From: Desulfofustis limnaeus | GTDB taxonomy: Bacteria > Desulfobacterota > Desulfobulbia > Desulfobulbales > Desulfocapsaceae | DNA: 64,000 bases | Assembly: GCF_023169885.1 (NCBI RefSeq) | Contig: NZ_AP025516.1 | Location: forward strand, 1,364,001 to 1,428,000 | Direction of reading: 5' to 3' | In this document: positions 1 to 64,000 of the stretch, piece by piece | How positions within the stretch are numbered: position 1 is the stretch's first letter | How the letters are laid out: the number at the start of each line of letters is the position of its first letter | Notes under the pieces: generated by a model | Databases searched by the model: none | The model's input: the letters and a program-made list of their open reading frames with translations, nothing else | What the model was told of the DNA's origin: nothing | Translations under genes and position numbers: made by a program

Positions 1-963
1 GGCGTCGTTCGCATCATAAGGATTATAATCGTTTCCAAAGGGATTGCCGGCACCATCAATAGCTCCGAAGTCGGTTGAACTGGGAGAGGGATATCTCTGA
101 CTTTGTTGGTTTCGTGCGGTGTAATTGAGCCACGGGCCTTCACCGAACAAGTTTCCCGCGTGAGCATAGTTCATCACAAGCGTTTCGAATTCGTCATGAT
201 TGTTCGGGTGAGCAGGGAAGGTGCCGCCGGTGACCTGAATAGAATTGTCGGCCACCGGGGATTCTTTTGCCACCCACTGCCAGATGCGGTTCGGGTTGTT
301 GAGCGCATACCTCAGCAACGGCGGACTACTGGAACCGACCAGGGTGGTGGAGGCGAACAGGTGGCGGAGGCCGCTTCCTGTCGGGGGGGCGGTAAACGGG
401 GTGTAGTCGGCGATATCGTATCCGTCTATAGCGACGCTCGTATACTCTTTGCCCCAGGAATGGGCGTCCTGGGGGATGAAGACTCTTTGCAGAACGGTTT
501 CGGTTGTTGTGTCAGTTGAGCGGTAGCCGCCGTAGAGGACTTTACGCATGGTATCCATGCGGGACATGGTCAGATAGTTGAGAAAATCGCCGCTCCATTG
601 CCCTGCTCCCGAACAGGTCTTGTCGTCGGTCTCGGAAACGGGGTCGAAACGTGGTTGGGTAGCAGCGCTGTTGTAAACGTAGCATTTATAACTGTCAAAG
701 TAACCGTAGTAGTCGATGGAGGGGGTGTAGCGGATATCGAGGATGCCGTCCTCGTTCAAGTCCGAGGCATCGTTATAGGCCTCGTAGTAAAGTTTGTGGT
801 CTCGGCCCATGACCAGCATGACCAGGGGCGGCGCTCCGGAACTGATAAAGGGCGGAACGGCGACGTAGTCGGCACCAACGGCGGCCCAGGAAGGGCGAAT
901 GCCCGGCAGACACAGACCGAGTATGCCGAGAAAACAGACGAAGGGCTTGATATTCTTGTGCAT
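1..963 (-). CDS. pilY1: PilY1-like type IV pilus tip/biogenesis protein, N-terminal part (runs off window)
   Basis: The frame is open from an ATG at 963 to the window edge (321 codons), so the C-terminal beta-propeller expected of PilY1 is not visible. The translation opens with a signal peptide (MHKNIKPFVCFLGILGLCLP, then a likely cut after PSWA). It continues with PilY1-type text such as VMGRDHKLYYEAYNDASDLN and FIPQDAHSWGKEY. A good Shine-Dalgarno (aggtga) lies just upstream. It is the last visible gene of a minor-pilin operon, where PilY1 normally caps or primes the pilus and affects adhesion and retraction. The calcium-binding site of the family cannot be judged because it would lie outside the window. 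Confidence 0.88.
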   Translation of the reverse strand, partial: MHKNIKPFVCFLGILGLCLPGIRPSWAAVGADYVAVPPFISSGAPPLVMLVMGRDHKLYYEAYNDASDLNEDGILDIRYTPSIDYYGYFDSYKCYVYNSAATQPRFDPVSETDDKTCSGAGQWSGDFLNYLTMSRMDTMRKVLYGGYRSTDTTTETVLQRVFIPQDAHSWGKEYTSVAIDGYDIADYTPFTAPPTGSGLRHLFASTTLVGSSSPPLLRYALNNPNRIWQWVAKESPVADNSIQVTGGTFPAHPNNHDEFETLVMNYAHAGNLFGEGPWLNYTARNQQSQRYPSPSSTDFGAIDGAGNPFGNDYNPYDANDA

Positions 964-974
964 AACGTCACCTA

Positions 975-1301
975 TTACCGATTGTTCTTTGTTTTTTCCA
1001 ACTGATAGATGCGGTTCCCCTGGATTTTGGCAACGACCTGGTCGCCACGCTGGAGGGTGGATGCTGAAATCGGGGTTTTGTAGGTTGCGCCTTCTTTTTG
1101 ATAGACCAAAGCCATCTTGGCATCAGGCATGATCGTGTAGGTGACGTAGTCAATGGCTAGATAGTTGTAGGAGGAATCCGACCACGGGGCTCGGGTTATC
1201 GTCCCGCTCTTCCAGACACCGACGGCGACAGCGCTTTGACACAGCAGAAACAAGGCGAGTACCATCACCAGCAGCTGAAGGCCAGTAACTTTTATTTTCA
1301 T
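975..1301 (-). CDS. Small secreted protein between pilX and pilY1
   Basis: This 108-residue protein has an N-terminal signal peptide (MKIKVTGLQLLVMVLALFLL, probable cut near AVAVG) and a short beta-rich mature part ending in a basic tail. The ATG at 1301 follows aggtgac; the upstream in-frame codons have no ribosome site, so the longer reading to 1379 is not preferred. It lies in the minor-pilin operon, 11 nt before pilY1. I do not recognise a family. Position and secretion suggest a periplasmic accessory of PilY1 or pilus assembly, but that is inference. Confidence 0.75.
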   Translation of the reverse strand: MKIKVTGLQLLVMVLALFLLCQSAVAVGVWKSGTITRAPWSDSSYNYLAIDYVTYTIMPDAKMALVYQKEGATYKTPISASTLQRGDQVVAKIQGNRIYQLEKTKNNR

Positions 1302-1333
1302 GTCCGTCACCTGGGATATAGTTGGTTCATGGA

Positions 1334-1933
1334 TCAATAACAGCCTGAAGGGTCTTCCATGCCGATGACATGTCGCCACTGCACACGGACGATGGCTTCA
1401 TCTCCCTTTGGACCTTTGGCCTGTGCGTGAATTTCGTGGAGGTAGGCGGCGCCCCCGGTGGCGGCGCCCTTTCCTCGACCTTCGTAGCCAGCTGCCATTT
1501 GAATGGCGGAGCCAGGAGCGTAGGCAAGATCGCCAAACAAGCTCATGTTGGATCGTTCCGCCGTGCTGTCGGCTGCACAGTTGGCGGCCGGCCAGCAAAA
1601 GTCTCGAACCAGGTCGTCAGGATAGGGTTGGGTTGGCTCGGTGTCATTGTGGAACACGTCCGGGGTATTCACCGAGACCCTGCTGGTTATGGCGGTTGCG
1701 GTGATCGGCCCGCAGGAAAAGTTGTACTCCAGCAACTCGCTGCCCAGTTCGGTGCTGCCGTCAGCCTGGTAGAACGTTCGTTTGGCGCTCCAATCATTGC
1801 CGGCTATCTGCTTTTCAAAGATCGAGGTGCTTATCCCGGCGACACCGATAAGCGAGAGGATCACCAGGATCATCAGCGCGATCACCAGGGCGAATCCCTC
1901 CTGGTTTTTTGCGAGCTTGGTTAAGAGATTCAT
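1334..1933 (-). CDS. pilX: PilX-like minor pilin
   Basis: The start chosen is the ATG at 1933, preceded by gaggg. The protein of 199 residues begins MNLLTKLAKNQEGFALVIAL. The G/F junction after a short basic leader and the long hydrophobic helix are the PilX N-terminal signature. The helix continues into IFEKQIAGND, where PilX proteins have a conserved Glu/Gln stretch. The Cys-containing C-terminal part is probably a globular pilin head. PilX-type minor pilins help prime pilus assembly and interact with PilY1, whose gene lies downstream. It follows pilV by 8 nt. Confidence 0.88.
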   Translation of the reverse strand: MNLLTKLAKNQEGFALVIALMILVILSLIGVAGISTSIFEKQIAGNDWSAKRTFYQADGSTELGSELLEYNFSCGPITATAITSRVSVNTPDVFHNDTEPTQPYPDDLVRDFCWPAANCAADSTAERSNMSLFGDLAYAPGSAIQMAAGYEGRGKGAATGGAAYLHEIHAQAKGPKGDEAIVRVQWRHVIGMEDPSGCY

Positions 1934-1941
1934 GCCGCCCT

Positions 1942-2367
1942 CTAAATGTCCTGGTGTTTGGTGTATTCCAAGTCGACCGGGTTGCCCGTGCCTGGCTGCA
2001 GACTGGTTACGATCACGCGAATGGTCTTGGTCCGGTACATCGGGAGGTCTTCGGCGACGTTCCACATGATCGTGTACACGCCGTCGGGCGACGTGTCGCT
2101 GCCGTCGGCGGTCTCCGGCGTATCGTCTGCCAGACCGGCCTCACCGTCGTCGTCATTGTCGGTGAGATCCTGATAGGAGAGGGTCAACAGCTCTTCAACT
2201 TTTTTTGCGGCCCAGTTGGAGGCGGTGGTGATCCGGTTGGAACCGGTATTTTGGGTGATGCTTTGCGTCTGCATCGAATACAGCGCGGTGATGCCGATGG
2301 AGAAAATTCCCAGGGCAATGACCACCTCCAGGAGAGAAAAGCCCCTGCTGCTCATCGTTGTCCTCAT
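1942..2367 (-). CDS. pilV: PilV-like minor pilin
   Basis: The 141-residue protein has a class III prepilin leader, MRTTMSSRGFSLLEVVIAL, with cleavage expected between Gly and Phe and the conserved Glu at position +5. The C-terminal half is acidic (a run of Asp residues near residue 70) and may be surface exposed. Its ATG at 2367 shares one base with the TAA of pilW (taatg), which shows tight translational coupling. A second ATG 12 nt inside (MSSRG) is also possible and would give a more standard short leader. PilV is a minor pilin of the PilVWX priming complex. Confidence 0.88.
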   Translation of the reverse strand: MRTTMSSRGFSLLEVVIALGIFSIGITALYSMQTQSITQNTGSNRITTASNWAAKKVEELLTLSYQDLTDNDDDGEAGLADDTPETADGSDTSPDGVYTIMWNVAEDLPMYRTKTIRVIVTSLQPGTGNPVDLEYTKHQDI

Positions 2368-3110
2368 TATTTCAGTCCCATATTGCGGAAATTAACGGAC
2401 GTGGTCATCAACCGCCGTCTTCTGCTGTCGGAGAACGGGCCCCATTGCGTGCCGGCCCCGTCCACCAGTTGCCCCCAGGCGTCGGGGAAAGGGGCGGTGA
2501 AGGTCAGGGTGGTCGGGGCGGACCGATCTTCTTCAAGGGCTTGGGCGAGCACGGTGATCTGGGCGGCGACGATTTCGTCCAATTGGTCGGTGGCCGGGGT
2601 GGCGGTGGGTGGATCTGATGCTGGAGATCCCATCAGCGGCGGCTTGAACAGATAGACAAAATCGATATTGGTGATGTTTTCGGCGATGGCCTGGTTGGTG
2701 GTTGGTGCAGCCCGCCCCAATTTTTGCAGGCCGTCGGAGGCGGTGTATATCGAATAGGTGACGTTTTCCCCTGTACCATCGCAGTCGCCATCTTCATCAA
2801 GATCCATGGAAAAGCCGAGAGTCGTGGCGGTGGCTGTGTGAATGCCGGGGGACACCGCGTCGGTTTCGCCCGGCCGGTTACAGGAGGCGTGATTCGACCT
2901 GGTCGGGTTGTAACCGGCCATGCGCGCCTCTCGCTGTAGGAAGACCAGGGCGGCTCTGATATTCTGCTGCATGTCGGCCGTCTTGTCCTGTTCCGTGTAG
3001 ATCTTTGTTTGCAGATCATAGGCGGAATAGATGATGGCAACAACAATGCCGGTCATGGCCATGGCTATCATCAACTCCACCAACGTAAAACCCTTTTGGT
3101 TGTCTTTCAT
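2367..3110 (-). CDS. pilW: PilW-like minor pilin
   Basis: This 247-residue prepilin starts MKDNQKGFTLVELMIAMAMT, with the textbook short basic leader, G/F peptidase site and Glu5. PilW proteins are longer than major pilins, as here. They carry the conserved segment after the helix seen here as QQNIRAALVFLQREARMAGY. Two Cys residues (near 78, and in the GDCDGTG segment) may form a disulfide. It lies between fimT and pilV in the usual minor-pilin order and would be processed by PilD, which is not in this window. Confidence 0.9.
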   Translation of the reverse strand: MKDNQKGFTLVELMIAMAMTGIVVAIIYSAYDLQTKIYTEQDKTADMQQNIRAALVFLQREARMAGYNPTRSNHASCNRPGETDAVSPGIHTATATTLGFSMDLDEDGDCDGTGENVTYSIYTASDGLQKLGRAAPTTNQAIAENITNIDFVYLFKPPLMGSPASDPPTATPATDQLDEIVAAQITVLAQALEEDRSAPTTLTFTAPFPDAWGQLVDGAGTQWGPFSDSRRRRLMTTSVNFRNMGLK

Positions 3111-3150
3111 GGCAGTGGCTTGTGCTGTGTGCTGGTATGGTTGGTTCAGT

Positions 3151-3657
3151 TTATCGTAGCGAAATATTGCCGCTCACATTGACGACAACACTGCTTTGTC
3201 GAGGCGTTGAATTTTTCAAAACCACCGAGCCGTTGCCGAGGGCACCCCCGTGGCCGGAGGGGAGAAGGTTCGGGCGGAAGGCGATCGTTTTATCTCCGCC
3301 GGCGTTTGCGATGAACGTGTTTTGGTCAAGCTCCACGTTGCGGTACGAAGACCATTGTGCTTCCGCTATGACCTGTTCTCCCGCATCGAGGCTAAAGCTT
3401 CTATTCTCGTCGACGTAGACCACATAACCAGTGCTCCCGTCAAAGGTCACGGCGCAATTGCGATTTCTCTTTACGGCGTTCATCTGGGCCTTGCGGAAGT
3501 TCGAATAGAGATCCCGGGAAGCATTGTGCAAGCCCTTGTCAGATAACCACGACAAAAAGGAGGGAATGGCAATGGTACTCATAATGCCGATAATGGCTAT
3601 GGTGACTGCCACTTCCACCAGTGAGAAGCCGCTGTTTCTACGCATGTGTGTGGTCAT
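3151..3657 (-). CDS. fimT: FimT/GspH-type minor pseudopilin
   Basis: The 168-residue protein begins MTTHMRRNSGFSLVEVAVTI. It has a prepilin leader cut at Gly/Phe, Glu5 and a GspH/FimT-like layout (NFRKAQMNAVKRNR, then a beta-rich domain). FimT/FimU initiates minor pilin assembly, and some homologues bind DNA during competence. It is the first gene of the leftward operon, directly behind a sigma-54-like promoter. An AGGA lies about 10 nt before the ATG at 3657; the ATG at 3645 (MRRN) is an alternative start. Confidence 0.85.
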   Translation of the reverse strand: MTTHMRRNSGFSLVEVAVTIAIIGIMSTIAIPSFLSWLSDKGLHNASRDLYSNFRKAQMNAVKRNRNCAVTFDGSTGYVVYVDENRSFSLDAGEQVIAEAQWSSYRNVELDQNTFIANAGGDKTIAFRPNLLPSGHGGALGNGSVVLKNSTPRQSSVVVNVSGNISLR

Positions 3658-3711
3658 GGAAACCGGTCCTGTGGATTACGTTCTTTAGCCAGGTAGCATG
3701 TCACCCATATG

Positions 3712-3731
3712 TTATGCAAGAATCAATCCGG
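3712..3731 (-). promoter_or_regulatory. Candidate sigma-54 promoter for the minor-pilin operon
   Basis: Read on the minus strand the site is cGGATTGATTCTTGCAT. GG at 3728-3729 and GC at 3716-3717 are exactly 10 bases apart, with a perfect TTGCAT -12 element, though the -24 element has only its GG. The predicted start near 3704 gives a leader of about 50 nt before fimT. A sigma-54 activator gene lies immediately upstream. Confidence 0.55.
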
Positions 3732-3760
3732 CACTATCATGATCGGTTGAAATGATAGTG
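3732..3760. repeat. Perfect 9-bp inverted repeat next to the sigma-54-like promoter
   Basis: Arms CACTATCAT (3732-3740) and ATGATAGTG (3752-3760) are exact reverse complements with an 11-nt spacer. The repeat abuts the -24 element of the pilin promoter. It has no T-run on either side, so an operator is more likely than a terminator. The remaining bases of 3761-3900 show no further gene. Confidence 0.5.
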
Positions 3761-3900
3761 ATATGAGTGAGATGTATGATTTCAGCGGATGAGCAGGAGG
3801 TGCTGATTGGAAAGAAATGGCGGAGGGACTGAAAAAAAATGTCAGAATTGTCGGCAGATTGTTAAAAAATTTAATAGCCGGAGAAATGATCGGGGGCGAT

Positions 3901-5286
3901 CTATTTCTTCGTGAGCCGATACTCTTTGATCTTGCTCAACAGGGATGGATAGCTGATTTCGAGTAGTTCTGCCGCCTTGGTTTTGTTGCCTTCGGTTATC
4001 TGCAAGGCTCTTTTGATCAGGGAGCTTTCCATTGATTTCTGAGCGTTCTTGATGGAGAGAGAGCCGTCGGGAGCTATCGATGGTGCCGTGTCGACGCGGC
4101 AGCGAAGGCTATCGGGGAGATGGCTCGGTAAGAGTATGTCGTCATTGTCGGCAAGAATAACGGCTCGTTCGATGACATTTTCGAGTTCACGGACATTGCC
4201 GGGCCAGCTGTGATTGAGCAGCAGGGCCATCGTTGCCGGGGCTATCCGAGAGACCTCTGAGTCGCCTCGTGTTGCGTATCTTTTTATAAAAAGATCGCTG
4301 AGCAAAGGAATATCTTCCGTTCTTTCTCGGAGTGGGGGGAGATGAATGTGGACAACGTTGAGTCGGTAGTAAAGATCCTGTCGAAAGCGGCCGGAATCGA
4401 TGCGCTCTTCGAGGTTTCTGGATGTGGCGGCGAGCACGCGAACGTCTATTTTCCGGGGATGTGTTGCCCCGATAGGTTGGATTTCGCCCTCCTGTAGAAC
4501 CCGCAACAATTTGACTTGTGAGGGCACGGGTAATTCACCGATTTCATCGAGAAGGATGGTTCCGCCGTGAGCCGTGGCAAAGAGTCCTTGGTGATGCGAG
4601 TCTGCACCGGTGAAGGACCCCTTGGTATAACCGAACAGCTCACTTTCAATCAGGCTGGCTGGAATCCCCCCGCAGTTGATTGCGACGAATTCACCAGCGG
4701 AGCGACTGCTCATCTGGTGAATTCCGCGGGCGATAAGCTCTTTTCCGGTTCCGCTTTCTCCGGTAATGAGGACCGTGGTTGGGTGCGGTGCGACTTTTAC
4801 GGACAGATCAAACACCTCGAGCATCGAAGCGCTACGGGCTATCATCCGGCCAAACGTATGATTTTCTTCCAGCGAAGCGAGGCGGTGTCGCAGCTTTCTG
4901 TTGTCTCGGCGCAGCGCCTCCCGCTCTTCTGCTTTGCGAAGCGTCAGTTCAATCTCGTCTGTTTTGAACGGCTTGGAAATGTAGTCATACGCGCCTGCCC
5001 GCATCGCCGCCAAGGCCGTATCCGTGGTCCCATAAGCGGACATCATGATGACCGTGGCTTCTGTGTTGAATTGCCGCGCCTGCCTGAGAAATTGCATGCC
5101 GTCCATTTTCGGCATGCGTATGTCGCAGAGGATGAAGTCGAATGATTGGCCTTTCAGGGCGTTGACCCCTTCAAGCCCGTTTGCAGCGCATGTGGTTTCG
5201 TAATGGAGTCGCTGGAGAATCGAGGATAACATGTGGAGCATGTTTTCCTCATCATCGACGATGAGTATGCGCTTCTTCCGCTCCAT
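3901..5286 (-). CDS. Sigma-54-dependent response regulator (NtrC/PilR type)
   Basis: The 461-residue protein has three parts. Residues 1-120 are a receiver (DD at 11-12, phospho-acceptor Asp55, Lys in SKPF). Residues about 145-375 are an AAA+ sigma-54 activator (Walker A GESGTGKE, Walker B LLDEIGE, arginine finger region FRQDLYYRLN). The end is a Fis-type HTH (GNKTKAAELLEISYPSLLSK). The sigma-54 contact loop reads GSFTGA rather than GAFTGA, a tolerated variation. No histidine kinase gene is adjacent. Its location upstream of a pilin operon with a -24/-12 promoter suggests a PilR-like role, but the protein family alone cannot prove the target. Confidence 0.9.
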   Translation of the reverse strand: MERKKRILIVDDEENMLHMLSSILQRLHYETTCAANGLEGVNALKGQSFDFILCDIRMPKMDGMQFLRQARQFNTEATVIMMSAYGTTDTALAAMRAGAYDYISKPFKTDEIELTLRKAEEREALRRDNRKLRHRLASLEENHTFGRMIARSASMLEVFDLSVKVAPHPTTVLITGESGTGKELIARGIHQMSSRSAGEFVAINCGGIPASLIESELFGYTKGSFTGADSHHQGLFATAHGGTILLDEIGELPVPSQVKLLRVLQEGEIQPIGATHPRKIDVRVLAATSRNLEERIDSGRFRQDLYYRLNVVHIHLPPLRERTEDIPLLSDLFIKRYATRGDSEVSRIAPATMALLLNHSWPGNVRELENVIERAVILADNDDILLPSHLPDSLRCRVDTAPSIAPDGSLSIKNAQKSMESSLIKRALQITEGNKTKAAELLEISYPSLLSKIKEYRLTKK

Positions 5287-5328
5287 GGATAAGACAAGGG
5301 CCGTTTCTATTATTATTAGATGAGGTCT

Positions 5329-5523
5329 TTAGGGCTGCACTTCGAATCCTATCCTTGCTATTGCTTGCTTAATGATCGAATCGTCGACATCACCGGAATA
5401 GGTTGCTTCGCTTTTGTCAAGATTTACGTTTACGTGCGAAACGCCGGGGAGTTGTTCGAGGGCTTTCGTGACCGACGCCACGCAGTGCTGGCAGCTCATT
5501 CCTTTGATTTTTATCGTGGGCAT
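5329..5523 (-). CDS. copZ: CopZ-like copper chaperone (HMA domain)
   Basis: This 64-residue single heavy-metal-associated domain carries the metal site GMSCQHCVASV (CxxC at residues 10-13) and the family's beta-alpha-beta-beta-alpha-beta length. A strong ribosome site (gaggag) precedes the ATG. It is transcribed away from copA across a 120-nt gap, the usual arrangement for chaperone and efflux ATPase. I saw no clear CueR or CsoR operator in the gap. The sigma-54 regulator gene follows 42 nt downstream in the same direction, so read-through is possible. Confidence 0.9.
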   Translation of the reverse strand: MPTIKIKGMSCQHCVASVTKALEQLPGVSHVNVNLDKSEATYSGDVDDSIIKQAIARIGFEVQP

Positions 5524-5643
5524 TGTTATCTCCTCAAAGCTTGTTATGGTGTATCCGTTAGGGTGCCCTGAAAATGTGCTGTTGGGCGTGTCTTAACCGT
5601 AAGAAAACGACGGCGAAGAATCAAGAGTGAGTTATCGGATGCC

Positions 5644-8124
5644 ATGAGTGTTGCTGAAAAAACTTTTCAGGTCGGGGGCATGCATTGTGCCGCTTGTTCC
5701 AGCCGGATCGAGAAGGTGGTCTCGCAGATGGACGGGGTCGATGCGGTCTCGGTCAACCTGGCCACGGAAGCTATGGTGTTGCGTTACGACCCTGACGTGG
5801 TGAGCGCTGAGGCGGTGATCGAGCGGGTCGGCGGTCTGGGCTTCGGGCTGGAGGAGTCGGCCGGGGCGGGGCAGAAGTCGGTGGTGTTCGATATCGGCGG
5901 GATGCATTGTGCATCGTGTTCGGCGCGGATTGAAAAGGTGCTGCGCGGGCTCGACGGGGTAAGCGCGGCGGAGGTCAACCTGGCCACGGAGCGGGCGCAG
6001 GTTCGTTACCATAGGGGGCAGATCGGGGTGCGGCAGCTGCGCGAGGCCATCGAGTCGCTTGGTTTCCAGGCGAGCCGCAGCGAAGCGGGCAGCGATGAGT
6101 ACAGCAGCCGTCGGGCGCAGAACGAGGCGGCGCTGGCGGAGAAAAAACGGAACCTGGTTGTCTTGTTGATTTTCGCTGGCCTGCTCTTTGTCGTCTCCAT
6201 GGGCGAGATGGTGGGGCTGCCGTTGCCCGGAACCGTCGATCCGCATCTCCATCCGCTCCGGTTTGCCTTGCTGCAGCTCGTGCTGGTGCTGCCGGTGATG
6301 GTGCTCGGCCGCAATTTCTTTGTGGACGGCCTGCCCGCCCTGTGGCGGCGGGCGCCGAATATGGATTCGCTGATCGCCGTCGGCACCGGGGCCGCCTTCA
6401 TCTATTCCACCTGGAACGTGGTTGAGATTGCGCTGGGCATGGACGTGCACCGGCGGGTCATGGATCTCTATTTCGAGTCGGCCGGGGTGATCATCGCCCT
6501 GGTGTCGCTGGGCAAGTACCTGGAGGCCCGCTCCAAGCTGCATACCTCCGATGCCATCGCCCAGCTGCTGCAGTTGACCCCGGAGACGGCGACAGTGATC
6601 GACGGCGACGAGCAACGAACGATTGGTGTCGACGAGATAGCGGTCGGCGATCTGCTGCTGATCCGACCCGGTGAGCGGGTACCGGTTGATGGCAGCGTGG
6701 CCGGCGGTTCCGGCAGTGTCGACGAGTCGATGCTGACCGGGGAGAGCCTGCCGGTGGACAAGAAGGAGGGCGACAAGGTCTTTGGCGGCACGCTGAACCA
6801 GTCCGGCGCCCTGCGGGTACGAACCACGAGCACCGGCGAGGATACGGTGCTGGCGCGGATCATCAAGACGGTCCAGCAGGCGCAGGGGTCGAAGGCGCCG
6901 ATTGCCTCGCTGGCCGATACCATCAGCCTCTATTTCGTGCCGATCGTCATGGGGTTGGCCACCCTGGCCGGTCTCGGCTGGTATATCCTGGGCGGGGTCG
7001 AGTTTACGCTTGCCCTGCGGTTCTTTATTGCCGTGCTGGTGATTGCCTGCCCGTGCGCGTTGGGGCTGGCCACGCCCACCTCGATCATGGTCGGCACCGG
7101 CCGCGGGGCACAACTCGGCGTACTGATCAAGAACGGCGAGGCCCTGCAGACGGCGGAGCGGATACAGACGGTGGTCTTCGATAAGACCGGGACCTTGACC
7201 CACGGCCGGCCGGAGGTGACCGATTTTGTCTTTTTCGGCGGTGAGCGGGACGAGACGGAGGTACTGCGGCTGCTCGGCTCGCTGGAACAGGCCTCCGAAC
7301 ACCCGCTGGCCGAGGCCATGGTGCGTTACGTCCGGGAGCGGGGGGGCGGCACGCTCGAGCAGCCCGATGATTTTACGCCACTGGCCGGGGCCGGGGTCAG
7401 CGGCTCGGTGGGCGGTATCCGGGTGCTGGTGGGCAACCGCCGGATTCTTGCCCAACACGGCCTCGAGTTGCCGGCTCGGGCGGCAGAAAACGAGGGGCTC
7501 TCTGCCGCCGGCAAGACGGTCCTGTTCGTCGCTGTCGACAACACCTGCGTGGGCCTGATCGCCATTGCCGATCGGCTCAAGGAGGAGGTGCCGGCCGCCG
7601 TGGCCCGCCTGCGGCAGCAGGGGATCGCGGTGGTCATGCTGACCGGCGATCACCCGGCAACGGCGCGGGCCATCGCCGACCAGGCCGGGATCGAGGAGGT
7701 GATCGCCGGGGTGCTGCCTGACGAGAAGCAGCAGAAGATCACCGAGCTGCAGCGCTCCGGGGCGCGGGTGGCGATGGTCGGTGACGGCATCAACGACGCC
7801 CCGGCCCTGGCCCAGGCGGATGTGGGCATCGTCATGGGCTCGGGTACCGATATCGCCATCGAATCCGGCGATATCGTGCTGATGAAGAGCAGCCTGCAGG
7901 CGGTGGAAACGGCGCTGTCCCTGTCCCGGGCGGTGATGCGCAACATCCGGCAGAATCTGTTCTGGGCCTTTGCCTACAACGTGGTCGGTATCCCGGTGGC
8001 GGCCGGGCTGCTCTACCTGTTCGGCGGTCCGACGCTCAACCCCATGCTGGCCGGGGCGGCGATGGCGCTCAGCTCCGTCTCGGTGGTCAGTAACGCCCTG
8101 CGCCTGCGGTTTTTTAGCGGCTGA
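5644..8124 (+). CDS. copA: CopA-type P1B copper-translocating ATPase
   Basis: The 826-residue ATPase exports Cu(I) across the inner membrane. It has two N-terminal HMA domains ([15 protein letters not shown] near residue 10 and [15 protein letters not shown] near 85). The transmembrane metal site is CPC in [12 protein letters not shown], the phosphorylation motif DKTGTLTHG, the nucleotide-binding signature [10 protein letters not shown], and the hinge [14 protein letters not shown]. Length and order are normal for a two-HMA CopA. The long reading on the opposite strand (about 670 codons) is a GC-rich shadow. Only this gene and copZ form the visible copper module. Confidence 0.95.
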
Positions 8125-8151
8125 ACGGTGCTGCGGCGAGACGCTTTTAAC

Positions 8152-8181
8152 TTGACTTTTCCTCCTTGTCTTATATATATA
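8152..8181 (+). promoter_or_regulatory. Candidate sigma-70 promoter for sat
   Basis: TTGACT at 8152-8157 is followed by an AT-rich TATATATA run at 8172-8181. -10 hexamers TATATA occur with 16- or 18-nt spacing. The leader to sat would be about 120 nt and contains an imperfect GC hairpin (GCCGCAtCG...CGgTGCGGC). The promoter fits the expected strong expression of sat. Confidence 0.5.
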
Positions 8182-8307
8182 AGCCTTCGTAAATGAATAG
8201 CGGTTCAGGCCCTGTTCAGGTTGTGCGCTGTTTGTCTTGACTGACGTTGCCGCATCGTTTGGGACGGTGCGGCGCCCTTATTTCAATACATTTAAGAGAG
8301 GAATGCT

Positions 8308-9585
8308 ATGTCGAAACTTGTTGCTCCCCACGGTGGAAAAGGTCTGGTATGCGCCCTGCTCGAAGGTTCCGCGCGTGAAGCGGAACTGAAAAAGGCCGCC
8401 GGCCTCAAGCAGATTGAGATCTCCGCCCGGGCCAAAGGCGACCTGATCATGATGGGTATCGGCGGTTTCAGTCCGCTCACCGGTTTCATGAAGAAAGCTG
8501 ACTGGAAAGGCGTTTGCGAGAATTTCCAGATGGCCGACGGCACCTTCTGGCCGGTACCGATCACCCTCGACGTCTCCGCCGCCGATGCCGCCGGCATCAA
8601 GGAAGGCGACGAGATCGCCCTGGTACGCAAGGGTGAGACCTTTGCCACCATGAAGGTCGAAGAGAAGTACGAGATGACCGAGTCCGACAAGAAGTGGGAG
8701 TGTGAGAAGGTATTCCGCGGTCAAGGCGAAGACTCCATCGGCGACAAATTCTGGCAGGTAGCCATGGATGATCATCCCGGCGTGCAGATGGTCATGGCCC
8801 AGAAAGAGTTCAATTTGGCCGGCCCGGTCAAGGTTCTCTCCGAAGGCGAGTATCCGGCCGAGTACCCGGGCATCTACATGCGTCCGGCCCAGGTCCGCGC
8901 CATGTTCGAGGAGCGTGGATGGGCCAACGTCGCCGCCCTGCAGCTGCGTAACCCGATGCATCGTTCCCACGAGTATCTGGCCAAGATCGCCGTCGAGGTA
9001 TGTGACGGCGTGCTGATTCACTCGCTGATCGGTAACCTGAAGCCTGGCGACATCCCGGCCAAGGTCCGGATCAAGGCCATCGACATCCTGATCGAGAAAT
9101 ATTTCGTCAAAGAGAACGTCTACAGCGCCGGTTATCCGCTCGACATGCGCTATGCCGGTCCGCGCGAAGGTCTGCTCCATGCCACCTTCCGTCAGAACTA
9201 CGGCGTCAACAACATGCTGATCGGCCGTGACCATGCCGGTGTCGGCGACTTCTACGGCCTGTTCGAGGCCCAGGAAATCTTCGACCGCATCCCGGTAACC
9301 GGCGATCCGGCCAAAGACCTGCTGTGCAAGCCGATGAAGATCGACTGGACCTTCTACTGCCATGAGTGCGACGGTATGGCTTCCCTGCGTACCTGCCCGC
9401 ATGACAAAGCCTCCCGCGTCATCCTCTCCGGCACCAAGCTGCGTAAGGCTCTGTCCGAAGGCGCCGAGGTTGTCGACCACTTCGGTCGCGACGAGGTTCT
9501 GGCTCACCTGCGCGAGTACTATGAAGGCCTGACCGAGAAGGTCGAGGTCAAGATGCAGGGTGCCGCATCCGGATCGAAAATGTAA
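8308..9585 (+). CDS. sat: Sulfate adenylyltransferase (ATP sulfurylase)
   Basis: The 425-residue homo-oligomeric ATP sulfurylase converts ATP and sulfate to APS and pyrophosphate, the first cytoplasmic step of sulfate respiration. Visible signatures are the nucleotide-binding [13 protein letters not shown] (near residue 211) and [12 protein letters not shown] (near 305), and a C-terminal ISGTKLR-like motif ([11 protein letters not shown]). A Cys cluster ([13 protein letters not shown]) resembles the metal-binding Cys site of Sat enzymes from sulfate reducers. An excellent ribosome site (agagagga) precedes the ATG. Its codon use is more biased than its neighbours', as expected of a highly expressed gene. 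A strong terminator follows, so it is probably monocistronic. Confidence 0.96.
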
Positions 9586-9610
9586 TTGATCCAAGCGGTT
9601 TCGTAGTCAA

Positions 9611-9646
9611 GGAGATGTCGCCCGACCGGGCGGCATCTCCTTTTTT
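9611..9646 (+). terminator. Strong intrinsic terminator after sat
   Basis: GGAGATGTCGCCC (9611-9623) pairs with GGGCGGCATCTCC (9628-9640) around a GACC loop, with one T/G wobble. TTTTTT follows at 9641-9646. It lies 25 nt beyond the sat stop codon. Confidence 0.93.
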
Positions 9647-9692
9647 CGTTGTGGACCCGGGTGGAGAGCATACCGGGCGACAAGGAGAGCGT

Positions 9693-10769
9693 ATGGGCAT
9701 CGTACAGGTGGGACTAGGTGATCGGAGCTATCCGATACTCGTCGAGCATGGGCGTCTCCGGCGGTTGCCGGCTGAGCTGGCACAGCGCTATCCGGCCAGC
9801 AGCTATTGCCTGGTGGCGGACGACACGGTGGCGGCCCGTTACGGCCGGGAGCTGCTGGACGGTCTGCGGGGGTGCGATCTGGCGGCGGAGTTGCTCACCT
9901 TTCCGGCCGGAGAGCAGAGCAAGACGATCGAGACCGTAGGCTGGCTGGCCAGCGCCGCGGCCCGGCTCGGCCTGGACCGCAGGTCGATGTTCATCGCCCT
10001 GGGCGGCGGGGTGACCGGCGATCTTGCCGGGTTCCTGGCGTCGGCCTACCTGCGCGGCGTGCCCTTTATCCAGATCCCCACGTCGCTGCTGGCGCAGGTG
10101 GACAGCTCGGTGGGCGGCAAGACCGGTGTCGACCTGCCGGAGGGAAAAAACCTGTTCGGCAGTTTCTACCAGCCGCAAGCCGTCTTCATCGATCCGCAGG
10201 TGTTGGCGACGCTGCCGCAGCAACACTACTGCAACGGCCTGGCGGAGGTGATCAAATACGGCGTCATCCGGGAGCCGTCGTTTCTTGCGTTTCTCGAGCG
10301 GGACCGGGAGCGTGTACTGGCCCGGGACGAGCCGGCGGTGGAACAGGTGATCACCACCTGCTGCCGGATCAAGGCCGAGGTGGTGGCCGCCGACGAGCGG
10401 GAGGGCGGGTTGCGCCGCATCCTCAATTTCGGCCACACCATCGGTCATGCCGTCGAGGCCGCGTCTCGCTTCGAGCTGTTGCATGGGTTCGCCGTGGCCA
10501 TCGGCATGGTTGCCGCGGCCCGCATCAGCGTGCGCCGCTCGCTGCTCGGTGCGAACAAGGCCGAGCGGCTGCAGCAGCTGCTCGACCGCTACGGATTGCC
10601 GACGGAAATCCCGCCACACCTTGACCGGGGCACCATCAAAAGCTATCTTCTCAGCGATAAAAAACGGGTGGGCAGTTCGTTGTTTTTCGTCCTGCCGCTC
10701 GATGACGGTACGGTGGCCATCACCGACCAGGTGACGACGGACGACATCGACGCCGTGCTCGCCGGATAG
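9693..10769 (+). CDS. aroB: 3-dehydroquinate synthase
   Basis: The 358-residue NAD-dependent enzyme forms 3-dehydroquinate from DAHP in the shikimate pathway. The core GGGVTGDLAGFLASAYLRG, the PTSLLAQVDSSVGGKTGV segment and the metal ligands in LNFGHTIGHAVE are all present. The start at 9693 is set by caaggagagc just upstream; the longer frame would run back through the sat terminator. It may be co-transcribed with the following FmdB-type gene 42 nt away. Confidence 0.95.
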   Translation: MGIVQVGLGDRSYPILVEHGRLRRLPAELAQRYPASSYCLVADDTVAARYGRELLDGLRGCDLAAELLTFPAGEQSKTIETVGWLASAAARLGLDRRSMFIALGGGVTGDLAGFLASAYLRGVPFIQIPTSLLAQVDSSVGGKTGVDLPEGKNLFGSFYQPQAVFIDPQVLATLPQQHYCNGLAEVIKYGVIREPSFLAFLERDRERVLARDEPAVEQVITTCCRIKAEVVAADEREGGLRRILNFGHTIGHAVEAASRFELLHGFAVAIGMVAAARISVRRSLLGANKAERLQQLLDRYGLPTEIPPHLDRGTIKSYLLSDKKRVGSSLFFVLPLDDGTVAITDQVTTDDIDAVLAG

Positions 10770-10811
10770 GCCGCCTGAACACTGATTATTTTTCTGTCAG
10801 GGAACCACGCC

Positions 10812-11318
10812 ATGCCGATCTACGAATTTTTCTGTCAACCGTGCAACACCATTTTCAATTTCTATTCCAAGCGCATCGATACCCTCACCACCCCCCGCTG
10901 CCCGAGCTGCGGCCAGGACGGTCTGCAGCGCCAGGTCTCGCTGTTTGCCACCATCGGCAAGGCCACGGAGGAGGATGACCAGTTCGCCGGTTTGGACGAA
11001 AACAAGATGGAGCAGGCCCTCGAGTCGCTGATGCGCGAATCGTCTGGGATCAACGAGGACGATCCGCGGCAGATGGCCGGCTTGATGCGCAAGTTCAGCG
11101 AGCGCACCGGCATCAATCTCGGTGAAAACATGGAAGAGGCCATCGCCCGGATGGAGCGGGGCGAAGACCCGGAACAGATCGAACAGGAGATGGGTGACAT
11201 GTTCGACGGCGACGATTTCTCCTTCGAGGCCCTGAAGAAAAAAGCCCTGTCGAAATCTGCCCGGCCCCGCCACGATGAGACGCTCTATGACCTGCATCCC
11301 GACGAGGTCGAAAAATAG
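10812..11318 (+). CDS. FmdB-type zinc ribbon protein
   Basis: The 168-residue protein starts MPIYEFFCQPCNTIFNFYSK and has CxxC pairs at residues 8-11 and 31-34 (CPSCG), the four-Cys FmdB regulatory zinc ribbon. The remainder is acidic and helical with no motif I can name, and is longer than most FmdB proteins. The ATG at 10812 sits 42 nt after aroB. FmdB proteins are of uncertain function, often annotated as putative regulators, so the role here is unknown. Confidence 0.8.
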   Translation: MPIYEFFCQPCNTIFNFYSKRIDTLTTPRCPSCGQDGLQRQVSLFATIGKATEEDDQFAGLDENKMEQALESLMRESSGINEDDPRQMAGLMRKFSERTGINLGENMEEAIARMERGEDPEQIEQEMGDMFDGDDFSFEALKKKALSKSARPRHDETLYDLHPDEVEK

Positions 11319-11394
11319 ATTCTAACCCGGCGTTTAAACTGCTATAGTAACGGGGTGGCACGGGAGGTGCGAAACCCTGAGACGGGAGGTCGGG

Positions 11395-12522
11395 ATGAAC
11401 CGGTTTGACGGCGGCGTGTTTCTGGAAAACATTGAGTGGTTCGATGAAACCGGGCAGGAGCTGGTGCATCGCCTCCCCGAGACCGGCTCCGGCGAGATCA
11501 AGTGGGGGGCGCAGCTGACCGTCCGCGACAGCCAGGCGGCGGTTCTCTTCTATCAAGGCAAGGCGCGCGACGCGTTCGGGCCGGGCCGGTACACGCTGAA
11601 GACGGCCAACCTGCCGATCATCACCAAGATCCTCTCCATCCCCTGGCGCGGCGACAGCCCTTTGCGCGCCGAGGTGTACCTGGTGAGTATGAAGTATTTC
11701 ACCAACCTCAAGTGGGGCACGACCAACCCGGTGGCCTTTCGCGATGCGGAACTGGGTCTGATCCGGCTGCGCGCCCACGGGATCTTCAACCTGCAGGTGG
11801 TCCAGCCGATCCTGCTGATCAACTCGCTGGTCGGCACCATGGGCAGCATCGCCACCGAGGAGATCGAGGCCTACCTAAAGAAGGTCATCGTCTCCCGGTT
11901 CAACGACTATCTGGGAGAGAACCTCGATACCATTCTCAACCTGCCGGGTCGCTTCGACGAGCTGTCGGTGCAGCTGCAGAAGCGGTTGACGCTTGATTTC
12001 GCCCATTTCGGCCTGCGTCTGAGCCATCTCTATATCACTTCCATCACGCCGCCCGACGACGTGCAGAAGGCCATGGACGACCGGGCCCGGATGAGTGTGA
12101 TCAAGGATATGGACCAGTTCGTCCGGATGAAGGCGGCCATGGCCATGGAAAAGGCCGCCGAAAACCAGACCGAGGCGGGGGCCGGGGTTGGCCTCGGGCT
12201 CGGCATGATGATGCCGGCCATGTTTTCCGCCGCCGTCCAGCCGGCAGCCGGTATCGCTCCGGCAGGTGACACGGTGGTCTGCCCCGATTGCCGCACGACC
12301 ATCCCGGCCTCGGCCCGGTTCTGCCCATTGTGCGGCCACCAGTTGCTGGTCCTCAGCCAGTGTTCCAGCTGCGGCAAGAACCTGTCGCCCAGCGCCCGCT
12401 TTTGCTCGCGCTGCGGTACCGCCACCGAACAATCGCCGGCAGCTGCGATCTGCCCTGAATGCCGGGCGGAAAACCTGCCTGGTGCGCTGTTTTGCAACCA
12501 GTGCGGGCAGCGGCAGAGGTAG
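11395..12522 (+). CDS. SPFH-domain protein with C-terminal zinc ribbons (YdjI type)
   Basis: The 375-residue protein has no signal peptide. Residues about 30-240 form an SPFH/stomatin-like domain (YQGKARDAFGPGRYTLKTAN, then ITSITPPDDVQKAMDDRA). A Gly/Met-rich hydrophobic linker (GAGVGLGLGMMMPAMFSA) follows. The tail has three double-CxxC zinc ribbons (CPDC/CPLC, CSSC/CSRC, CPEC/CNQC). This architecture matches the YdjI or virion-core-like group of SPFH proteins, thought to be cytoplasmic membrane scaffolds. A ribosome site (gggaggtcgg) precedes the ATG. The next gene starts 3 nt after its stop and also carries zinc ribbons, so the two products probably work together. Confidence 0.85.
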   Translation: MNRFDGGVFLENIEWFDETGQELVHRLPETGSGEIKWGAQLTVRDSQAAVLFYQGKARDAFGPGRYTLKTANLPIITKILSIPWRGDSPLRAEVYLVSMKYFTNLKWGTTNPVAFRDAELGLIRLRAHGIFNLQVVQPILLINSLVGTMGSIATEEIEAYLKKVIVSRFNDYLGENLDTILNLPGRFDELSVQLQKRLTLDFAHFGLRLSHLYITSITPPDDVQKAMDDRARMSVIKDMDQFVRMKAAMAMEKAAENQTEAGAGVGLGLGMMMPAMFSAAVQPAAGIAPAGDTVVCPDCRTTIPASARFCPLCGHQLLVLSQCSSCGKNLSPSARFCSRCGTATEQSPAAAICPECRAENLPGALFCNQCGQRQR

Positions 12523-12525
12523 GCC

Positions 12526-13773
12526 ATGGAACTGCAGATCAGCCGCGGTTGCCCGTCTTGTGGGGCTCCTCTGGAAATGCGGGAGGACGATCGGCTTACC
12601 GATTGCGCCTTCTGCGATGTACAGAGCTACCTGGTCGACCCCGGGTTGCGCCGCTATCTGCTGCCGCTTGCCAAGACGGCCGGGCGCGATGACGCGGCAA
12701 CGATCTACTTCCCCTACCTCCGTTTCAAGGGCACCGTCTTTTCCTGTCAGGGTCGACAGGTGAACCACAAGATCCTCGACACCACCTGCCGCGGCCTCGA
12801 CGAGCCGCTGGTGCCCGCTTCGCTCGGGGTGCGGCCGCAGGCCATGCGGGTCGGGGTGGTTGACAATTCCTGCGCCGGCCGCTTCATCAGACGCGCCGAG
12901 ACCGCCGCTGCCATCCTGCAGCGAGCGGCGCTGCTGGCCGGAGCAGGGGGCAGGCGTGAGGCGGAACCGCTCTACCACCGCGCCTTCATCGGAGAGACGG
13001 TGAGTTGCATCTATCTGCCGCTGGCGGTGCATGACGACCAGCTTTATGACGAAGTGCTGGGCCGCCCGCTCGGCACGATCGACGACTGGTCGGTCGATAT
13101 GAACGGTTCGGTTCGTTTTCAGCCCCAGTGGCAACCGTCCTTTCTGGCCACCATCTGCCCGCAGTGTGGGGCGGTGATGAGCGGCGAGCGGGACAGCCTG
13201 GTGATCCATTGCCATAACTGCCAGAGCAGCTGGTCCGAAAAGGGCGGCAAGTTCGTACCGGTTCCCTACCGAGTGGTGAGCGGAGGCGGCGGTGCCGCCC
13301 TCTATCTACCGTTTTGGCGGATCGGGGTGGAAACCACGGGGATCGAGATGCGGACCATGGCCGATTTGCTGGCGGTTACCAACCAGCCGGTGGTGATCAA
13401 CAGCGATCATCGGGCTCGCGGCCTCGAATTTTGGGTGCCTGCCTTCAAAGTGCGGCCGACGGCCCTGCTCAAGCTGGCCCGCAGCGCCACCTTGTCGCAG
13501 ATGAAGTACCCGGACGGTGAGAAGAAACTGACTCGCCCGCTCTATCCCGTGACCCTGCCCCTGAAAGAAGCGATCCAGGTGCTCAAGAGCCTGGTGGCGG
13601 AGATGACGGTACGCAAGCAGGAGTTCCTGCCGCAACTGCCGCAGTTGAACGTGGCGGTGCGTCAGACTTCGCTGGTCTTTCTCCCCTTTGCCAGCACCGG
13701 TCACGATCTGGTGCAGATCCATTCATCCCTGGCCGTCGCTTCCTCCATCGTGCACTACGGCCGGAAGCTGTGA
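12526..13773 (+). CDS. Zinc-ribbon protein, partner of the SPFH protein
   Basis: This 415-residue protein starts with a zinc ribbon (GCPSCGAPL ... CAFCD, residues 9-33). A second one lies near residue 210 (CPQCG ... CHNCQ). The rest is a beta-rich region with WIP-like strands and no signal peptide or membrane segment. I cannot name the central domain. The 3-nt gap to the SPFH gene and the shared ribbon type indicate one functional unit. TFIIB-like ribbons followed by an uncharacterised body are common in proteins annotated only as zinc ribbon domain-containing. Confidence 0.75.
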   Translation: MELQISRGCPSCGAPLEMREDDRLTDCAFCDVQSYLVDPGLRRYLLPLAKTAGRDDAATIYFPYLRFKGTVFSCQGRQVNHKILDTTCRGLDEPLVPASLGVRPQAMRVGVVDNSCAGRFIRRAETAAAILQRAALLAGAGGRREAEPLYHRAFIGETVSCIYLPLAVHDDQLYDEVLGRPLGTIDDWSVDMNGSVRFQPQWQPSFLATICPQCGAVMSGERDSLVIHCHNCQSSWSEKGGKFVPVPYRVVSGGGGAALYLPFWRIGVETTGIEMRTMADLLAVTNQPVVINSDHRARGLEFWVPAFKVRPTALLKLARSATLSQMKYPDGEKKLTRPLYPVTLPLKEAIQVLKSLVAEMTVRKQEFLPQLPQLNVAVRQTSLVFLPFASTGHDLVQIHSSLAVASSIVHYGRKL

Positions 13774-13783
13774 GGTGCCGGCG

Positions 13784-14296
13784 ATGACCAGAGTCGAAGA
13801 TCATCATCAGGGCATGCGGGCGGCGCTGGACGAGGCCCGGCAGGCCCTGGAGGCCGGCGAGTTTCCGGTGGGCTGCGTGATCACCCACCGGGGCCGCATC
13901 GTCGGTCGGGGCCATCGGTTGAACAGCCGCAGCGGCAGCGAGATCGATCATGCCGAGGTGGTGACCGCCCGTTCGGCGCTGCTCGATCCGGCCTGCCCGG
14001 AGCCGGCGGAGATGATCGTCTATTCGACCATGGAGCCGTGTCTGATGTGTTACGCCACGCTGCTGCTGAGCGGTTTCAGGACCTTCGTCTACGGGTATGA
14101 GGACATCATGGGCGGCGGCACCGGGCTGGATCTGGGCAGCCTGCCGCCGTTGTACCGGGAGATGCCGGTTACGGTGGTCGGCGGCGTCTTGCGCAGCGAC
14201 TGCCTGGCACTGTTCCAGCGCTTTTTCGGCAGCGAGCACAACGACTACTGGCGGGACTCCCTGCTGGCCCGTCACACCCTGGCGCAAAAGCCATGA
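13784..14296 (+). CDS. CDA-fold nucleoside/nucleobase deaminase
   Basis: The 170-residue zinc deaminase shows the catalytic set HAEVV (His ligand and proton-shuttling Glu, near residue 51) and PCLMC (two Cys ligands, near 84-87). This is the pattern of TadA and guanine deaminase relatives. The C-terminal part (DSLLARHTL) differs from TadA, so a small-molecule substrate is as likely as tRNA. The start is the ATG at 13784; the longer frame begins inside the upstream gene. It overlaps the next radical SAM gene by 4 nt (ATGA), showing translational coupling. Confidence 0.8.
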   Translation: MTRVEDHHQGMRAALDEARQALEAGEFPVGCVITHRGRIVGRGHRLNSRSGSEIDHAEVVTARSALLDPACPEPAEMIVYSTMEPCLMCYATLLLSGFRTFVYGYEDIMGGGTGLDLGSLPPLYREMPVTVVGGVLRSDCLALFQRFFGSEHNDYWRDSLLARHTLAQKP

Positions 14297-15312
14297 GTCT
14301 GCAACCGCGCACCGTTTCCTTCGTTGCCGGCGAACGAAACGTCTTTCTCCATATCCTGACCGCTTGCAATCTGTCCTGCGCCCACTGTTACATCAACCCG
14401 GCCCAGCATGGGACGGCGACGCTCAGCCGGGAGCGATTGGCGGCCTGGATCCGTCTTTTTGCCGACCGGCGCAAGAAGACCAATATCATCTTCCTCGGCG
14501 GCGAGCCGACCATGCACCCGGATCTGCCGTATGCCATCGAGGTGGCCCGCGACTGCGGCTATACCACCACGGTGGACAGCAACGGCTATCTGTTCCACGA
14601 CTTTCTCGAGCGGGTCGACCCGGAGCGGCTCGATTACCTCAGCTTCAGCCTCGACGGGCCGGACCCGGCGATCAACGATCCGATCCGCGGCCCGGGCGTC
14701 TTTGCGGTCTGTACCGAAAACCTGCGCCGGGCCGTGGCCCGGGGCTTCAACACCAGCATCATCTACACCGTCAGCAGCCGCAATATCGAGCACCTGCCGC
14801 GGATGGTGGAGCTACTGACGGAGCTGGGGGTGCACCGGTTTTTCATCCAGGTGATCGGTCTGCGCGGCAAGTCGGCGACCAGCCCGACCTCGCCCCAGCA
14901 GCGGTTGCAGGTGGCGCCGGAGCACTGGCTGGCCGTCGTGCCGGAGGTGGCCAGGCAGGTGGCCGCACGCGGTATCGACGTCATCTACCCCAAGGTCTAT
15001 CTGGACCCGGACGAGGTGTTCCAGTGCGCCGGCCGGGTGGCCGAGAACTTCTTCGTCTTTCCCAACGGCCGCGTCTATCAATGTCCCCTGTGTGAGGATT
15101 ACCCGCTTCATTCCTACGAGATCAGGGACGACCGGCTGGTGCCGACCGGCGGGATCAACGAAGCGCGGCTGTTTTCGCTCGATATCCCCGAGGGCTGCGT
15201 GATGAACAAACTGCTGCAGCCCGATACCATCTGCTACGACGACCGTGGCCAACCGCTGCACCGCATCTCCTGCTGCCTGCTGAAACAGCGGATCACCGGC
15301 CAAGAGCGTTGA
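14293..15312 (+). CDS. Radical SAM protein coupled to the deaminase
   Basis: The 339-residue protein has the radical SAM cluster motif CNLSCAHC (residues 26-33), the GGEPTMHPD motif that binds SAM, and a partial-SPASM-like tail with further Cys residues (FQCAGRV, YQCPLCEDY, SCCLLK). These may bind an auxiliary cluster. Such tails occur in peptide-modifying and cofactor-maturation enzymes. No precursor peptide is evident nearby. Its ATG lies inside the stop of the deaminase gene. The substrate is unknown. Confidence 0.82.
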   Translation: MSLQPRTVSFVAGERNVFLHILTACNLSCAHCYINPAQHGTATLSRERLAAWIRLFADRRKKTNIIFLGGEPTMHPDLPYAIEVARDCGYTTTVDSNGYLFHDFLERVDPERLDYLSFSLDGPDPAINDPIRGPGVFAVCTENLRRAVARGFNTSIIYTVSSRNIEHLPRMVELLTELGVHRFFIQVIGLRGKSATSPTSPQQRLQVAPEHWLAVVPEVARQVAARGIDVIYPKVYLDPDEVFQCAGRVAENFFVFPNGRVYQCPLCEDYPLHSYEIRDDRLVPTGGINEARLFSLDIPEGCVMNKLLQPDTICYDDRGQPLHRISCCLLKQRITGQER

Positions 15313-15355
15313 CCATCGCTGCAGGCCGCGGTCGTCTCCCTTCCATCCGGGCGGT

Positions 15356-16819
15356 TCAGGAGATCCCGCCCAGGCAGACGTATTTGATCTCGAGAAACTC
15401 CTCGATGTCGTAGCGCGATCCTTCTCGGCCGATTCCCGACTCCTTAATACCGCCGAACGGTGCCACGCTGGTGGAGATAATGCCGGTGTTGACCCCGACG
15501 ATACCGTATTCCAGCGCTTCGGCCACCCGCCAGATGCGGTCGATGTCGCGGCTGAAGAAATAGGCGGCCAGGCCATATTCGGTGGCGTTGGCCAGGTCGA
15601 TGACCTCCTGCTCGGAAGAAAAGCTAAAGACCGGCGCCACCGGGCCGAAGGTTTCCTCACGGGCGATGATCATCGCCGGGGTGGCATCGACCAGCACCGT
15701 CGGCTCGAAAAAGGTGCCTCCCAACGGGTGCCGTTTGCCGCCGGTGAGGGGCCGGGCCCCTTTGGCCAGCGCGTCGGCGATCTGTTTTTCCACCGTTTGG
15801 ACCGCCTGTTCGTTGATCAGCGGCCCCTGCTGGATGCCTTCGACCAGGCCATCGCCGACTTTCAGGGTGGCGACGGCAGCGGCCAGTTTTTCACAAAAGG
15901 CCTCATAGACGTCGTCCTGGACAAAGAACCGGTTGGTGCAGACGCAGGTCTGGCCGGCGTTTCGGTATTTGGAGAGCATGGCTCCTTCGATGGCCTGGTC
16001 CAGGTCCGCATCGGCGAAGACGATAAAGGGCGCATTGCCCCCCAGTTCCATGGAGACTTTTTTCACGGTGCCGGCACAGGCCGCGATCAACTGTTTGCCG
16101 ATGGCCGTGGAGCCGGTAAAGCTCAGTTTGCGCACCAGCGGGTTGGCGGTAAGCTCGGCGCCGATGGCGGTGGCGGAGCCGGTGACGACATTCAGGACCC
16201 CCGGCGGAAAGCCGGCTCGCTCGGCCAGTGCGGCCAGCGCCAGAGCGGAAAACGGCGTCGCCGATGCGGGTTTGACCACCACGGTGCAACCGGCGGCCAG
16301 CGCCGGAGCTGCCTTGCGGGTGATCATGGCGGATGGAAAGTTCCACGGGGTGATGGCGGCACAGACGCCGATCGGTTCCTTGAGCACCAGGAGCCGTTTG
16401 TCCGCCTGCGGTGAAGGGATGATGTCGCCGTAGACCCGTTTCCCCTCTTCGGCAAACCACTCGATAAAAGAAGCGGCGTAAGTGATTTCGCCGCGGGCCT
16501 CGGCAAGGGGCTTACCTTGTTCGGCGGTCATCAGCCGTGCCAGATCCTCCTGGTTGGCGAGCAGCAGATCGTGCCAGGTGCGCAGCAGTGCAGCTCGTTG
16601 CGCGGCTGTCTTGGCGCGCCAGGCCGGTAGGGCGCGGGCGGCAGCGTCGATGGCTCGCCGTGTTTCGGACATGCCCAGGTTGGGAACCGTGCCCAGCAGC
16701 CGGCCCGAAGCGGGATTGTTGACCTGGATCACCGAGCCGTCAAGGGCATCGCACCAGGCGCCATCGATAAAACCGTGGGAGCGGAAAAGAGCGGGATCGG
16801 TCAGGGTAAAAGCGTTCAT
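15356..16819 (-). CDS. gabD: Succinate-semialdehyde dehydrogenase
   Basis: The 487-residue aldehyde dehydrogenase resembles GabD. It has TPWNFPSAMITRKAAPALAA, the catalytic Glu in MELGGNAPFIVF and the nucleophilic Cys in NAGQTCVCTNR. It would oxidise succinate semialdehyde to succinate with NAD(P)+. The start at 16819 follows caggagg; the further upstream frame lacks a ribosome site. It lies 176 nt downstream of fdhA on the same strand. That spacer holds no gene. Related semialdehyde substrates cannot be excluded. Confidence 0.9.
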   Translation of the reverse strand: MNAFTLTDPALFRSHGFIDGAWCDALDGSVIQVNNPASGRLLGTVPNLGMSETRRAIDAAARALPAWRAKTAAQRAALLRTWHDLLLANQEDLARLMTAEQGKPLAEARGEITYAASFIEWFAEEGKRVYGDIIPSPQADKRLLVLKEPIGVCAAITPWNFPSAMITRKAAPALAAGCTVVVKPASATPFSALALAALAERAGFPPGVLNVVTGSATAIGAELTANPLVRKLSFTGSTAIGKQLIAACAGTVKKVSMELGGNAPFIVFADADLDQAIEGAMLSKYRNAGQTCVCTNRFFVQDDVYEAFCEKLAAAVATLKVGDGLVEGIQQGPLINEQAVQTVEKQIADALAKGARPLTGGKRHPLGGTFFEPTVLVDATPAMIIAREETFGPVAPVFSFSSEQEVIDLANATEYGLAAYFFSRDIDRIWRVAEALEYGIVGVNTGIISTSVAPFGGIKESGIGREGSRYDIEEFLEIKYVCLGGIS

Positions 16820-16995
16820 CGGGCCTCCTGGGGTAGCTCGGTCTGGACCATTTCCTGCCTCTCGCCCATGACCTATCGGGCCATGCAAGCAGGGGCGGAA
16901 AGGCGCGACCGGCTGGAAGATGGCGTGTGTTCAGCGTTTATCCAGGCTCCGGAAACAACAGGGTCTTAGTGGTTTATAAGGCAGTGTCCGGCTTC

Positions 16996-19077
16996 CTACC
17001 ACACGTTTTTTTGTTCTGATCGCGGTTGGTCGGGCGACAGGCCTGCGCATTTTTCCACCCGGACCGCGCACACCTTGTAATCCGGGGTCCTGGTAATGGG
17101 GTCGAGCGAGGTCCCGAGCAGCACGTTGGCGTTTGCCTGGGCAAAGTGAAAATCCATGAAGATGGCGCCCGGCGGCACAATGTCGCCCGGGATGGCGGTG
17201 GTGATCACCTCGCCGCGCCGCGACACGACCCGGATCGGATCGCCGTCGCCAATACCCAGTCGCTTCGCGTCATGCACATGGATCTGGGCGTTGGCCGTTG
17301 GATGCTCGTTGTGCAGGGTCGGGCAACGGCCGGTCATGGTGCGGGCGTTGTAGTGGGCGAATTGCCGGCCGGTGGTGAGAAAGAACGGGTAATCGTCATC
17401 CGGCAGTTCTTCGGAGGGCCGGTAGCGGATCGGGGAAAAGAGGCCCAAACCGCGTCCGAATACGCTTTTGTGTAGGAACGGCGTACCGGGGTGATCCTCG
17501 GTGGGGCAGGGCCACTGCAGAGAAGTGCGCTCCAACCGATCGTAGGTGATGCCCCCGTAAAACGGGTTGAGCGCCGCCATCTCGGCAAAAATTTCCTGGG
17601 GCGATCGGTAGTTCATGGTCAGGCCCATCATCCTGCCCAGCTCCGCCAGAATCATCCAGTCCGGGCGGGCCTGGCCGGGCGGTGCAACGGCCTGGCGGAC
17701 CCGTTGCACCTTGCGCTCGCTGCTGGTGAAGGTGCCATCCTTTTCCGCCCAGCAGGCGGCAGGTAAGACCACATCGGCCAGCTGTGCGGTCTCGGTGAGA
17801 AACAGGTCCTCGACCACCAGGAATTCCGCCGAGCCCAGGGCATGCAGGATATGGTGGGTGTCCGGGTCGCTGACCGCGGTGTTCTCGCCGACGATGAACA
17901 TGCCCTTGACGGAACCGTCGATCAACCGGTCGATCATCTCCGGGATGGTGTAGCCGATCTTCTCTGACAGGGGGGCGTTCCAGGCCGTTTCGAATTTTTT
18001 CCGGGCCTCCGGGCTGGTGACCACCTGGTAGCCGGGATAGACGTTAGGCAGGGCCCCCATGTCGCAGGCTCCCTGGACGTTGTTCTGGCCGCGCAGCGGG
18101 TTGACGCCGCTGGACTGCTTGCCGATCTGGCCGGTGAGCATGGCCAGGTTGGCCAGGGTCTTGACGTTGTCGACACCGTGCGAGTGTTCGGTGATGCCCA
18201 GCGTATAGAGGATGGAAGACGGTTCCGAGGTGGCATAGAGGCGGGCGATTTCCCGGATGGTCTCGACCGGCACGCCGCTGATTGCGGCCGCTTTTTCCGG
18301 CGGGTAGTCGGCCAGGAGGCGCTCCAGTTCAGCAAATCCTTCGGTGCGGGCGGCAATGAAGTCGGCGTCGTGGTACCCCCGGGCGATGATCTCGTGCATG
18401 ATGCCGTTGATCAGGGCCACGTCCGTGCCGAAGTTGACTCGGGCGTGGATGTCGGCCAGTTGGGCCAGTTGGATGCGCCGGGGGTCGATGACGATGAGGG
18501 TGGCCCCGCGTTTCTTGGCCTTGAAGACCCGATGGGCGATCAGCGGATGCGCCTCGGTGGTGTTGGAGCCGATCACCAGGAGACAGGCGGCGTTCTCGAT
18601 CTCGACGATGGAGTTGGTCATGGCGCCGTTGCCGAATGCCGCGGCAAGACCTGCCACGGTGGGGGCGTGTCAGAGGCGGGCGCAGTGATCGACGTTGTTG
18701 GTCCCGAAGCCGGCCCGGCAGAGTTTCTGGACCAGGTAGTTTTCCTCGTTGGTGGCCCGGGCGGAACTGAGAAAGGCCAAGGCGTCGCTGCCGTGGCACC
18801 GGCGGATCTCGCCAAAGTGTTTGCAGATGGTGGTTAGCGCCTCATCCCACCCGGCCTCGCGGAAGGCGCCGTCCTGCTTGATCAATGGCGTGGTCAACCG
18901 ATCCGGGCTGTGCACGAATTCATGGACGTTCCACCCCTTGATGCAGATCTTGCCCTGGTTCATCGCCGCGGTCTTCAGCGGATGGGTGCCGATGACCCTG
19001 CCGTCCAGCACTTCCAGTGACGTTTGACAACCGCAGCCACAGTGCGGGCAGGTGGTTTGCACGAATCGGTAATCCAT
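16996..19077 (-). CDS. fdhA: Selenocysteine-containing formate dehydrogenase alpha subunit (FdhF/FdhA type)
   Basis: The gene has an in-frame TGA at 18672-18670, read here as selenocysteine-136, joining what look like two open frames into one 693-residue protein. The context C-A-R-L-Sec-H-A-P-T-V-A-G-L matches the active site of formate dehydrogenase H. The N-terminus has the [4Fe-4S] motif CPHCGCGC and GKICIKG. Later text (MLTGQIGKQSSGVNPLRGQN, FFLTTGRQFAHYN) is typical of bis-MGD molybdenum or tungsten enzymes. There is no Tat signal, so it should be cytoplasmic. No beta subunit or hydrogenase gene is adjacent. A SECIS-like hairpin follows the TGA, and a ModE-like gene lies upstream. Confidence 0.93.
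18632..18672 (-). promoter_or_regulatory. Bacterial SECIS element with the Sec UGA
   Basis: The TGA is at 18672-18670. Immediately downstream, GTGGCA (18657-18652) pairs with TGCCGC (18646-18641) around a GGTCT loop. E. coli fdhF has the same GGUCU apical loop at the same distance from its UGA, where SelB binds. The coding sequence around it also encodes the conserved active site. Confidence 0.85.
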
Positions 19078-19154
19078 GGACGACTCCTTGCCGGGTACGT
19101 TGTATGCGCAGAAACAATGAATGCGAGAATGGCAGCAGCTTACCGAATGGTCAT

Positions 19155-19179
19155 GAAATATGCAAGATCTGCATATTTC
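19155..19179. promoter_or_regulatory. Perfect 10-bp palindrome upstream of fdhA (candidate operator)
   Basis: GAAATATGCA (19155-19164) and TGCATATTTC (19170-19179) are exact reverse complements separated by AGATC. The site lies about 80 bp upstream of the fdhA start and downstream of the ModE-like gene, both on the minus strand. No T-run follows on the minus strand, so it is not a terminator of the ModE-like gene. It does not match the E. coli ModE consensus by eye, so the regulator is a guess. Confidence 0.55.
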
Positions 19180-19233
19180 TTTTTGCCCTAAAATTGACAG
19201 GCTTTCAGAGGCGAAGGGGAAAGGGGGGAAACG

Positions 19234-19593
19234 TCAGGTGGGCGGGTGCAGATCCTGGTCGAAGAGTTCGCTGAAGCGGCGATCGGCATAGGCTTCGATA
19301 TCGCGCTGCAACAGGCGGTATTGTTGCACCAGTTCGCGAGCCAAAGGGGTGAGGGTGGTGCCGCCTTTGCCGCCGCCGCCCTTTTTCGGGATGACCAGTT
19401 CGTCGGCGAATTGCTTCTGCAAGATCTTGATGTGGGTCCAGGCCTTTTTGTAGTTCATCGACAGCCGCTCTGCGGCGCGGGCGATGGAACCCTCTTCTTC
19501 GATGTATTCCAGCAATTCCGTCTTGCCTTTGCCGAAGAGCAGTTCCTGCTGGTCGTTTTCGATCCAGATCTTGGTTCGAATGAAAGTCTTCAT
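19234..19593 (-). CDS. modE: ModE-like molybdate-type winged-helix regulator
   Basis: The 119-residue protein has the ModE N-terminal winged helix-turn-helix (KTELLEYIEEEGSIARAAER, then MNYKKAWTHIK). It lacks the C-terminal molybdate-binding MOP domains, as many short ModE-family proteins do. The Gly/Lys-rich wing (PKKGGGGKGG) is typical. The ATG at 19593 (MKTF) has ggggga upstream; the ATG at 19605 has none. Its position before a molybdenum or tungsten formate dehydrogenase suggests it controls that gene. Without a MOP domain it may not sense molybdate directly. Confidence 0.82.
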   Translation of the reverse strand: MKTFIRTKIWIENDQQELLFGKGKTELLEYIEEEGSIARAAERLSMNYKKAWTHIKILQKQFADELVIPKKGGGGKGGTTLTPLARELVQQYRLLQRDIEAYADRRFSELFDQDLHPPT

Positions 19594-19643
19594 ACTATCC
19601 CCCATGACAGGAAGTCACAGCCAAGCGTGAAAATCAGCTTGTT

Positions 19644-20426
19644 TCAAGCTTCCCGGTCCTGGTCCGACTTGTCTGTCGGCGGCGTGTCTTCGGGTGATCG
19701 TTTCTTTTTGCCGAAAATCGAGGTCAGGATGATACCTGCCTCGTACAGGCCAAAGAGGGGAAAGCAGAGCAGGATGGTAGCCATGAGGTCGCCGGCGCTG
19801 AGCAGAAAGGCGACCAGGACGATGGCCGCGTAGAAATAGAGCCGTTTTTTGCGGAAGTAGCCGGCCTCGACGATGCCGGCCTTGCCGGTCATCACCATCA
19901 GGAAGGGGATCTGGAAGGCCAGTCCGAAGGCGATGATCAACCGGGCCACGAAGGTCAGGTAAAGCCCCAATTTCGGCAGGGGCTCGAGGCCGGGGTGGGC
20001 ATAGCTCATGAAATAGACGAGCAGCCGGGGCAGCACGCTAAACAGAGCGAAGGCGCCGCCGCCGATAAACAGCAGGCTGGACCAGAAGACCACGGTGCCG
20101 ACCAGCCGTTTCTCATGGTCGTGCAGTCCCGGGGCGACGAAACACCAGGCCTGATGGAGCAGATAGGGGAAGCTGGCGATCAGTCCGATCAGCACGGCGA
20201 GCTTGAGATAGGCGATGAAGGCTTCGGGCAGGTTGGTGTAGACCAGCCGGTAGACGAGCGGGCTGGCATCGAACAGGGGTTTGATGAAGAACTGGGCGAT
20301 CTGCTCGGAAAAATAGTAGGCGACGATGGAGCAGAGGATGAGCGCGATGAAGCAGCGGACCATCCGTTTGCGGAGTTCGTCATGGTGCGGGCGGAAAAAA
20401 GCGAGGCTGCGTTCCAGTGAGGACAT
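19644..20426 (-). CDS. tatC: Twin-arginine translocase subunit TatC
   Basis: The 260-residue protein has six predicted membrane helices, an N-terminal HHDELRKRM motif and the conserved FPYLLHQAWCFVAPGLHDHEK segment. TatC recognises twin-arginine signal peptides. The C-terminal tail (KKKRSPEDTPPTDKSDQ) is charged and cytoplasmic. It follows tatB by 3 nt. The Tat pathway would export folded redox enzymes, although the formate dehydrogenase encoded nearby lacks a Tat signal. Confidence 0.94.
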   Translation of the reverse strand: MSSLERSLAFFRPHHDELRKRMVRCFIALILCSIVAYYFSEQIAQFFIKPLFDASPLVYRLVYTNLPEAFIAYLKLAVLIGLIASFPYLLHQAWCFVAPGLHDHEKRLVGTVVFWSSLLFIGGGAFALFSVLPRLLVYFMSYAHPGLEPLPKLGLYLTFVARLIIAFGLAFQIPFLMVMTGKAGIVEAGYFRKKRLYFYAAIVLVAFLLSAGDLMATILLCFPLFGLYEAGIILTSIFGKKKRSPEDTPPTDKSDQDREA

Positions 20427-20429
20427 GAA

Positions 20430-20933
20430 TCAGTGGACGGTCTGGTCCGGGGCGGGGGGATCCGTCTTCTTGGTCGTCTTCGTCTCGACGCCGGCCTCAT
20501 TTTCGATCAGATCCTCCGGGTCGGGTTCGAAGCCGGGGGGTGGGGATTCGGCTGCCCCCTCCTCGGGTGGTGCTGCGGCGGTGTCGGCCTCGCCCACGTC
20601 GGCAATCGCCTCTTGGGCCTCGTCGTCATGGGTGCGAATGGCCTGCTCGTGCGGGTCGACGTTCTCGTAACCGGAGGGGACGCCGGTGTAGCCGTCCGGG
20701 CCGGCGTCGCCGAGCTGCTTGCGGAGCGAGCGGGCCGCATCCTCGATCTCCGGCTTGACGGAGTCGAGCGGGTTTTCCTTGGACAAGTCTTGTTTCAGGG
20801 ATTCGACGGTGCGTTTCAACTCCAGCACCCCTTTGGCAATCGAGCGGGCCAGTTCCGGAAGTTTGTCCGGACCCACGACGATCAAGGCGAGCGCCATGAT
20901 CAATATCAACTCTGGCAAACCGATGCCGAACAT
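20430..20933 (-). CDS. tatB: Twin-arginine translocase subunit TatB
   Basis: The 167-residue protein starts MFGIGLPELILIMALALIVV. It has the FGIGxxEL membrane anchor, the GPDKLPELAR hinge and an amphipathic helix, followed by a long acidic and Pro-rich tail. The length fits TatB rather than TatA, though in Desulfobacterota the TatA/TatB boundary is loose. tatA itself is not in the window. The 309 bp between tatB and purA hold the purA promoter and no gene that I can see. Confidence 0.88.
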   Translation of the reverse strand: MFGIGLPELILIMALALIVVGPDKLPELARSIAKGVLELKRTVESLKQDLSKENPLDSVKPEIEDAARSLRKQLGDAGPDGYTGVPSGYENVDPHEQAIRTHDDEAQEAIADVGEADTAAAPPEEGAAESPPPGFEPDPEDLIENEAGVETKTTKKTDPPAPDQTVH

Positions 20934-21132
20934 GTCTGTTTCCCCTTGCGTTCACGTACTAAAGAGGTTTTTTCTGGTCAGAGCTACGGACCATAAATCG
21001 GATGAACTCAAAATCTAACAGAATGTCCGCCGGAAATCGACTGCTAATTGGCGCTGCCGGGCGTCCGGCGGGGCTGCCGGCCGGTTCCTAACCTCCTAGA
21101 TTTTTATGAAAAAAGCGAATAAATTTGATGGA

Positions 21133-21161
21133 TTGACTTTATTCGTGTGGTTGACTATAAT
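21133..21161 (+). promoter_or_regulatory. Strong sigma-70 promoter of the purA operon
   Basis: TTGACT (21133-21138) and a perfect TATAAT (21156-21161) are separated by 17 nt. The predicted start near 21168 leaves a 75-nt leader to purA. Confidence 0.82.
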
Positions 21162-21191
21162 TACCAGGTTTTACTTCTGATAATCCGTGCG

Positions 21192-21214
21192 CATCCCCGC
21201 CTTTGGCTGGGATG
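21192..21214 (+). promoter_or_regulatory. Stem-loop in the purA leader
   Basis: CATCCC-c-GCC-ttt-GGC-t-GGGATG forms a self-complementary hairpin in the 5' leader, ending 28 nt before the purA start. TTGTCTG follows but there is no real U-run. It may be a leader structure or weak attenuator; no purine riboswitch core was recognised. Confidence 0.4.
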
Positions 21215-21230
21215 TTGTCTGTTTTACTGA

Positions 21231-22544
<1,314 letters not shown>

Positions 22545-22604
22545 CTGGCACCGTTTCCCCGGTTGGGGGAGAACTGGTGACGAATCGAATAACCAGAGGT
22601 ATCC

Positions 22605-24015
<1,411 letters not shown>

Positions 24016-24016
<1 letters not shown>

Positions 24017-24516
24017 TGGAGACACCCGTGAGCGACGGTTCATCACTGACCCATTTTGATGATAACGGCAACGCCGTCATGGTCGACGTCGGCGGCAAAG
24101 CGGTGACCCGTCGGGTGGCGGTGGCCGCCGGTTCGATCACCATGAGCCGCGCCGCCTTCGATAAGGTGCGCAGCGGCACCATGGCCAAGGGGGATGTCCT
24201 CGGGGTGGCGCGGCTGGCCGGGATCATGGCGGCGAAAAAAGTGGACCAGTTGATCCCGCTGACCCACCCGTTGCTGATCGACTCGGTGTCCGTCGATTTT
24301 TCTTTCGATGACGATACGTGTGCGGTCATCGTTGAGGCCACGGTCGGCACCAGCGGCAAGACCGGCGTGGAGATGGAGGCGCTCACCGCGGTTTCGGTGG
24401 CGGCGTTGACCATTTATGATATGTGCAAGGCAGTTGACAAGACCATGGTGATTCAGGCCATTCGTCTGCTGAGCAAGACCGGAGGAAAGAGCGGTACGTT
24501 CGTTCGCGAGCAATAA
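24016..24516 (+). CDS. moaC: Cyclic pyranopterin monophosphate synthase
   Basis: The 166-residue MoaC completes cyclic pyranopterin formation with MoaA in molybdenum cofactor synthesis. Signatures are [25 protein letters not shown] and [20 protein letters not shown]. The ATG at 24016 overlaps the dnaJ stop; the preceding TTG is an unlikely start. The cofactor product is needed by the formate dehydrogenase encoded 5 kb to the left. Confidence 0.95.
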
Positions 24517-24570
24517 TCGGCGTCCGGGCAGGAGCCATGAAGGCGTCGTATAACGGAGGAGATCAATCTG

Positions 24571-24933
24571 ATGGAAAAAGAGTTATTGGAGAAGTTTCGC
24601 CTTCAACTCATCGAAAAGCGCCGGGAGATTCTGGATGAGGCCAATCGGACCCTGGCCGATATGACGGACCAGAATTCCAACGTGCCTGATCCGAACGATC
24701 GAGCCTCGATCGAATCGGACCGCAGTTTCGAGTTGCGCATCAGGGACCGGGAGCGCCGCCTGCTGACCAAGATCGAAGAGGCCCTGACCCGCATAGACGA
24801 CGGGGAATACGGGATCTGCGAAGAGTGTGGGTGCGATATCGCCATCAAGCGGCTCGAGGCGCGCCCGGTGACCACCCTGTGCATCGATTGTAAAACGCTT
24901 CAGGAGCAGAAAGAACGCTCTCAGGGGCAGTAA
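24571..24933 (+). CDS. dksA: DksA-family transcription factor
   Basis: The 120-residue protein has the N-terminal coiled coil with a DPNDRAS segment at the tip and the C-terminal zinc finger (CEECG ... CIDC). DksA binds the secondary channel of RNA polymerase and works with ppGpp. The acidic tip reads DPNDRAS rather than the E. coli DxxDxA arrangement, which is common in this group. A very good ribosome site (ggaggag) precedes it. Confidence 0.9.
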   Translation: MEKELLEKFRLQLIEKRREILDEANRTLADMTDQNSNVPDPNDRASIESDRSFELRIRDRERRLLTKIEEALTRIDDGEYGICEECGCDIAIKRLEARPVTTLCIDCKTLQEQKERSQGQ

Positions 24934-24938
24934 GGTCG

Positions 24939-25943
24939 ATGCCGGAACTGCGCAAAGACCCGGTGCTCGGGCGATGGATTATCATCGCCAAGGAGCGAGG
25001 AAAGCGGCCGACCGACTTCGTGGTGGAAAAACCGCAGGTGCTTGGCGGTTTTTGTCCGCTCTGTCCGGGCAACGAGGGTTTCACGCCGCCGGAGGTACTG
25101 GCCTTCCGCGGCGGCTATCCGTCTCAATCCAATCAGGCCGATTGGCAGGTGCGCGTCGTTCCGAACAAATACCCGGCCTTGATCATCGAAGGCGAGCTGG
25201 GCAAGGCCGGTGAAGGGTTGTACGATCGGATGAACGGCATCGGTGCCCACGAGGTGATCATCGAGGCACCCGGCCACAACGATGCCATGTCGACCCTGCC
25301 GGCCGAGCACGTGGCATTGGTGCTGCGCGCCTACCGGGACCGATTGCTCGACCTGCAAAAGGACCCGCGTTTCCGCTATGTGATGATCTTCAAAAATTTC
25401 GGCAAGGCGGCCGGGGCCTCGCTGGAACACTCCCACTCCCAGTTGATCGCCTTGCCGGTACTGCCGCGGATGATCACCAACGAACTGGACGGCTCGCTCT
25501 CCTATTACCGGTACAAGGATCGGTGCCTCTTCTGCGATATCATCCACCAGGAAATCGAACAGAACATCCGGGTGGTCTGCCAGAACGAGTCCTTCATCAC
25601 CATCTCGCCGTTTGCCCCGCGTACGCCCTTTGAAATGTGGGTGTTGCCGAAACGGCATACCTCCGGTTATTGTCATCAGGGAGAAGGTGAGCTGTACGGC
25701 CTGGCCTGCATTCTCACCGAAACCCTGCGGCGTCTGGATCGGTGCATCCCCAATGTGCCCTACAACTTCGTGCTGCACACCCAACCGCTGCGCTCGGGTG
25801 AACTGGAGCATTTTCACTGGCACTTCGAAATCGTGCCGAAGCTGACCTCCATCGCCGGCTTTGAGTGGGGGTCGGGATTCTACATCAATCCCATGCCGCC
25901 CGAGGAAGCAACCCAGTATTTACGTGAATCTCTGGATAGTTGA
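24939..25943 (+). CDS. galT: Galactose-1-phosphate uridylyltransferase (GalT family)
   Basis: The 334-residue HIT-superfamily enzyme has the catalytic HSHSQ (H-x-H) near residue 164, the zinc-site CPLCPGN and the second-domain motif FHWHFEIVPKL. GalT swaps UMP between UDP-glucose and galactose-1-phosphate. No other Leloir gene is nearby, and HIT relatives acting on ADP-glucose or other sugar nucleotides look similar. The exact substrate is therefore uncertain. It starts 5 nt after dksA. Confidence 0.82.
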   Translation: MPELRKDPVLGRWIIIAKERGKRPTDFVVEKPQVLGGFCPLCPGNEGFTPPEVLAFRGGYPSQSNQADWQVRVVPNKYPALIIEGELGKAGEGLYDRMNGIGAHEVIIEAPGHNDAMSTLPAEHVALVLRAYRDRLLDLQKDPRFRYVMIFKNFGKAAGASLEHSHSQLIALPVLPRMITNELDGSLSYYRYKDRCLFCDIIHQEIEQNIRVVCQNESFITISPFAPRTPFEMWVLPKRHTSGYCHQGEGELYGLACILTETLRRLDRCIPNVPYNFVLHTQPLRSGELEHFHWHFEIVPKLTSIAGFEWGSGFYINPMPPEEATQYLRESLDS

Positions 25944-25954
25944 AGGAGGTTGCC

Positions 25955-26305
25955 ATGAAAAAAATACTGATCGTCGACGATGACGAATCGATTCAGTTGC
26001 TTTACCAGGAAGAGTTCAAGGATGAAGGGTACCAGGTGGCCGCGGCCCTGAACGGGGAAGATGCGCTCGAACTGTTTCGGCAATCCCCACCGGATCTGGT
26101 GATCCTCGACATCCAGATGCCCGGCTTGAACGGGATCGAAGTGCTGCGGCAGATGAAGATGATCAACCCCGCGGTCCCGGTGGTGATCAGCAGCGCCTAC
26201 AACGAATACAAGCAAGACCTCGGCGCCTGGGCCTCCGACGAGTACGTGGTCAAGTCGTCCGATATCTCCGAGTTGAAAATGACGGTGCGTCGCCTGCTCG
26301 GCTAG
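25955..26305 (+). CDS. Single-domain response regulator
   Basis: The 116-residue receiver domain stands alone: acidic triad at 8-10, phospho-acceptor Asp52 (ILDIQMPG), and Lys in VVKSSD. There is no output domain. The ATG at 25955 follows aaggagg, so the earlier in-frame TTG is rejected. No kinase gene is adjacent. The terminal KSSDISELK replaces the usual KPFD segment, a common feature of Desulfobacterota CheY-like proteins. Confidence 0.88.
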   Translation: MKKILIVDDDESIQLLYQEEFKDEGYQVAAALNGEDALELFRQSPPDLVILDIQMPGLNGIEVLRQMKMINPAVPVVISSAYNEYKQDLGAWASDEYVVKSSDISELKMTVRRLLG

Positions 26306-26346
26306 CAAGCGTCGACGGTTGCAGGTAGTCCTGCCATTCCGGGATC

Positions 26347-27087
26347 ATGAAAGACATCCAAAGTCAGAAGGACTACCGGCGGATCGACATCAAGAAGGTC
26401 GGGGTCAAGACCGTCACCTACCCGATAACCGTTCTGGACAAGGCCCAGAGCCGGCAGAAGACCGTCGCCACCATCAACATGTATGTCAATCTTCCCCACC
26501 ATTTCAAGGGGACTCACATGAGCCGGTTCATCGAGATCCTCAACCGGTTTCACGGCAAGATCGACATCAAGAACTACCGGCAGATCCTGGAGGAGATGAA
26601 GCGGCGGCTCAACGCCGAGGCGGCGCACATGGAGATGATGTTCCCGTTCTTTCTGCCGCGCAACGACGAACGGGAACGGCTGCGGGTGAGCCGTTACGAG
26701 TGCAAGATGAGCTGCTTTCTTGGCGACGAGGACGGTGATGATCTCCGGCTGGACATAACGGTGCCGATCGGCCAGGCCCAGAGCCCCCAGTCCGGTTCTT
26801 CCTGCCCCGGACTGTGGGGAACCGTCCGGTTGAGCGTTCGTTTTGTCCGGTTTATGTGGCTCGAGGATCTCATCGACGTGGTTGAAACCGCCATCCGCGA
26901 TGAATCGGCCACGTCTCAGGGCGGCTCCAACATATTCATAGAAGCGCTGCTGGTGCGCCTCGATGCCCGCCTGGCGCAGCGTGCCGAGCTGAGCTGGTAC
27001 GAAATCACCGTGGAAAATCTGTCCCAAGGTTACTCCCTGTTTGCAGCGGCCGGCGGGTCCGACGGTCGCACCGGCGTGGCCGGATAA
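26347..27087 (+). CDS. folE2: FolE2-like protein lacking the canonical active-site motif
   Basis: The 246-residue protein starts with an almost canonical FolE2 (GTP cyclohydrolase IB) N-terminus: MKDIQSQKDYRRIDIKKVGV, TINMYVNLPHHFKGTHMSRF and IEILNRFHG. Where FolE2 enzymes have the catalytic LCPCSKEI and GAHNQRS segments, this one reads PIGQAQSPQSGSSCPGLWGT. The C-terminal ESIHxH motif is replaced by ENLSQGYSLF, and the region between is short. I checked the other frames across this segment and found no frameshift that restores the motif. It is either a diverged enzyme or an inactive paralogue. Confidence 0.75.
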   Translation: MKDIQSQKDYRRIDIKKVGVKTVTYPITVLDKAQSRQKTVATINMYVNLPHHFKGTHMSRFIEILNRFHGKIDIKNYRQILEEMKRRLNAEAAHMEMMFPFFLPRNDERERLRVSRYECKMSCFLGDEDGDDLRLDITVPIGQAQSPQSGSSCPGLWGTVRLSVRFVRFMWLEDLIDVVETAIRDESATSQGGSNIFIEALLVRLDARLAQRAELSWYEITVENLSQGYSLFAAAGGSDGRTGVAG

Positions 27088-27116
27088 CCCCTCTATCAAT
27101 TCAAACGAAGGCTACG

Positions 27117-29195
27117 ATGAAGGATCTATTATTCGAGATCGGTTGTGAGGAACTACCGGCCGGTTTTCTCGCCCCGGCTATGGCGCAGCTTGCCGATCTG
27201 TTTCGCACCAAGGCGGACAAGCTGCAGGTGAGCTATACCTCCCTGCGTACCTTTTCCACCCCGCGCCGGCTGGCCCTGATCGTCACCGGCCTGGCGGATA
27301 AACAGGATGACATCAGTGAGGAACTGCTCGGTCCGTCCAAACAGGCGGCCTACGATGGTGCCGGCAATCCCACCAAGGCGGCGGAAGGGTTCGCCCGCTC
27401 CAAAGGGGTGACGGTGGCTGATCTGAGGGTGGTGGCGACACCGAAGGGAGAGTACCTGCAACTTGTTCGGCAGATCCCGGGGGTGGCGACCATCGAACTG
27501 CTCCCGCAGCTGCTGCGCGAGTTGCTGGTCGAGTTGAGTTTTGCCAAATCCATGAAGTGGGGCAGTAATCAGCATCCCTTTGCCCGGCCGATCCAGTGGT
27601 TGTTGGCGATCTACGGCAATCAGCCGGTGGCGTTGGAGCATGAAGGCATCCACAGCGCGGCGATCACGCGGGGGCACCGCTTTCTGGCCCCGGAACCGGT
27701 CCCGGTGGCGGCTGCCGCCGAATACGAAGAGACCTTGCTGGGCCGGTTTGTCATCGTCGATAGCGAACGGCGACGCCGGGCAGTGCAACAGGAGATCACC
27801 GCTGCGGTCGCCGCGGCGGGCATGGCCGCTGGAGCGACAGTGACGATCGATGAAACCCTGCTCGATACCGTTACCAACCTGGTGGAATATCCGTTCGGCG
27901 TGTGCGGGCGGTTTGCTGAGAAGTTCCTGCACCTGCCTGACGAGGTGCTCATTACCTCCATGCGCGAACACCAGAAGTCGTTTCCGGTGGTCGATGGCTC
28001 CGGGGCGCTGCTGCCCGGCTTTGTGGCGGTCAACAACACCCGGGTCAAACAGCCGGAGGTCACGCGTGCCGGTCACGAACGGGTGCTGCGAGCCCGGTTG
28101 GAGGACGCCTTCTTCTTTTTCCAGTCTGATCGTAAGATCAGGCTGGCGGATCGGCTCGAAGCATTGTCCGGCATCATCTTTCAGGCCAAACTTGGCACCA
28201 TGCGGGAGAAGGTCGACCGGGTGGTCAAGCTGACCCGGCTGCTGGCCGATCGCCTGGCCCCGGCCCTGGTGGACGAGGCCTGTCGTGGGGCCCTGCTGTG
28301 CAAGGCGGATCTGACCACCGACATGGTCGGTGAGTTTCCCACCCTGCAGGGCGTCATGGGCAGTGCTTATGCAGCCCATGACGGGGAGTCGGCCGTGGTT
28401 TGTCAGGCCATCCGCGAGCATTATCTGCCGTTGCGGGCCGGCTCGGAACTGCCCGAAGGGGTGGTTGGGGCCCTGGTGGGGCTGGCCGACCGGATCGATA
28501 CGATAGCCGGTTGTTTCGGCATCGGTCAGATCCCGACCGGAACCACCGATCCTTTCGGCCTCCGGCGCTTGGCGCTGGCGATCATCCACCTGGTGGCGCA
28601 GCGCGGCGCCCCGCTGTCACTGGCCGATATGTTCCGCAAGGCGCTCGCCCTCTACGGCGATCGGGTGGACGGCAGTGGCGCTACCGTGGAACAGGTGCTG
28701 CAGTTCATCAAGGGCCGTTTCATCAACGACTGCACCGGCAAGGGGATGGATGGTCGGGCGGTGGATGCGGCCTGTTCGGTGGCCTTTGACGACATCAACG
28801 ATTGTCTCAAGCGCATCGAGGCCCTGACCGAGATCAAAAGGCAAGCCTCGTTCGAAGTGCTGGCCGGGGCGTTCAAGCGGGTCAGAAACATCATCAAGGA
28901 ACATCAGGAGAGCGACATCGAGGTGTCGCTGCTGGTCGAACCGGCCGAACGCAGCCTCTACGAGGTCTACCACCAGCTTGCTCAGAGCGGCGAGAAACAA
29001 CTGGCGGCGGCCGATTATCGGGGGTTTCTCGAGGAGATGCTGGTGTTGAAGGAGCCGGTGGATCGTTTCTTTGACGAGGTGATGGTCATGGTCGAGGACG
29101 AGGCGGTGAAAAACAACCGGCTCAACCTGCTGGCGGCGATCAACACCTTGATCCTGAACATCGGCGATATCTCACGGATGCACAGCGCTGGTTGA
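27117..29195 (+). CDS. glyS: Glycyl-tRNA synthetase beta subunit
   Basis: The 692-residue subunit begins MKDLLFEIGCEELPAGFLAP, the GlyS signature. It contains SMKWGSNQHPFARPIQWL, the HD-like middle region (CKADLTTDMVGEFPTLQGVM) and the C-terminal anticodon-binding-like part (RVRNIIKEHQ). The alpha subunit gene glyQ, usually just upstream, is replaced by a FolE2-like gene and is not in the window. A ribosome site (gaagg) precedes the ATG. A strong terminator follows. Confidence 0.95.
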   Translation: MKDLLFEIGCEELPAGFLAPAMAQLADLFRTKADKLQVSYTSLRTFSTPRRLALIVTGLADKQDDISEELLGPSKQAAYDGAGNPTKAAEGFARSKGVTVADLRVVATPKGEYLQLVRQIPGVATIELLPQLLRELLVELSFAKSMKWGSNQHPFARPIQWLLAIYGNQPVALEHEGIHSAAITRGHRFLAPEPVPVAAAAEYEETLLGRFVIVDSERRRRAVQQEITAAVAAAGMAAGATVTIDETLLDTVTNLVEYPFGVCGRFAEKFLHLPDEVLITSMREHQKSFPVVDGSGALLPGFVAVNNTRVKQPEVTRAGHERVLRARLEDAFFFFQSDRKIRLADRLEALSGIIFQAKLGTMREKVDRVVKLTRLLADRLAPALVDEACRGALLCKADLTTDMVGEFPTLQGVMGSAYAAHDGESAVVCQAIREHYLPLRAGSELPEGVVGALVGLADRIDTIAGCFGIGQIPTGTTDPFGLRRLALAIIHLVAQRGAPLSLADMFRKALALYGDRVDGSGATVEQVLQFIKGRFINDCTGKGMDGRAVDAACSVAFDDINDCLKRIEALTEIKRQASFEVLAGAFKRVRNIIKEHQESDIEVSLLVEPAERSLYEVYHQLAQSGEKQLAAADYRGFLEEMLVLKEPVDRFFDEVMVMVEDEAVKNNRLNLLAAINTLILNIGDISRMHSAG

Positions 29196-29206
29196 GGTTT
29201 ACAAAC

Positions 29207-29248
29207 AAACGGGCTGCCCGGTTCAACCGGACAGCCCGTTTGCTTTTC
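29207..29248. terminator. Bidirectional terminator between glyS and the cytochrome gene
   Basis: AAACGGGCTG (29207-29216) pairs with CAGCCCGTTT (29232-29241), extended by CCGGTT/AACCGG inside. A T-rich tail follows on the plus strand (gcttttc) and on the minus strand (gtttgtttg). It separates the convergent glyS and cytochrome c3 genes. Confidence 0.9.
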
Positions 29249-29282
29249 TCAGATGTCGGTGAGGGAGGCCCGCTTTCTCTGC

Positions 29283-29687
29283 TTATTGATGGCAGGGCTT
29301 GCAGCCTTTGAACACTTCGGCCAGGGCCGGGTTCTCCTCGGCCGCCTTCTTATGGCAGTCGCGGCAGTTCTTGTGGGCCGCATCCTTGTAGGTGGCTACT
29401 TCTTTGGGCAGTCCGGCGACACCGGAGTTATGGCAGGATTCGCACTTGGCGATTTCCATACCCTCGGTGTAGGGAACCTGCTTGCCGTCTTGGGCGCCAT
29501 GATGACAATCAGCGCAGGTCGCTATTTCCTGATGCTTGGCATGGGGGAAGACGGCCGGCTTCGGCTTTTTGGCCTTGTCGATCTCAGCCTGAAGGACCAT
29601 GTCTGCCGGGCCGTTGTCGGCGATAACGATGCCGGCAAAGCCGAGACAGACGACAGCGAACACACAGCAAAGCACTTTTTTCATCAT
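29283..29687 (-). CDS. Tetraheme cytochrome c3 (class III)
   Basis: The 134-residue precursor has a signal peptide (MMKKVLCCVFAVVCLGF, cut near IADNG). Its four heme sites are CADCH, CESCH, CRDCH and CKPCH. Distal His candidates include FPHAKHQ. This is the c3-type periplasmic electron carrier that links formate and hydrogen oxidation to membrane complexes in sulfate reducers. The ATG at 29687 is 8 nt after GGAG; an upstream GTG is too close to it. The cytochrome assembly genes lie next upstream. Confidence 0.93.
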   Translation of the reverse strand: MMKKVLCCVFAVVCLGFAGIVIADNGPADMVLQAEIDKAKKPKPAVFPHAKHQEIATCADCHHGAQDGKQVPYTEGMEIAKCESCHNSGVAGLPKEVATYKDAAHKNCRDCHKKAAEENPALAEVFKGCKPCHQ

Positions 29688-29752
29688 GATGACCACTCCT
29701 TTCTTGAATTGATCTGCTCCGGTACTACTGAACGATGATTCATCTTCAGCTG

Positions 29753-29781
29753 GTTATACCGGGTTATCGGGCGTATGTCAA
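29753..29781 (-). promoter_or_regulatory. Near-consensus sigma-70 promoter of the cytochrome c3 gene
   Basis: On the minus strand TTGACA (29781-29776) and TATAAC (29758-29753) are separated by exactly 17 nt. The predicted start near 29746 gives a leader of about 60 nt. It implies high constitutive transcription of the cytochrome, separate from the ccs genes. Confidence 0.78.
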
Positions 29782-29839
29782 GAATCACTCCCGCTATTAT
29801 TTGTTCTAATGGTTTGTATTTTCATGGAAAAAGATCTTT

Positions 29840-30670
29840 CTATGCGTAGCTGTGCAGGCCGGAGAGCAAAAAGTTTACACCGTAGTAGGTGAAGATCACG
29901 GCCAGGAAACCGAGCAGCGATAACCAGGCAATGGCTCTGCCGCTGATACCTCGGGTATACCTGATATGCAGGGTGAAGGCGTAGACGAACCAGGTGATCA
30001 GCGACCAGGTTTCCTTCGGATCCCAACTCCAGTAAGTGCCCCAGGCGGAGTTGGCCCAGACGGCGCCGGTGATGATCCCGGCGCTCAGCCAGATGAACCC
30101 GAAAACGAGGCATTTGTGGATGATGTCGTCCAGGGTGCGCAAGGCGGGGAAACGGCCGGCGACGGCATCGCTGCCGGCGGTGAACGATTTGAGAAGGTAC
30201 ATCAGCGCCAGGGCGGCGGCGATGGCAAAGGCGGCGTAGCCGATGAAACAGGTGACCACGTGGGCGATCAGCCAGTTTGACTGCAGGGCCGGAACCAGTG
30301 GGTTGATCCCTTTGTCGATCGGCGCAAAGGAAGCGTAGGCCATGGCCAGAAAGGCCAGGGGCAAGGCAAAGGCGCCGATCACCCGGGTCTTGAACTTGAA
30401 TTCTATACCGAGGTAGAGAATGACGATCACCCAGGCGAAAAAGACCACCGATTCGTACATGTTGGAGAGTGGCGCATGGCCGATCCCCATCTGGTAGGAC
30501 TCGATCCATCTGAGCCCGAGGCCGGCGGTTTGAACCAGCAGCGCGCCGATGGTGAAAAGCGTGCCGGCCAGGGCGATTCGCTTATTGTGGAAAACGAGCG
30601 CGGCGATATAGATCGCCGAGGCGAACAGGTAGGTGAAGGTGGTGATGCCGAGAAGCTGTGAGCTGTCCAT
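29840..30670 (-). CDS. ccsA: Cytochrome c biogenesis protein, CcsA/CcmC family
   Basis: The 276-residue integral membrane protein has about eight hydrophobic helices and the heme-handling WWD-type motif WGTYWSWDPKETW near residue 211, with flanking conserved His residues. It forms the System II heme lyase with ResB and attaches heme to apocytochromes on the periplasmic side. It ends a two-gene unit with resB, spacing 36 nt. In some schemes this subunit is named CcsB or ResC. Confidence 0.93.
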   Translation of the reverse strand: MDSSQLLGITTFTYLFASAIYIAALVFHNKRIALAGTLFTIGALLVQTAGLGLRWIESYQMGIGHAPLSNMYESVVFFAWVIVILYLGIEFKFKTRVIGAFALPLAFLAMAYASFAPIDKGINPLVPALQSNWLIAHVVTCFIGYAAFAIAAALALMYLLKSFTAGSDAVAGRFPALRTLDDIIHKCLVFGFIWLSAGIITGAVWANSAWGTYWSWDPKETWSLITWFVYAFTLHIRYTRGISGRAIAWLSLLGFLAVIFTYYGVNFLLSGLHSYA

Positions 30671-30706
30671 TCCAGGAACTCCTATGATTCGATCGGGGTC
30701 GGCTGT

Positions 30707-32032
30707 CTATCCGACGGTTGCGGTCCGTAGGTGCTGCTCCAGTTCGCTCATGGTGCGGGCGAACCCGGGACGATTCTTGTTGGCCGATCCGGCCAGCAGG
30801 ACGCTGCAGCCCGGCCCGGCATCGCTGACCAGCAGCCACACCCGCCGGTGGGAAAGGAAAAACGCGATATAAAGGCCGGCCAGCATCAAGGCGCAGCCGC
30901 CATATACCCACCAGACGCCGGGGTCCTTGGCCACCTGCAGGCCGGTGGCGTAGAGTTGTTTGGCCTGAACCAGGTAGTCGCGACCGCCCAGGTTGAGTGG
31001 GAGCGTGTCACTTTTTTCCAGCCATTCGCTGATCGGTTCCCCCTGGCCGTCACTGATCCAGAGCTTGGCGCCGACGATCGACTGGCCGACCGTCCGGGCG
31101 TTGATGATGCCGAAGTTGAGCCCAACGTCGGGCCACTGTTCCTGCTGCTGAAAGGGGACGATAAAGCTTTTGCGCCGTTCGGCTGCTTTGTCCTCGATGG
31201 TGACCAGGAACTCCTGGAACCCCTGGTAGCTTGATTGGTAGAAAGTGATGCCGCGATAGGTGAGCGGTTGGTTGACGCGGATGTCGGTGGTGAGGATTTC
31301 CTGTCCGTTTTCGATGATCGTCAGGTTGGAGACGTAATCTTTGGGAGCGCCGGTTTCATAGAAGTCCACGTCGAAGGTGTTGCAGCGGACGGTGAAACCC
31401 AGATCCTTGAACTCTTGTTTGCCGAAGAGGGCGATGCGATCCCGTTCCATGGATTCGGGGATGACCATGCTGCCTTTGAAACCGCCGATACCACCGATGA
31501 AGCCGCCAAAGCAGATGATCAGGATGGAGACATGGACCAGGTAGGCGCCGGTCCTGCTCCATCGGCCTTTCTGGCCAAACAGCAGGGTGTGGGTGTTGGT
31601 GACTTTACTGGTCGGTCGCCATCCCTTCTGCTGCAGGGCCTCCTGGAGCCCGCGAACTACCGCGTCGCGCGGACCATCAATCTGCCAACTGGTGTGGTGT
31701 GGGGTGCTTCGTAGTCGATCTTCCGTCCACCGCAGCCCATCGGTGTTGATCTGTTTCCAGGCGGCGGGAAAGCGGTCGATGCTGCAGACGATGAGATTGA
31801 CACAGAGCAACAGGATCAAGCCGACGAACCACCAGGAGCCGTACATATCGACGATATCGAGCACCTGAAATAGTTGGGCGGCCTGCGGACCGTAGGAGTC
31901 CACGTAGAACTCGATCGGCTTGTTCTGGGGGATGATGGTGCCGATGATCGAAGTAACGGCCAAAAGAGAAATGGTGACCAAGGCCAGCCGGACGGAGGCG
32001 AAGAAATGCCAGATTGAGTTGTCAGTGCTCAT
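30707..32032 (-). CDS. resB: Cytochrome c biogenesis protein ResB
   Basis: The protein of about 441 residues has ResB features: an N-terminal helix pair (FFASVRLALVTISLLAVTSI, then the SWWFVGLILLLCVNLIVCSI region), a third helix near residue 160, a large periplasmic domain and a final helix before the C-terminus. ResB pairs with CcsA in System II assembly. The start is taken at the ATG at 32032; an in-frame GTG at 32074 would add 14 residues. Neither has a strong ribosome site. Confidence 0.88.
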   Translation of the reverse strand: MSTDNSIWHFFASVRLALVTISLLAVTSIIGTIIPQNKPIEFYVDSYGPQAAQLFQVLDIVDMYGSWWFVGLILLLCVNLIVCSIDRFPAAWKQINTDGLRWTEDRLRSTPHHTSWQIDGPRDAVVRGLQEALQQKGWRPTSKVTNTHTLLFGQKGRWSRTGAYLVHVSILIICFGGFIGGIGGFKGSMVIPESMERDRIALFGKQEFKDLGFTVRCNTFDVDFYETGAPKDYVSNLTIIENGQEILTTDIRVNQPLTYRGITFYQSSYQGFQEFLVTIEDKAAERRKSFIVPFQQQEQWPDVGLNFGIINARTVGQSIVGAKLWISDGQGEPISEWLEKSDTLPLNLGGRDYLVQAKQLYATGLQVAKDPGVWWVYGGCALMLAGLYIAFFLSHRRVWLLVSDAGPGCSVLLAGSANKNRPGFARTMSELEQHLRTATVG

Positions 32033-32187
32033 TGAAAAGAAACGGATAGCTGTTGATTGATGAGAAGCGTTCACCTGTAATCGAGCAGACTACCACAAAT
32101 GACCACTTTCGGCCACCGGTGATGAACTGCCATCTAACCAGTTTTCCCCTTGATTGGAAAGGAAATTCTTAAATACCTGGGGCTTTT

Positions 32188-33117
32188 TCATATCCGTGAA
32201 CGGTGTTCTTCATACAGCAAGCGGCGTTGTGTTTCGGGAAGGTTGAGAAACGCGCGGACTTCCCGTCGCATCTCCTCCAAATCCGTATCCAGACGGCCGT
32301 GCACCTGCACCACGTTGTTGCTGTGATCGCAGGTCAAAAAAGTCGGTGACGGCTGCAGCAGATCCAGCAGAAGCGCCAATTCGAGAACGGTGCCTTCGGC
32401 GTTCTGCGGCGTAAAGGAGCCATCCTGCACCTGGGTCAGCAGGGGGCAGCCGGGAGCGCCGGAGACGGGATCGGGCTCATAGAGCCAGAGGCGCCGGATA
32501 CGGACAAACTCAGGCGTCAGTTGATTGATCAGGGCGGCGGTGCCGGTCATGTGCTGGCGCCATCGCTCGACGCCACCCAGCCCGAGCAGGACGTAGAACG
32601 ACTGCTCGATGGCGGCGGCCCGCAACCAGGTGGACACGTCGGTCACCATCTGCGGCGATTGTCCCTTGCGCTGGAAACGCAGCACCTCTGCATCACCCGA
32701 CTCGAGGCCGAGATGGATGCGGGTCAGACCGTGTTTGGCAAGGCGGTCAATGCCTGCTTCGCCGATTTTCTTCAGCGTTGATACCCGGGCGTAGCTGGTC
32801 ACCTTTTTGGCTGGAAATGATTGGTAGAGCAGATCGAGAACCCGGCAGATCAGATCTACCCCGGCATGAATCGGGTCGGCGTCGCCGAGAAACAATTCTT
32901 CCGATTGCGGTCGCCGCTCTTTGAGCAGCTGGATGTCGCGGGCGATGTCGTCGTAGGTCCGGGGCGAGTAGTGGGGTTCGCCAAGATGGGAATAGATGCC
33001 GCAGAATCGGCACTGGTTCCAGTTGCATCCCCGGGTCACCCGGATCAAGGTGCTGCGCCATTCGCTGGGGGGACGGATGGTCGGCTGTTCCGGGACGCTG
33101 TCTGAATGTCTCTTCAT
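32188..33117 (-). CDS. Radical SAM protein, B12-less HemN/Elp3-like group
   Basis: The 309-residue protein has the cluster motif CNWNQCRFC (C-x4-C-x2-C, slightly wider than the usual C-x3-C-x2-C), then ELFLGDADP and HLGLESGDAEVLRFQRKGQ. This last text is typical of the radical SAM group annotated as coproporphyrinogen oxidase-like or Elp3-like. The ATG at 33117 is chosen because the longer reading runs through a dispersed repeat. No substrate can be named. It precedes the ccs genes on the same strand, with a 155-nt gap. Confidence 0.78.
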   Translation of the reverse strand: MKRHSDSVPEQPTIRPPSEWRSTLIRVTRGCNWNQCRFCGIYSHLGEPHYSPRTYDDIARDIQLLKERRPQSEELFLGDADPIHAGVDLICRVLDLLYQSFPAKKVTSYARVSTLKKIGEAGIDRLAKHGLTRIHLGLESGDAEVLRFQRKGQSPQMVTDVSTWLRAAAIEQSFYVLLGLGGVERWRQHMTGTAALINQLTPEFVRIRRLWLYEPDPVSGAPGCPLLTQVQDGSFTPQNAEGTVLELALLLDLLQPSPTFLTCDHSNNVVQVHGRLDTDLEEMRREVRAFLNLPETQRRLLYEEHRSRI

Positions 33118-33170
33118 GATCGTCTGGTCCGCTGTGTTGCTGGTGATGACCGCAGAGGCGGTTCGGGCGG

Positions 33171-33246
33171 CCGGCCTCCGCGAGGCGTTTTGCAGCGATG
33201 CCTTTCGCCTACCCGGTTGCAGATATCTCTGCTTGCGTTGGTTGAA
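33171..33246 (+). repeat. Dispersed repeat R2, copy a
   Basis: This 76-nt segment (ggcctccgcgaggcgttttg ... ttgcag ... ggttgaac) resembles two other segments at 34098 and 35811, and an inverted core at 35665. The shared core is close to GCGTTTTCCAGCGATACCCT followed by TCGCCTCCTCGGTTGCAG. It lies in the gap upstream of the radical SAM gene. Confidence 0.65.
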
Positions 33247-33413
33247 CGATAATTCATCTCGAAGAAGGGGCAAGCGTTGATAAATGTGTTGAAAAGTATC
33301 CATGAAAGCGGTAATAGTGATTTTTTGAGTTTTTCCCGCGAAACCTTTTCGACTCGAGTCGTCCCGTGCCCCGCACGAAGGGGGCGGCGGCTCCGGATAT
33401 AAGGAGAACGATC

Positions 33414-33608
33414 ATGGCTAAAGTATGTGAGATCTGCGGCAAAGGCCCGGTGACCGGGAACAATGTTTCCCACGCCAACAACAAGACCCGGCGCCGCTGG
33501 TTGCCGAACCTCAAGCGGGTACGCATGGTGACCGCCAACGGCGGGGTGCGGCGCTCCCGCGTCTGCACCAGATGCATTCGTTCCGGAGCGGTGGTCAAAC
33601 CCGCCTGA
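33414..33608 (+). CDS. rpmB: 50S ribosomal protein L28
   Basis: The 64-residue protein reads [20 protein letters not shown], then [13 protein letters not shown] and a C-terminal CTRCIRSG. The CxxC pairs mark the zinc-binding form of L28. The ATG at 33414 follows aaggag. It stands without rpmG, which often accompanies it. Confidence 0.96.
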
Positions 33609-33621
33609 TCCCGATACGGAT

Positions 33622-33668
33622 CCGGTTGCCGGACGGGTGATGATGGTCTGACCGGTCCGGCGAACCGG
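33622..33668 (+). terminator. Terminator-like hairpin after rpmB
   Basis: CCGGTT-g-CCGGAC-g-GGT pairs imperfectly with ACC-g-GTCCGG ... AACCGG around an 11-nt loop. A T-rich but interrupted tail follows (gtgtttcgtttccgttttg). It may attenuate transcription between rpmB and the next gene. Confidence 0.5.
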
Positions 33669-33708
33669 TGGTAGTGTTTCGTTTCCGTTTTGTTCTGAGA
33701 GGATGGTG

Positions 33709-33963
33709 ATGTCAGACGAGCCCATGGAGTTTCTCTCTTACGAAGAAGCCCTGAAAATTGTAGCCGCCATTCAGGAAGAAGAAGATATCCACCAGAAGGA
33801 CCGGCGGATCCTGACGGTCTACAATTACGATGACCGGGAAGTGTGCTGGTTCGACTTCGAAGAAGTGATGGCCGCCGTTGGCGAGGTTCCTGCCGGTGAA
33901 CGGAAGGAATCGGTACAGAAATACATCCTCAATCATATCCCCACCTGGGCGCGCGATATCTGA
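33709..33963 (+). CDS. Small acidic hypothetical protein
   Basis: The 84-residue protein (MSDEPMEFLSYEEALKIVAA ...) is acidic, without signal peptide, Cys motif or membrane segment. The WFDFEEVMAAVG and YILNHIPTWARDI segments suggest a compact helical fold. GAGAGG lies 7 nt before the ATG at 33709. I do not recognise the family. It may share a transcript with rpmB. Confidence 0.6.
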   Translation: MSDEPMEFLSYEEALKIVAAIQEEEDIHQKDRRILTVYNYDDREVCWFDFEEVMAAVGEVPAGERKESVQKYILNHIPTWARDI

Positions 33964-34097
33964 GCCTCAGCAGCGCCCCTCCGCCGATCGAGTATCTGTG
34001 ACCTGAGCGTGCCGGATTGCTCCGGCCTGTGACCGAGTGGCGATGTTCGCCACTCGATCGAAAGCAACAGGTTGGTCCAGGTGCATGAGTTCCCCGT

Positions 34098-34175
34098 CCG
34101 GGCCTGCGCAAGGCGTTTTCCAGCGCTACCCTTTACCTCCTCAGTTGCAGAGTCATAGGCTTAAGTCGGCTGAAC
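34098..34175 (+). repeat. Dispersed repeat R2, copy b
   Basis: It reads ggcctgcgcaaggcgttttc, then cagcgctaccctttacctcc and a tcagttgcag core, ending ggctgaac, parallel to copies a and c. The 345-bp gap 33964-34308 holds this copy and the terminator at 34209 and no gene I can support. Confidence 0.65.
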
Positions 34176-34208
34176 CATTTTTTTCCTCTTTATTCCTCTC
34201 TCTCTTGC

Positions 34209-34260
34209 CTGGTCGGCGGGACCGTGATGGTGGCATCCCGACCCCGCCGACCAGTTTTTT
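34209..34260 (+). terminator. Strong intrinsic terminator
   Basis: CTGGTCGGCGGG (34209-34220) is perfectly complementary to CCCGCCGACCAG (34243-34254), with a 22-nt loop and TTTTTT at 34255-34260. It lies about 245 nt after the last rightward gene (33709-33963), so the transcript would carry a long 3' part containing repeat R2b. Confidence 0.88.
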
Positions 34261-34308
34261 CAGCCGTGCCGCTGCTGCGTTGGCGGCTGCGGTTCAGGTT
34301 GATTCGGG

Positions 34309-34872
34309 TTAGAAGCGTCGATCCACCCAGTGTTGGTAGCGGACGTCCTGACGGTTGCTGCCCCGGCCCGCCTTCCGGCCCGGTTCAGACACCAGCTCCC
34401 ACCCGTTTTCGGTACGGCAGACGGTCCCGTGCAGCTTCTTGGCCCTGCCGTTTACGGTGCCGAGGATTTCCGCCTCACGACAGGGCGGGCCTGCCTGGTA
34501 TCGCTCCTCCACCGGACGGTAGTGGCGGTAGTCATGGATGACCCGCTTGTGCTTAACCACCTGCCGCGGCGGCGGGTAATGCTTGACGATGGTTTGGTGC
34601 CGGTGAATGACCTGCGGCTGGTGATAGACGACCTGGTGCGGGGCCCGATAGCCGCGATCGATCTCGCTGCCGATGACGTAACCCAGCAGGCCGCCCACGG
34701 CGGTTCCGATCAGGGTTGCTTCGGTGTCCCGGCCGATGGCCTGGCCGGCAATGGCGCCGCCGCCGGCGCCGATGATCAGGCCGTTGAGGCCACGGCTGTG
34801 GTCGGCGTGTGCCGGTACGGTTCCGATCAGTGATGCCAGGGCGATAGTTGCCGAGAGAATCAGTCTTTTCAT
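34309..34872 (-). CDS. Secreted/outer-membrane glycine-zipper protein
   Basis: The 187-residue protein has a signal peptide (MKRLILSATIALASLIGTVP, cut after AHA) and a glycine zipper (GLIIGAGGGAIAGQAIG ... GTAVGGLLGYVIGSEID, residues 29-70). A His/Tyr/Pro-rich middle and a small C-terminal domain follow. The zipper is of the Gly-zipper-2TM or 17-kDa surface antigen type, usually in periplasmic or outer-membrane proteins. There is no lipobox. aaggagg precedes the ATG at 34872. The His-rich middle (QVVYHQPQVIHRHQTIVKHY) might bind metal. Confidence 0.8.
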   Translation of the reverse strand: MKRLILSATIALASLIGTVPAHADHSRGLNGLIIGAGGGAIAGQAIGRDTEATLIGTAVGGLLGYVIGSEIDRGYRAPHQVVYHQPQVIHRHQTIVKHYPPPRQVVKHKRVIHDYRHYRPVEERYQAGPPCREAEILGTVNGRAKKLHGTVCRTENGWELVSEPGRKAGRGSNRQDVRYQHWVDRRF

Positions 34873-35179
34873 GGTTGTCCTCCTTGGTGTGTGGTTGATG
34901 CCGGGTCCTGCCGTCTTGATTCCTTTGTAAGCCCTGAACTGCTGAAATGATAGCGGATATGGGGCGATGTCGGACCCGACATCGCCCGGCATCGGGTCGT
35001 TTTCCCGGTGCTCTGGTGGGGCGTCACTGGCTGAGGACGGTTGGTGGTTCTCTGACAAGAAAGGTTCGAGCCGGTGCGAAAACACCGATATGGCGGGGTT
35101 CTGAAGGATAGGTAGACGGCGCGCGGCACCGGGCCGGCGGTTTATTCGGTCGGGGCGTGTTACCGGGGATGGCCCGGGG
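34873..35179. other. 307-bp gap with one perfect hairpin
   Basis: No gene is supported here. At 34962-34987, GGGCGATGTCG and CGACATCGCCC form a perfect 11-bp stem with a GACC loop and no T-run on either strand. It lies in the leader region of the glycine-zipper gene, about 90 nt before its start. A leader structure or protein-binding site is possible. Confidence 0.5.
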
Positions 35180-35599
35180 CTATCGCGAGGCGTTGATCTC
35201 GACCATCTGGCCCGAGCCGGGTTGACGATAACGGATGCGGGCAGTGCAGTCGGAGAGGCGCAGCGGCTGATTGCCGGTCACCTGCAGCAGCTGAGTGCCG
35301 GGTCGGGTGGCCTTGAGCAGCCACCTGACGACCCCTCTGTTGCGGTCGATTTTGGCCGGGTGCGGCGATGCCGAGACAATCTGCACGCCGGGCGGAAAAT
35401 AGAGTTCGGCGATCAGGTTGGCCGGCGCCGGCTGTTCGAGGTTGATCTGCACCACGATGCTGTTCGCTTGGCCCTGGAGCAGCTGCGCCGAGGCAGCATC
35501 GGCCCGGCCGGTACCGAGCGTCAGGGTACAGAGCAGTCCCAGGCAGGAGACGATGAGGCGGAGCAGCCGGTGGCGGGAGAGTGGTTTTGCTGTCATCAT
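35180..35599 (-). CDS. Secreted single-domain protein
   Basis: The 139-residue protein has a signal peptide (RLLRLIVSCLGLLCTLTLGT, cut near ADAAS). One beta-sandwich-like domain follows, with PPGVQIVSASPHPAKID and GVVRWLLKATRPGTQLLQVT. The same pattern (PPGMQL ... SIKWLKKVTGATTFAYTL) occurs in the periplasmic part of the HTH membrane protein at 36065-37027, so the two share a domain. No function can be named. The repeats at 35665-36015 lie between them. Confidence 0.72.
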   Translation of the reverse strand: MMTAKPLSRHRLLRLIVSCLGLLCTLTLGTGRADAASAQLLQGQANSIVVQINLEQPAPANLIAELYFPPGVQIVSASPHPAKIDRNRGVVRWLLKATRPGTQLLQVTGNQPLRLSDCTARIRYRQPGSGQMVEINASR

Positions 35600-35664
35600 G
35601 GGAGTTGTACCGGTCTTTTATGGTTCATCCGGATGATTGAGCGTACTTTTTTTGAGTTACTGGC

Positions 35665-35705
35665 CAAGAACCCGGCGAAGGGTATCGCTTCCAAACGCTA
35701 CTCTT
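35665..35705 (-). repeat. Dispersed repeat R2, inverted partial copy d
   Basis: Read on the minus strand this contains GTAGCGTTTGGAAGCGATAC then CCTTCGCC, matching the R2 core (21 of 25 positions to copy a by eye). It faces copy c about 110 bp away, so the pair forms an inverted arrangement. Confidence 0.5.
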
Positions 35706-35730
35706 CGTCCCCATCGTCGTCACGCCACGG

Positions 35731-35763
35731 CTGACAGACAGGCCCTCCATGGCCTGCTGTCAG
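35731..35763. repeat. Long stem-loop inside the repeat patch
   Basis: CTGACAGACAGGCC (35731-35744) and GGCCTGCTGTCAG (35751-35763) pair with one bulged base around CTCCAT. It lies between R2 copies d and c and has no U-run. Confidence 0.6.
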
Positions 35764-35810
35764 TTGCGGACGTCCTGTTCGCAACCCTGCGGGCCTGCTG
35801 TGGCGCGCCG

Positions 35811-35882
35811 GCGGGCCTCCGCGAACCGTTTTCCATCGACACCCTTCGCCTCCTCGGTTGCAGAGGCATACGCTTGAGGGAA
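35811..35882 (+). repeat. Dispersed repeat R2, copy c
   Basis: It reads gggcctccgcgaaccgtttt, ccatcgacacccttcgcctc, then ctcggttgcagaggcatacg, ending agggaac. It runs directly into repeat R1 copy A at 35883. Translations of copies a and c in one frame share AGLRE-F and GCR, but this is a by-product of base similarity. Confidence 0.65.
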
Positions 35883-36015
35883 CCTTGAAAAATTGCCATT
35901 TCGTCCAATCTCATCGTTGCGCAATCGAATTTTATCCTCGGAATATCATGTATATGCCTGCGGTAAAATTCTCTTGCGCGCCTCGATCTTGAACGAAATT
36001 TCGAATTTTTCAAGG
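35883..36015. mobile_element. MITE-like repeat R1, copy A (133 bp)
   Basis: The ends are inverted repeats: CCTTGAAAAATTGCCATTTCG on the left and, read from the right, CCTTGAAAAATTCGAAATTTCG. The inside (tatgcctgcggtaaa, ttgcgcgcctcgatcttgaa) matches the copy at 63600-63732 at roughly 80% of positions by eye with no gaps. No target duplication is clear. It encodes no transposase, so any movement would need help in trans. The 465-bp gap 35600-36064 holds this and the R2 copies only. Confidence 0.7.
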
Positions 36016-36064
36016 CCCCCTTGAGTCGGATGAACCTTTTTTATAAACAGGTGTTGTGCATGGG

Positions 36065-37027
36065 TCATTCCACTACGGTCAGACGTTGTTCTGCTTGCTG
36101 CCAGACATAGCCGTCGCCGAGCCAGATATCCTCGATCAGGCCCATATCGACATCGATGGTGTGGTCGGTGCCGATCAGATCGTAGACCGCTAAAATCTCC
36201 TCGTCGCTGATCCGGTTGTCCCGATTGGCGTCGGCCCAGTGAAAGACTCCCGCCGTCAGCCGGGAATCGCCGACTATCGTCAGGTCCGAGCCGCTGCTCC
36301 CGGTAACCTTGAGGGTCCCGTCCAACCGCACCTCGCCCTGATAGGCTGAATCGCTGTGCAGGGTATAGGCAAAGGTGGTGGCGCCCGTTACTTTCTTCAG
36401 CCACTTGATCGAGTTGTCCTTTTTGTCGTGTCCGGAGATCGGCGGCAGCGTGGTGCCCAACTGCATTCCCGGCGGGATCGACTCGCGCAGGATTACCGAA
36501 ACGGCTCGATCGCCAGGTGCATCGATACTGAGAAATACCGGGAAGGGCTGGCCGGCGATGAAATGGGGCGGGGCCGTGCGCCGGATGGTGATGGTTGGAT
36601 CCGATTTCTGTTCCCGGTCCCGGGTGAGCACCAAGACAAGCGCCGCAGCTGTTGCCAGCACCAGCAGGGCACCGGTGGTCAAGATCCACAGCCGGAAGGT
36701 GAAATGCCTTTTTGCCGCCCCCTGCACCACCGTTTGAGACTCTCTGCTTTCTGTGGGGATGGGCGCCTCGGCTACGTCTGTCGCTGTCGCAGGGACCGGT
36801 TGTTCAGGTGGTGGAAGGTCTTCTTCCCGTTCGAGAATCTCCTGCAGATCGACTTCCAGGGCGGCGGCCAGCCGCAGGGCGTTGTCTTTCTTGATGGTCG
36901 GGTACCGCTTGTTTTCCCAGCGGGACACGGTGTCGGTGGTGACCTCGACCGCGGTGGCCACATAGAGTTGGGTGAGCCCTTTGAGTTCCCGGATGGCTCG
37001 AATCCTGGCCCCGTCGATTTTGACCAT
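36065..37027 (-). CDS. Membrane-anchored XRE-type HTH protein with periplasmic EF-hand
   Basis: The 320-residue protein has a cytoplasmic XRE/Cro helix-turn-helix at residues 8-65 (LTQLYVATAVEVTTDTVSRW). A Pro-rich linker and a single membrane helix (about 112-135) follow. The periplasmic beta-domain (PPGMQL ... SIKWLKKV) is shared with the secreted protein at 35180. An EF-hand loop lies at 266-277 (DANRDNRISDEE, with D1, N3, D5, D10, E12 in place), as in dockerin-type repeats. The ATG at 37027 has AGGCGG at workable distance; a GTG at 37060 is possible. RodZ has a similar HTH-TM layout, but the periplasmic part here is different. Confidence 0.8.
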   Translation of the reverse strand: MVKIDGARIRAIRELKGLTQLYVATAVEVTTDTVSRWENKRYPTIKKDNALRLAAALEVDLQEILEREEDLPPPEQPVPATATDVAEAPIPTESRESQTVVQGAAKRHFTFRLWILTTGALLVLATAAALVLVLTRDREQKSDPTITIRRTAPPHFIAGQPFPVFLSIDAPGDRAVSVILRESIPPGMQLGTTLPPISGHDKKDNSIKWLKKVTGATTFAYTLHSDSAYQGEVRLDGTLKVTGSSGSDLTIVGDSRLTAGVFHWADANRDNRISDEEILAVYDLIGTDHTIDVDMGLIEDIWLGDGYVWQQAEQRLTVVE

Positions 37028-37282
37028 CTCCGGGCCGCCTGGGTAGTGTGTTTCGTTCACTGTCGATTACGCAGCGGTTGAGGTTTCAGGGCAACAAGGC
37101 CTGGATGCATGATAACAAATACCTGCGGTTTTGCCACCTGGCAACACCGGTATCACCACTCGATGTCGCCTCATGTCGGTACGGATATCGGCCGATGTCG
37201 TCTGTTCTTTGCGCTCAGTCACCCGTATCGTGAAAAAAAGGCGGGGCGAGGGGCCCTGCCGTTCATTCATGTGGAGGACGGT

Positions 37283-37492
37283 ATGAAACGATTGACGGGA
37301 CTTTTGGTGGTGCTGTTGCTTCTGGCCGGCGCCGGTTCGGCCGCCTTTGCCGCGAGCGCTCGCTGCGTCGTGGTGGAGGCCGAAGGAAATAAACTGGTGC
37401 TCGAATGCGAGCGTGGTACCGATGGCTTCGAGCCGGGACGGGAAGTTAAGATTAAAGCGGAGCGCACGGGCGCGGCGATCGAAGGGTGCTGA
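37283..37492 (+). CDS. Small secreted protein
   Basis: The 69-residue precursor has a signal peptide (MKRLTGLLVVLLLLAGAGSA, cut near AFAAS) and a short mature domain (VVVEAEGNKLVLECERG ... VKIKAER) ending in Cys. A strong ribosome site (tggagg) sets the start at 37283. Its TGA abuts the stop codon of the convergent RNase gene with no base between. No family is recognised. The two-Cys mature part may form a disulfide. Confidence 0.7.
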   Translation: MKRLTGLLVVLLLLAGAGSAAFAASARCVVVEAEGNKLVLECERGTDGFEPGREVKIKAERTGAAIEGC

Positions 37493-39505
37493 TCACCAGT
37501 CGAAGCGGACGCTGTTGTCGAGCGGGTCGACCTTCACCGGTCTGACCTTGACATGGTTGCCCGGTTCCGGCAGCGGCATCCGGGTGGCCGGCAGGTCGAT
37601 GTCCATGATGATATCGGTGAGCAGCAGGTTGACCCGTTTCGGCCCGGTTTCGATGACCAGGGCGTCCATGTAGCTGTCCTTGCGCTCTTCCAGGTATTTC
37701 AGCAGCCAATAGCGATGCCGCTGCTGTTTGACGTTGTTGGCGGTGGCCACCGTGCGGGAGATGATCGAGGTGAAATCCTTGCACATGTCCTCGGTAAAAC
37801 AAGTGCTGCGGCGGCGTACCAGGTGGTTGATCTGGTGCTGCATGACCAGATCGAGCAGCCGCCTGATCGGTGAGGTGACCGTGGTGTAGAAGCCGACGCC
37901 GAGTCCGCTGTGCGGCCTCGCCTCGGTGGTCAGTTCGCTGCGGGGCAGATGCTTGCGCTGCATGGTGTTGAGAAACAGGTCGTCGTCGTCCCCCTGGACA
38001 AAGCGTTTGGTGATGCGTCCCTGGGAGCGGAACAGGCCGGGGGCCATCCGGTCGGAGACGAAGCGGGCGGCCTCGGTATTGGCCAGGATCATCATTTCCG
38101 AGATGATGGTGCGTGCCGGGGTGTCGGTCTTGCCCAGGGATACGTGTGCCTTGCCCTGCGGATCCACGTAGATGTTGACGTCGGGGAAGGGTAGCAGCAG
38201 GGCGCCGGCTTCGATCCGTCGTTGCTGCAATTTCTTGCGCAGCATATTGAACAGCCGTAGATCCGGATCGCTGTCGATCATCGTATCGGCGTCCTCATAC
38301 GTGAGACGCCGGGCCACCCGGATGATGGAGGGGACGATCTGGGTCTTGAGAACTTCCGCCTCCGGTGAGAGCAGGATCAGATGCGACAGGGTGGCGCGCG
38401 TTTCCCCCTGAATCAGACTGCAGACACCCTGCGACAGGTGGCGCGGCAGCATCGGGATCTGACCTTCCGGAAAATAGAGTGAGGTCCCGCGCTGCAGCGC
38501 CTCCTGAAAGAGCGGATCGCCGGGGCGCACGTAATGGGCCACATCCGAGATATGGACACCGACCAGGTAGTTGCCTTTTTGTTCTTCGATGCTCAAGGCA
38601 TCGTCGAAATCGAGAGTGGTGGCCCCGTCGATGGTCATGGTGTTGAGCCGGGTCAGATCGACGCGGGCCGGGTCGTTGAACAGCGAATCGCTGCCGTACT
38701 GCAGAATTGCCTCGGCCTGTTGCCTGGCTTCGGTGGAGAAGGAGATGGGCAGATTATGTTTCAGCAACGGCAGGTTGACGTTACGGGGCCAGACGCCCGC
38801 CTTGATCAGCAGATGGTAGGGATCGTGCGGTTTGGTGAAGCCCGCTTCCTTGAGGATTTCGCGGGCCATCTCCGCCCGATCCGCCTCGGACCCGTGCAGA
38901 TAGTATTCCTGCAGTATCGTCAGGACTTCGTCTTCGGTCTCGGAAAACGGTTCCGCGCCGCTTTCTTGCTGATCGATACGCTTGAGCAGCCGGCTGCCCT
39001 GGGCGACAACCTCTTGTTTTCTCGCTTCCCGTTCCTGCTGCAACCGCAGCTGCTCCACTTTTTCCGGGCTGTGTACCTGGATCTTGCCCTCACGATATTT
39101 GAAGAAGAGCTTATCCTTGAATACCGAGCGCAGGAAGGCCGATACCCGGTCGTCGTCGGCCACCTGGCCGAACATCAGTTCCGTCAGGAAGTGCGGGTCG
39201 AAGGTGTCGGTCGATTCCTCGCAGGCCAACTCCCAGAGCATCTGCAGATCGATATTCTGCATCAACGTATGTCGTTTTTCGGTGGTGTCCTGCAGCAGTC
39301 TGATCAACGATTCGCGATCGGCAGCGCCGGGCGCCGAGGCCTGCGAACAGTGGACGATGCGGGATACCGGCAGGTTTACCTCGCGGCCGTTTTGATTGAG
39401 GAGGCGAACCCGTTTCGGTTGGCTGTCCGTCACATAGCCGCAGATGAACCTGCCGTTGTCCAGGTATTCGATGAGTTTGCCGGAACTAATAAATGAAAAA
39501 GACAT
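37493..39505 (-). CDS. RNase II/R family exoribonuclease
   Basis: The 670-residue protein has an N-terminal region unlike classical RNase R cold-shock domains. The RNB domain (ATTLDFDDALSIEE, the Asp-rich catalytic site near residue 294, and TTVTSPIRRLLDLVMQHQ) follows, with a C-terminal S1-like part. It degrades RNA 3' to 5'. The divergent N-terminus and the length resemble the plant/cyanobacterial-like RNB group rather than rnr proper, so I leave the symbol blank. It reads away from era across a 185-nt gap. Confidence 0.87.
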   Translation of the reverse strand: MSFSFISSGKLIEYLDNGRFICGYVTDSQPKRVRLLNQNGREVNLPVSRIVHCSQASAPGAADRESLIRLLQDTTEKRHTLMQNIDLQMLWELACEESTDTFDPHFLTELMFGQVADDDRVSAFLRSVFKDKLFFKYREGKIQVHSPEKVEQLRLQQEREARKQEVVAQGSRLLKRIDQQESGAEPFSETEDEVLTILQEYYLHGSEADRAEMAREILKEAGFTKPHDPYHLLIKAGVWPRNVNLPLLKHNLPISFSTEARQQAEAILQYGSDSLFNDPARVDLTRLNTMTIDGATTLDFDDALSIEEQKGNYLVGVHISDVAHYVRPGDPLFQEALQRGTSLYFPEGQIPMLPRHLSQGVCSLIQGETRATLSHLILLSPEAEVLKTQIVPSIIRVARRLTYEDADTMIDSDPDLRLFNMLRKKLQQRRIEAGALLLPFPDVNIYVDPQGKAHVSLGKTDTPARTIISEMMILANTEAARFVSDRMAPGLFRSQGRITKRFVQGDDDDLFLNTMQRKHLPRSELTTEARPHSGLGVGFYTTVTSPIRRLLDLVMQHQINHLVRRRSTCFTEDMCKDFTSIISRTVATANNVKQQRHRYWLLKYLEERKDSYMDALVIETGPKRVNLLLTDIIMDIDLPATRMPLPEPGNHVKVRPVKVDPLDNSVRFDW

Positions 39506-39645
39506 TGATGCCTTGCTGTGGTCTGGCGAGGGCGGCTTGTCCGCCCGGGGTCCCTGTGCCTCCGGAAATGCGCACCGGGCGGCAACAGGACCAGTTTTTT
39601 GGTTAAAACAGAGAAATATAGTGTATTTTTTTCATTTCTCCACGG

Positions 39646-39651
39646 TATAAT
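39646..39651 (+). promoter_or_regulatory. Candidate -10 box upstream of era
   Basis: A perfect TATAAT lies 40 nt before the era start, in an AT-rich stretch. The matching -35 region (gtattt at 17-nt spacing) is poor, so the assignment is tentative. Confidence 0.4.
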
Positions 39652-39690
39652 CTCAGTGCTTCAATAAAAATTAGCCTTCAACCCGTCACC

Positions 39691-40608
39691 ATGGATTCTT
39701 TCTCCACAGATACGGTACGTTCGGGTATGGTCGCCTTGGTGGGGCCGCCGAACGCCGGGAAATCGACCTTGCTCAATACGCTGCTCGGGCAGAAGATTTC
39801 CATTGTTACCCCGAAACCGCAGACCACCAGGAATCGGATTCTTGGCGTAGTCAACGGGGCCGACTACCAAATCGTTCTGGTTGACACCCCGGGTCTCCAT
39901 GCCAGTACCGGACTGCTGAATCGCGAGATGGACCGGGTTGCCCGGGAGAGCCTCAAAGGCATGGATGCGGTCCTGTTCATGGTCGATGCGGCAGCGCTGC
40001 CGACTGCGGCGACCACCGAGCGGCTCAGCCGCGAATACGGCGGCTATTTTGCCGAAATCGACGGACCGACCATAGTGCTGCTCAACAAGATCGATCTGCT
40101 CGACCATCGGCGGGTGCTGCCGATCATCGAGGTTTTTTCCCATATCCATCCGTTTCAGGCCATCATCCCCGTGTCGGCACGGACCGGCGATGGCACTCAG
40201 CGGTTAATCGATGAACTGCTGACCGTCCTGCCGATCGGGTATCGCTATTTCCCCGAGGACAGCCTGACCGATGCCAGTGAGCGATTCCTGGCCGCGGAAA
40301 TCATCCGGGAAAAGGTGTTCCTGTTGACCGGTCAGGAGATTCCTTATTCCTCGGCGGTATTGATCGACTCCTTCGAGGAGGATGACGTGCGCGGTCGGGT
40401 GACGATTCATGCCACCATCTTTCTGGAGCGCGCATCCCAGAAGCCGATTGTCATCGGCAAGGGCGGGGCGAAATTGAAACAGATCGGCATGGCGGCCCGC
40501 AAGGACATCGAAGAGTTGCTCGCCAGTCGGGTATCGCTGCACCTCTGGGTGAAGATCAGAAAACACTGGACCCGGGACGGCCAGTTCCTCAAACAGCTGG
40601 GGTTCTGA
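39691..40608 (+). CDS. era: GTPase Era
   Basis: The 305-residue GTPase has G1 GPPNAGKST, G2 region TTRNRILG, G3 DTPG, G4 NKID and a C-terminal KH domain (IVIGKGGAKLKQIG). Era binds the 3' end of 16S rRNA and assists 30S assembly. Length and order are standard. It converges with the DUF1992 gene 33 nt downstream. No clear Shine-Dalgarno precedes the ATG. Confidence 0.96.
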   Translation: MDSFSTDTVRSGMVALVGPPNAGKSTLLNTLLGQKISIVTPKPQTTRNRILGVVNGADYQIVLVDTPGLHASTGLLNREMDRVARESLKGMDAVLFMVDAAALPTAATTERLSREYGGYFAEIDGPTIVLLNKIDLLDHRRVLPIIEVFSHIHPFQAIIPVSARTGDGTQRLIDELLTVLPIGYRYFPEDSLTDASERFLAAEIIREKVFLLTGQEIPYSSAVLIDSFEEDDVRGRVTIHATIFLERASQKPIVIGKGGAKLKQIGMAARKDIEELLASRVSLHLWVKIRKHWTRDGQFLKQLGF

Positions 40609-40641
40609 GCTGGGACGGCTGATTGGCCGTGCCTCCGGGGG

Positions 40642-41007
40642 CTACAACCGCTCGACGATCTTTCGGTAGTAGTCGGGGTGGTGATCGAGGCGGGTCGGTC
40701 GGGCGCGGCACTGATCGATCTTCATCAGCAGCACGTTGAGTTTCTTCATCTGCTTGAGGCGTTGGTGCGCGTCCTCGGTCTTCGAGATGAGGTCTTCAAG
40801 ACGGTTGACCTCCTTGCGCATTTCCACTTCCGGCGGCAGGTAGCCGCTGTTTTTCAGGACCTTGTAGGCCATTTTCAGATCCTCGGGAACGAACGGGTCC
40901 GTATTCATGGGCAGCGGCCGACCGCGCCAGCCGTCGGTTCGTAGCGTGCCGTCTTCGATGGCCTGACTGATCCGTTGTTCGGCGATAAGAGCCAGGGCGC
41001 TATACAT
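40642..41007 (-). CDS. DUF1992 (DnaJ-homologue subfamily C28-like) protein
   Basis: The 121-residue protein has the DUF1992 core: AEQRISQAIEDGTL, GRPLPMNTDPFVPEDLKMAY and LKNSGYLPPEVEMRKEV. The N-terminal J domain of eukaryotic relatives is absent, as is usual in bacteria. The function is unknown. Its ATG lies 2 nt after the TAG of ctpA, so the two are coupled. Confidence 0.85.
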   Translation of the reverse strand: MYSALALIAEQRISQAIEDGTLRTDGWRGRPLPMNTDPFVPEDLKMAYKVLKNSGYLPPEVEMRKEVNRLEDLISKTEDAHQRLKQMKKLNVLLMKIDQCRARPTRLDHHPDYYRKIVERL

Positions 41008-41009
41008 GA

Positions 41010-42368
41010 CTATCTGCTTACCGGTTTTCCCGGTTCCTCCTCGAACGAAGCAAAAAGGACCAGGCTTTTGAGAATGTTGTAGGCGGCTTGCAACTGATTG
41101 TCCTGATCCAGCCGCTCCTGGATTTCGGCGGCCACTTCCGGCGTCGGTGTCGCTTCCGCTTCACCCTGGTTGAAAAAGTGATTCTCCAGGTTTTCTTCCC
41201 GCATCACTTCGTCAGAGCCAGACTCTGTACTGCCGTTCCCGCCGTTACTCGCCTCCACCACGATGTCGGGGATGATGCCGGTGGCCTGGATGGAACGCCC
41301 GTTGGGAGTGTAGTAACGGGCCGTGGTCATGCGCAGGCCGGCCCCGTCGGCCAGCGGGATGATGGTCTGCACCGAGCCTTTGCCGAAGGTCTTGGTGCCG
41401 ACGATGACGCCGCGATGATGGTCCTGCACGGCCCCGGCCACGATCTCGGCGGCACTGGCCGACCCTTCGTTGACCAGGACCACGAGCGGGTAAAACGATT
41501 CGGTCTTTTCGTCGCGGTGGGCTTCGTAGGTCAGGTTGAGATCCTGATTCCGGCCCCGGGTGTAGACGATCAGCCCTTCCGCGAGGAAGAGATCGGCCAC
41601 GTTCACCGCCTGATCGAGCAGCCCGCCGGGATTGTTGCGCAGGTCGAGAATGAGCCCCTGGAGCGGCTCCGCCTGTCGTAGTCTGGCCAGGTGTTCGCGG
41701 GCTTCCTTAGTGGTGTTGCGCTGGAAATTGGTGATCCGCAGGTAACCGAGGCCGGGTCTGATGACGTAGGACCGGACCGATTGCAGCGGGATGATGTCAC
41801 GGACCAGCGTGAATTCCTTGAGTTCCTGCCACCCCTCGCGAAAGATGGAGATGGTCACTTCACTGCCCTTCGGGCCGCGCAGCAGCTTGACCGCGTCGAA
41901 AGGCGACTTGCCCTTGGTGAATTCGTCGTTGATCTTAATGATCCTGTCGTTGGCCTTGATGCCGGCCTTGGCGGCGGGCGTATCCTCGATGGGGGCGATG
42001 ACGGTGAGAACCCCGTCCTTGAGTGTAATCTCGATGCCGATGCCGGTGAAGGCACCGCTGGTCTCTTCCTGAAACTCCCGGTAGTGCTCGGGCTTGAGAT
42101 AGGACGAGTGCGGATCCAGGGACAGCAGAAGACCGTTGATCGCCCCCTCGATCACCGCTTTGGTGTCGATCTCCTCCACATAATGTTCCTGCAGGATGCT
42201 GAGGATGGCGGCGAAGCTCTCCAGCTGTTGATAGGTCTCCTGCTGCTGCTTTTCACTGATCTCGGCTCGGGCGAGGGCGGTACTGAAGAGGATGAAAAAG
42301 AGGACGAGAGAAAGCAAGCAGCGGGTGTCGATCCGGGATGTGAGCATGTTGTTCAGTCGGTCTGGCAC
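41010..42368 (-). CDS. ctpA: Carboxyl-terminal processing protease (S41 family)
   Basis: The protein of up to 452 residues has an N-terminal hydrophobic export signal and a PDZ domain (GIGIEITLKDGVLTVIAPIE ... AGIKANDRIIKIN). The S41 catalytic core has Ser in EGSASAAEI and Lys in GTKTFGKGSVQT. It is a periplasmic protease acting on C-termini, often on cell-wall hydrolases. The GTG at 42368 is chosen because AGGA lies about 8 nt upstream; the ATG at 42347 has no ribosome site. It follows envC, the activator of such hydrolases. Confidence 0.93.
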   Translation of the reverse strand: MPDRLNNMLTSRIDTRCLLSLVLFFILFSTALARAEISEKQQQETYQQLESFAAILSILQEHYVEEIDTKAVIEGAINGLLLSLDPHSSYLKPEHYREFQEETSGAFTGIGIEITLKDGVLTVIAPIEDTPAAKAGIKANDRIIKINDEFTKGKSPFDAVKLLRGPKGSEVTISIFREGWQELKEFTLVRDIIPLQSVRSYVIRPGLGYLRITNFQRNTTKEAREHLARLRQAEPLQGLILDLRNNPGGLLDQAVNVADLFLAEGLIVYTRGRNQDLNLTYEAHRDEKTESFYPLVVLVNEGSASAAEIVAGAVQDHHRGVIVGTKTFGKGSVQTIIPLADGAGLRMTTARYYTPNGRSIQATGIIPDIVVEASNGGNGSTESGSDEVMREENLENHFFNQGEAEATPTPEVAAEIQERLDQDNQLQAAYNILKSLVLFASFEEEPGKPVSR

Positions 42369-42412
42369 TAAGGTGTTCCTGGGATGCAGGGCTGGCTCCC
42401 CTCATGGGTTCC

Positions 42413-43651
42413 TTACTGGATTGCCGTCAGTTGGCCGGCGTCCAGCCAATCGAGGGGATCGAGAAGAGTGGCTCCGTGTCTGATTTCGAAATAGAGACCT
42501 TCATTGAACAGGGTTGCGGTATCGCCCATGACGGCGATATCTGTTCGTTCGTCTACCTTTTTTCCTTTTTCGACGAGAATCCGGTCTACTCTTGACGTAA
42601 TAGAATAATACTGTTGCCCGTGATTCACAATGACCGTGTTGCCATAGCCGCGCAAATAACCGGAAAATTCGACCGTACCTTCATGTACGGCACGGACCAT
42701 GGTGCCCGTAGGAGCCTCGATGGCAAGCCCGTTACTCACCGAGGTAATACCGAGCCGATTGGTGGTCTGCTCGCCGAATCGGGTGATGATACCTCCTTGC
42801 ACCGGTGGCGGTATCTTCCCCTTGCTGCGGGCAAAACTCTGATCGAGCAGATCCTCCTTGCGTTCCAGCACCTGCAAGGAAGAGGTGAGTGAGCTGCGGG
42901 CCTGCTCCATCTCTTCGATGGCTTGCTGGTGCAGTTTCTGCTGGGTTCGGATCCGGGTCAGCAGCACCTCTTTTTCCTGCCTGAGTTCGCCCAGCTTGCG
43001 GCGCTCCGTCTCGTTCTGAGCGATGAATTCCTGCAGCAGCGCTTTTTCCAGCTCCATCGTGTCGATGGCCTGTTCCATTTCACCGATGGTGTGGCGGTAG
43101 GTGGCGATGACGTCGCGGTCATAGCGGATCAGGGTCTGAAACGAGTCGTGGAAACGGAGCAGCTCCGGCAGGGTCTGGGTGGAGAAGGTGACGTTGATGA
43201 AGCCGATATTGCCCATCTTGTAATAGGCCTGGATGCGCTTCATCAAGTGTTCCTGCACCGCCTGCTTTTCTCCGCGGGCGCGCTCCAGTTCGCGATCCTT
43301 GACCGTGATCAGTTCCTGTTGGGCCTGCATGCGGGCTTCGAGCACATCGAGTTTTTGCAGCTGTTCGTTGAGGCGGATATCGATATTTTGCAGTTCGGCG
43401 AGCAGGTTCCGCTCCTGTTGGCGGGTTTGGGTGATCTGCTCCTGCTGTTTCTGGATGCCTTCCTGCAGGCGGCGGATGTTGATCCGATAGGTCTTGATTC
43501 CCTGGGAGACCTCTTCTTTCTGCCGTTGCCGCTCCTCCGGCGTTTCCCCCCAGGCCAGGTCCCCTGGGGTGGTGAACAGGGGGCAGGCGACGCAGAACAG
43601 GATGGCGGCAAGGGTCGCGCGAGCTGTCTGTGCTGAAAAAAGGCGTCCCAT
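42413..43651 (-). CDS. envC: EnvC-like murein hydrolase activator
   Basis: The 412-residue protein has an export signal, long coiled coils (about residues 40-270, rich in Gln/Glu/Arg) and a C-terminal LytM/M23 domain. The LytM metal motif is degenerate: NGLAIEAP replaces the HxGxD-type site and YYSITSRV replaces the HxH site. EnvC has the same loss and activates amidases instead of cutting. It sits behind ftsEX, which recruits EnvC in enterobacteria. Confidence 0.9.
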   Translation of the reverse strand: MGRLFSAQTARATLAAILFCVACPLFTTPGDLAWGETPEERQRQKEEVSQGIKTYRINIRRLQEGIQKQQEQITQTRQQERNLLAELQNIDIRLNEQLQKLDVLEARMQAQQELITVKDRELERARGEKQAVQEHLMKRIQAYYKMGNIGFINVTFSTQTLPELLRFHDSFQTLIRYDRDVIATYRHTIGEMEQAIDTMELEKALLQEFIAQNETERRKLGELRQEKEVLLTRIRTQQKLHQQAIEEMEQARSSLTSSLQVLERKEDLLDQSFARSKGKIPPPVQGGIITRFGEQTTNRLGITSVSNGLAIEAPTGTMVRAVHEGTVEFSGYLRGYGNTVIVNHGQQYYSITSRVDRILVEKGKKVDERTDIAVMGDTATLFNEGLYFEIRHGATLLDPLDWLDAGQLTAIQ

Positions 43652-43669
43652 GGGTCCTGGTCCGGTGGC

Positions 43670-44557
43670 TCACATACGGAGAAATTTACGCATGGACAGG
43701 TAGCTGCCGACCGTGCAGAGCAGGACCGATACGAGCACGATCATCAGGATGGTCGCTCCCTGGAAGAAGGAAAACTCAAAGATACTGAGGATGCCGGGGC
43801 CGGAAAACCTCATCTTGATCCAGTGGAACAGCGAGTACAGCGAGACGATGCCGAGTGTCGATCCAAGCATGCCCTGGAGAATGCCCTCGATGAGAAACGG
43901 GGTACGGATATAGTTATTGGTGGCGCCCACCAGCTTCAGCAGTTCCAATTCGGCCTGCCGGCCCAAGATGACCAGCCGGATGGTGTAGGAAACCATGAAC
44001 ACCGAAGTCATGATCAGCAGTCCGCCGCTGAGCAGCACAACGATGGAGAGCAGCCGGGTGAAATAGTAGAAGCGCTCGATCCAGTCCTGGCCGTACTGCA
44101 CCTTGAGGGTCCCGGGAAGGCGGGACAGGTACTCGGAAAACAGTTTGACCTGGCTGAGGCTGCGCAGGTTTTTCATGGGGACCACCTCGATCGAGGCGGG
44201 CAGGAAGTCTTCCGGCATGTCGTCGAGCACGTCCCGGTCGTCGTCGAGTTGTTCGGCAAAACGGTCATAGGCCTCGCTCTTGGAGACGAAACGGATCTCC
44301 TGCACTTCGTCGAAGGCGAGGATCTTGCGGCGCAGCTGTTCCTGCATCTCCGGCCCCGGTTCTTCTTCCAGGTAGACGATGAGGCGCAGGTCGTCGCCGA
44401 GCTTGTCGCCGACCCCGAGCATGTTCAGGTAGACCAGAGAGAAAAAGGCGAAGATGAGCACCGAGAGACTGACGGTAAGCAGGGTCATGAACTGCGACGG
44501 CCACGTCTGCTTGAGGTTACGGGCCACCTGACGGAAAACGGCGAACCAGAAGTTCAT
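43670..44557 (-). CDS. ftsX: Cell division protein FtsX
   Basis: The 295-residue protein has four membrane helices, a periplasmic loop after the first (residues about 45-165) and the FtsX-type C-terminal helices around IRLVILGRQAELELLKLVGA. FtsX carries signals from FtsE to periplasmic hydrolase activators such as EnvC. Its start overlaps the ftsE stop by 4 nt (ATGA). The envC gene starts 18 nt after its stop. Confidence 0.94.
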   Translation of the reverse strand: MNFWFAVFRQVARNLKQTWPSQFMTLLTVSLSVLIFAFFSLVYLNMLGVGDKLGDDLRLIVYLEEEPGPEMQEQLRRKILAFDEVQEIRFVSKSEAYDRFAEQLDDDRDVLDDMPEDFLPASIEVVPMKNLRSLSQVKLFSEYLSRLPGTLKVQYGQDWIERFYYFTRLLSIVVLLSGGLLIMTSVFMVSYTIRLVILGRQAELELLKLVGATNNYIRTPFLIEGILQGMLGSTLGIVSLYSLFHWIKMRFSGPGILSIFEFSFFQGATILMIVLVSVLLCTVGSYLSMRKFLRM

Positions 44558-45249
44558 GGTTTCACCCCTTCCCGGATCAGGTGCAGTTTGCCGCTGCGCA
44601 ACTCCATGATGCGATGCTGGGTATGGCGGTAGATGGAGTCGTCATGGGTGGCGATGACCACCGTCGCCCCGGCATGGTTGCATTTGGTCAGCAGGTCCAT
44701 GACCCGCGCCGTGGTCGTCGCATCGAGATTGCCGGTGGGTTCGTCCACCAGGATCAGGGTCGGGGAGTTGGCCACCGCCCGGGCCAGCGCCACTCGTTGC
44801 TGTTCGCCGCGCGACAGTTCGCCGGTGACGGTGTCGTGTTTGTCGCTCAGGGCCAGCCGTTCGAGCAGGTCCTTGACCCGTTTCCTGATGAGCTGCGGCT
44901 TCTTGTACGACACCTCCATGGAGATGGCGATATTTTCGGCCACCGTCCGTTCGGTGAGGAGCTTGAAATCCTGGTAGGCCACGCCGATTTTCTGCCGCAT
45001 TTTGGCCAGGGCCTTGCCCCGGAGTTTGTGGATGTCCCGTCCACCGATCTCGATCAGGCCGTTGGTGGGGGTCTCCATGTTGCACAGCAGCTTGAGAAAG
45101 GTGGTCTTGCCGGCCCCGCTCATGCCGATCAAAAAAAACATCTCACCCTGATCGATCGACACGGAGACATCTGAAAGTGCCTTGATATCGGGAAGATACG
45201 TTTTGCTGACCTTGATCATCTCGATCATGGCGCCGTGGTTTTCACTCAT
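44554..45249 (-). CDS. ftsE: Cell division ATP-binding protein FtsE
   Basis: The 231-residue ABC ATPase has Walker A GMSGAGKTT, a Q-loop (YQDF), Walker B TLILVDEPTGNLD and the H-loop in ATHDDS. The signature motif reads LSRGEQQ instead of LSGGEQQ, a known kind of variant. FtsE pairs with FtsX at the divisome. The ATG at 45249 has no clear ribosome site; an internal start at 45228 (MIEMIKV) is possible. Confidence 0.93.
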   Translation of the reverse strand: MSENHGAMIEMIKVSKTYLPDIKALSDVSVSIDQGEMFFLIGMSGAGKTTFLKLLCNMETPTNGLIEIGGRDIHKLRGKALAKMRQKIGVAYQDFKLLTERTVAENIAISMEVSYKKPQLIRKRVKDLLERLALSDKHDTVTGELSRGEQQRVALARAVANSPTLILVDEPTGNLDATTTARVMDLLTKCNHAGATVVIATHDDSIYRHTQHRIMELRSGKLHLIREGVKP

Positions 45250-45309
45250 CGAACTCGTCAGGGAAGAGGGTCTGGGCCGCTACGGAAAAATTTCTTTAAT
45301 AATCTCTCA

Positions 45310-45338
45310 TTTTTACTAGGAACGGTCAGGCGTGTCAA
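45310..45338 (-). promoter_or_regulatory. Candidate promoter of the ftsEX-envC-ctp operon
   Basis: On the minus strand a perfect TTGACA (45338-45333) is followed after 17 nt by TAAAAA (45315-45310). The predicted start near 45303 leaves a leader of about 55 nt to ftsE. The rest of the 288-bp ftsE/ileS gap has only a weak ileS promoter candidate (TTGCAA-16-TATTCT near 45425). Confidence 0.6.
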
Positions 45339-45537
45339 TCGATTCCGTGAAAGAACCGGTCAGGCATTCTCACCAGGCCGGCGCCTGGCCGATCCGGCTC
45401 CTCCGGCGAGCTATGACTTTCCCCTTGCAACTTGATCGGTTGGTGTTATTCTAATCTGTTCTGAAGAAAATATCGGCTGCCGGCAACAGGTGACGTGATC
45501 CGGTATACGGGTCCTCGTGAGGAAAAAGGAGAAAACC

Positions 45538-48366
45538 ATGGACTACAGGGCGACGCTGAATTTGCCCGAAACTTCCTTCAAGATGAAAGCGAATCTGACC
45601 CAGAACGAACCTGCCGTGCTGCAGCGCTGGGACAAGGAAGATCTGTACCGGCGCATTCAGGAACACAGCGCCGGTCGACCGCTGTTCATCCTGCACGACG
45701 GACCGCCCTACGCCAACGGTCACATCCACCTCGGCACCGCCTTCAACAAGATACTCAAGGACATTATCCTGCGCTCCAAGCGCATGGCCGGCTTCAACGC
45801 GCCCTATGTCCCCGGCTGGGATTGTCACGGACTGCCAATCGAGCATAACGTCGACAAGGAACTGGGGGAGAAGAAAAAATCCATCCCGACCCTGTCCAAG
45901 CGGCGGGCCTGTCGAAGCTATGCGGAGAAGTGGATCAAGATCCAGAAAAGCGAATTCAAGCGCCTCGGAGTGATCGGCGATTGGGACCGGCCGTATCTCA
46001 CCATGAGTTACGACTACGAAGCGACCATAGCCCGGGAGTTCAACAAGTTCCTGCTGTCCGGAGCTGTGGTCAGGAGCAAGAAGCCGGTCTACTGGTGTTC
46101 CACCTGCGTGACGGCGCTAGCCGAGGCCGAGGTGGAGTATCACCCCCATACCTCACCGTCAATCTATGTGAAATTCCCGTTCAACGGCGACTTCGGCGAT
46201 ATCGAACCGAGCCTGGCCGGCCAACCGGTGCAGGTGGTGATCTGGACCACCACCCCGTGGACGCTGCCGGCCAACCTGGCAATCGCCTTTCACCCTGATT
46301 TCACCTACGCGGTGGTTCGGGTCAACGGCGAATTGCTGGTGCTGGCCAAGGACCTGGTGGAGCGGGTCATGGCCGAGTGGGGGCTGAGCGGCTGGGAGGT
46401 GGTTTGTACCGTTGCCGCCGGCGCCCTGGAACATCGCACCTGCCGCCATCCCTTCATGGAGCGTGATTCCGTGCTGGTGCTGGCCGACTATGTGACGCTG
46501 GAGGCCGGTACCGGCTGTGTGCATACCGCACCCGGCCACGGTACCGACGACTATCAGACCGGGTTACGCTACGGGCTCGATATCCTCTCGCCGCTCGACG
46601 ACGACGGTGTTTATACCGCCGCGGCCGGCGTCTACCAGGGCCAACGGGTACCCCAGGTGAACCGGCAGATCAATGACGACCTACGGGCCTCCGGCCACCT
46701 GGTTCATGAGAACACCATCAGCCACAGCTATCCGCATTGCTGGCGCTGCAAGAAGCCGGTCATCTACCGGGCCACGCCGCAGTGGTTTATCTCCATGGAG
46801 CATAACGATCTGCGGGCCAACGCTCTGGAGCAGATCAAGCAGGTGGTGTGGACGCCGAGCTGGGGCATGCAACGAATCTACTCGATGATCGAGAACCGGC
46901 CCGATTGGTGCCTGTCCAGGCAGCGGGCCTGGGGCGTGCCGATCACCGTCGTCAGTTGCCGTTCCTGTGGCGAAATCGTCAAAGACGAGCGAATCATCGC
47001 CCGGATCGACGAATGGTTCAACGCCGAAGGGGCCGATGCCTGGTTCAGCCATCCGGTGGAGGATTTTCTGCCGCCCGGATTGAGTTGCCCCGCCTGCGGG
47101 TCGGCGCAATTTCGTCAGGAAACCGACATCCTCGACGTCTGGTTCGATTCCGGCGTCAGCTATGCCGCCGTCTGCGAACGTCATCCCGAGCTGGCTTCGC
47201 CTGCCGATCTCTATCTGGAAGGCAGCGACCAGCACCGCGGCTGGTTCCACAGCGCCCTGCTCACCTCGGTGGGCACTCGGGGGCGTGCCCCCTACAAGGG
47301 AGTGCTGACCCACGGCTACGTGGTGGACGGACAGGGCAAGAAGATGTCCAAATCGGTGGGCAACGTGGTGGCGCCGCAGGAGGTCATCGCCCAATATGGC
47401 GCCGAGATCCTGCGCCTGTGGGTGTCCAGCGAGGACTATCGGGACGATGTCAAGGTATCAGACGATATCCTGCGGCAGGTGACCGACTCGTACCGCAAGA
47501 TACGCAACACCATCCGTTACCTGCTGGGCAACATCGCCGATTTCAAGCCCGAGCGCGACGCGCTGCCCGTGGACCAACTCGACAGGTTGGACCGCTGGGC
47601 CCTGGCCCGGTTCGAAGAACTCAAGGAGCGGATTGTCGCCGCCTATGGCCGCTATGAGTTCCACACCGTCTACCATGCCCTGAACTATTTCTGCGGCATG
47701 ACCATGAGTGCGTTCTACCTGGATATCATCAAGGACCGGCTCTATGTCTCCGGCACCAATTCGGCCTTGCGCCGGGGCGCCCAGACCGTACTCTACCAGA
47801 TCGCCGAGGGCATGCTCCAGTTGATGGCGCCGATCCTCTGTTTCACCGCCGCCGAGGCTTGGGATGCGCTGAAGGGACGGACGCCCCAGGACGATCTGGC
47901 CGGCTCCATCTATTTTACCGACTTCCCGCCGGTAAACAGCGCCCATCGACTCGACGAGGCCACCGAGCAGCGTTGGAAGCGATTGGTGCGCATCCGGGCC
48001 GATATCACCCGGGCCCTGGAGAAGGCGCGGGCCGCCAAGGTCATCGGTCACTCGCTGGAGGCCGAGGTCCTGTTGGCCGGGAGCGGCGAACTGGGCGAAT
48101 TTCTGGCGGACCAGGAGCCGATGCTCACGGAGATCACCATCGTTTCCGCCTTGCGCCTGGTGCAGCCGCAGGAGCTGTCCGGACTGGAGATCTGTCTCGG
48201 GGAAGAGGTGGAAGGTCTGCAGGTGGCGGTACGACCGGCACCGGGCGAAAAATGCGAACGCTGCTGGATCCGCTCCACCAGCGTCGGCAGCTTTGCTGAT
48301 CATCACACGCTGTGCGCCCGTTGTCACGGAGTGATCACCACCATGAACCTGCAGGACCAGACATAA
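45538..48366 (+). CDS. ileS: Isoleucyl-tRNA synthetase
   Basis: The 942-residue class I synthetase has the HIGH motif in PPYANGHIHLG, the editing domain (WTTTPWTLPANLAIAF), KMSKS in GKKMSKSVGN and a C-terminal zinc finger (CERCW ... CARCHG). The start at 45538 follows aaggag. The next gene begins 2 nt after the stop, in the common ileS-lspA arrangement. Confidence 0.97.
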   Translation: MDYRATLNLPETSFKMKANLTQNEPAVLQRWDKEDLYRRIQEHSAGRPLFILHDGPPYANGHIHLGTAFNKILKDIILRSKRMAGFNAPYVPGWDCHGLPIEHNVDKELGEKKKSIPTLSKRRACRSYAEKWIKIQKSEFKRLGVIGDWDRPYLTMSYDYEATIAREFNKFLLSGAVVRSKKPVYWCSTCVTALAEAEVEYHPHTSPSIYVKFPFNGDFGDIEPSLAGQPVQVVIWTTTPWTLPANLAIAFHPDFTYAVVRVNGELLVLAKDLVERVMAEWGLSGWEVVCTVAAGALEHRTCRHPFMERDSVLVLADYVTLEAGTGCVHTAPGHGTDDYQTGLRYGLDILSPLDDDGVYTAAAGVYQGQRVPQVNRQINDDLRASGHLVHENTISHSYPHCWRCKKPVIYRATPQWFISMEHNDLRANALEQIKQVVWTPSWGMQRIYSMIENRPDWCLSRQRAWGVPITVVSCRSCGEIVKDERIIARIDEWFNAEGADAWFSHPVEDFLPPGLSCPACGSAQFRQETDILDVWFDSGVSYAAVCERHPELASPADLYLEGSDQHRGWFHSALLTSVGTRGRAPYKGVLTHGYVVDGQGKKMSKSVGNVVAPQEVIAQYGAEILRLWVSSEDYRDDVKVSDDILRQVTDSYRKIRNTIRYLLGNIADFKPERDALPVDQLDRLDRWALARFEELKERIVAAYGRYEFHTVYHALNYFCGMTMSAFYLDIIKDRLYVSGTNSALRRGAQTVLYQIAEGMLQLMAPILCFTAAEAWDALKGRTPQDDLAGSIYFTDFPPVNSAHRLDEATEQRWKRLVRIRADITRALEKARAAKVIGHSLEAEVLLAGSGELGEFLADQEPMLTEITIVSALRLVQPQELSGLEICLGEEVEGLQVAVRPAPGEKCERCWIRSTSVGSFADHHTLCARCHGVITTMNLQDQT

Positions 48367-48368
48367 CG

Positions 48369-48857
48369 GTGCAGCGGTATTTCGTCGTTTTTATTGTCGT
48401 TCTGGCCGCCGATCAGCTGACCAAATACCTGATCGTCGCCAATCTGCCGCTCTACGAGATGCGGGAGGTGATCCCCGGCCTGTTCAACCTGGTCCACGTG
48501 ACCAACAAGGGAGCCGCTTTTTCGCTCTTTGCCTCGATCGATTCGCCTTGGCGACACTGGTTTTTCGTGGCGGTGAACAGCGCTGCGGTGCTCGGCCTGA
48601 CGATCGCCGCCTGGAAGATGAAGGACCGGCTGCTGATGCTGTATCGTCTTTCCTTCGCCCTGATTGCCGCCGGAGCATTGGGCAACCTGATCGATCGGCT
48701 GCGCCACGGGGCGGTTACCGATTTTCTCGATTTCTATTGGGGAACCTACCACTGGCCGGCCTTCAATGTGGCCGATTCCGCCATCTGTGTCGGCGTCGGC
48801 GTCATGCTGCTGGCCAATCTGCTCGAATATCGCATGGAAAAAAGGAGAAACGGATGA
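48369..48857 (+). CDS. lspA: Lipoprotein signal peptidase
   Basis: The 162-residue protein has four membrane helices, with catalytic Asp residues in GALGNLIDRLRHG and FNVADSAI. It removes signal peptides from prolipoproteins. The start is taken as GTG at 48369 (MQRYFVVFIVVLAADQ), 2 nt after ileS, which fits translational coupling. The longer frame overlaps ileS by 55 nt and is rejected. Its TGA overlaps the fabD start (ATGA). Confidence 0.93.
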   Translation: MQRYFVVFIVVLAADQLTKYLIVANLPLYEMREVIPGLFNLVHVTNKGAAFSLFASIDSPWRHWFFVAVNSAAVLGLTIAAWKMKDRLLMLYRLSFALIAAGALGNLIDRLRHGAVTDFLDFYWGTYHWPAFNVADSAICVGVGVMLLANLLEYRMEKRRNG

Positions 48858-49801
48858 AGATAGCGGTGCTTTTTCCCGGCCAGGGATCCCAATTTGTCGG
48901 CATGGGCCGGGAATTTGTCGATAGCCGCTCGTCCTGTGCGGCCGTCATGGCCGCCGCCGAAGCGGTCTGCGATTTCCCGCTGCGCCGCTTGTGCCACGAG
49001 GGACCGATGGAGGCGTTGACCCGGGCCGCCGTCCTGCAGCCGGCGATTACCGTGGCCAATCTCATCTGCCTGCAAGCCCTGCGAGAAAGCCTGCCGCCCG
49101 GACGAGAGATCGCCTGCTATGCCGGACACAGCCTCGGCGAGTACTCCGCTCTATACGGCGCCGGCGTCATCACCGTGGAGGAGGCTATCCGGCTGGTGGA
49201 GCGACGTGGCTTCTACATGGAGCGAGAAGGGGATCGCAATCCCGGGGGGATGCGAGCGGTGCTCGGTCTGGACATCGGCGTGGTGGAGGCGGCGGTGGCC
49301 GGGTATGCGGGCGCTGGAGCGGTCACCGTGGCCAATTACAACACTGCCCAGCAGATCGTTATCTCCGGCAACGGCGACGCGCTCGATGCGGTTGGCGCAA
49401 CCCTTGAGCAACAGGGCGGCAAGATCGTCGCCCTCAACGTCAGTGTGGCCAACCACAGCCCGCTGGTGGCCGGCGCCGTTGCCGATTTTACCGCCGTCCT
49501 CGAAACCATCGATTTTCAACGGCCGCAGGTGCCGGTCTATTTCAACGTGACGGCGGCGCCACTTGATGACCCGGCGACCATCAAAGAGACCATGGCCCGG
49601 CAGATCGTTTCCCGGGTACGCTGGTACGAGTCGATCCTGCGGATGATCGACGACGGGGTCGATACCTTCATCGAGGTCGGCCCGAAGAACGTGCTCAAGG
49701 GCATGATGCGCAAGATCGTGCCGAAAGGGGCAACGGTGGTGTCATTGCAATTCGATACGCCGGACAGCCTGGCCGAGTGTCTGGAAAAGATTGGCGGCTG
49801 A
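48854..49801 (+). CDS. fabD: Malonyl-CoA:ACP transacylase
   Basis: The 315-residue enzyme has the FabD nucleophile motif GHSLGEYSALY, FPGQGSQFVGMG at the start and the catalytic His in ANHSPLVAG. aaggag precedes the ATG. In this operon it sits before bioB. Malonyl-ACP is the substrate that BioC methylates to start pimelate synthesis, so a dedicated supply role is plausible but unproven. Confidence 0.92.
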   Translation: MKIAVLFPGQGSQFVGMGREFVDSRSSCAAVMAAAEAVCDFPLRRLCHEGPMEALTRAAVLQPAITVANLICLQALRESLPPGREIACYAGHSLGEYSALYGAGVITVEEAIRLVERRGFYMEREGDRNPGGMRAVLGLDIGVVEAAVAGYAGAGAVTVANYNTAQQIVISGNGDALDAVGATLEQQGGKIVALNVSVANHSPLVAGAVADFTAVLETIDFQRPQVPVYFNVTAAPLDDPATIKETMARQIVSRVRWYESILRMIDDGVDTFIEVGPKNVLKGMMRKIVPKGATVVSLQFDTPDSLAECLEKIGG

Positions 49802-49822
49802 GAGGAGAGGGGAACGAGGCCG

Positions 49823-50818
49823 ATGACGGAACGTGACGAGATGGTCGAAATGGAGGCGATCCTGGAGCTGATCGCTGCCGATGAGCAGCTGTCCATCGGG
49901 CAGGCCGAGGACCTGGCCGCTTCGGTGGCGCCGGAAGCCCTCTGGGCGGCGGCCGACCGGTTGCGCCGCCGCCTGCACGGCGATCGCTTCGACTATTGTT
50001 CGATCATCAATGCCCGATCCGGCAAGTGTTCGGAAAATTGCCGCTTTTGTGCCCAATCATCACGCTACCGGACGGCTATCGAGACCTACGACCGGGTCGA
50101 ATACCGGGAGGTGCGCCGCCAGGCCACAGAGAACGAGGCCCACGGCGTCGGTCGCTTCTCGCTGGTCACCGCCGGCCGGCAGGTGGCGGGTGACGATCTC
50201 GATGCGTTTGCCGGCATGTACGAGCAGCTCGGTGCCGAGACGTCGCTTTACTTCTGTGCCTCCATGGGCTTTCTCGACCGGGCGGCGGCCCGTCGTCTGG
50301 TGGCCGCCGGGGTGCGCCGCTACCATTGCAATCTGGAGACCAGCCGCAGCTTCTTCACCGAGGTCTGCACCACCCATAGCTGGGACGAGAAGGTGCAGAC
50401 CATTTCGGTCGCCCGGGAGGCCGGCATGGAGATCTGTTCCGGGGGCATCATCGGATTGGGCGAGACCTTTCGGCAACGGCTCGAACTGGCCTTGGAGCTG
50501 CGTCAGCTGGGGGTGCTATCAATCCCGCTCAACATCCTCACCCCAATCCCCGGCACACCGCTGGCCGACCGGCCGGAGCTGCCGCTGGCCGAGGTGCTCA
50601 CCTGTCTGGCCCTGTTTCGCCTGCTCAACCCCCGGGCCGTCATCAGGATCGCCGGGGGGCGGGCCCGCTTCGGCAGCGACCAGTACCGGTTGTTTCAGGC
50701 CGGGGCCAACGGGGCGATCGTCGGCAATTACCTGACCACCACCGGCAACAATATTGCCGAGGACATGGCCATGATCGAGGCTCTCGGTTTTCGGCCGGTG
50801 TCCGGCACTCCGGAGTAA
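49823..50818 (+). CDS. bioB: Biotin synthase
   Basis: The 331-residue radical SAM enzyme inserts sulfur into dethiobiotin. It has the cluster motif CSENCRFCAQSS, SLVTAGRQ, the FCASMG segment and YHCNLETS, with the second cluster ligands in this region. It ends in GNYLTTTGNN. The closest family texture is the anaerobe-type BioB. It starts 21 nt after fabD. Confidence 0.94.
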   Translation: MTERDEMVEMEAILELIAADEQLSIGQAEDLAASVAPEALWAAADRLRRRLHGDRFDYCSIINARSGKCSENCRFCAQSSRYRTAIETYDRVEYREVRRQATENEAHGVGRFSLVTAGRQVAGDDLDAFAGMYEQLGAETSLYFCASMGFLDRAAARRLVAAGVRRYHCNLETSRSFFTEVCTTHSWDEKVQTISVAREAGMEICSGGIIGLGETFRQRLELALELRQLGVLSIPLNILTPIPGTPLADRPELPLAEVLTCLALFRLLNPRAVIRIAGGRARFGSDQYRLFQAGANGAIVGNYLTTTGNNIAEDMAMIEALGFRPVSGTPE

Positions 50819-50821
50819 TCC

Positions 50822-52123
50822 ATGGAATCGCGACAGGAAATACGCAGTCTGCTGGATTTCGATCGGGATCATCTCTGGCATCCCTATACCTCCATAACCA
50901 ATCCGTTGCCGGTCCTGCCGGTGGCCTCGGCCAGCGGGGTCCGCATCACCCTGATGGACGGCCGGGAGTTGATCGACGGCATGGCTTCCTGGTGGTCGGT
51001 GATTCACGGCTACGGCCACCCGCGCCTGGTGGCGGCCTTGCAGGAGCAGGCGGCGGTCCTCAGTCACGTGATGTTCGGCGGACTGACCCACCGCCCGGCG
51101 GTGGAGTTGGGCCGGCGCTTGGTGGCGCTGGCCCCGGAAGGGCTGGAGCGGGTCTTCCTGTGCGACTCCGGATCGGTGGCGGTGGAGGTGGCCATGAAGA
51201 TGGCGCTGCAGTTCCAGCACGCCCTCGGCCGCCCGGAAAAATGCCGTTTTGCCACCATCCGGTCCGGTTATCACGGTGATACCTTCCACGCCATGTCGGT
51301 CTGCGACCCGGTTACCGGCATGCATCACCTGTTCAGTGGGGTGCTGCCCCGCTACCATTTCGCTCCCCGCCCCGAATGCGGTTTTCATGACCCGTGGGAC
51401 GACGATGACGTCCAACCGCTGCGCCAGCTGATTGCGACCCACCACAACGAATTGTGCGCCCTGATCCTCGAGCCGATCGTCCAGGGGGCCGGAGGGATGC
51501 GGTTCTATCACCCTGACTATCTCAAAGAGGCCCGCCGGCTCTGCGACGAGTACGATCTGTTGTTGATCGCCGATGAGATCGCCACCGGCTTCGGGCGCAG
51601 CGGCGCCTTGTTCGCCTGCAACCATGCCGATATCAGCCCCGATATTTTATGCCTGGGCAAGGCGCTGACCGGCGGTTGCCTGAGTCTGGCCGCTGTGCTG
51701 GCCACCGATCGGGTCGGCCGCACCATCTCCTCGACTGCTCCCGGCGTCTTCATGCACGGCCCCACATTCATGGGCAACCCGCTGGCCTGCCGGGTCGCCG
51801 TCGAATCCATCGATCTGCTGCTCGCTGCCAATTGGCAGGCGGCGGTGAGCAGCATCGAGCAGGGTTTGCAGGAAGGGCTGGCGCCCTGCCGGGTGCTGCC
51901 GCAGGTGGCCGATGTGCGGGTACTGGGGGCGATCGGCGTGGTGGAGCTGCGGCAACCGGTTGACGGCGCCGCCATTCAACGGCGCTTCGTCGCCCGCGGC
52001 GTCTGGGTGCGGCCCTTTGGCCGACTGGTCTATCTGATGCCGCCCTACTGCATCGACCGGGAAGATCTGATTACCCTCTGCTGCGCCGTGGTGGCCACCG
52101 TAGCTGAAGAGGCTCGGGAGTGA
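50822..52123 (+). CDS. bioA: Adenosylmethionine-8-amino-7-oxononanoate aminotransferase
   Basis: The 433-residue class III aminotransferase makes DAPA from KAPA using SAM. It begins near [19 protein letters not shown], a BioA hallmark. It has [12 protein letters not shown], the PLP Lys in [18 protein letters not shown] and [14 protein letters not shown]. It follows bioB by 3 nt, and its stop overlaps the original bioF GTG start (gtga). Confidence 0.95.
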
Positions 52124-52256
52124 ATCAGGAGCTGGCCCGACACCTGGAGCAGCTGGCTGCCCAGGGCATGCTGCGCACCTTGAGCCCGTATCGGCGCGAC
52201 GGCACTACCCTGGTGCGCGACAGCGATCGAGATCTGCTTAACCTTAGTTCCAACGA
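52120..52256 (+). pseudogene. bioF: bioF 5' fragment, cut by the IS element
   Basis: A GTG at 52120 overlapping the bioA stop opens [20 protein letters not shown] ... LLNLSSN, the N-terminus of 8-amino-7-oxononanoate synthase. The frame holds 45 codons up to the insertion and then meets the element. Removing the element with one copy of the 9-bp duplication restores the frame exactly (LLNLSSNDYLGLAG), so this was an intact gene before a recent insertion. Confidence 0.92.
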
Positions 52257-53581
52257 CAGTAGTGTCCGGTTGTTAGTCGAATAAATTCAGTTGCTTACCG
52301 GGAGAGCTGGTCTCGGCATTGTAATCTCTTTCAGTAACCAACTGATAAAAAGGGGTTTTCTCAAAAACATTGACGCTCAAAATCTGTAAAATTGTGTAGA
52401 GACTTTCTTGCAGGTTGAACCGCCTTTTCATGATGGCTACCAACACGTATACGGAGACCGCAATCCAGATTTGTGTTTTTACCGCGTTCTCCGATGTACC
52501 GAAAAAGTTCTTTATTCTGAGGTGTTGTTTGATCCATTTGAAAAACAACTCTACTTGCCAGCGGCTGCGATAGAGGTGTGCTATCGTCAATGCCGGTAAA
52601 GTGAAATTGTTGGTGAGAAAGACCAACGTTTTTCCTGTCTTCTCGTCGCGAAATTTTACCCGACGAAGTGCTCCCGGGTAGTCCTTTCTGGCATAGAATC
52701 CGGTAAGCACAATCGTTTGGTCGCAGATCAGGCCGGTGCTTTTGTCGATTGGGTGTGAGTAACGTCGTTTGTATTGGGTGTTCGATTTGGCACGAGTTAC
52801 GAAGTGGGCAGGTACTTGATTGAATTTGTTTAATCTTTCGAAGTCCAAGTAGCCCCGATCCATGACATAATAGGCGCCAACTTCCAGGGTTAAGATATCG
52901 AGCGCGTTGACATCGTGCAATGTGCCGTCGGAGATATGGATAAACGTTGGGATGTTTCCTTTGAGGTCCAGGAGGGTATGGAGTCTGATCGCAGCTTTTG
53001 TTTTCCGGAATGCTGCCCAGGGAAAAACAGAGAGGCACAGGTCGATAGTGGTCGAGTCCAGAGCATAGATTGTCTCGTCGAGATCGTCGATGAACGAATC
53101 TTCTTTGTAGAGTTCGCGAGCGATTGCGATAAGATGTTGAGCTAACTCGGCATAAATCCGCCAGTCGCGAATTTCGTTGGCGTCGGCGAGCGTGGATTTG
53201 GAAACTCTGCCACGGATGCCCATATGATAGAGCTTCTTTTGCTGAGAACGGAGACACGCCTCGATATCGCGAAGACTCTCCCGGTAAGTGATTTGGGCAA
53301 AAGCCATGCACAGAAATTGATCGAGGCAGGAAAACTTCCTTATTCGGCGTTCGCCTTGGTATTTGGCTACACACCGGCGAAAGGTTGGCAACGGCATGAA
53401 CTCCATAACCTGCTTGAAAATCAATTGTCCGGCAAACATGTGTACCCCCCTCCAGGGTTTTGCCGAAGAACTTCCCTAGAACGGGATAAGATTTCAAGTC
53501 GATTATGGTCATTTTGTCGCTAATGATATATTAATACAACATGTTACATCGTGCCTTTCAACTCTTAACCGGACACTACTG
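52257..53581. mobile_element. IS4-family insertion sequence, 1325 bp, with 9-bp target duplication
   Basis: The left end reads CAGTAGTGTCCGGTTGTTAG and the right end, on the other strand, CAGTAGTGTCCGGTTAAGAG, giving inverted repeats of at least 15 bp. TTCCAACGA occurs on both sides (52248-52256 and 53582-53590). The element is richer in A/T than the host genes. One transposase gene fills it on the minus strand. It lies inside bioF. Confidence 0.95.
52273..53439 (-). CDS. IS4-family transposase (DDE)
   Basis: The 388-residue transposase has catalytic Asp in ALDSTTIDL (near residue 128) and in VMDRGYLDF (near 194). The C-terminal YREK signature is YRSRWQVELFFKWIK (near 292). The N-terminal FMPLPTFRRCVAKYQG resembles a domain found in many IS4-type enzymes. 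The gene is complete with a strong ribosome site (ggagggg), so the element may be active. Confidence 0.93.
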   Translation of the reverse strand: MFAGQLIFKQVMEFMPLPTFRRCVAKYQGERRIRKFSCLDQFLCMAFAQITYRESLRDIEACLRSQQKKLYHMGIRGRVSKSTLADANEIRDWRIYAELAQHLIAIARELYKEDSFIDDLDETIYALDSTTIDLCLSVFPWAAFRKTKAAIRLHTLLDLKGNIPTFIHISDGTLHDVNALDILTLEVGAYYVMDRGYLDFERLNKFNQVPAHFVTRAKSNTQYKRRYSHPIDKSTGLICDQTIVLTGFYARKDYPGALRRVKFRDEKTGKTLVFLTNNFTLPALTIAHLYRSRWQVELFFKWIKQHLRIKNFFGTSENAVKTQIWIAVSVYVLVAIMKRRFNLQESLYTILQILSVNVFEKTPFYQLVTERDYNAETSSPGKQLNLFD

Positions 53582-54653
53582 TTCCAACGATTATCTCGGG
53601 CTGGCCGGTGATGCCCGGTTACTGGCCGAATTTTACGCGGAGCTGGCCGGCGACGGGGAGGCTCTGCTCGAGAAATACGGACTGGGCGTCGCGTCGTCGC
53701 GGCTGCTCACTGGCGATACCGCCGTCGCCCACCGCCTCGAGGCGGAACTGAGTCGCCTTTATGGCCGCAGTGGCCGCAGTGCCTTGTTGTTCAACTCCGG
53801 GTATCACGCCAATATCGGCATCATCCCGGCACTGCTCAGCAAGGGCGACCTGGTCCTCTCCGACAAGTTCAACCATGCCTCGCTGCACGACGGTCTGCGT
53901 ATCGGGCGGGCCGACTGCAAGCGGTTCAACCATGGCGATTACGCCCAGCTGCGGCGTCTGCTCGAACAGGAGCGTGGGCGCTACCGGCAGGTGGCGATTG
54001 TCAGCGAATCGGTCTTCAGCATGGACGGCGATTGCGCCGATCTGGCCGAGCTGGTCCGGCTCAAAAAGGAGTTCGCTTGTCTTCTCTATCTGGATGAGGC
54101 CCATGCCGTCGGCCTCTACGGCGAACATGGCCTCGGTCTGGCGGAGCGGGACGGGGTGGTCGACGATATCGACCTGCTGGTCGGCACCTTCGGCAAGGCC
54201 TGCGGGTCGGTCGGTGCCTTTCTCATCTGTGCTGACGAGGTCCGCGACTACCTGATCAATACCAGTCGATCGCTGATCTTTACCACCGCCTTGCCGCCGG
54301 TGGTGCTTTCCTGGAACCTGTTCGTGTTCCAGAAAATCCCGGCCATGGCGGCGCAACGAAAGCATCTGCAGCAACTGAGCGGACAGCTCCGCGAGGAGCT
54401 GCGGCAACGGCACCTGCCCACCGCCGGCACCACCAACATCGTCCCGGTGATCGTCGGCTCCGCCGAGCGTACCGTGGCCGGGGCCGCCCACCTGCGGGAG
54501 CAGGGCTTTCTCGTGCTGCCGGTGCGGCCGCCGACGGTTCCCGCGGGCACCTCGCGGTTCCGTTTGTCGTTGACGGCGGCTTTGCAGTGGCAGGACATCG
54601 AGCCGCTGCCCGACCTGATCCACGGGTGGCTGACAGACGGTAGCCGGGCATGA
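53541..54653 (+). CDS. bioF: bioF 3' part with a start codon donated by the IS end (8-amino-7-oxononanoate synthase, N-truncated)
   Basis: From the ATG at 53541 inside the IS end, a 370-residue frame runs through the terminal repeat into bioF. MLHRAFQLLTGHYC replaces the native first 45 residues and then reads SNDYLGLAG. It keeps the PLP fold text LYGRSGRSALLFNSGYHANI, LDEAHAVGLYGEHG and the catalytic Lys in GTFGKACGSVGAF. The missing N-terminus contributes to the dimer and substrate site in BioF, so activity is uncertain. No good ribosome site or promoter was found before 53541; only a weak TATATT lies at 53527. Confidence 0.75.
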   Translation: MLHRAFQLLTGHYCSNDYLGLAGDARLLAEFYAELAGDGEALLEKYGLGVASSRLLTGDTAVAHRLEAELSRLYGRSGRSALLFNSGYHANIGIIPALLSKGDLVLSDKFNHASLHDGLRIGRADCKRFNHGDYAQLRRLLEQERGRYRQVAIVSESVFSMDGDCADLAELVRLKKEFACLLYLDEAHAVGLYGEHGLGLAERDGVVDDIDLLVGTFGKACGSVGAFLICADEVRDYLINTSRSLIFTTALPPVVLSWNLFVFQKIPAMAAQRKHLQQLSGQLREELRQRHLPTAGTTNIVPVIVGSAERTVAGAAHLREQGFLVLPVRPPTVPAGTSRFRLSLTAALQWQDIEPLPDLIHGWLTDGSRA

Positions 54654-55336
54654 GCGGCGAATGGCTGGCACGAGGAGCCGGCGGCGACCTGATTGTCTGC
54701 TGCAACGGCTGGGGCATGGATCGCTATCCGTTCAGCGGTCTGGGTACCGATCCGTTTGACATCTTCCTTATCTCCGATTACTCCTCCCTGCACCTGTCTG
54801 CCTCTCTGCTCGGGCTGCTGCCCGGTTATCGGCACCGAATACTGATCGGCTGGTCGATGGGGGTATGGGCCGCCCAGCGTCTGTTCTCCGAGTATGCCGC
54901 TTGGTTTCAGCGACGCATCGCCATCAACGGGACTCTCTGCCCGATCGATGATCGCTACGGCATCCCGCGTGAGGTTTTTGCCGGGACTCTGCGTGATTTT
55001 TCCGCTCAGGTCCTGGAGCGGTTTTATCGCCGCATGTGCAAGGAACCGGGGGCCTATTCCTTCTTCGATCACCGTCGGCCCCAACGCGACCTGGCCGATC
55101 AGCACCGAGAGCTGGCCGTACTGCAGGGTATCGTCGCCGATCCCGTTGCCGAAGATCCGTTTTTCAGCGATGTCATCGTGTCTGCCAACGATCTGATTAT
55201 TCCCACGGCTCACCAACTCGCTTTCTGGGATAGCCGGCCTGGCGTCAACGTGGTCAGCCTGCCCGGTTGCCATTACCCTTTTTTTCGCTGGCAATCCTGG
55301 GCCGCTATCGTCAATCTGGTGACTGGTGATGACTGA
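54650..55336 (+). CDS. bioG: Pimeloyl-ACP methyl ester esterase BioG
   Basis: The 228-residue alpha/beta hydrolase (DUF452 type) has nucleophilic Ser in IGWSMGVWAA and the catalytic His in LPGCHYPFF. It removes the methyl group that BioC adds, ending pimelate elongation, and takes the place of BioH. Its ATG overlaps the bioF stop. Position between bioF and bioC supports the call strongly. Confidence 0.92.
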   Translation: MSGEWLARGAGGDLIVCCNGWGMDRYPFSGLGTDPFDIFLISDYSSLHLSASLLGLLPGYRHRILIGWSMGVWAAQRLFSEYAAWFQRRIAINGTLCPIDDRYGIPREVFAGTLRDFSAQVLERFYRRMCKEPGAYSFFDHRRPQRDLADQHRELAVLQGIVADPVAEDPFFSDVIVSANDLIIPTAHQLAFWDSRPGVNVVSLPGCHYPFFRWQSWAAIVNLVTGDD

Positions 55337-56108
55337 TCAGCGTGGCGCGACGGCCAAGGAGCGGGTGGCCCGCGCCTTTTTGCGGGGCCTGCAGAGTTAT
55401 GATCAGGAAGCGGCGGCCCAGCGCACGGTGAACGAGCGGCTGATGGAGCTGCTCGACCGGTACGGCCGACGCGGTGGGCGGATTCTCGAAGTGGGCTGCT
55501 GCACCGGTATGCTTACCGAGACCTTGTGCCGTATCCTGCAGCCGCGGGAGCTGTTTTTGAACGATCTGGTGGCCGATTTCTTCGCCCCGGTCGCCGCGCG
55601 CCTCGATCCGCTCTGCCGGCCGGCGCTGGTGCCCTGTTTCGGCGATATCGAGACCTGTGAATTGCCCCAGGGCATCGATCTGGTTGCGTCCAGCTCAACC
55701 CTGCAATGGCTCGGCGATCTTGGCGGTTTCTTCGGCCGAATGACCGCCAGCCTGGCTGCAGACGGCCGCCTGGTCTTTTCCATGTTCGGCCGTGAGACCC
55801 TTGTGGAGGTGACCGAGCTGACCGGGGTCGGTCTCAGCTACCCAACGTTTGCCCAGGTCCGCGACCTGCTTGACCAACGGTTTCGTATCGAGCATGCGGA
55901 AGTGTATCGGGACCGCCTCTGCTTTGCCGAGCCGCTGGCGGTCTTACGCCATATCCAGGCCACCGGGGTCGGCGGGGTCGGCGGTTTCACCTGGACGCCG
56001 CGGCGACTCGAGCATTTCCGCCGGGAGTACGTTCGACGGTTTGGCGATGATCGGGGGGTGCGGCTCAGCTATGTCAGCTACCTGTTTGCGGCGGAGAAAC
56101 GACCATGA
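55329..56108 (+). CDS. bioC: Malonyl-ACP O-methyltransferase BioC
   Basis: The 259-residue SAM methyltransferase has motif I LEVGCCTGMLTETL, then SSSTLQWL, a typical BioC text, and SMFGRETLVEV. It masks malonyl-ACP as the methyl ester so that the fatty acid enzymes can build pimelate. It begins 8 nt before the bioG stop (ATG 55329; a GTG 3 nt earlier is possible). Confidence 0.93.
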   Translation: MTDQRGATAKERVARAFLRGLQSYDQEAAAQRTVNERLMELLDRYGRRGGRILEVGCCTGMLTETLCRILQPRELFLNDLVADFFAPVAARLDPLCRPALVPCFGDIETCELPQGIDLVASSSTLQWLGDLGGFFGRMTASLAADGRLVFSMFGRETLVEVTELTGVGLSYPTFAQVRDLLDQRFRIEHAEVYRDRLCFAEPLAVLRHIQATGVGGVGGFTWTPRRLEHFRREYVRRFGDDRGVRLSYVSYLFAAEKRP

Positions 56109-56836
56109 AACCTGAGCAAAACGGTAGTTCCGGGGAGATAGTTGTGGTTACCGGGATTGATACCGGTATCGGCAAAACCGTGGTTACCGGACTGCTGGCC
56201 CGCTGGCTACAGGACGCGGGCCGGCCGGTGATAACCATGAAAGCGGTGCAGACCGGCTGCGAGCGGTTCAGCGAGGATATTGCCGAACACCGGAAACTGG
56301 CGGGAACCGCCTGGCAGGAAGCGGATGCCCTCGGCCTGACGTGTCCCTATGTCTTTCCCGTCCCCTGTTCGCCGCACTTGGCGGCTCGCCTGAACGGTGG
56401 CCGGATCGATCCGCGGCAGATCGTCGCCAGTGCCAACCGCCTGGCCGCCGAATTCAGTCCGGTGTTGCTTGAAGGTGCCGGCGGTCTCTTCGTCCCCCTC
56501 AACGAACGCGAGCTTTTTATCGACCTGCTGGCGGAGCAGAAGTGGCCGACCATTGTCGTCACCGGCCCGCGGCTCGGTTCGATCAACCACACGCTGGCGG
56601 CCCTGGAGGCCATCGAACGGCGAGATATTCCGTTGCAGGGAGTGGTCTACAACCTGGCCGGCAGTGAGGCCACCGACCCGCGGATTGTCGATGATTCCCG
56701 CCAGGTCTTCAGCGACCGGATCAGGGCGATGGGATACGGCGGCAGAATCTGCGATCTGCCGGCGGTCGCCTGTACGCCGTCCTATTGTGTAGATTTCTCA
56801 CCGCTTTTTCCCCTTGATAACGAGTGCATGAGGTAA
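56105..56836 (+). CDS. bioD: Dethiobiotin synthetase
   Basis: The 243-residue ATPase has the BioD P-loop GIDTGIGKTVVTGLLARWL, KAVQTGC, a VLLEGAGGLFVPL motif and PRLGSINHTLAALEAI. It closes the ureido ring of dethiobiotin with CO2 and ATP. Its ATG overlaps the bioC stop. It is the last recognised biotin gene of the operon. Confidence 0.94.
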   Translation: MKPEQNGSSGEIVVVTGIDTGIGKTVVTGLLARWLQDAGRPVITMKAVQTGCERFSEDIAEHRKLAGTAWQEADALGLTCPYVFPVPCSPHLAARLNGGRIDPRQIVASANRLAAEFSPVLLEGAGGLFVPLNERELFIDLLAEQKWPTIVVTGPRLGSINHTLAALEAIERRDIPLQGVVYNLAGSEATDPRIVDDSRQVFSDRIRAMGYGGRICDLPAVACTPSYCVDFSPLFPLDNECMR

Positions 56837-56849
56837 AAGAGCCCCCGTC

Positions 56850-57062
56850 ATGAAGCGTATCTGTCTCACCTGTTCCTTTTATCGTCTCGAAGACCTGTAT
56901 TCCGGGCGGTGCCGGGTGGATCGAGGTTCGATCCCGGTCGATGCCTATCCGTTGGTGCGGCATGAAGACAGCTGCGGCGCATGGAAGGATGCCGGCCAGA
57001 ACTATTATATCCGTCGCGGATGGCTGAAAAAACAGGCGGAGAAGCTGGCCGCCGGCGACTGA
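56850..57062 (+). CDS. Small four-cysteine protein after bioD
   Basis: The 70-residue protein has Cys at 5 and 8 (CLTC), 21 (GRCRV) and 42 (DSCGAW), a possible zinc or cluster site, and a basic C-terminus. It starts 13 nt after bioD on the same strand, so it may belong to the transcript. No family name is known to me, and a link to biotin is unproven. Confidence 0.65.
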   Translation: MKRICLTCSFYRLEDLYSGRCRVDRGSIPVDAYPLVRHEDSCGAWKDAGQNYYIRRGWLKKQAEKLAAGD

Positions 57063-57145
57063 GAAAGCACCACGGGTTTCTGCACTGACCGGCTTCTCGG
57101 CCGCCGCAAACGCTGCCGCTGTCGTGGAGCCTGGGGTCCGTCCGG

Positions 57146-57799
57146 CTAGTGTTCCTGGCGAAGCGCCTTGGGCAGCGAAAAACCAAAGGCTGCAGGATCC
57201 TCGATCAGCGTCGCCTGAAGATGATCGAGCAGCAGTAGTTCCTGGCTTTCCGGTGTGGCGATTGGGGCGGTCGACGGCTGGTTCAGGCGGATTTTGAAGG
57301 TGATCCGGTCCGCCTCTTTGCCGCCCTCGACCAACAGATCACTGCCGCCGGGAATCTGCTGGACAATATGGCATAGCAGGTTAAAGAGCAGTGACAACAA
57401 AACCTGGGGGTTGGTCTGCAGATCAAGCGCGGTCGGGCTGACATGGCTGATCGCGACTTGGCGCATGGCCGCCTGGCGGGCTGAGAGCGCCACCGCCAGC
57501 GTCAGGGTCTCCTCCACGTCAATTCGGGCAATGGGAACGTCGCCGCTGTGGGCGAATCGATTCAGATTCTTCATGATCAGATTCGATCGCGCCACCTGGC
57601 GGATGATGGAGGTCGTTGCGGCCTTGACCCGGTCCCCAGGGACGCAGCCATCGTCGCCGCTCATGGCCGCCAGGTCGTCGAGCAGCCCGGCGTTTTCGTT
57701 GATGATCGAAAGGGTGTTCTTGATCTCGTGTGAGATGGAGGCGGCGATACGGGAGAAGGTGGCGACGCAGATGGTGCTGATGTCCTGATTCGGTTCCAT
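57146..57799 (-). CDS. HisKA-type protein with degenerate ATPase region
   Basis: The 217-residue protein has an H-box (SISHEIKNTLSIINENAGLL, His24) and the following dimer helix. The C-terminal 90 residues resemble a CA domain only at LLSLLFNLLCHIVQ; the G1 and G2 nucleotide motifs are missing. It may be a phosphotransfer or regulatory protein rather than an active kinase. It is the last gene of the leftward signalling cluster, 107 nt after the receiver gene. Confidence 0.75.
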   Translation of the reverse strand: MEPNQDISTICVATFSRIAASISHEIKNTLSIINENAGLLDDLAAMSGDDGCVPGDRVKAATTSIIRQVARSNLIMKNLNRFAHSGDVPIARIDVEETLTLAVALSARQAAMRQVAISHVSPTALDLQTNPQVLLSLLFNLLCHIVQQIPGGSDLLVEGGKEADRITFKIRLNQPSTAPIATPESQELLLLDHLQATLIEDPAAFGFSLPKALRQEH

Positions 57800-57906
57800 G
57801 GCAGCGTTCTCTCAATGATAGTGTGGGACGAGGTGGTAGGTACACCGGTGCGGTCGATCCTCGATCCCTGGTGCTCGACCGGGACGGCCCCTCTCACGTA
57901 ACGAGT

Positions 57907-58287
57907 CTACTGGTGCAAGGCGTCTTCGATCTTCTTGATCAGCCGATTCAGGTCGACCGGTTTCATGATGTAATCGTTGGCGCCGAGCTTCATCCCCTCC
58001 TTGCCGGCCTCGAACGAACCGTGACCGGTGAGGATGAACACCGTCAGATCGGGGTAATCTTGGCGAATCCGGGCCAGCACCTCCAGGCCGTCCAAATCCG
58101 GCATTTTCAGGTCCAGCAACAATACGTCCGGTTTTTCCCTGGCGACCGCCTCCAGCGCCGCCTTGCCGGAATTGACATGGTCGGTCACGAAATTGCGCAG
58201 TTCCAGCCGGGTCTTCAACGTCGAGGCGAATTCCACTTCGTCGTCGGCGATCAACACCTTGATGTTTTTATTTGTCTTCTCTATCAT
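57907..58287 (-). CDS. Single-domain response regulator
   Basis: The 126-residue receiver has an acidic pair at 15-16, phospho-acceptor Asp59 (LLDLKMPD), TGHGS and Lys in IMKPVD. No output domain is present. It overlaps the histidine kinase gene by 20 nt, so the two are translated together and are likely partners. Confidence 0.92.
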   Translation of the reverse strand: MIEKTNKNIKVLIADDEVEFASTLKTRLELRNFVTDHVNSGKAALEAVAREKPDVLLLDLKMPDLDGLEVLARIRQDYPDLTVFILTGHGSFEAGKEGMKLGANDYIMKPVDLNRLIKKIEDALHQ

Positions 58288-59995
58288 GGCTCTCGTTTCG
58301 CAGGGGGATGGTTATGGTGAATGCGGTTCCCTGTCCCAGGTGGGTCCGCACGGTAATATCGCCGCCCAGTTTCTTGATCAGCCCGTAGGTGATGGACAAT
58401 CCCAGGCCGGTCCCTTTGCCCGTTTCCTTGGTGGTGTAGAACGGTTCGAAGATATGCGGGAGGATATCGTCGGGAATGCCCGGCCCGTTGTCCTCGATGA
58501 CCACCCGGATGTCGCCGGCGATGGTGTGGGTCCTGATGCTGATGAGGCCGTCCTTGCCGATGGCGTCGATAGCGTTGTTCAGGACGTTGAGAAACACCTG
58601 TTGCAACTGCATCCGGTCACTGGTCACCTGCGGGAGCAGGTCGTCCAGGTGCAGCTCCAATTTGATGCGGCTGTAGAGCAGGGCGTTGTCAAGAAAGAGC
58701 AACACCTCCTTGATGACGTCGTTGACCTGCAGCAACTCGATGACCACGTCGGTCCGCCTGGCAAAACCTAGGAGCCGATGGGTGATCGCCTTGCAGCGAT
58801 CGACGCTCTGGTTGATGACCCGCAGACTGTCGCTGATTACCTGCTTGTGCTTGAAGTCTTCGGAGAGGATGAGAAAGTCTTCGATCAGTCCGGTCTTCTG
58901 GCCGATGATCGCCAGCGGGTTGTTGATCTCATGGCCTACCCCGGCTGCTAGACGGCCGATGGAGGCCAGCTTGTCGGTATGCTCGGCCTCTTTGAGCATA
59001 CCGATCTGCATGGTGTCGGCCCGGCGGATGACTTCGGTGAGGGCCATCACCAGGGTGCAGACAATGACCATGCTGAGCAGCAGGCAGGTGACCACGATCA
59101 GAAACAGGGTGTTGCGGAAATTCTTCCAATCCGATTGATGGACATAGCTCTTTTTCAAAAGCACCAGGGTCCACGGGGTACGCTTGATGTCGCTGGTGAT
59201 CTGAGACAACTGCTCCTGGTCTCGGGAGACGATCTCCTGAAAGCCCGGTACCAGGTGGATGTCGATCTTGGTCAGCGGTCTCCCGTAATAGCTCGATTCG
59301 GTCTGCAGCACGCCGTCCTCGTCGATCAAAAAGAGATCGTCTGAGGCGTTGGTCTTGATGGTGTTGATGAAGCGCTGCAGGGTGGTGGCGTCGATGGTCG
59401 CCCGCAGGACCCAGGGCTGCTGGGTGAGCGGGTTGATATTGCTGACGGCGATGGCGAAGTGGGGGACGTGGCGATAGCCGGTATAGACCCGGCTGATATA
59501 GAGGTTTTGTTCGATGACCTCCTTGAACCAGGTTTCCCGGGAATAGTTGGCTCCCATCAGGGCATACGGACCGTAATAGGCGCGCTGGATGCCGTCCTGG
59601 TCGATCACCCCCAGGTCGGCGAAGTATACATATTGACGGTTGAGCCGTTCGTACAGGTCGCGTAGGTTGTCGCCGACGATCAGCTCGGCGTAACGGTCGT
59701 TGCGGGCGGTAAACTGAACGATGGAGGTAAGGCTCTCGATCATGTGTTCGATGGATTTGATCTTTCCATCCAGCTGCCACTCCGTCTGTTGTCGTTCGGT
59801 TTTATTGACCAGGTGGCCGTAATTGTGGTAGCCGAGACTGGCCACCACCAGGACCGGCACCATCGAGATCAGCAGCATGATCGAACACAGCATCAGACGC
59901 AAAAGCTGATAGTTTCTACCGGTCAGGCCGTTGCTGATGGAGTTCTTCAGGGAGGCCGGCAACAGCTTCTCAAAAAGGCTTTCCTTGCTTTTCAT
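58268..59995 (-). CDS. Transmembrane sensor histidine kinase with dCache-like domain
   Basis: The 575-residue kinase has a membrane helix near residue 36-58, a periplasmic Cache-like sensor (VIDQDGIQRAYYGPYALMGA ... WFKEVIEQN) and a second helix near 296-320. A HisKA box (AAGVGHEINNPLAIIGQK) and a full HATPase core follow (FLNVLNNAIDAIGKDG, DNGPGIPDD, GKGTGLGLSITYGLI). It would sense an extracellular small molecule and phosphorylate the neighbouring receivers. It starts in an ATGA overlap with the NifX-like gene. Confidence 0.92.
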   Translation of the reverse strand: MKSKESLFEKLLPASLKNSISNGLTGRNYQLLRLMLCSIMLLISMVPVLVVASLGYHNYGHLVNKTERQQTEWQLDGKIKSIEHMIESLTSIVQFTARNDRYAELIVGDNLRDLYERLNRQYVYFADLGVIDQDGIQRAYYGPYALMGANYSRETWFKEVIEQNLYISRVYTGYRHVPHFAIAVSNINPLTQQPWVLRATIDATTLQRFINTIKTNASDDLFLIDEDGVLQTESSYYGRPLTKIDIHLVPGFQEIVSRDQEQLSQITSDIKRTPWTLVLLKKSYVHQSDWKNFRNTLFLIVVTCLLLSMVIVCTLVMALTEVIRRADTMQIGMLKEAEHTDKLASIGRLAAGVGHEINNPLAIIGQKTGLIEDFLILSEDFKHKQVISDSLRVINQSVDRCKAITHRLLGFARRTDVVIELLQVNDVIKEVLLFLDNALLYSRIKLELHLDDLLPQVTSDRMQLQQVFLNVLNNAIDAIGKDGLISIRTHTIAGDIRVVIEDNGPGIPDDILPHIFEPFYTTKETGKGTGLGLSITYGLIKKLGGDITVRTHLGQGTAFTITIPLRNESHDREDK

Positions 59996-60348
59996 AGGGT
60001 CAGTACAGAGTTTACCGAAGAGGGGAGGATAGTTCCCGATTCCAGGTTTCCCGACAACACTTTTTTAACTGCATCCTGCCAGCTGCCGATGACCGCATCG
60101 TGAATCGCCACTTTCTTCCAGGCCAAAAAATTATAGTGCAACTCCTCGATCCCGCCGCAGACCAGATCGGTTATGTTCTCCTCGACGATCATCTGGCACA
60201 GGCCTTCGTCGGAAGGCCGCTCCATGATGATCGTGCGCGGCTCGCCGAGGATCTCCCCGTCTTCGAACCTGACGATGAGAATCTCGGTGGCCAGATCGAA
60301 GCGAGGCGCGATGAAGTCGCCTTGGAGCGGGATAAGCAGTTTTCTCAT
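59992..60348 (-). CDS. NifX/NifB-type dinitrogenase cofactor-like small protein
   Basis: The 118-residue protein shows the NifX-like fold text MRKLLIPLQGDFIAPRFDLA and VEENITDLVCGGIEELHYNF, with one Cys in the CGGIEE loop. NifX-type domains bind cofactor precursors, but similar lone domains occur without nitrogenase. There is no nif gene in the window. The ATG at 60348 is chosen for its distance from GAGGG. It overlaps the histidine kinase start and begins 9 nt after the sigma-54 regulator. Confidence 0.75.
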   Translation of the reverse strand: MRKLLIPLQGDFIAPRFDLATEILIVRFEDGEILGEPRTIIMERPSDEGLCQMIVEENITDLVCGGIEELHYNFLAWKKVAIHDAVIGSWQDAVKKVLSGNLESGTILPSSVNSVLTL

Positions 60349-60357
60349 GATCATCCC

Positions 60358-61755
60358 TCAGCCGAGCAGTCCGTACTTTTTCATCTTGCGCCATAATTTC
60401 ATTCGGCCCCACCCCAGATCGGCGGCCGTATTGATGCGGTTGCCGCCGTTTTTCTTCAAGGCGTCGACAATCATCTGGCGCTCTATGCTGCTCCAACTGC
60501 TGCCGTTGCCGTTGTCGACGGCCGGCGGATTGGACGGTTGTTGTTTCTCGTCCGGTTCGCTGGCTACGGTTACCGGTGGTTGGGCGGGGGCAACGGCCTC
60601 CGGCTGTTTCTCGAAGATATAGGGAGGCAATTGCTCCTTGTTGATCTTCTTGCCCTTGCAGATGTTGACGGCATACTCGACGATATTCTGCAACTCTCTG
60701 ACATTGCCTGGAAAGTGGTAGGAAAGAAGGGTCTGCAGGGCGCTCGGCGTAAAGCCGGTGACGGTTTTGCCCAAGGCTCTGGTGTATTTCTCCAGGAAAT
60801 GATCGAGCAGCATCCGGGTGTCGTTCTCCCGTTCGCGCAGCGGCGGCAGGTGCACGTGCAGCACGTTGAGGCGGTAATATAAATCTTCCCGGAAGGTATT
60901 GTTGCGCACCTGTTCGCGCAGGGGGCGATGCGTCGCGGCGATGATCCGCACGTCGACGCTGACGCTGTGCTCGCCACCCACCGGTACGAATTGTCGATCG
61001 TCAAGAACGGACAGCAGCTTCACCTGCAGAGGCATCGGCATGTCCCCGATCTCGGTCAGAAAAAGGGTCCCGCGGTCGGCTATCTTGAACATTCCCGGCT
61101 TGTTTCGCGAGGCTCCGGTGAAGGCCCCCTTGACGTGGCCGAACAGCTCCGATTCCAGCAGTCCGAGAGGCAGCGCGCCGCAGTTGACCTTGATGAAGGG
61201 GAACCGGGCCCGGGCCGATTTCTTGTGGATAATTTCGGCAATCTTGTCTTTGCCGGTCCCGGTCTCTCCGGTGATCAGCACAGAGGCGTCGGTGTGGGCC
61301 ATGAGCGGGATCAGGTCCAGAACCTTCTGCATTTTCGGGCTATGCCCGATCAGCTCCGGCGGAGCGCCGGCAACGCTGTCACCGCCGTTGTCTCCTTTGC
61401 CGGACGGGACGTTTTCGGCGATGACCAGCAGCCCTGCCGTCCCGTTCTTGCCATTGGCCAGAGGGGAGATGTGATACTGAACCGGCACCTTGTGGCGATA
61501 GCCGTTGAGGATATCGCCGCTGACGGAAACCGCTTCGCCGGTCCTTATCACCTGCGAGTAGAGTTGGCCCCTGGAGTTGCCCACATTGGAGCGAACCACC
61601 AACTCACCATGTACCCCCTTGACGCGATCGGCCTCGTATCCGGTCGCCGCCACCATGAGTCGGTTCATGGTGACGATCCGAAACGACGAGTCGAGAATCA
61701 TCGACGGGTAGGGTATCCCTTCCAGCAATGTCAGGATGGCCGGTTGCCGAAACAT
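60358..61755 (-). CDS. PAS-domain sigma-54 activator
   Basis: The 465-residue protein has a PAS domain (residues about 7-115, MILDSSFRIVTMNRLMVAAT), an AAA+ domain (Walker A GETGTGKD near 163, intact GAFTGA at 210-215) and a Fis-type HTH at the end. Walker B reads LFLTEIGD, with Thr234 where most activators have the Mg-binding Asp (LDEIGE). There is no receiver, so it should respond to a ligand or to partner proteins. GGAG precedes the ATG. Two receivers and a kinase are encoded on both sides. Confidence 0.88.
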   Translation of the reverse strand: MFRQPAILTLLEGIPYPSMILDSSFRIVTMNRLMVAATGYEADRVKGVHGELVVRSNVGNSRGQLYSQVIRTGEAVSVSGDILNGYRHKVPVQYHISPLANGKNGTAGLLVIAENVPSGKGDNGGDSVAGAPPELIGHSPKMQKVLDLIPLMAHTDASVLITGETGTGKDKIAEIIHKKSARARFPFIKVNCGALPLGLLESELFGHVKGAFTGASRNKPGMFKIADRGTLFLTEIGDMPMPLQVKLLSVLDDRQFVPVGGEHSVSVDVRIIAATHRPLREQVRNNTFREDLYYRLNVLHVHLPPLRERENDTRMLLDHFLEKYTRALGKTVTGFTPSALQTLLSYHFPGNVRELQNIVEYAVNICKGKKINKEQLPPYIFEKQPEAVAPAQPPVTVASEPDEKQQPSNPPAVDNGNGSSWSSIERQMIVDALKKNGGNRINTAADLGWGRMKLWRKMKKYGLLG

Positions 61756-61875
61756 AGCGTTACTCCGCTTCCACCTCGTTCACGGGGCCTGGTTGGCCAT
61801 CGTTTGCAGCCGATAGGTCCGGGTGACAGGATTCGAATTCCGCCCGGTCTGCGACCGATAAAGGCAGCGTGATGG

Positions 61876-62316
61876 TTACCAGGGTTTGCTCGAGATGATC
61901 TTGTGTATCTCTTCTTTGGTCTTTTCCTGCAGGATAAGAATTCGCTTGTTTTTCGCCTCCTTGATCTTCTCCAGCAACTGCCGAATGTCGACCGGCTTCT
62001 CCAGAAAGTCCTCCGCCCCGAGCTTCATCGCTTCCACGCCCGTCTTGATCGAGCCATGACCGGTAAGCATGATGATTTCCGCCTCCGGATGGTCCGCCTT
62101 GATTCGCTTCAGAGTCTCCAGGCCGTCCATGCCGGGCATGGCCAAATCGAGAACGATGGCATCGAACTCCTGACGATCCACCTGGGAGATCGCCTCGGCC
62201 CCGCTGGTCGCCGTGGAGACTTTCAAATGACGAGCCTGGAGCCGCTGGGCAAGGGATTCGATGAAATCCTCTTCGTCGTCGACCAGGAGAATCTTGGCAT
62301 CTAGCTGCTGATCCAT
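61876..62316 (-). CDS. Response regulator with C-terminal helix
   Basis: The 146-residue protein has a receiver domain (acidic pair 13-14, phospho-acceptor Asp57 in VLDLAMPG, TGHGS, Lys in LEKPVD). A basic C-terminal helix follows (NKRILILQEKTKEEIHKIIS), with no known output domain. Its sequence is close to that of the other receivers in the cluster. It lies 28 nt after the kinase-like fusion gene. Confidence 0.9.
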   Translation of the reverse strand: MDQQLDAKILLVDDEEDFIESLAQRLQARHLKVSTATSGAEAISQVDRQEFDAIVLDLAMPGMDGLETLKRIKADHPEAEIIMLTGHGSIKTGVEAMKLGAEDFLEKPVDIRQLLEKIKEAKNKRILILQEKTKEEIHKIISSKPW

Positions 62317-62344
62317 GCGAGGTACCTCCGTTTCTGCGTCCGGG

Positions 62345-63571
62345 TCAGGCCGGCTCGCCTTCTTCGTTGCGTTGTCTCACTTTCTCGTTGGCCGCCTTGA
62401 TGGTCGTCGACAACTCTTCGATATCAACCGGTTTGTTCATGTAGGCGAAGGCACCCAGCTCCATGCATTGCTTCATATCCTCATTGGTCCCGTGACCGGT
62501 GAGGATAATGACCTCCACCTCAGGGGCCAGTTCCTTGGTTCTCCTGAGGACTTCGACGCCGTGGAGGCCGGGCATTTTCAGGTCGAGGACCATGACCTCA
62601 GGCCGATCCTGGGTTACCAGCTCCAGGGCGTCAGCTCCGTTGTACACCCCGTAGGTTCCGACATCGCGGCTGATCAACCGCTGCGACACGGTTTCGACGA
62701 ATTCTTTCTCGTCATCGACGAACAGCACCTTGGAGGGCAATTCGAATTTTTGCCGACGATAGATCGATTCGCGAAAGTTCTTGCTCCGCTCGACATTGAC
62801 GATGGTGACACCGGCGATGGGAGTGATCAGATCAGCCAGCTCCTGCTGGAATTTGCTGTAGTTCAGGACGTTTTTATCGACGACCAGGGTGACGCCACCG
62901 TTTTTCACATGGGCAGCCACTTTATGCCCGGCCGCCAGCAAGTGCTTCTCAACCTCGGATTCCAGGCGCAGATCAACGATGGCTTGACGGGATTCGGCAT
63001 TCTGCAGCACGGACGTGGTGTGAAAACGCTTGGTGATGGTGTCGAGCAGCTCTTCCCGGCTCTTTTTTTCGACCGGGATCACCATATCGTACAAAGAGGA
63101 GTCGTACGCTTCTTTCTGGAACAGAAAGTCGGTCCAGGTGTAGGCGCTGACATCGTCGGCCTTGACTCGTTTCTTGGCATCCCGTTGCGACAGACCCTGC
63201 TTGACGGCGTAATCGATCCGCCCCTGCTTGGTATCCACCACCAGGACCCTGAGAACGTGCGTCACTTGGGGGGGGATCAGAGCCGTGAGGAAGCCATGGA
63301 AAAGATATTGACGGGAGTCGTCGAGTCGTTCGGCGAGGATGGCCTTGAACAGATTGACCGCCTTTTCTTTTTCCAGGGTGAATTGGTTGAAAACGGAAGT
63401 CTTGCCGTACATGAAATTTTTCAGCCGTTCCCTGTTGATGGGGCATCGGGCGGTGGCTTCTTCGACGAGATCGGCATCACGGTAGATTGCGAGCTCCAGG
63501 TGCTTCGACAGGTCGTCGATGATGTCTTCGCCAGGGGTGAACGTGCAAGGGAAAATGGCTATTGATGACAT
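62345..63571 (-). CDS. Cytidylate-kinase-like / BON-like / receiver fusion protein
   Basis: The 408-residue protein has three parts. Residues 1-185 read like the cytidylate kinase-2 family (AIYRDADLVEEATAR near 30, HVLRVLVVDTKQGRI near 105, SSLYDMVIPVEKKSREELLD near 160). The P-loop at residues 6-20 (IFPCTFTPGEDIIDD) has lost the glycine pattern. Residues about 190-262 resemble a BON domain (GHKVAAHVKNGGVTLVVDKN). Residues 281-400 are a receiver with Asp330. GAGG precedes the ATG at 63571; the longer frame to 63730 is a repeat artefact. It opens the cluster. Confidence 0.75.
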   Translation of the reverse strand: MSSIAIFPCTFTPGEDIIDDLSKHLELAIYRDADLVEEATARCPINRERLKNFMYGKTSVFNQFTLEKEKAVNLFKAILAERLDDSRQYLFHGFLTALIPPQVTHVLRVLVVDTKQGRIDYAVKQGLSQRDAKKRVKADDVSAYTWTDFLFQKEAYDSSLYDMVIPVEKKSREELLDTITKRFHTTSVLQNAESRQAIVDLRLESEVEKHLLAAGHKVAAHVKNGGVTLVVDKNVLNYSKFQQELADLITPIAGVTIVNVERSKNFRESIYRRQKFELPSKVLFVDDEKEFVETVSQRLISRDVGTYGVYNGADALELVTQDRPEVMVLDLKMPGLHGVEVLRRTKELAPEVEVIILTGHGTNEDMKQCMELGAFAYMNKPVDIEELSTTIKAANEKVRQRNEEGEPA

Positions 63572-63594
63572 GACATATCCTCTTGATAAGTGGT

Positions 63595-63739
63595 GGGAAT
63601 CTTGGAAAATTACCATTTCGCCCCGGATCGTCGTTGCGCATTCACCTTTGATCCTGGCACTATCACGTATGTGCCTGCGGTAAGATGTTTTTGCGCGCTT
63701 CGATCTTGAACGAAATTCCGAATGTTTCAAGCTCCCCTG
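63595..63739. mobile_element. MITE-like repeat R1, copy B
   Basis: Left end CTTGGAAAATTACCATTTCG (63601-63620) and right end, read back, CTTGAAACATTCGGAATTTCG (63711-63731) are imperfect inverted repeats. The inside matches copy A at 35883-36015 base for base at about 80% by eye. It lies in the predicted leader of the signalling cluster, 24 nt before the first start codon. Confidence 0.7.
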
Positions 63740-64000
63740 GTTATAGGTAGTGTTACCTGTTCACTGTCTCGTTGCTTTCGTTGCCATACCTACTGCACGT
63801 TTTGTTCCTGTTACAAAGTGATATTTCAAAATATAATAAATACAGTTAGATAAACGATTTTTGCGAGATTTTTCGAGCATTGTGACGAAATGATACGTGT
63901 CTGCAAAATGTAACAAATAATAACGAATTGTAAAGATTTACTCGCCTTTGGTTCCGATTGGGTAGGTTACGATAGCTTGATTTGTCCTTTTGTTACCATG
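63740..64000. other. AT-rich upstream region with repeated TGTTAC motifs
   Basis: No gene is seen. TGTTAC or its complement occurs at 63751-63756, 63809-63814, 63910-63915 and 63991-63996, in both orientations. The stretch is far more A/T-rich than the coding DNA and probably holds the promoter of the signalling cluster. Confidence 0.4.
63794..63810 (-). promoter_or_regulatory. Weak sigma-54-like promoter candidate for the signalling cluster
   Basis: On the minus strand the site reads AGGAACAAAACGTGCA. GG and GC are separated by exactly 10 bases, with GGAAC for GGCAC and GTGCA for TTGCA. The leader would be about 210 nt and would include repeat R1 copy B. The cluster itself encodes a sigma-54 activator, which makes autoregulation possible. 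Confidence 0.35.

Follow-up and report, generated by a model that had tools for sequence, protein, structure and literature searches.

A putative response regulator with a loop-less, kinase-like output usually lies beside sulfate-type transporter genes in Desulfofustis limnaeus and its relatives

What would a phospho-receiver control when the domains ahead of it are a nucleotide kinase fold without its glycine-rich loop and a BON-like region? The question is raised by a gene in a 64,000 nucleotide stretch of the Desulfofustis limnaeus genome (hereafter, the window). Our best explanation, to which we assign a probability of about 0.5, is that the encoded protein is a response regulator with a dead kinase-like and BON-like output, switched at Asp330 and acting on an anion-transport partner, probably one for sulfate. 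The pseudokinase-plus-switch anatomy is likely to be right.

The gene starts with an ATG at 63571 and its stop codon ends at 62345 on the minus strand, the coordinates given by the first-pass annotation, with AAGAGGA a few bases 5′ of the ATG (Table 1). The plus strand across the same interval also contains an open frame, of 416 amino acids, which is taken as antisense. Just two Pfam families score over their cut-offs in the 408 amino acid protein: Cytidylate_kin2 (PF13189; residues 14 to 167, 44 bits, E = 3.5e-11, cut-off 28) and Response_reg (residues 282 to 391, 90.4 bits, cut-off 30.2). The two other Pfam rows are weak and not DNA-binding, and none of the four is a DNA-binding output domain. 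Among the 25 of 101 NCBIfam matches that were listed, all fall on the receiver and all are below their own cut-offs, and residues 1 to 275 matched no NCBIfam family at E up to 0.01. We rejected the possibility that the frame is decayed or arose by chance: 68 distinct fused relatives have open frames, and the family occurs widely, with matches in 152 of 297 genomes of the phylum and 74 of 144 genomes of the class (counts that include unfused and distant relatives). The D. glycolicus protein shares 78% identity with it (dN 0.144), and the synonymous sites are saturated, so no whole-gene ratio is given. Plasmid records also match (2119 in total), and no single place in them covers more than 80% of the query; the best coverage among the 10 matches listed is 71%, at 25.6% identity. 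These plasmid matches are probably driven by the receiver.

Table 1. Features of the 408 amino acid protein gene and of the genes that follow it, in window coordinates
Feature	Position	Strand	Remarks
Cytidylate_kin2-like / BON-like / receiver protein gene, 408 aa	62345..63571	-	stop codon included
Predicted NMP-kinase fold, Cytidylate_kin2-like, catalytic loop lost, residues 1-185	63017..63571	-	PF13189 44 bits; Z 19.6 to 3hdt_A
FPCTFTPGED at the glycine-rich-loop position, residues 7-16	63524..63553	-	
BON-like domain, residues 190-262, helix-strand-strand-helix-strand	62786..63004	-	
Receiver domain, residues 280-403	62363..62734	-	PF00072 90.4 bits; Asp330 codon 62582-62584
Stand-alone receiver protein, next in presumed operon	61876..62316	-	PF00072 116 bits
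PAS - sigma-54 AAA - HTH_8 protein without receiver	60358..61755	-	PF00158 229.6 bits, PF02954 45.2 bits
NifX-like small protein	59992..60354	-	PF02579 21.7 bits, below cut-off 26.3
dCache sensor histidine kinase	58268..59995	-	PF02743, PF00512, PF02518 over cut-off
Stand-alone receiver protein	57907..58287	-	PF00072 106 bits
HisKA-like protein, 217 aa, no Pfam ATPase match	57146..57799	-	PF00512 only, 19.6 bits, below cut-off 26.9

A structure predicted for residues 1 to 275 from 29 sequences has a mean pLDDT of 92.6, and the predicted full-length model has a mean of 90.9. Among 991 PDB chains aligned, the best folds, which bear on residues 1 to 187, are 3hdt_A (Z 19.6; 163 residues at 2.2 Å) and 3fdi_A (Z 19.0), with CMP kinases ranking after them (3w90 at Z 12.9, others below). 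The same two entries, a putative kinase and an uncharacterized protein, respectively, are the only matches under E 0.001 in a profile search of PDB sequences. We take both to be members of PF13189, a family matched by all 29 members of our alignment A2 (E up to 1). As predicted by the model, the kinase-like domain is an NMP-kinase fold, and the earlier suggestion that residues 1 to 185 are cytidylate kinase-2-like agrees with both the profile score and the fold comparison. The protein resembles Cytidylate_kin2 members in its score over the family cut-off and in its nearest folds. It differs from them in the absence of the glycine-rich loop and of two arginines, and in the gain of the BON-like and receiver domains.

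The protein aligns to PF13189 from profile position 12 onward, and the loop belongs to the unmatched initial part. We compared 119 distinct relatives, of which 68 have a receiver (“fused”), 43 lack it (“unfused”) and eight are “canonical,” a class that simply comprises the rows below 50 bits and includes one that sits among the unfused rows in the tree. Six of the eight canonical proteins, and none of the 43 unfused or 68 fused ones, have a G[ASTV]G[GAS] loop; an intact but hidden P-loop is therefore rejected by the alignment. The loop series runs from SREPGSGGG or SRQYGAGGK (canonical) via SRGSYSRGK (unfused) to FSGIFC or FPCTFTPGED (fused). A Walker-like GxxGxGK[ST] or GxxxxGK[ST] sequence was found in two of the eight canonical rows. 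As the PF13189 loop is itself variant, the fused proteins have lost an already variant loop. The first-pass annotation, which described a lost P-loop replaced by FPCTFTPGED, was thus correct about the loss and the replacement, but a typical P-loop was not what the family had to lose.

Two motif arginines show a similar series. The arginine of the GR motif (position 94) is present in seven of eight canonical and 15 of 43 unfused proteins and in no fused protein (41 of which have Phe), and that of the DxxR motif (position 143) in seven of eight, 30 of 43 and 12 of 68, respectively. The D. limnaeus protein has F94 and A143 where canonical rows have Arg. Given these losses, a plain cytidylate kinase was rejected. 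In contrast to what was lost, G93, R118 and D162 are kept in all 68 fused proteins, which also share a specific motif, K-T-S-V-F-N-x-F-T-x-E-x-E, at positions 57 to 69. Within it, F61 occurs in 68/68 fused, 3/43 unfused and 1/8 canonical proteins, and E67 in 67/68 fused vs. 9/43 unfused proteins. The replacement of the loop is itself conserved: position 11 is Phe or Tyr in 60 of 68 fused proteins. The conserved replacement and the fusion-specific motif indicate that the change at the site is a fixed rebuilding rather than drift.

A rebuilt pocket with invariant residues and a loop replacement that is far from random could in principle retain enzymatic activity of another kind. We consider this very unlikely, as the family-type loop and the GR arginine are missing throughout the fused set, the DxxR arginine is gone from 56 of the 68 proteins, and position 15 is acidic in 38 of them. 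From these losses, the kinase-like domain is predicted to be catalytically dead.

In the model, residues 192 to 262 are arranged as helix-strand-strand-helix-strand, which is the BON topology as described for DolP (PMC7806268). The D. limnaeus protein itself has no match to the Pfam BON family (PF04972) at E up to 1, and six of the 29 members of A2 do match it (best E 8.2e-4). When profiles of the middle region were compared with 20 BON domains using hhalign, the fused group gave a probability of 93.7 (E = 1.9e-7, a single comparison) and the unfused group 97.3 (E = 2e-11). Against five BON domains taken from kinase-BON relatives, the fused group reached only 71.8 (E = 3.5e-5). The relatives that supplied these five domains are unfused, and in each the kinase-like domain is followed by a BON match over cut-off. 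The order of elements and the profile match place this region close to the BON proteins (OsmY, DolP, Kbp), in line with its original label as BON-like. The table of 12 main clusters in the DolP paper contains no kinase-BON architecture, and “cytidylate kinase” and “PF13189” are each indexed once for that paper but were not found in its main text, so the pairing may already be in print there (PMC7806268). According to the same paper, BON domains are not general phospholipid binders (PMC7806268), thus membrane binding should not be assumed for this protein.

The receiver at the C-terminus appears intact. Residues D286, D287, D330, T358 and K380, presumably the catalytic residues of the domain, are found in every fused protein of alignment A1 (38 of 38); its three rows without a receiver have gaps at these positions. 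The fold, the missing loop and these residues give good support to the earlier proposal that a pseudokinase domain is fused to a receiver whose phosphorylation site is intact: profile and structure searches did find nucleotide kinases, and no intact P-loop came to light. The sensing or scaffolding role proposed along with it, under the control of Asp330, is a possibility. The protein resembles response regulators with atypical outputs (PF00072) in having a receiver with the usual key residues, and differs from them in that a dead NMP-kinase fold and a BON-like domain precede the receiver. No description of the kinase-like/BON-like/receiver fusion was found in literature searches on PF13189 or on cytidylate kinase together with BON, response regulators, histidine kinases or transporters. 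This Pfam family also occurs in a Chloroflexi gene table.

In a quick tree from which the loop columns were left out, all 68 fused rows fall into one 70-row clade (SH-aLRT 100). The other two rows, which lack the receiver and sit on a long branch, are neighbouring paralogues from D. limnaeus (L047:11955-13001) and D. glycolicus (L049:14718-15587). Their placement fits a local duplication with loss of the receiver, and the tree as a whole suggests a single origin of the fusion followed by one receiver loss. The D. limnaeus genome encodes three kinase-BON proteins, namely the one studied here, its paralogue some 3.6 kb from it and a third, distant protein. The distant protein is unfused (L063:7301-8134; G000 C1 2797292-2798095), and its gene is about 6.7 kb from that of a long SulP permease.

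The gene for the fused protein heads a tight run that continues with a receiver, the PAS-sigma-54 protein, the NifX-like protein, the dCache histidine kinase, another receiver and the HisKA-only protein (Table 1). The PAS matches of the sigma-54 protein are below cut-off (PAS_4 at 18 bits vs. 23.1). The HisKA-only protein has weak NCBIfam matches to parts of several kinases and is possibly a phosphotransfer protein; it has a similar position in many loci of the order. The NifX-like protein turns up again among the signalling genes of many loci linked to SLC13. On the divergent side, beyond the window, are genes for a receiver, a CBS protein, an SLC13 transporter and the paralogue, followed by what are presumably a histidine kinase, a sigma-54 protein with a receiver and a pair of universal-stress-like proteins (labels given in part by likeness to window genes), with a TauE protein further out. 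Many of these genes are found together again in other loci of the order with SLC13, and elsewhere with TauE or a long SulP-STAS permease. Transporters that have CBS-domain and universal-stress proteins next to them are a known kind of arrangement. The locus is reminiscent of it in that a CBS protein neighbours the gene and, in the related locus L099, a universal stress protein is present, but the fused protein belongs to different families.

The sigma-54 protein of the gene run points to transcription as much as to the transporter itself. In an alternative that we consider possible but less probable than not, one phosphorylation state of the fused protein would bind or release this receiver-less protein and thereby switch the transporter genes, leaving the transporter untouched. 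Of 30 fused loci, 17 have a sigma-54 gene within 4 kb, which is consistent with such a role, and the other 13 have none in that range, which argues against it. The 777 bp divergent upstream region (L047:8572-9348, i.e., window 63572-64000 plus 348 bases) contains GTAACA seven times, counting both strands, and the other 19.2 kb of the locus do not contain it at all, with the caveat that this motif was picked after looking. The D. glycolicus upstream region has no GTAACA in 600 bp and instead has repeated ATCAACC/GTTGATA. From their sequences, these repeats are possible regulator sites that differ between the species. A scan for sigma-54 promoters detected none in 14 upstream regions and equally none in five control loci.

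We consider linkage to transporter genes to be the strongest clue to function, as judged from gene order. In 14 genomes (chosen for good assemblies and known matches, not at random), an SLC13, SulP or TauE gene lies no more than 10 kb from 32 of 40 kinase-BON genes, compared with about 2.2 expected from gene density; the other eight have none in this range. The 40 genes remain from 50 matching rows after removal of one fragment, seven short kinase-only matches and two pieces of one relative, which itself adjoins a transporter. Each transporter gene was counted once, with second segments dropped, and distances were measured between the gene midpoint and the point where the transporter match begins. 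Four of the transporter rows below cut-off were left out and a fifth, an SLC13 of G000 remote from the cluster, was retained. Each of the 15 fused genes has a transporter within 4.7 kb, the nearest being SLC13 for seven, SulP for seven and TauE for one.

Similar counts were obtained from sets of loci that were partly hand-chosen and in which CitMHS was also counted as a transporter. Among 30 fused loci flanked by 3 kb or more, 26 have a transporter within 4 kb (four do not) and 28 have another receiver in that range; among 24 unfused loci, 17 have a transporter within 4 kb and 16 a separate receiver gene. That the transporter family varies and the linkage persists speaks against mere shared ancestry of one cluster. 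Kinase-like proteins of about 500 amino acids are also encoded beside TauE (L097:4562-6124, L098:5588-7108 and L104:4831-6342); the second half had no Pfam match in the two that were scanned, from L098 and L104. In L099, SLC13 and SulP genes surround the kinase-like gene. As a lead only, this layout recalls two transporter genes of Desulfobacterium autotrophicum that are seven locus tags apart in the account given by a 2018 review (PMC5840216).

The family also tracks aprA, a marker of sulfate respiration, which is over cut-off in 41 of 99 genomes of the phylum searched. It was found in 22 of 24 genomes with a kinase-BON match under 1e-40 vs. 19 of 75 others (Fisher 7e-9, a value not to be taken at face value given that the genomes are related and not independent). 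The threshold is one of three tried; the others gave 11/13 vs. 30/86 (1e-68) and 28/39 vs. 13/60 (1e-15). Fusion-type matches occur in two genomes (G099 and G144) where aprA does not exceed its cut-off, and 19 genomes with aprA contain no close kinase-BON relative.

The linked transporters might carry carboxylates, sulfite, sulfonates or another oxyanion, in which case the uptake under control would be of something other than sulfate. We regard this as unlikely. The linked SLC13 proteins that were scanned do also match CitMHS, the citrate transporter family, CitMHS is the best or sole match of three further neighbours, and the 2018 review doubts sulfate transport by two long SulP proteins (PMC5840216). 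Against this, the linkage spans SLC13/DASS, SulP and TauE/TSUP, the families in which that review seeks sulfate transporters, and it follows aprA. In addition, DASS and SulP genes of Desulfobacterium autotrophicum are expressed at high sulfate according to one passage of the review, which is inconsistent here, as elsewhere it assigns the same DASS gene to low sulfate (PMC5840216). The SulP proteins treated there average 710 amino acids and have a 90 amino acid insertion (PMC5840216). The SulP neighbours in L061, L062, L099, L111 and L112 have 708 to 718 amino acids, and split family matches where scanned, and fit this long group by length only. The same source places candidate sulfate-transporter genes mostly far from pathway genes, seemingly at random, and the terms “cytidylate,” “response regulator” and “two-component” do not appear in its accessible text (PMC5840216). 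Overall, the function most likely concerns the transport of an anion, probably sulfate, as the linkage evidence suggests.

Returning to an Asp330-switched output that acts on an anion-transport partner, we envisage the following mechanism. Phosphorylation of Asp330 would depend on the dCache histidine kinase encoded in the gene run, perhaps by a relay via the small receivers and the HisKA-only protein. The phosphorylation state would then alter how the kinase-BON module meets its partner. That partner would most likely be found in an SLC13, SulP or TauE anion-transport system, with sulfate the probable substrate in these sulfate respirers. The action on the transporter would be direct, in whichever direction the control may run, and anion uptake would thereby track an external signal together with the state of the cell. 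A more specific version, which we hold to be improbable, is that the kinase-like pocket is an adenylate sensor (for AMP, ATP or adenylyl sulfate) that, with the receiver, would gate SLC13 and SulP directly in a PII-like manner. The pocket does retain R118, D162 and, in most cases, D140.

If the adenylate-sensor version were true, the protein would integrate an external signal with the energy or sulfur state of the cell, adenylyl sulfate being the first intermediate of sulfate respiration. With the anatomy described here, the outputs of two-component systems come to include a kinase-shaped pseudoenzyme, along with a series that leads from a family-type loop to its complete loss. Sulfate respiration begins with the uptake of sulfate, for which sulfate reducers have many candidate transporters. 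The usual place of the relatives beside sulfate-type transporters suggests a previously undescribed way of controlling anion uptake, and if particular SLC13, SulP and TauE genes are marked by a conserved family of regulators, they would form a testable list of transporters.
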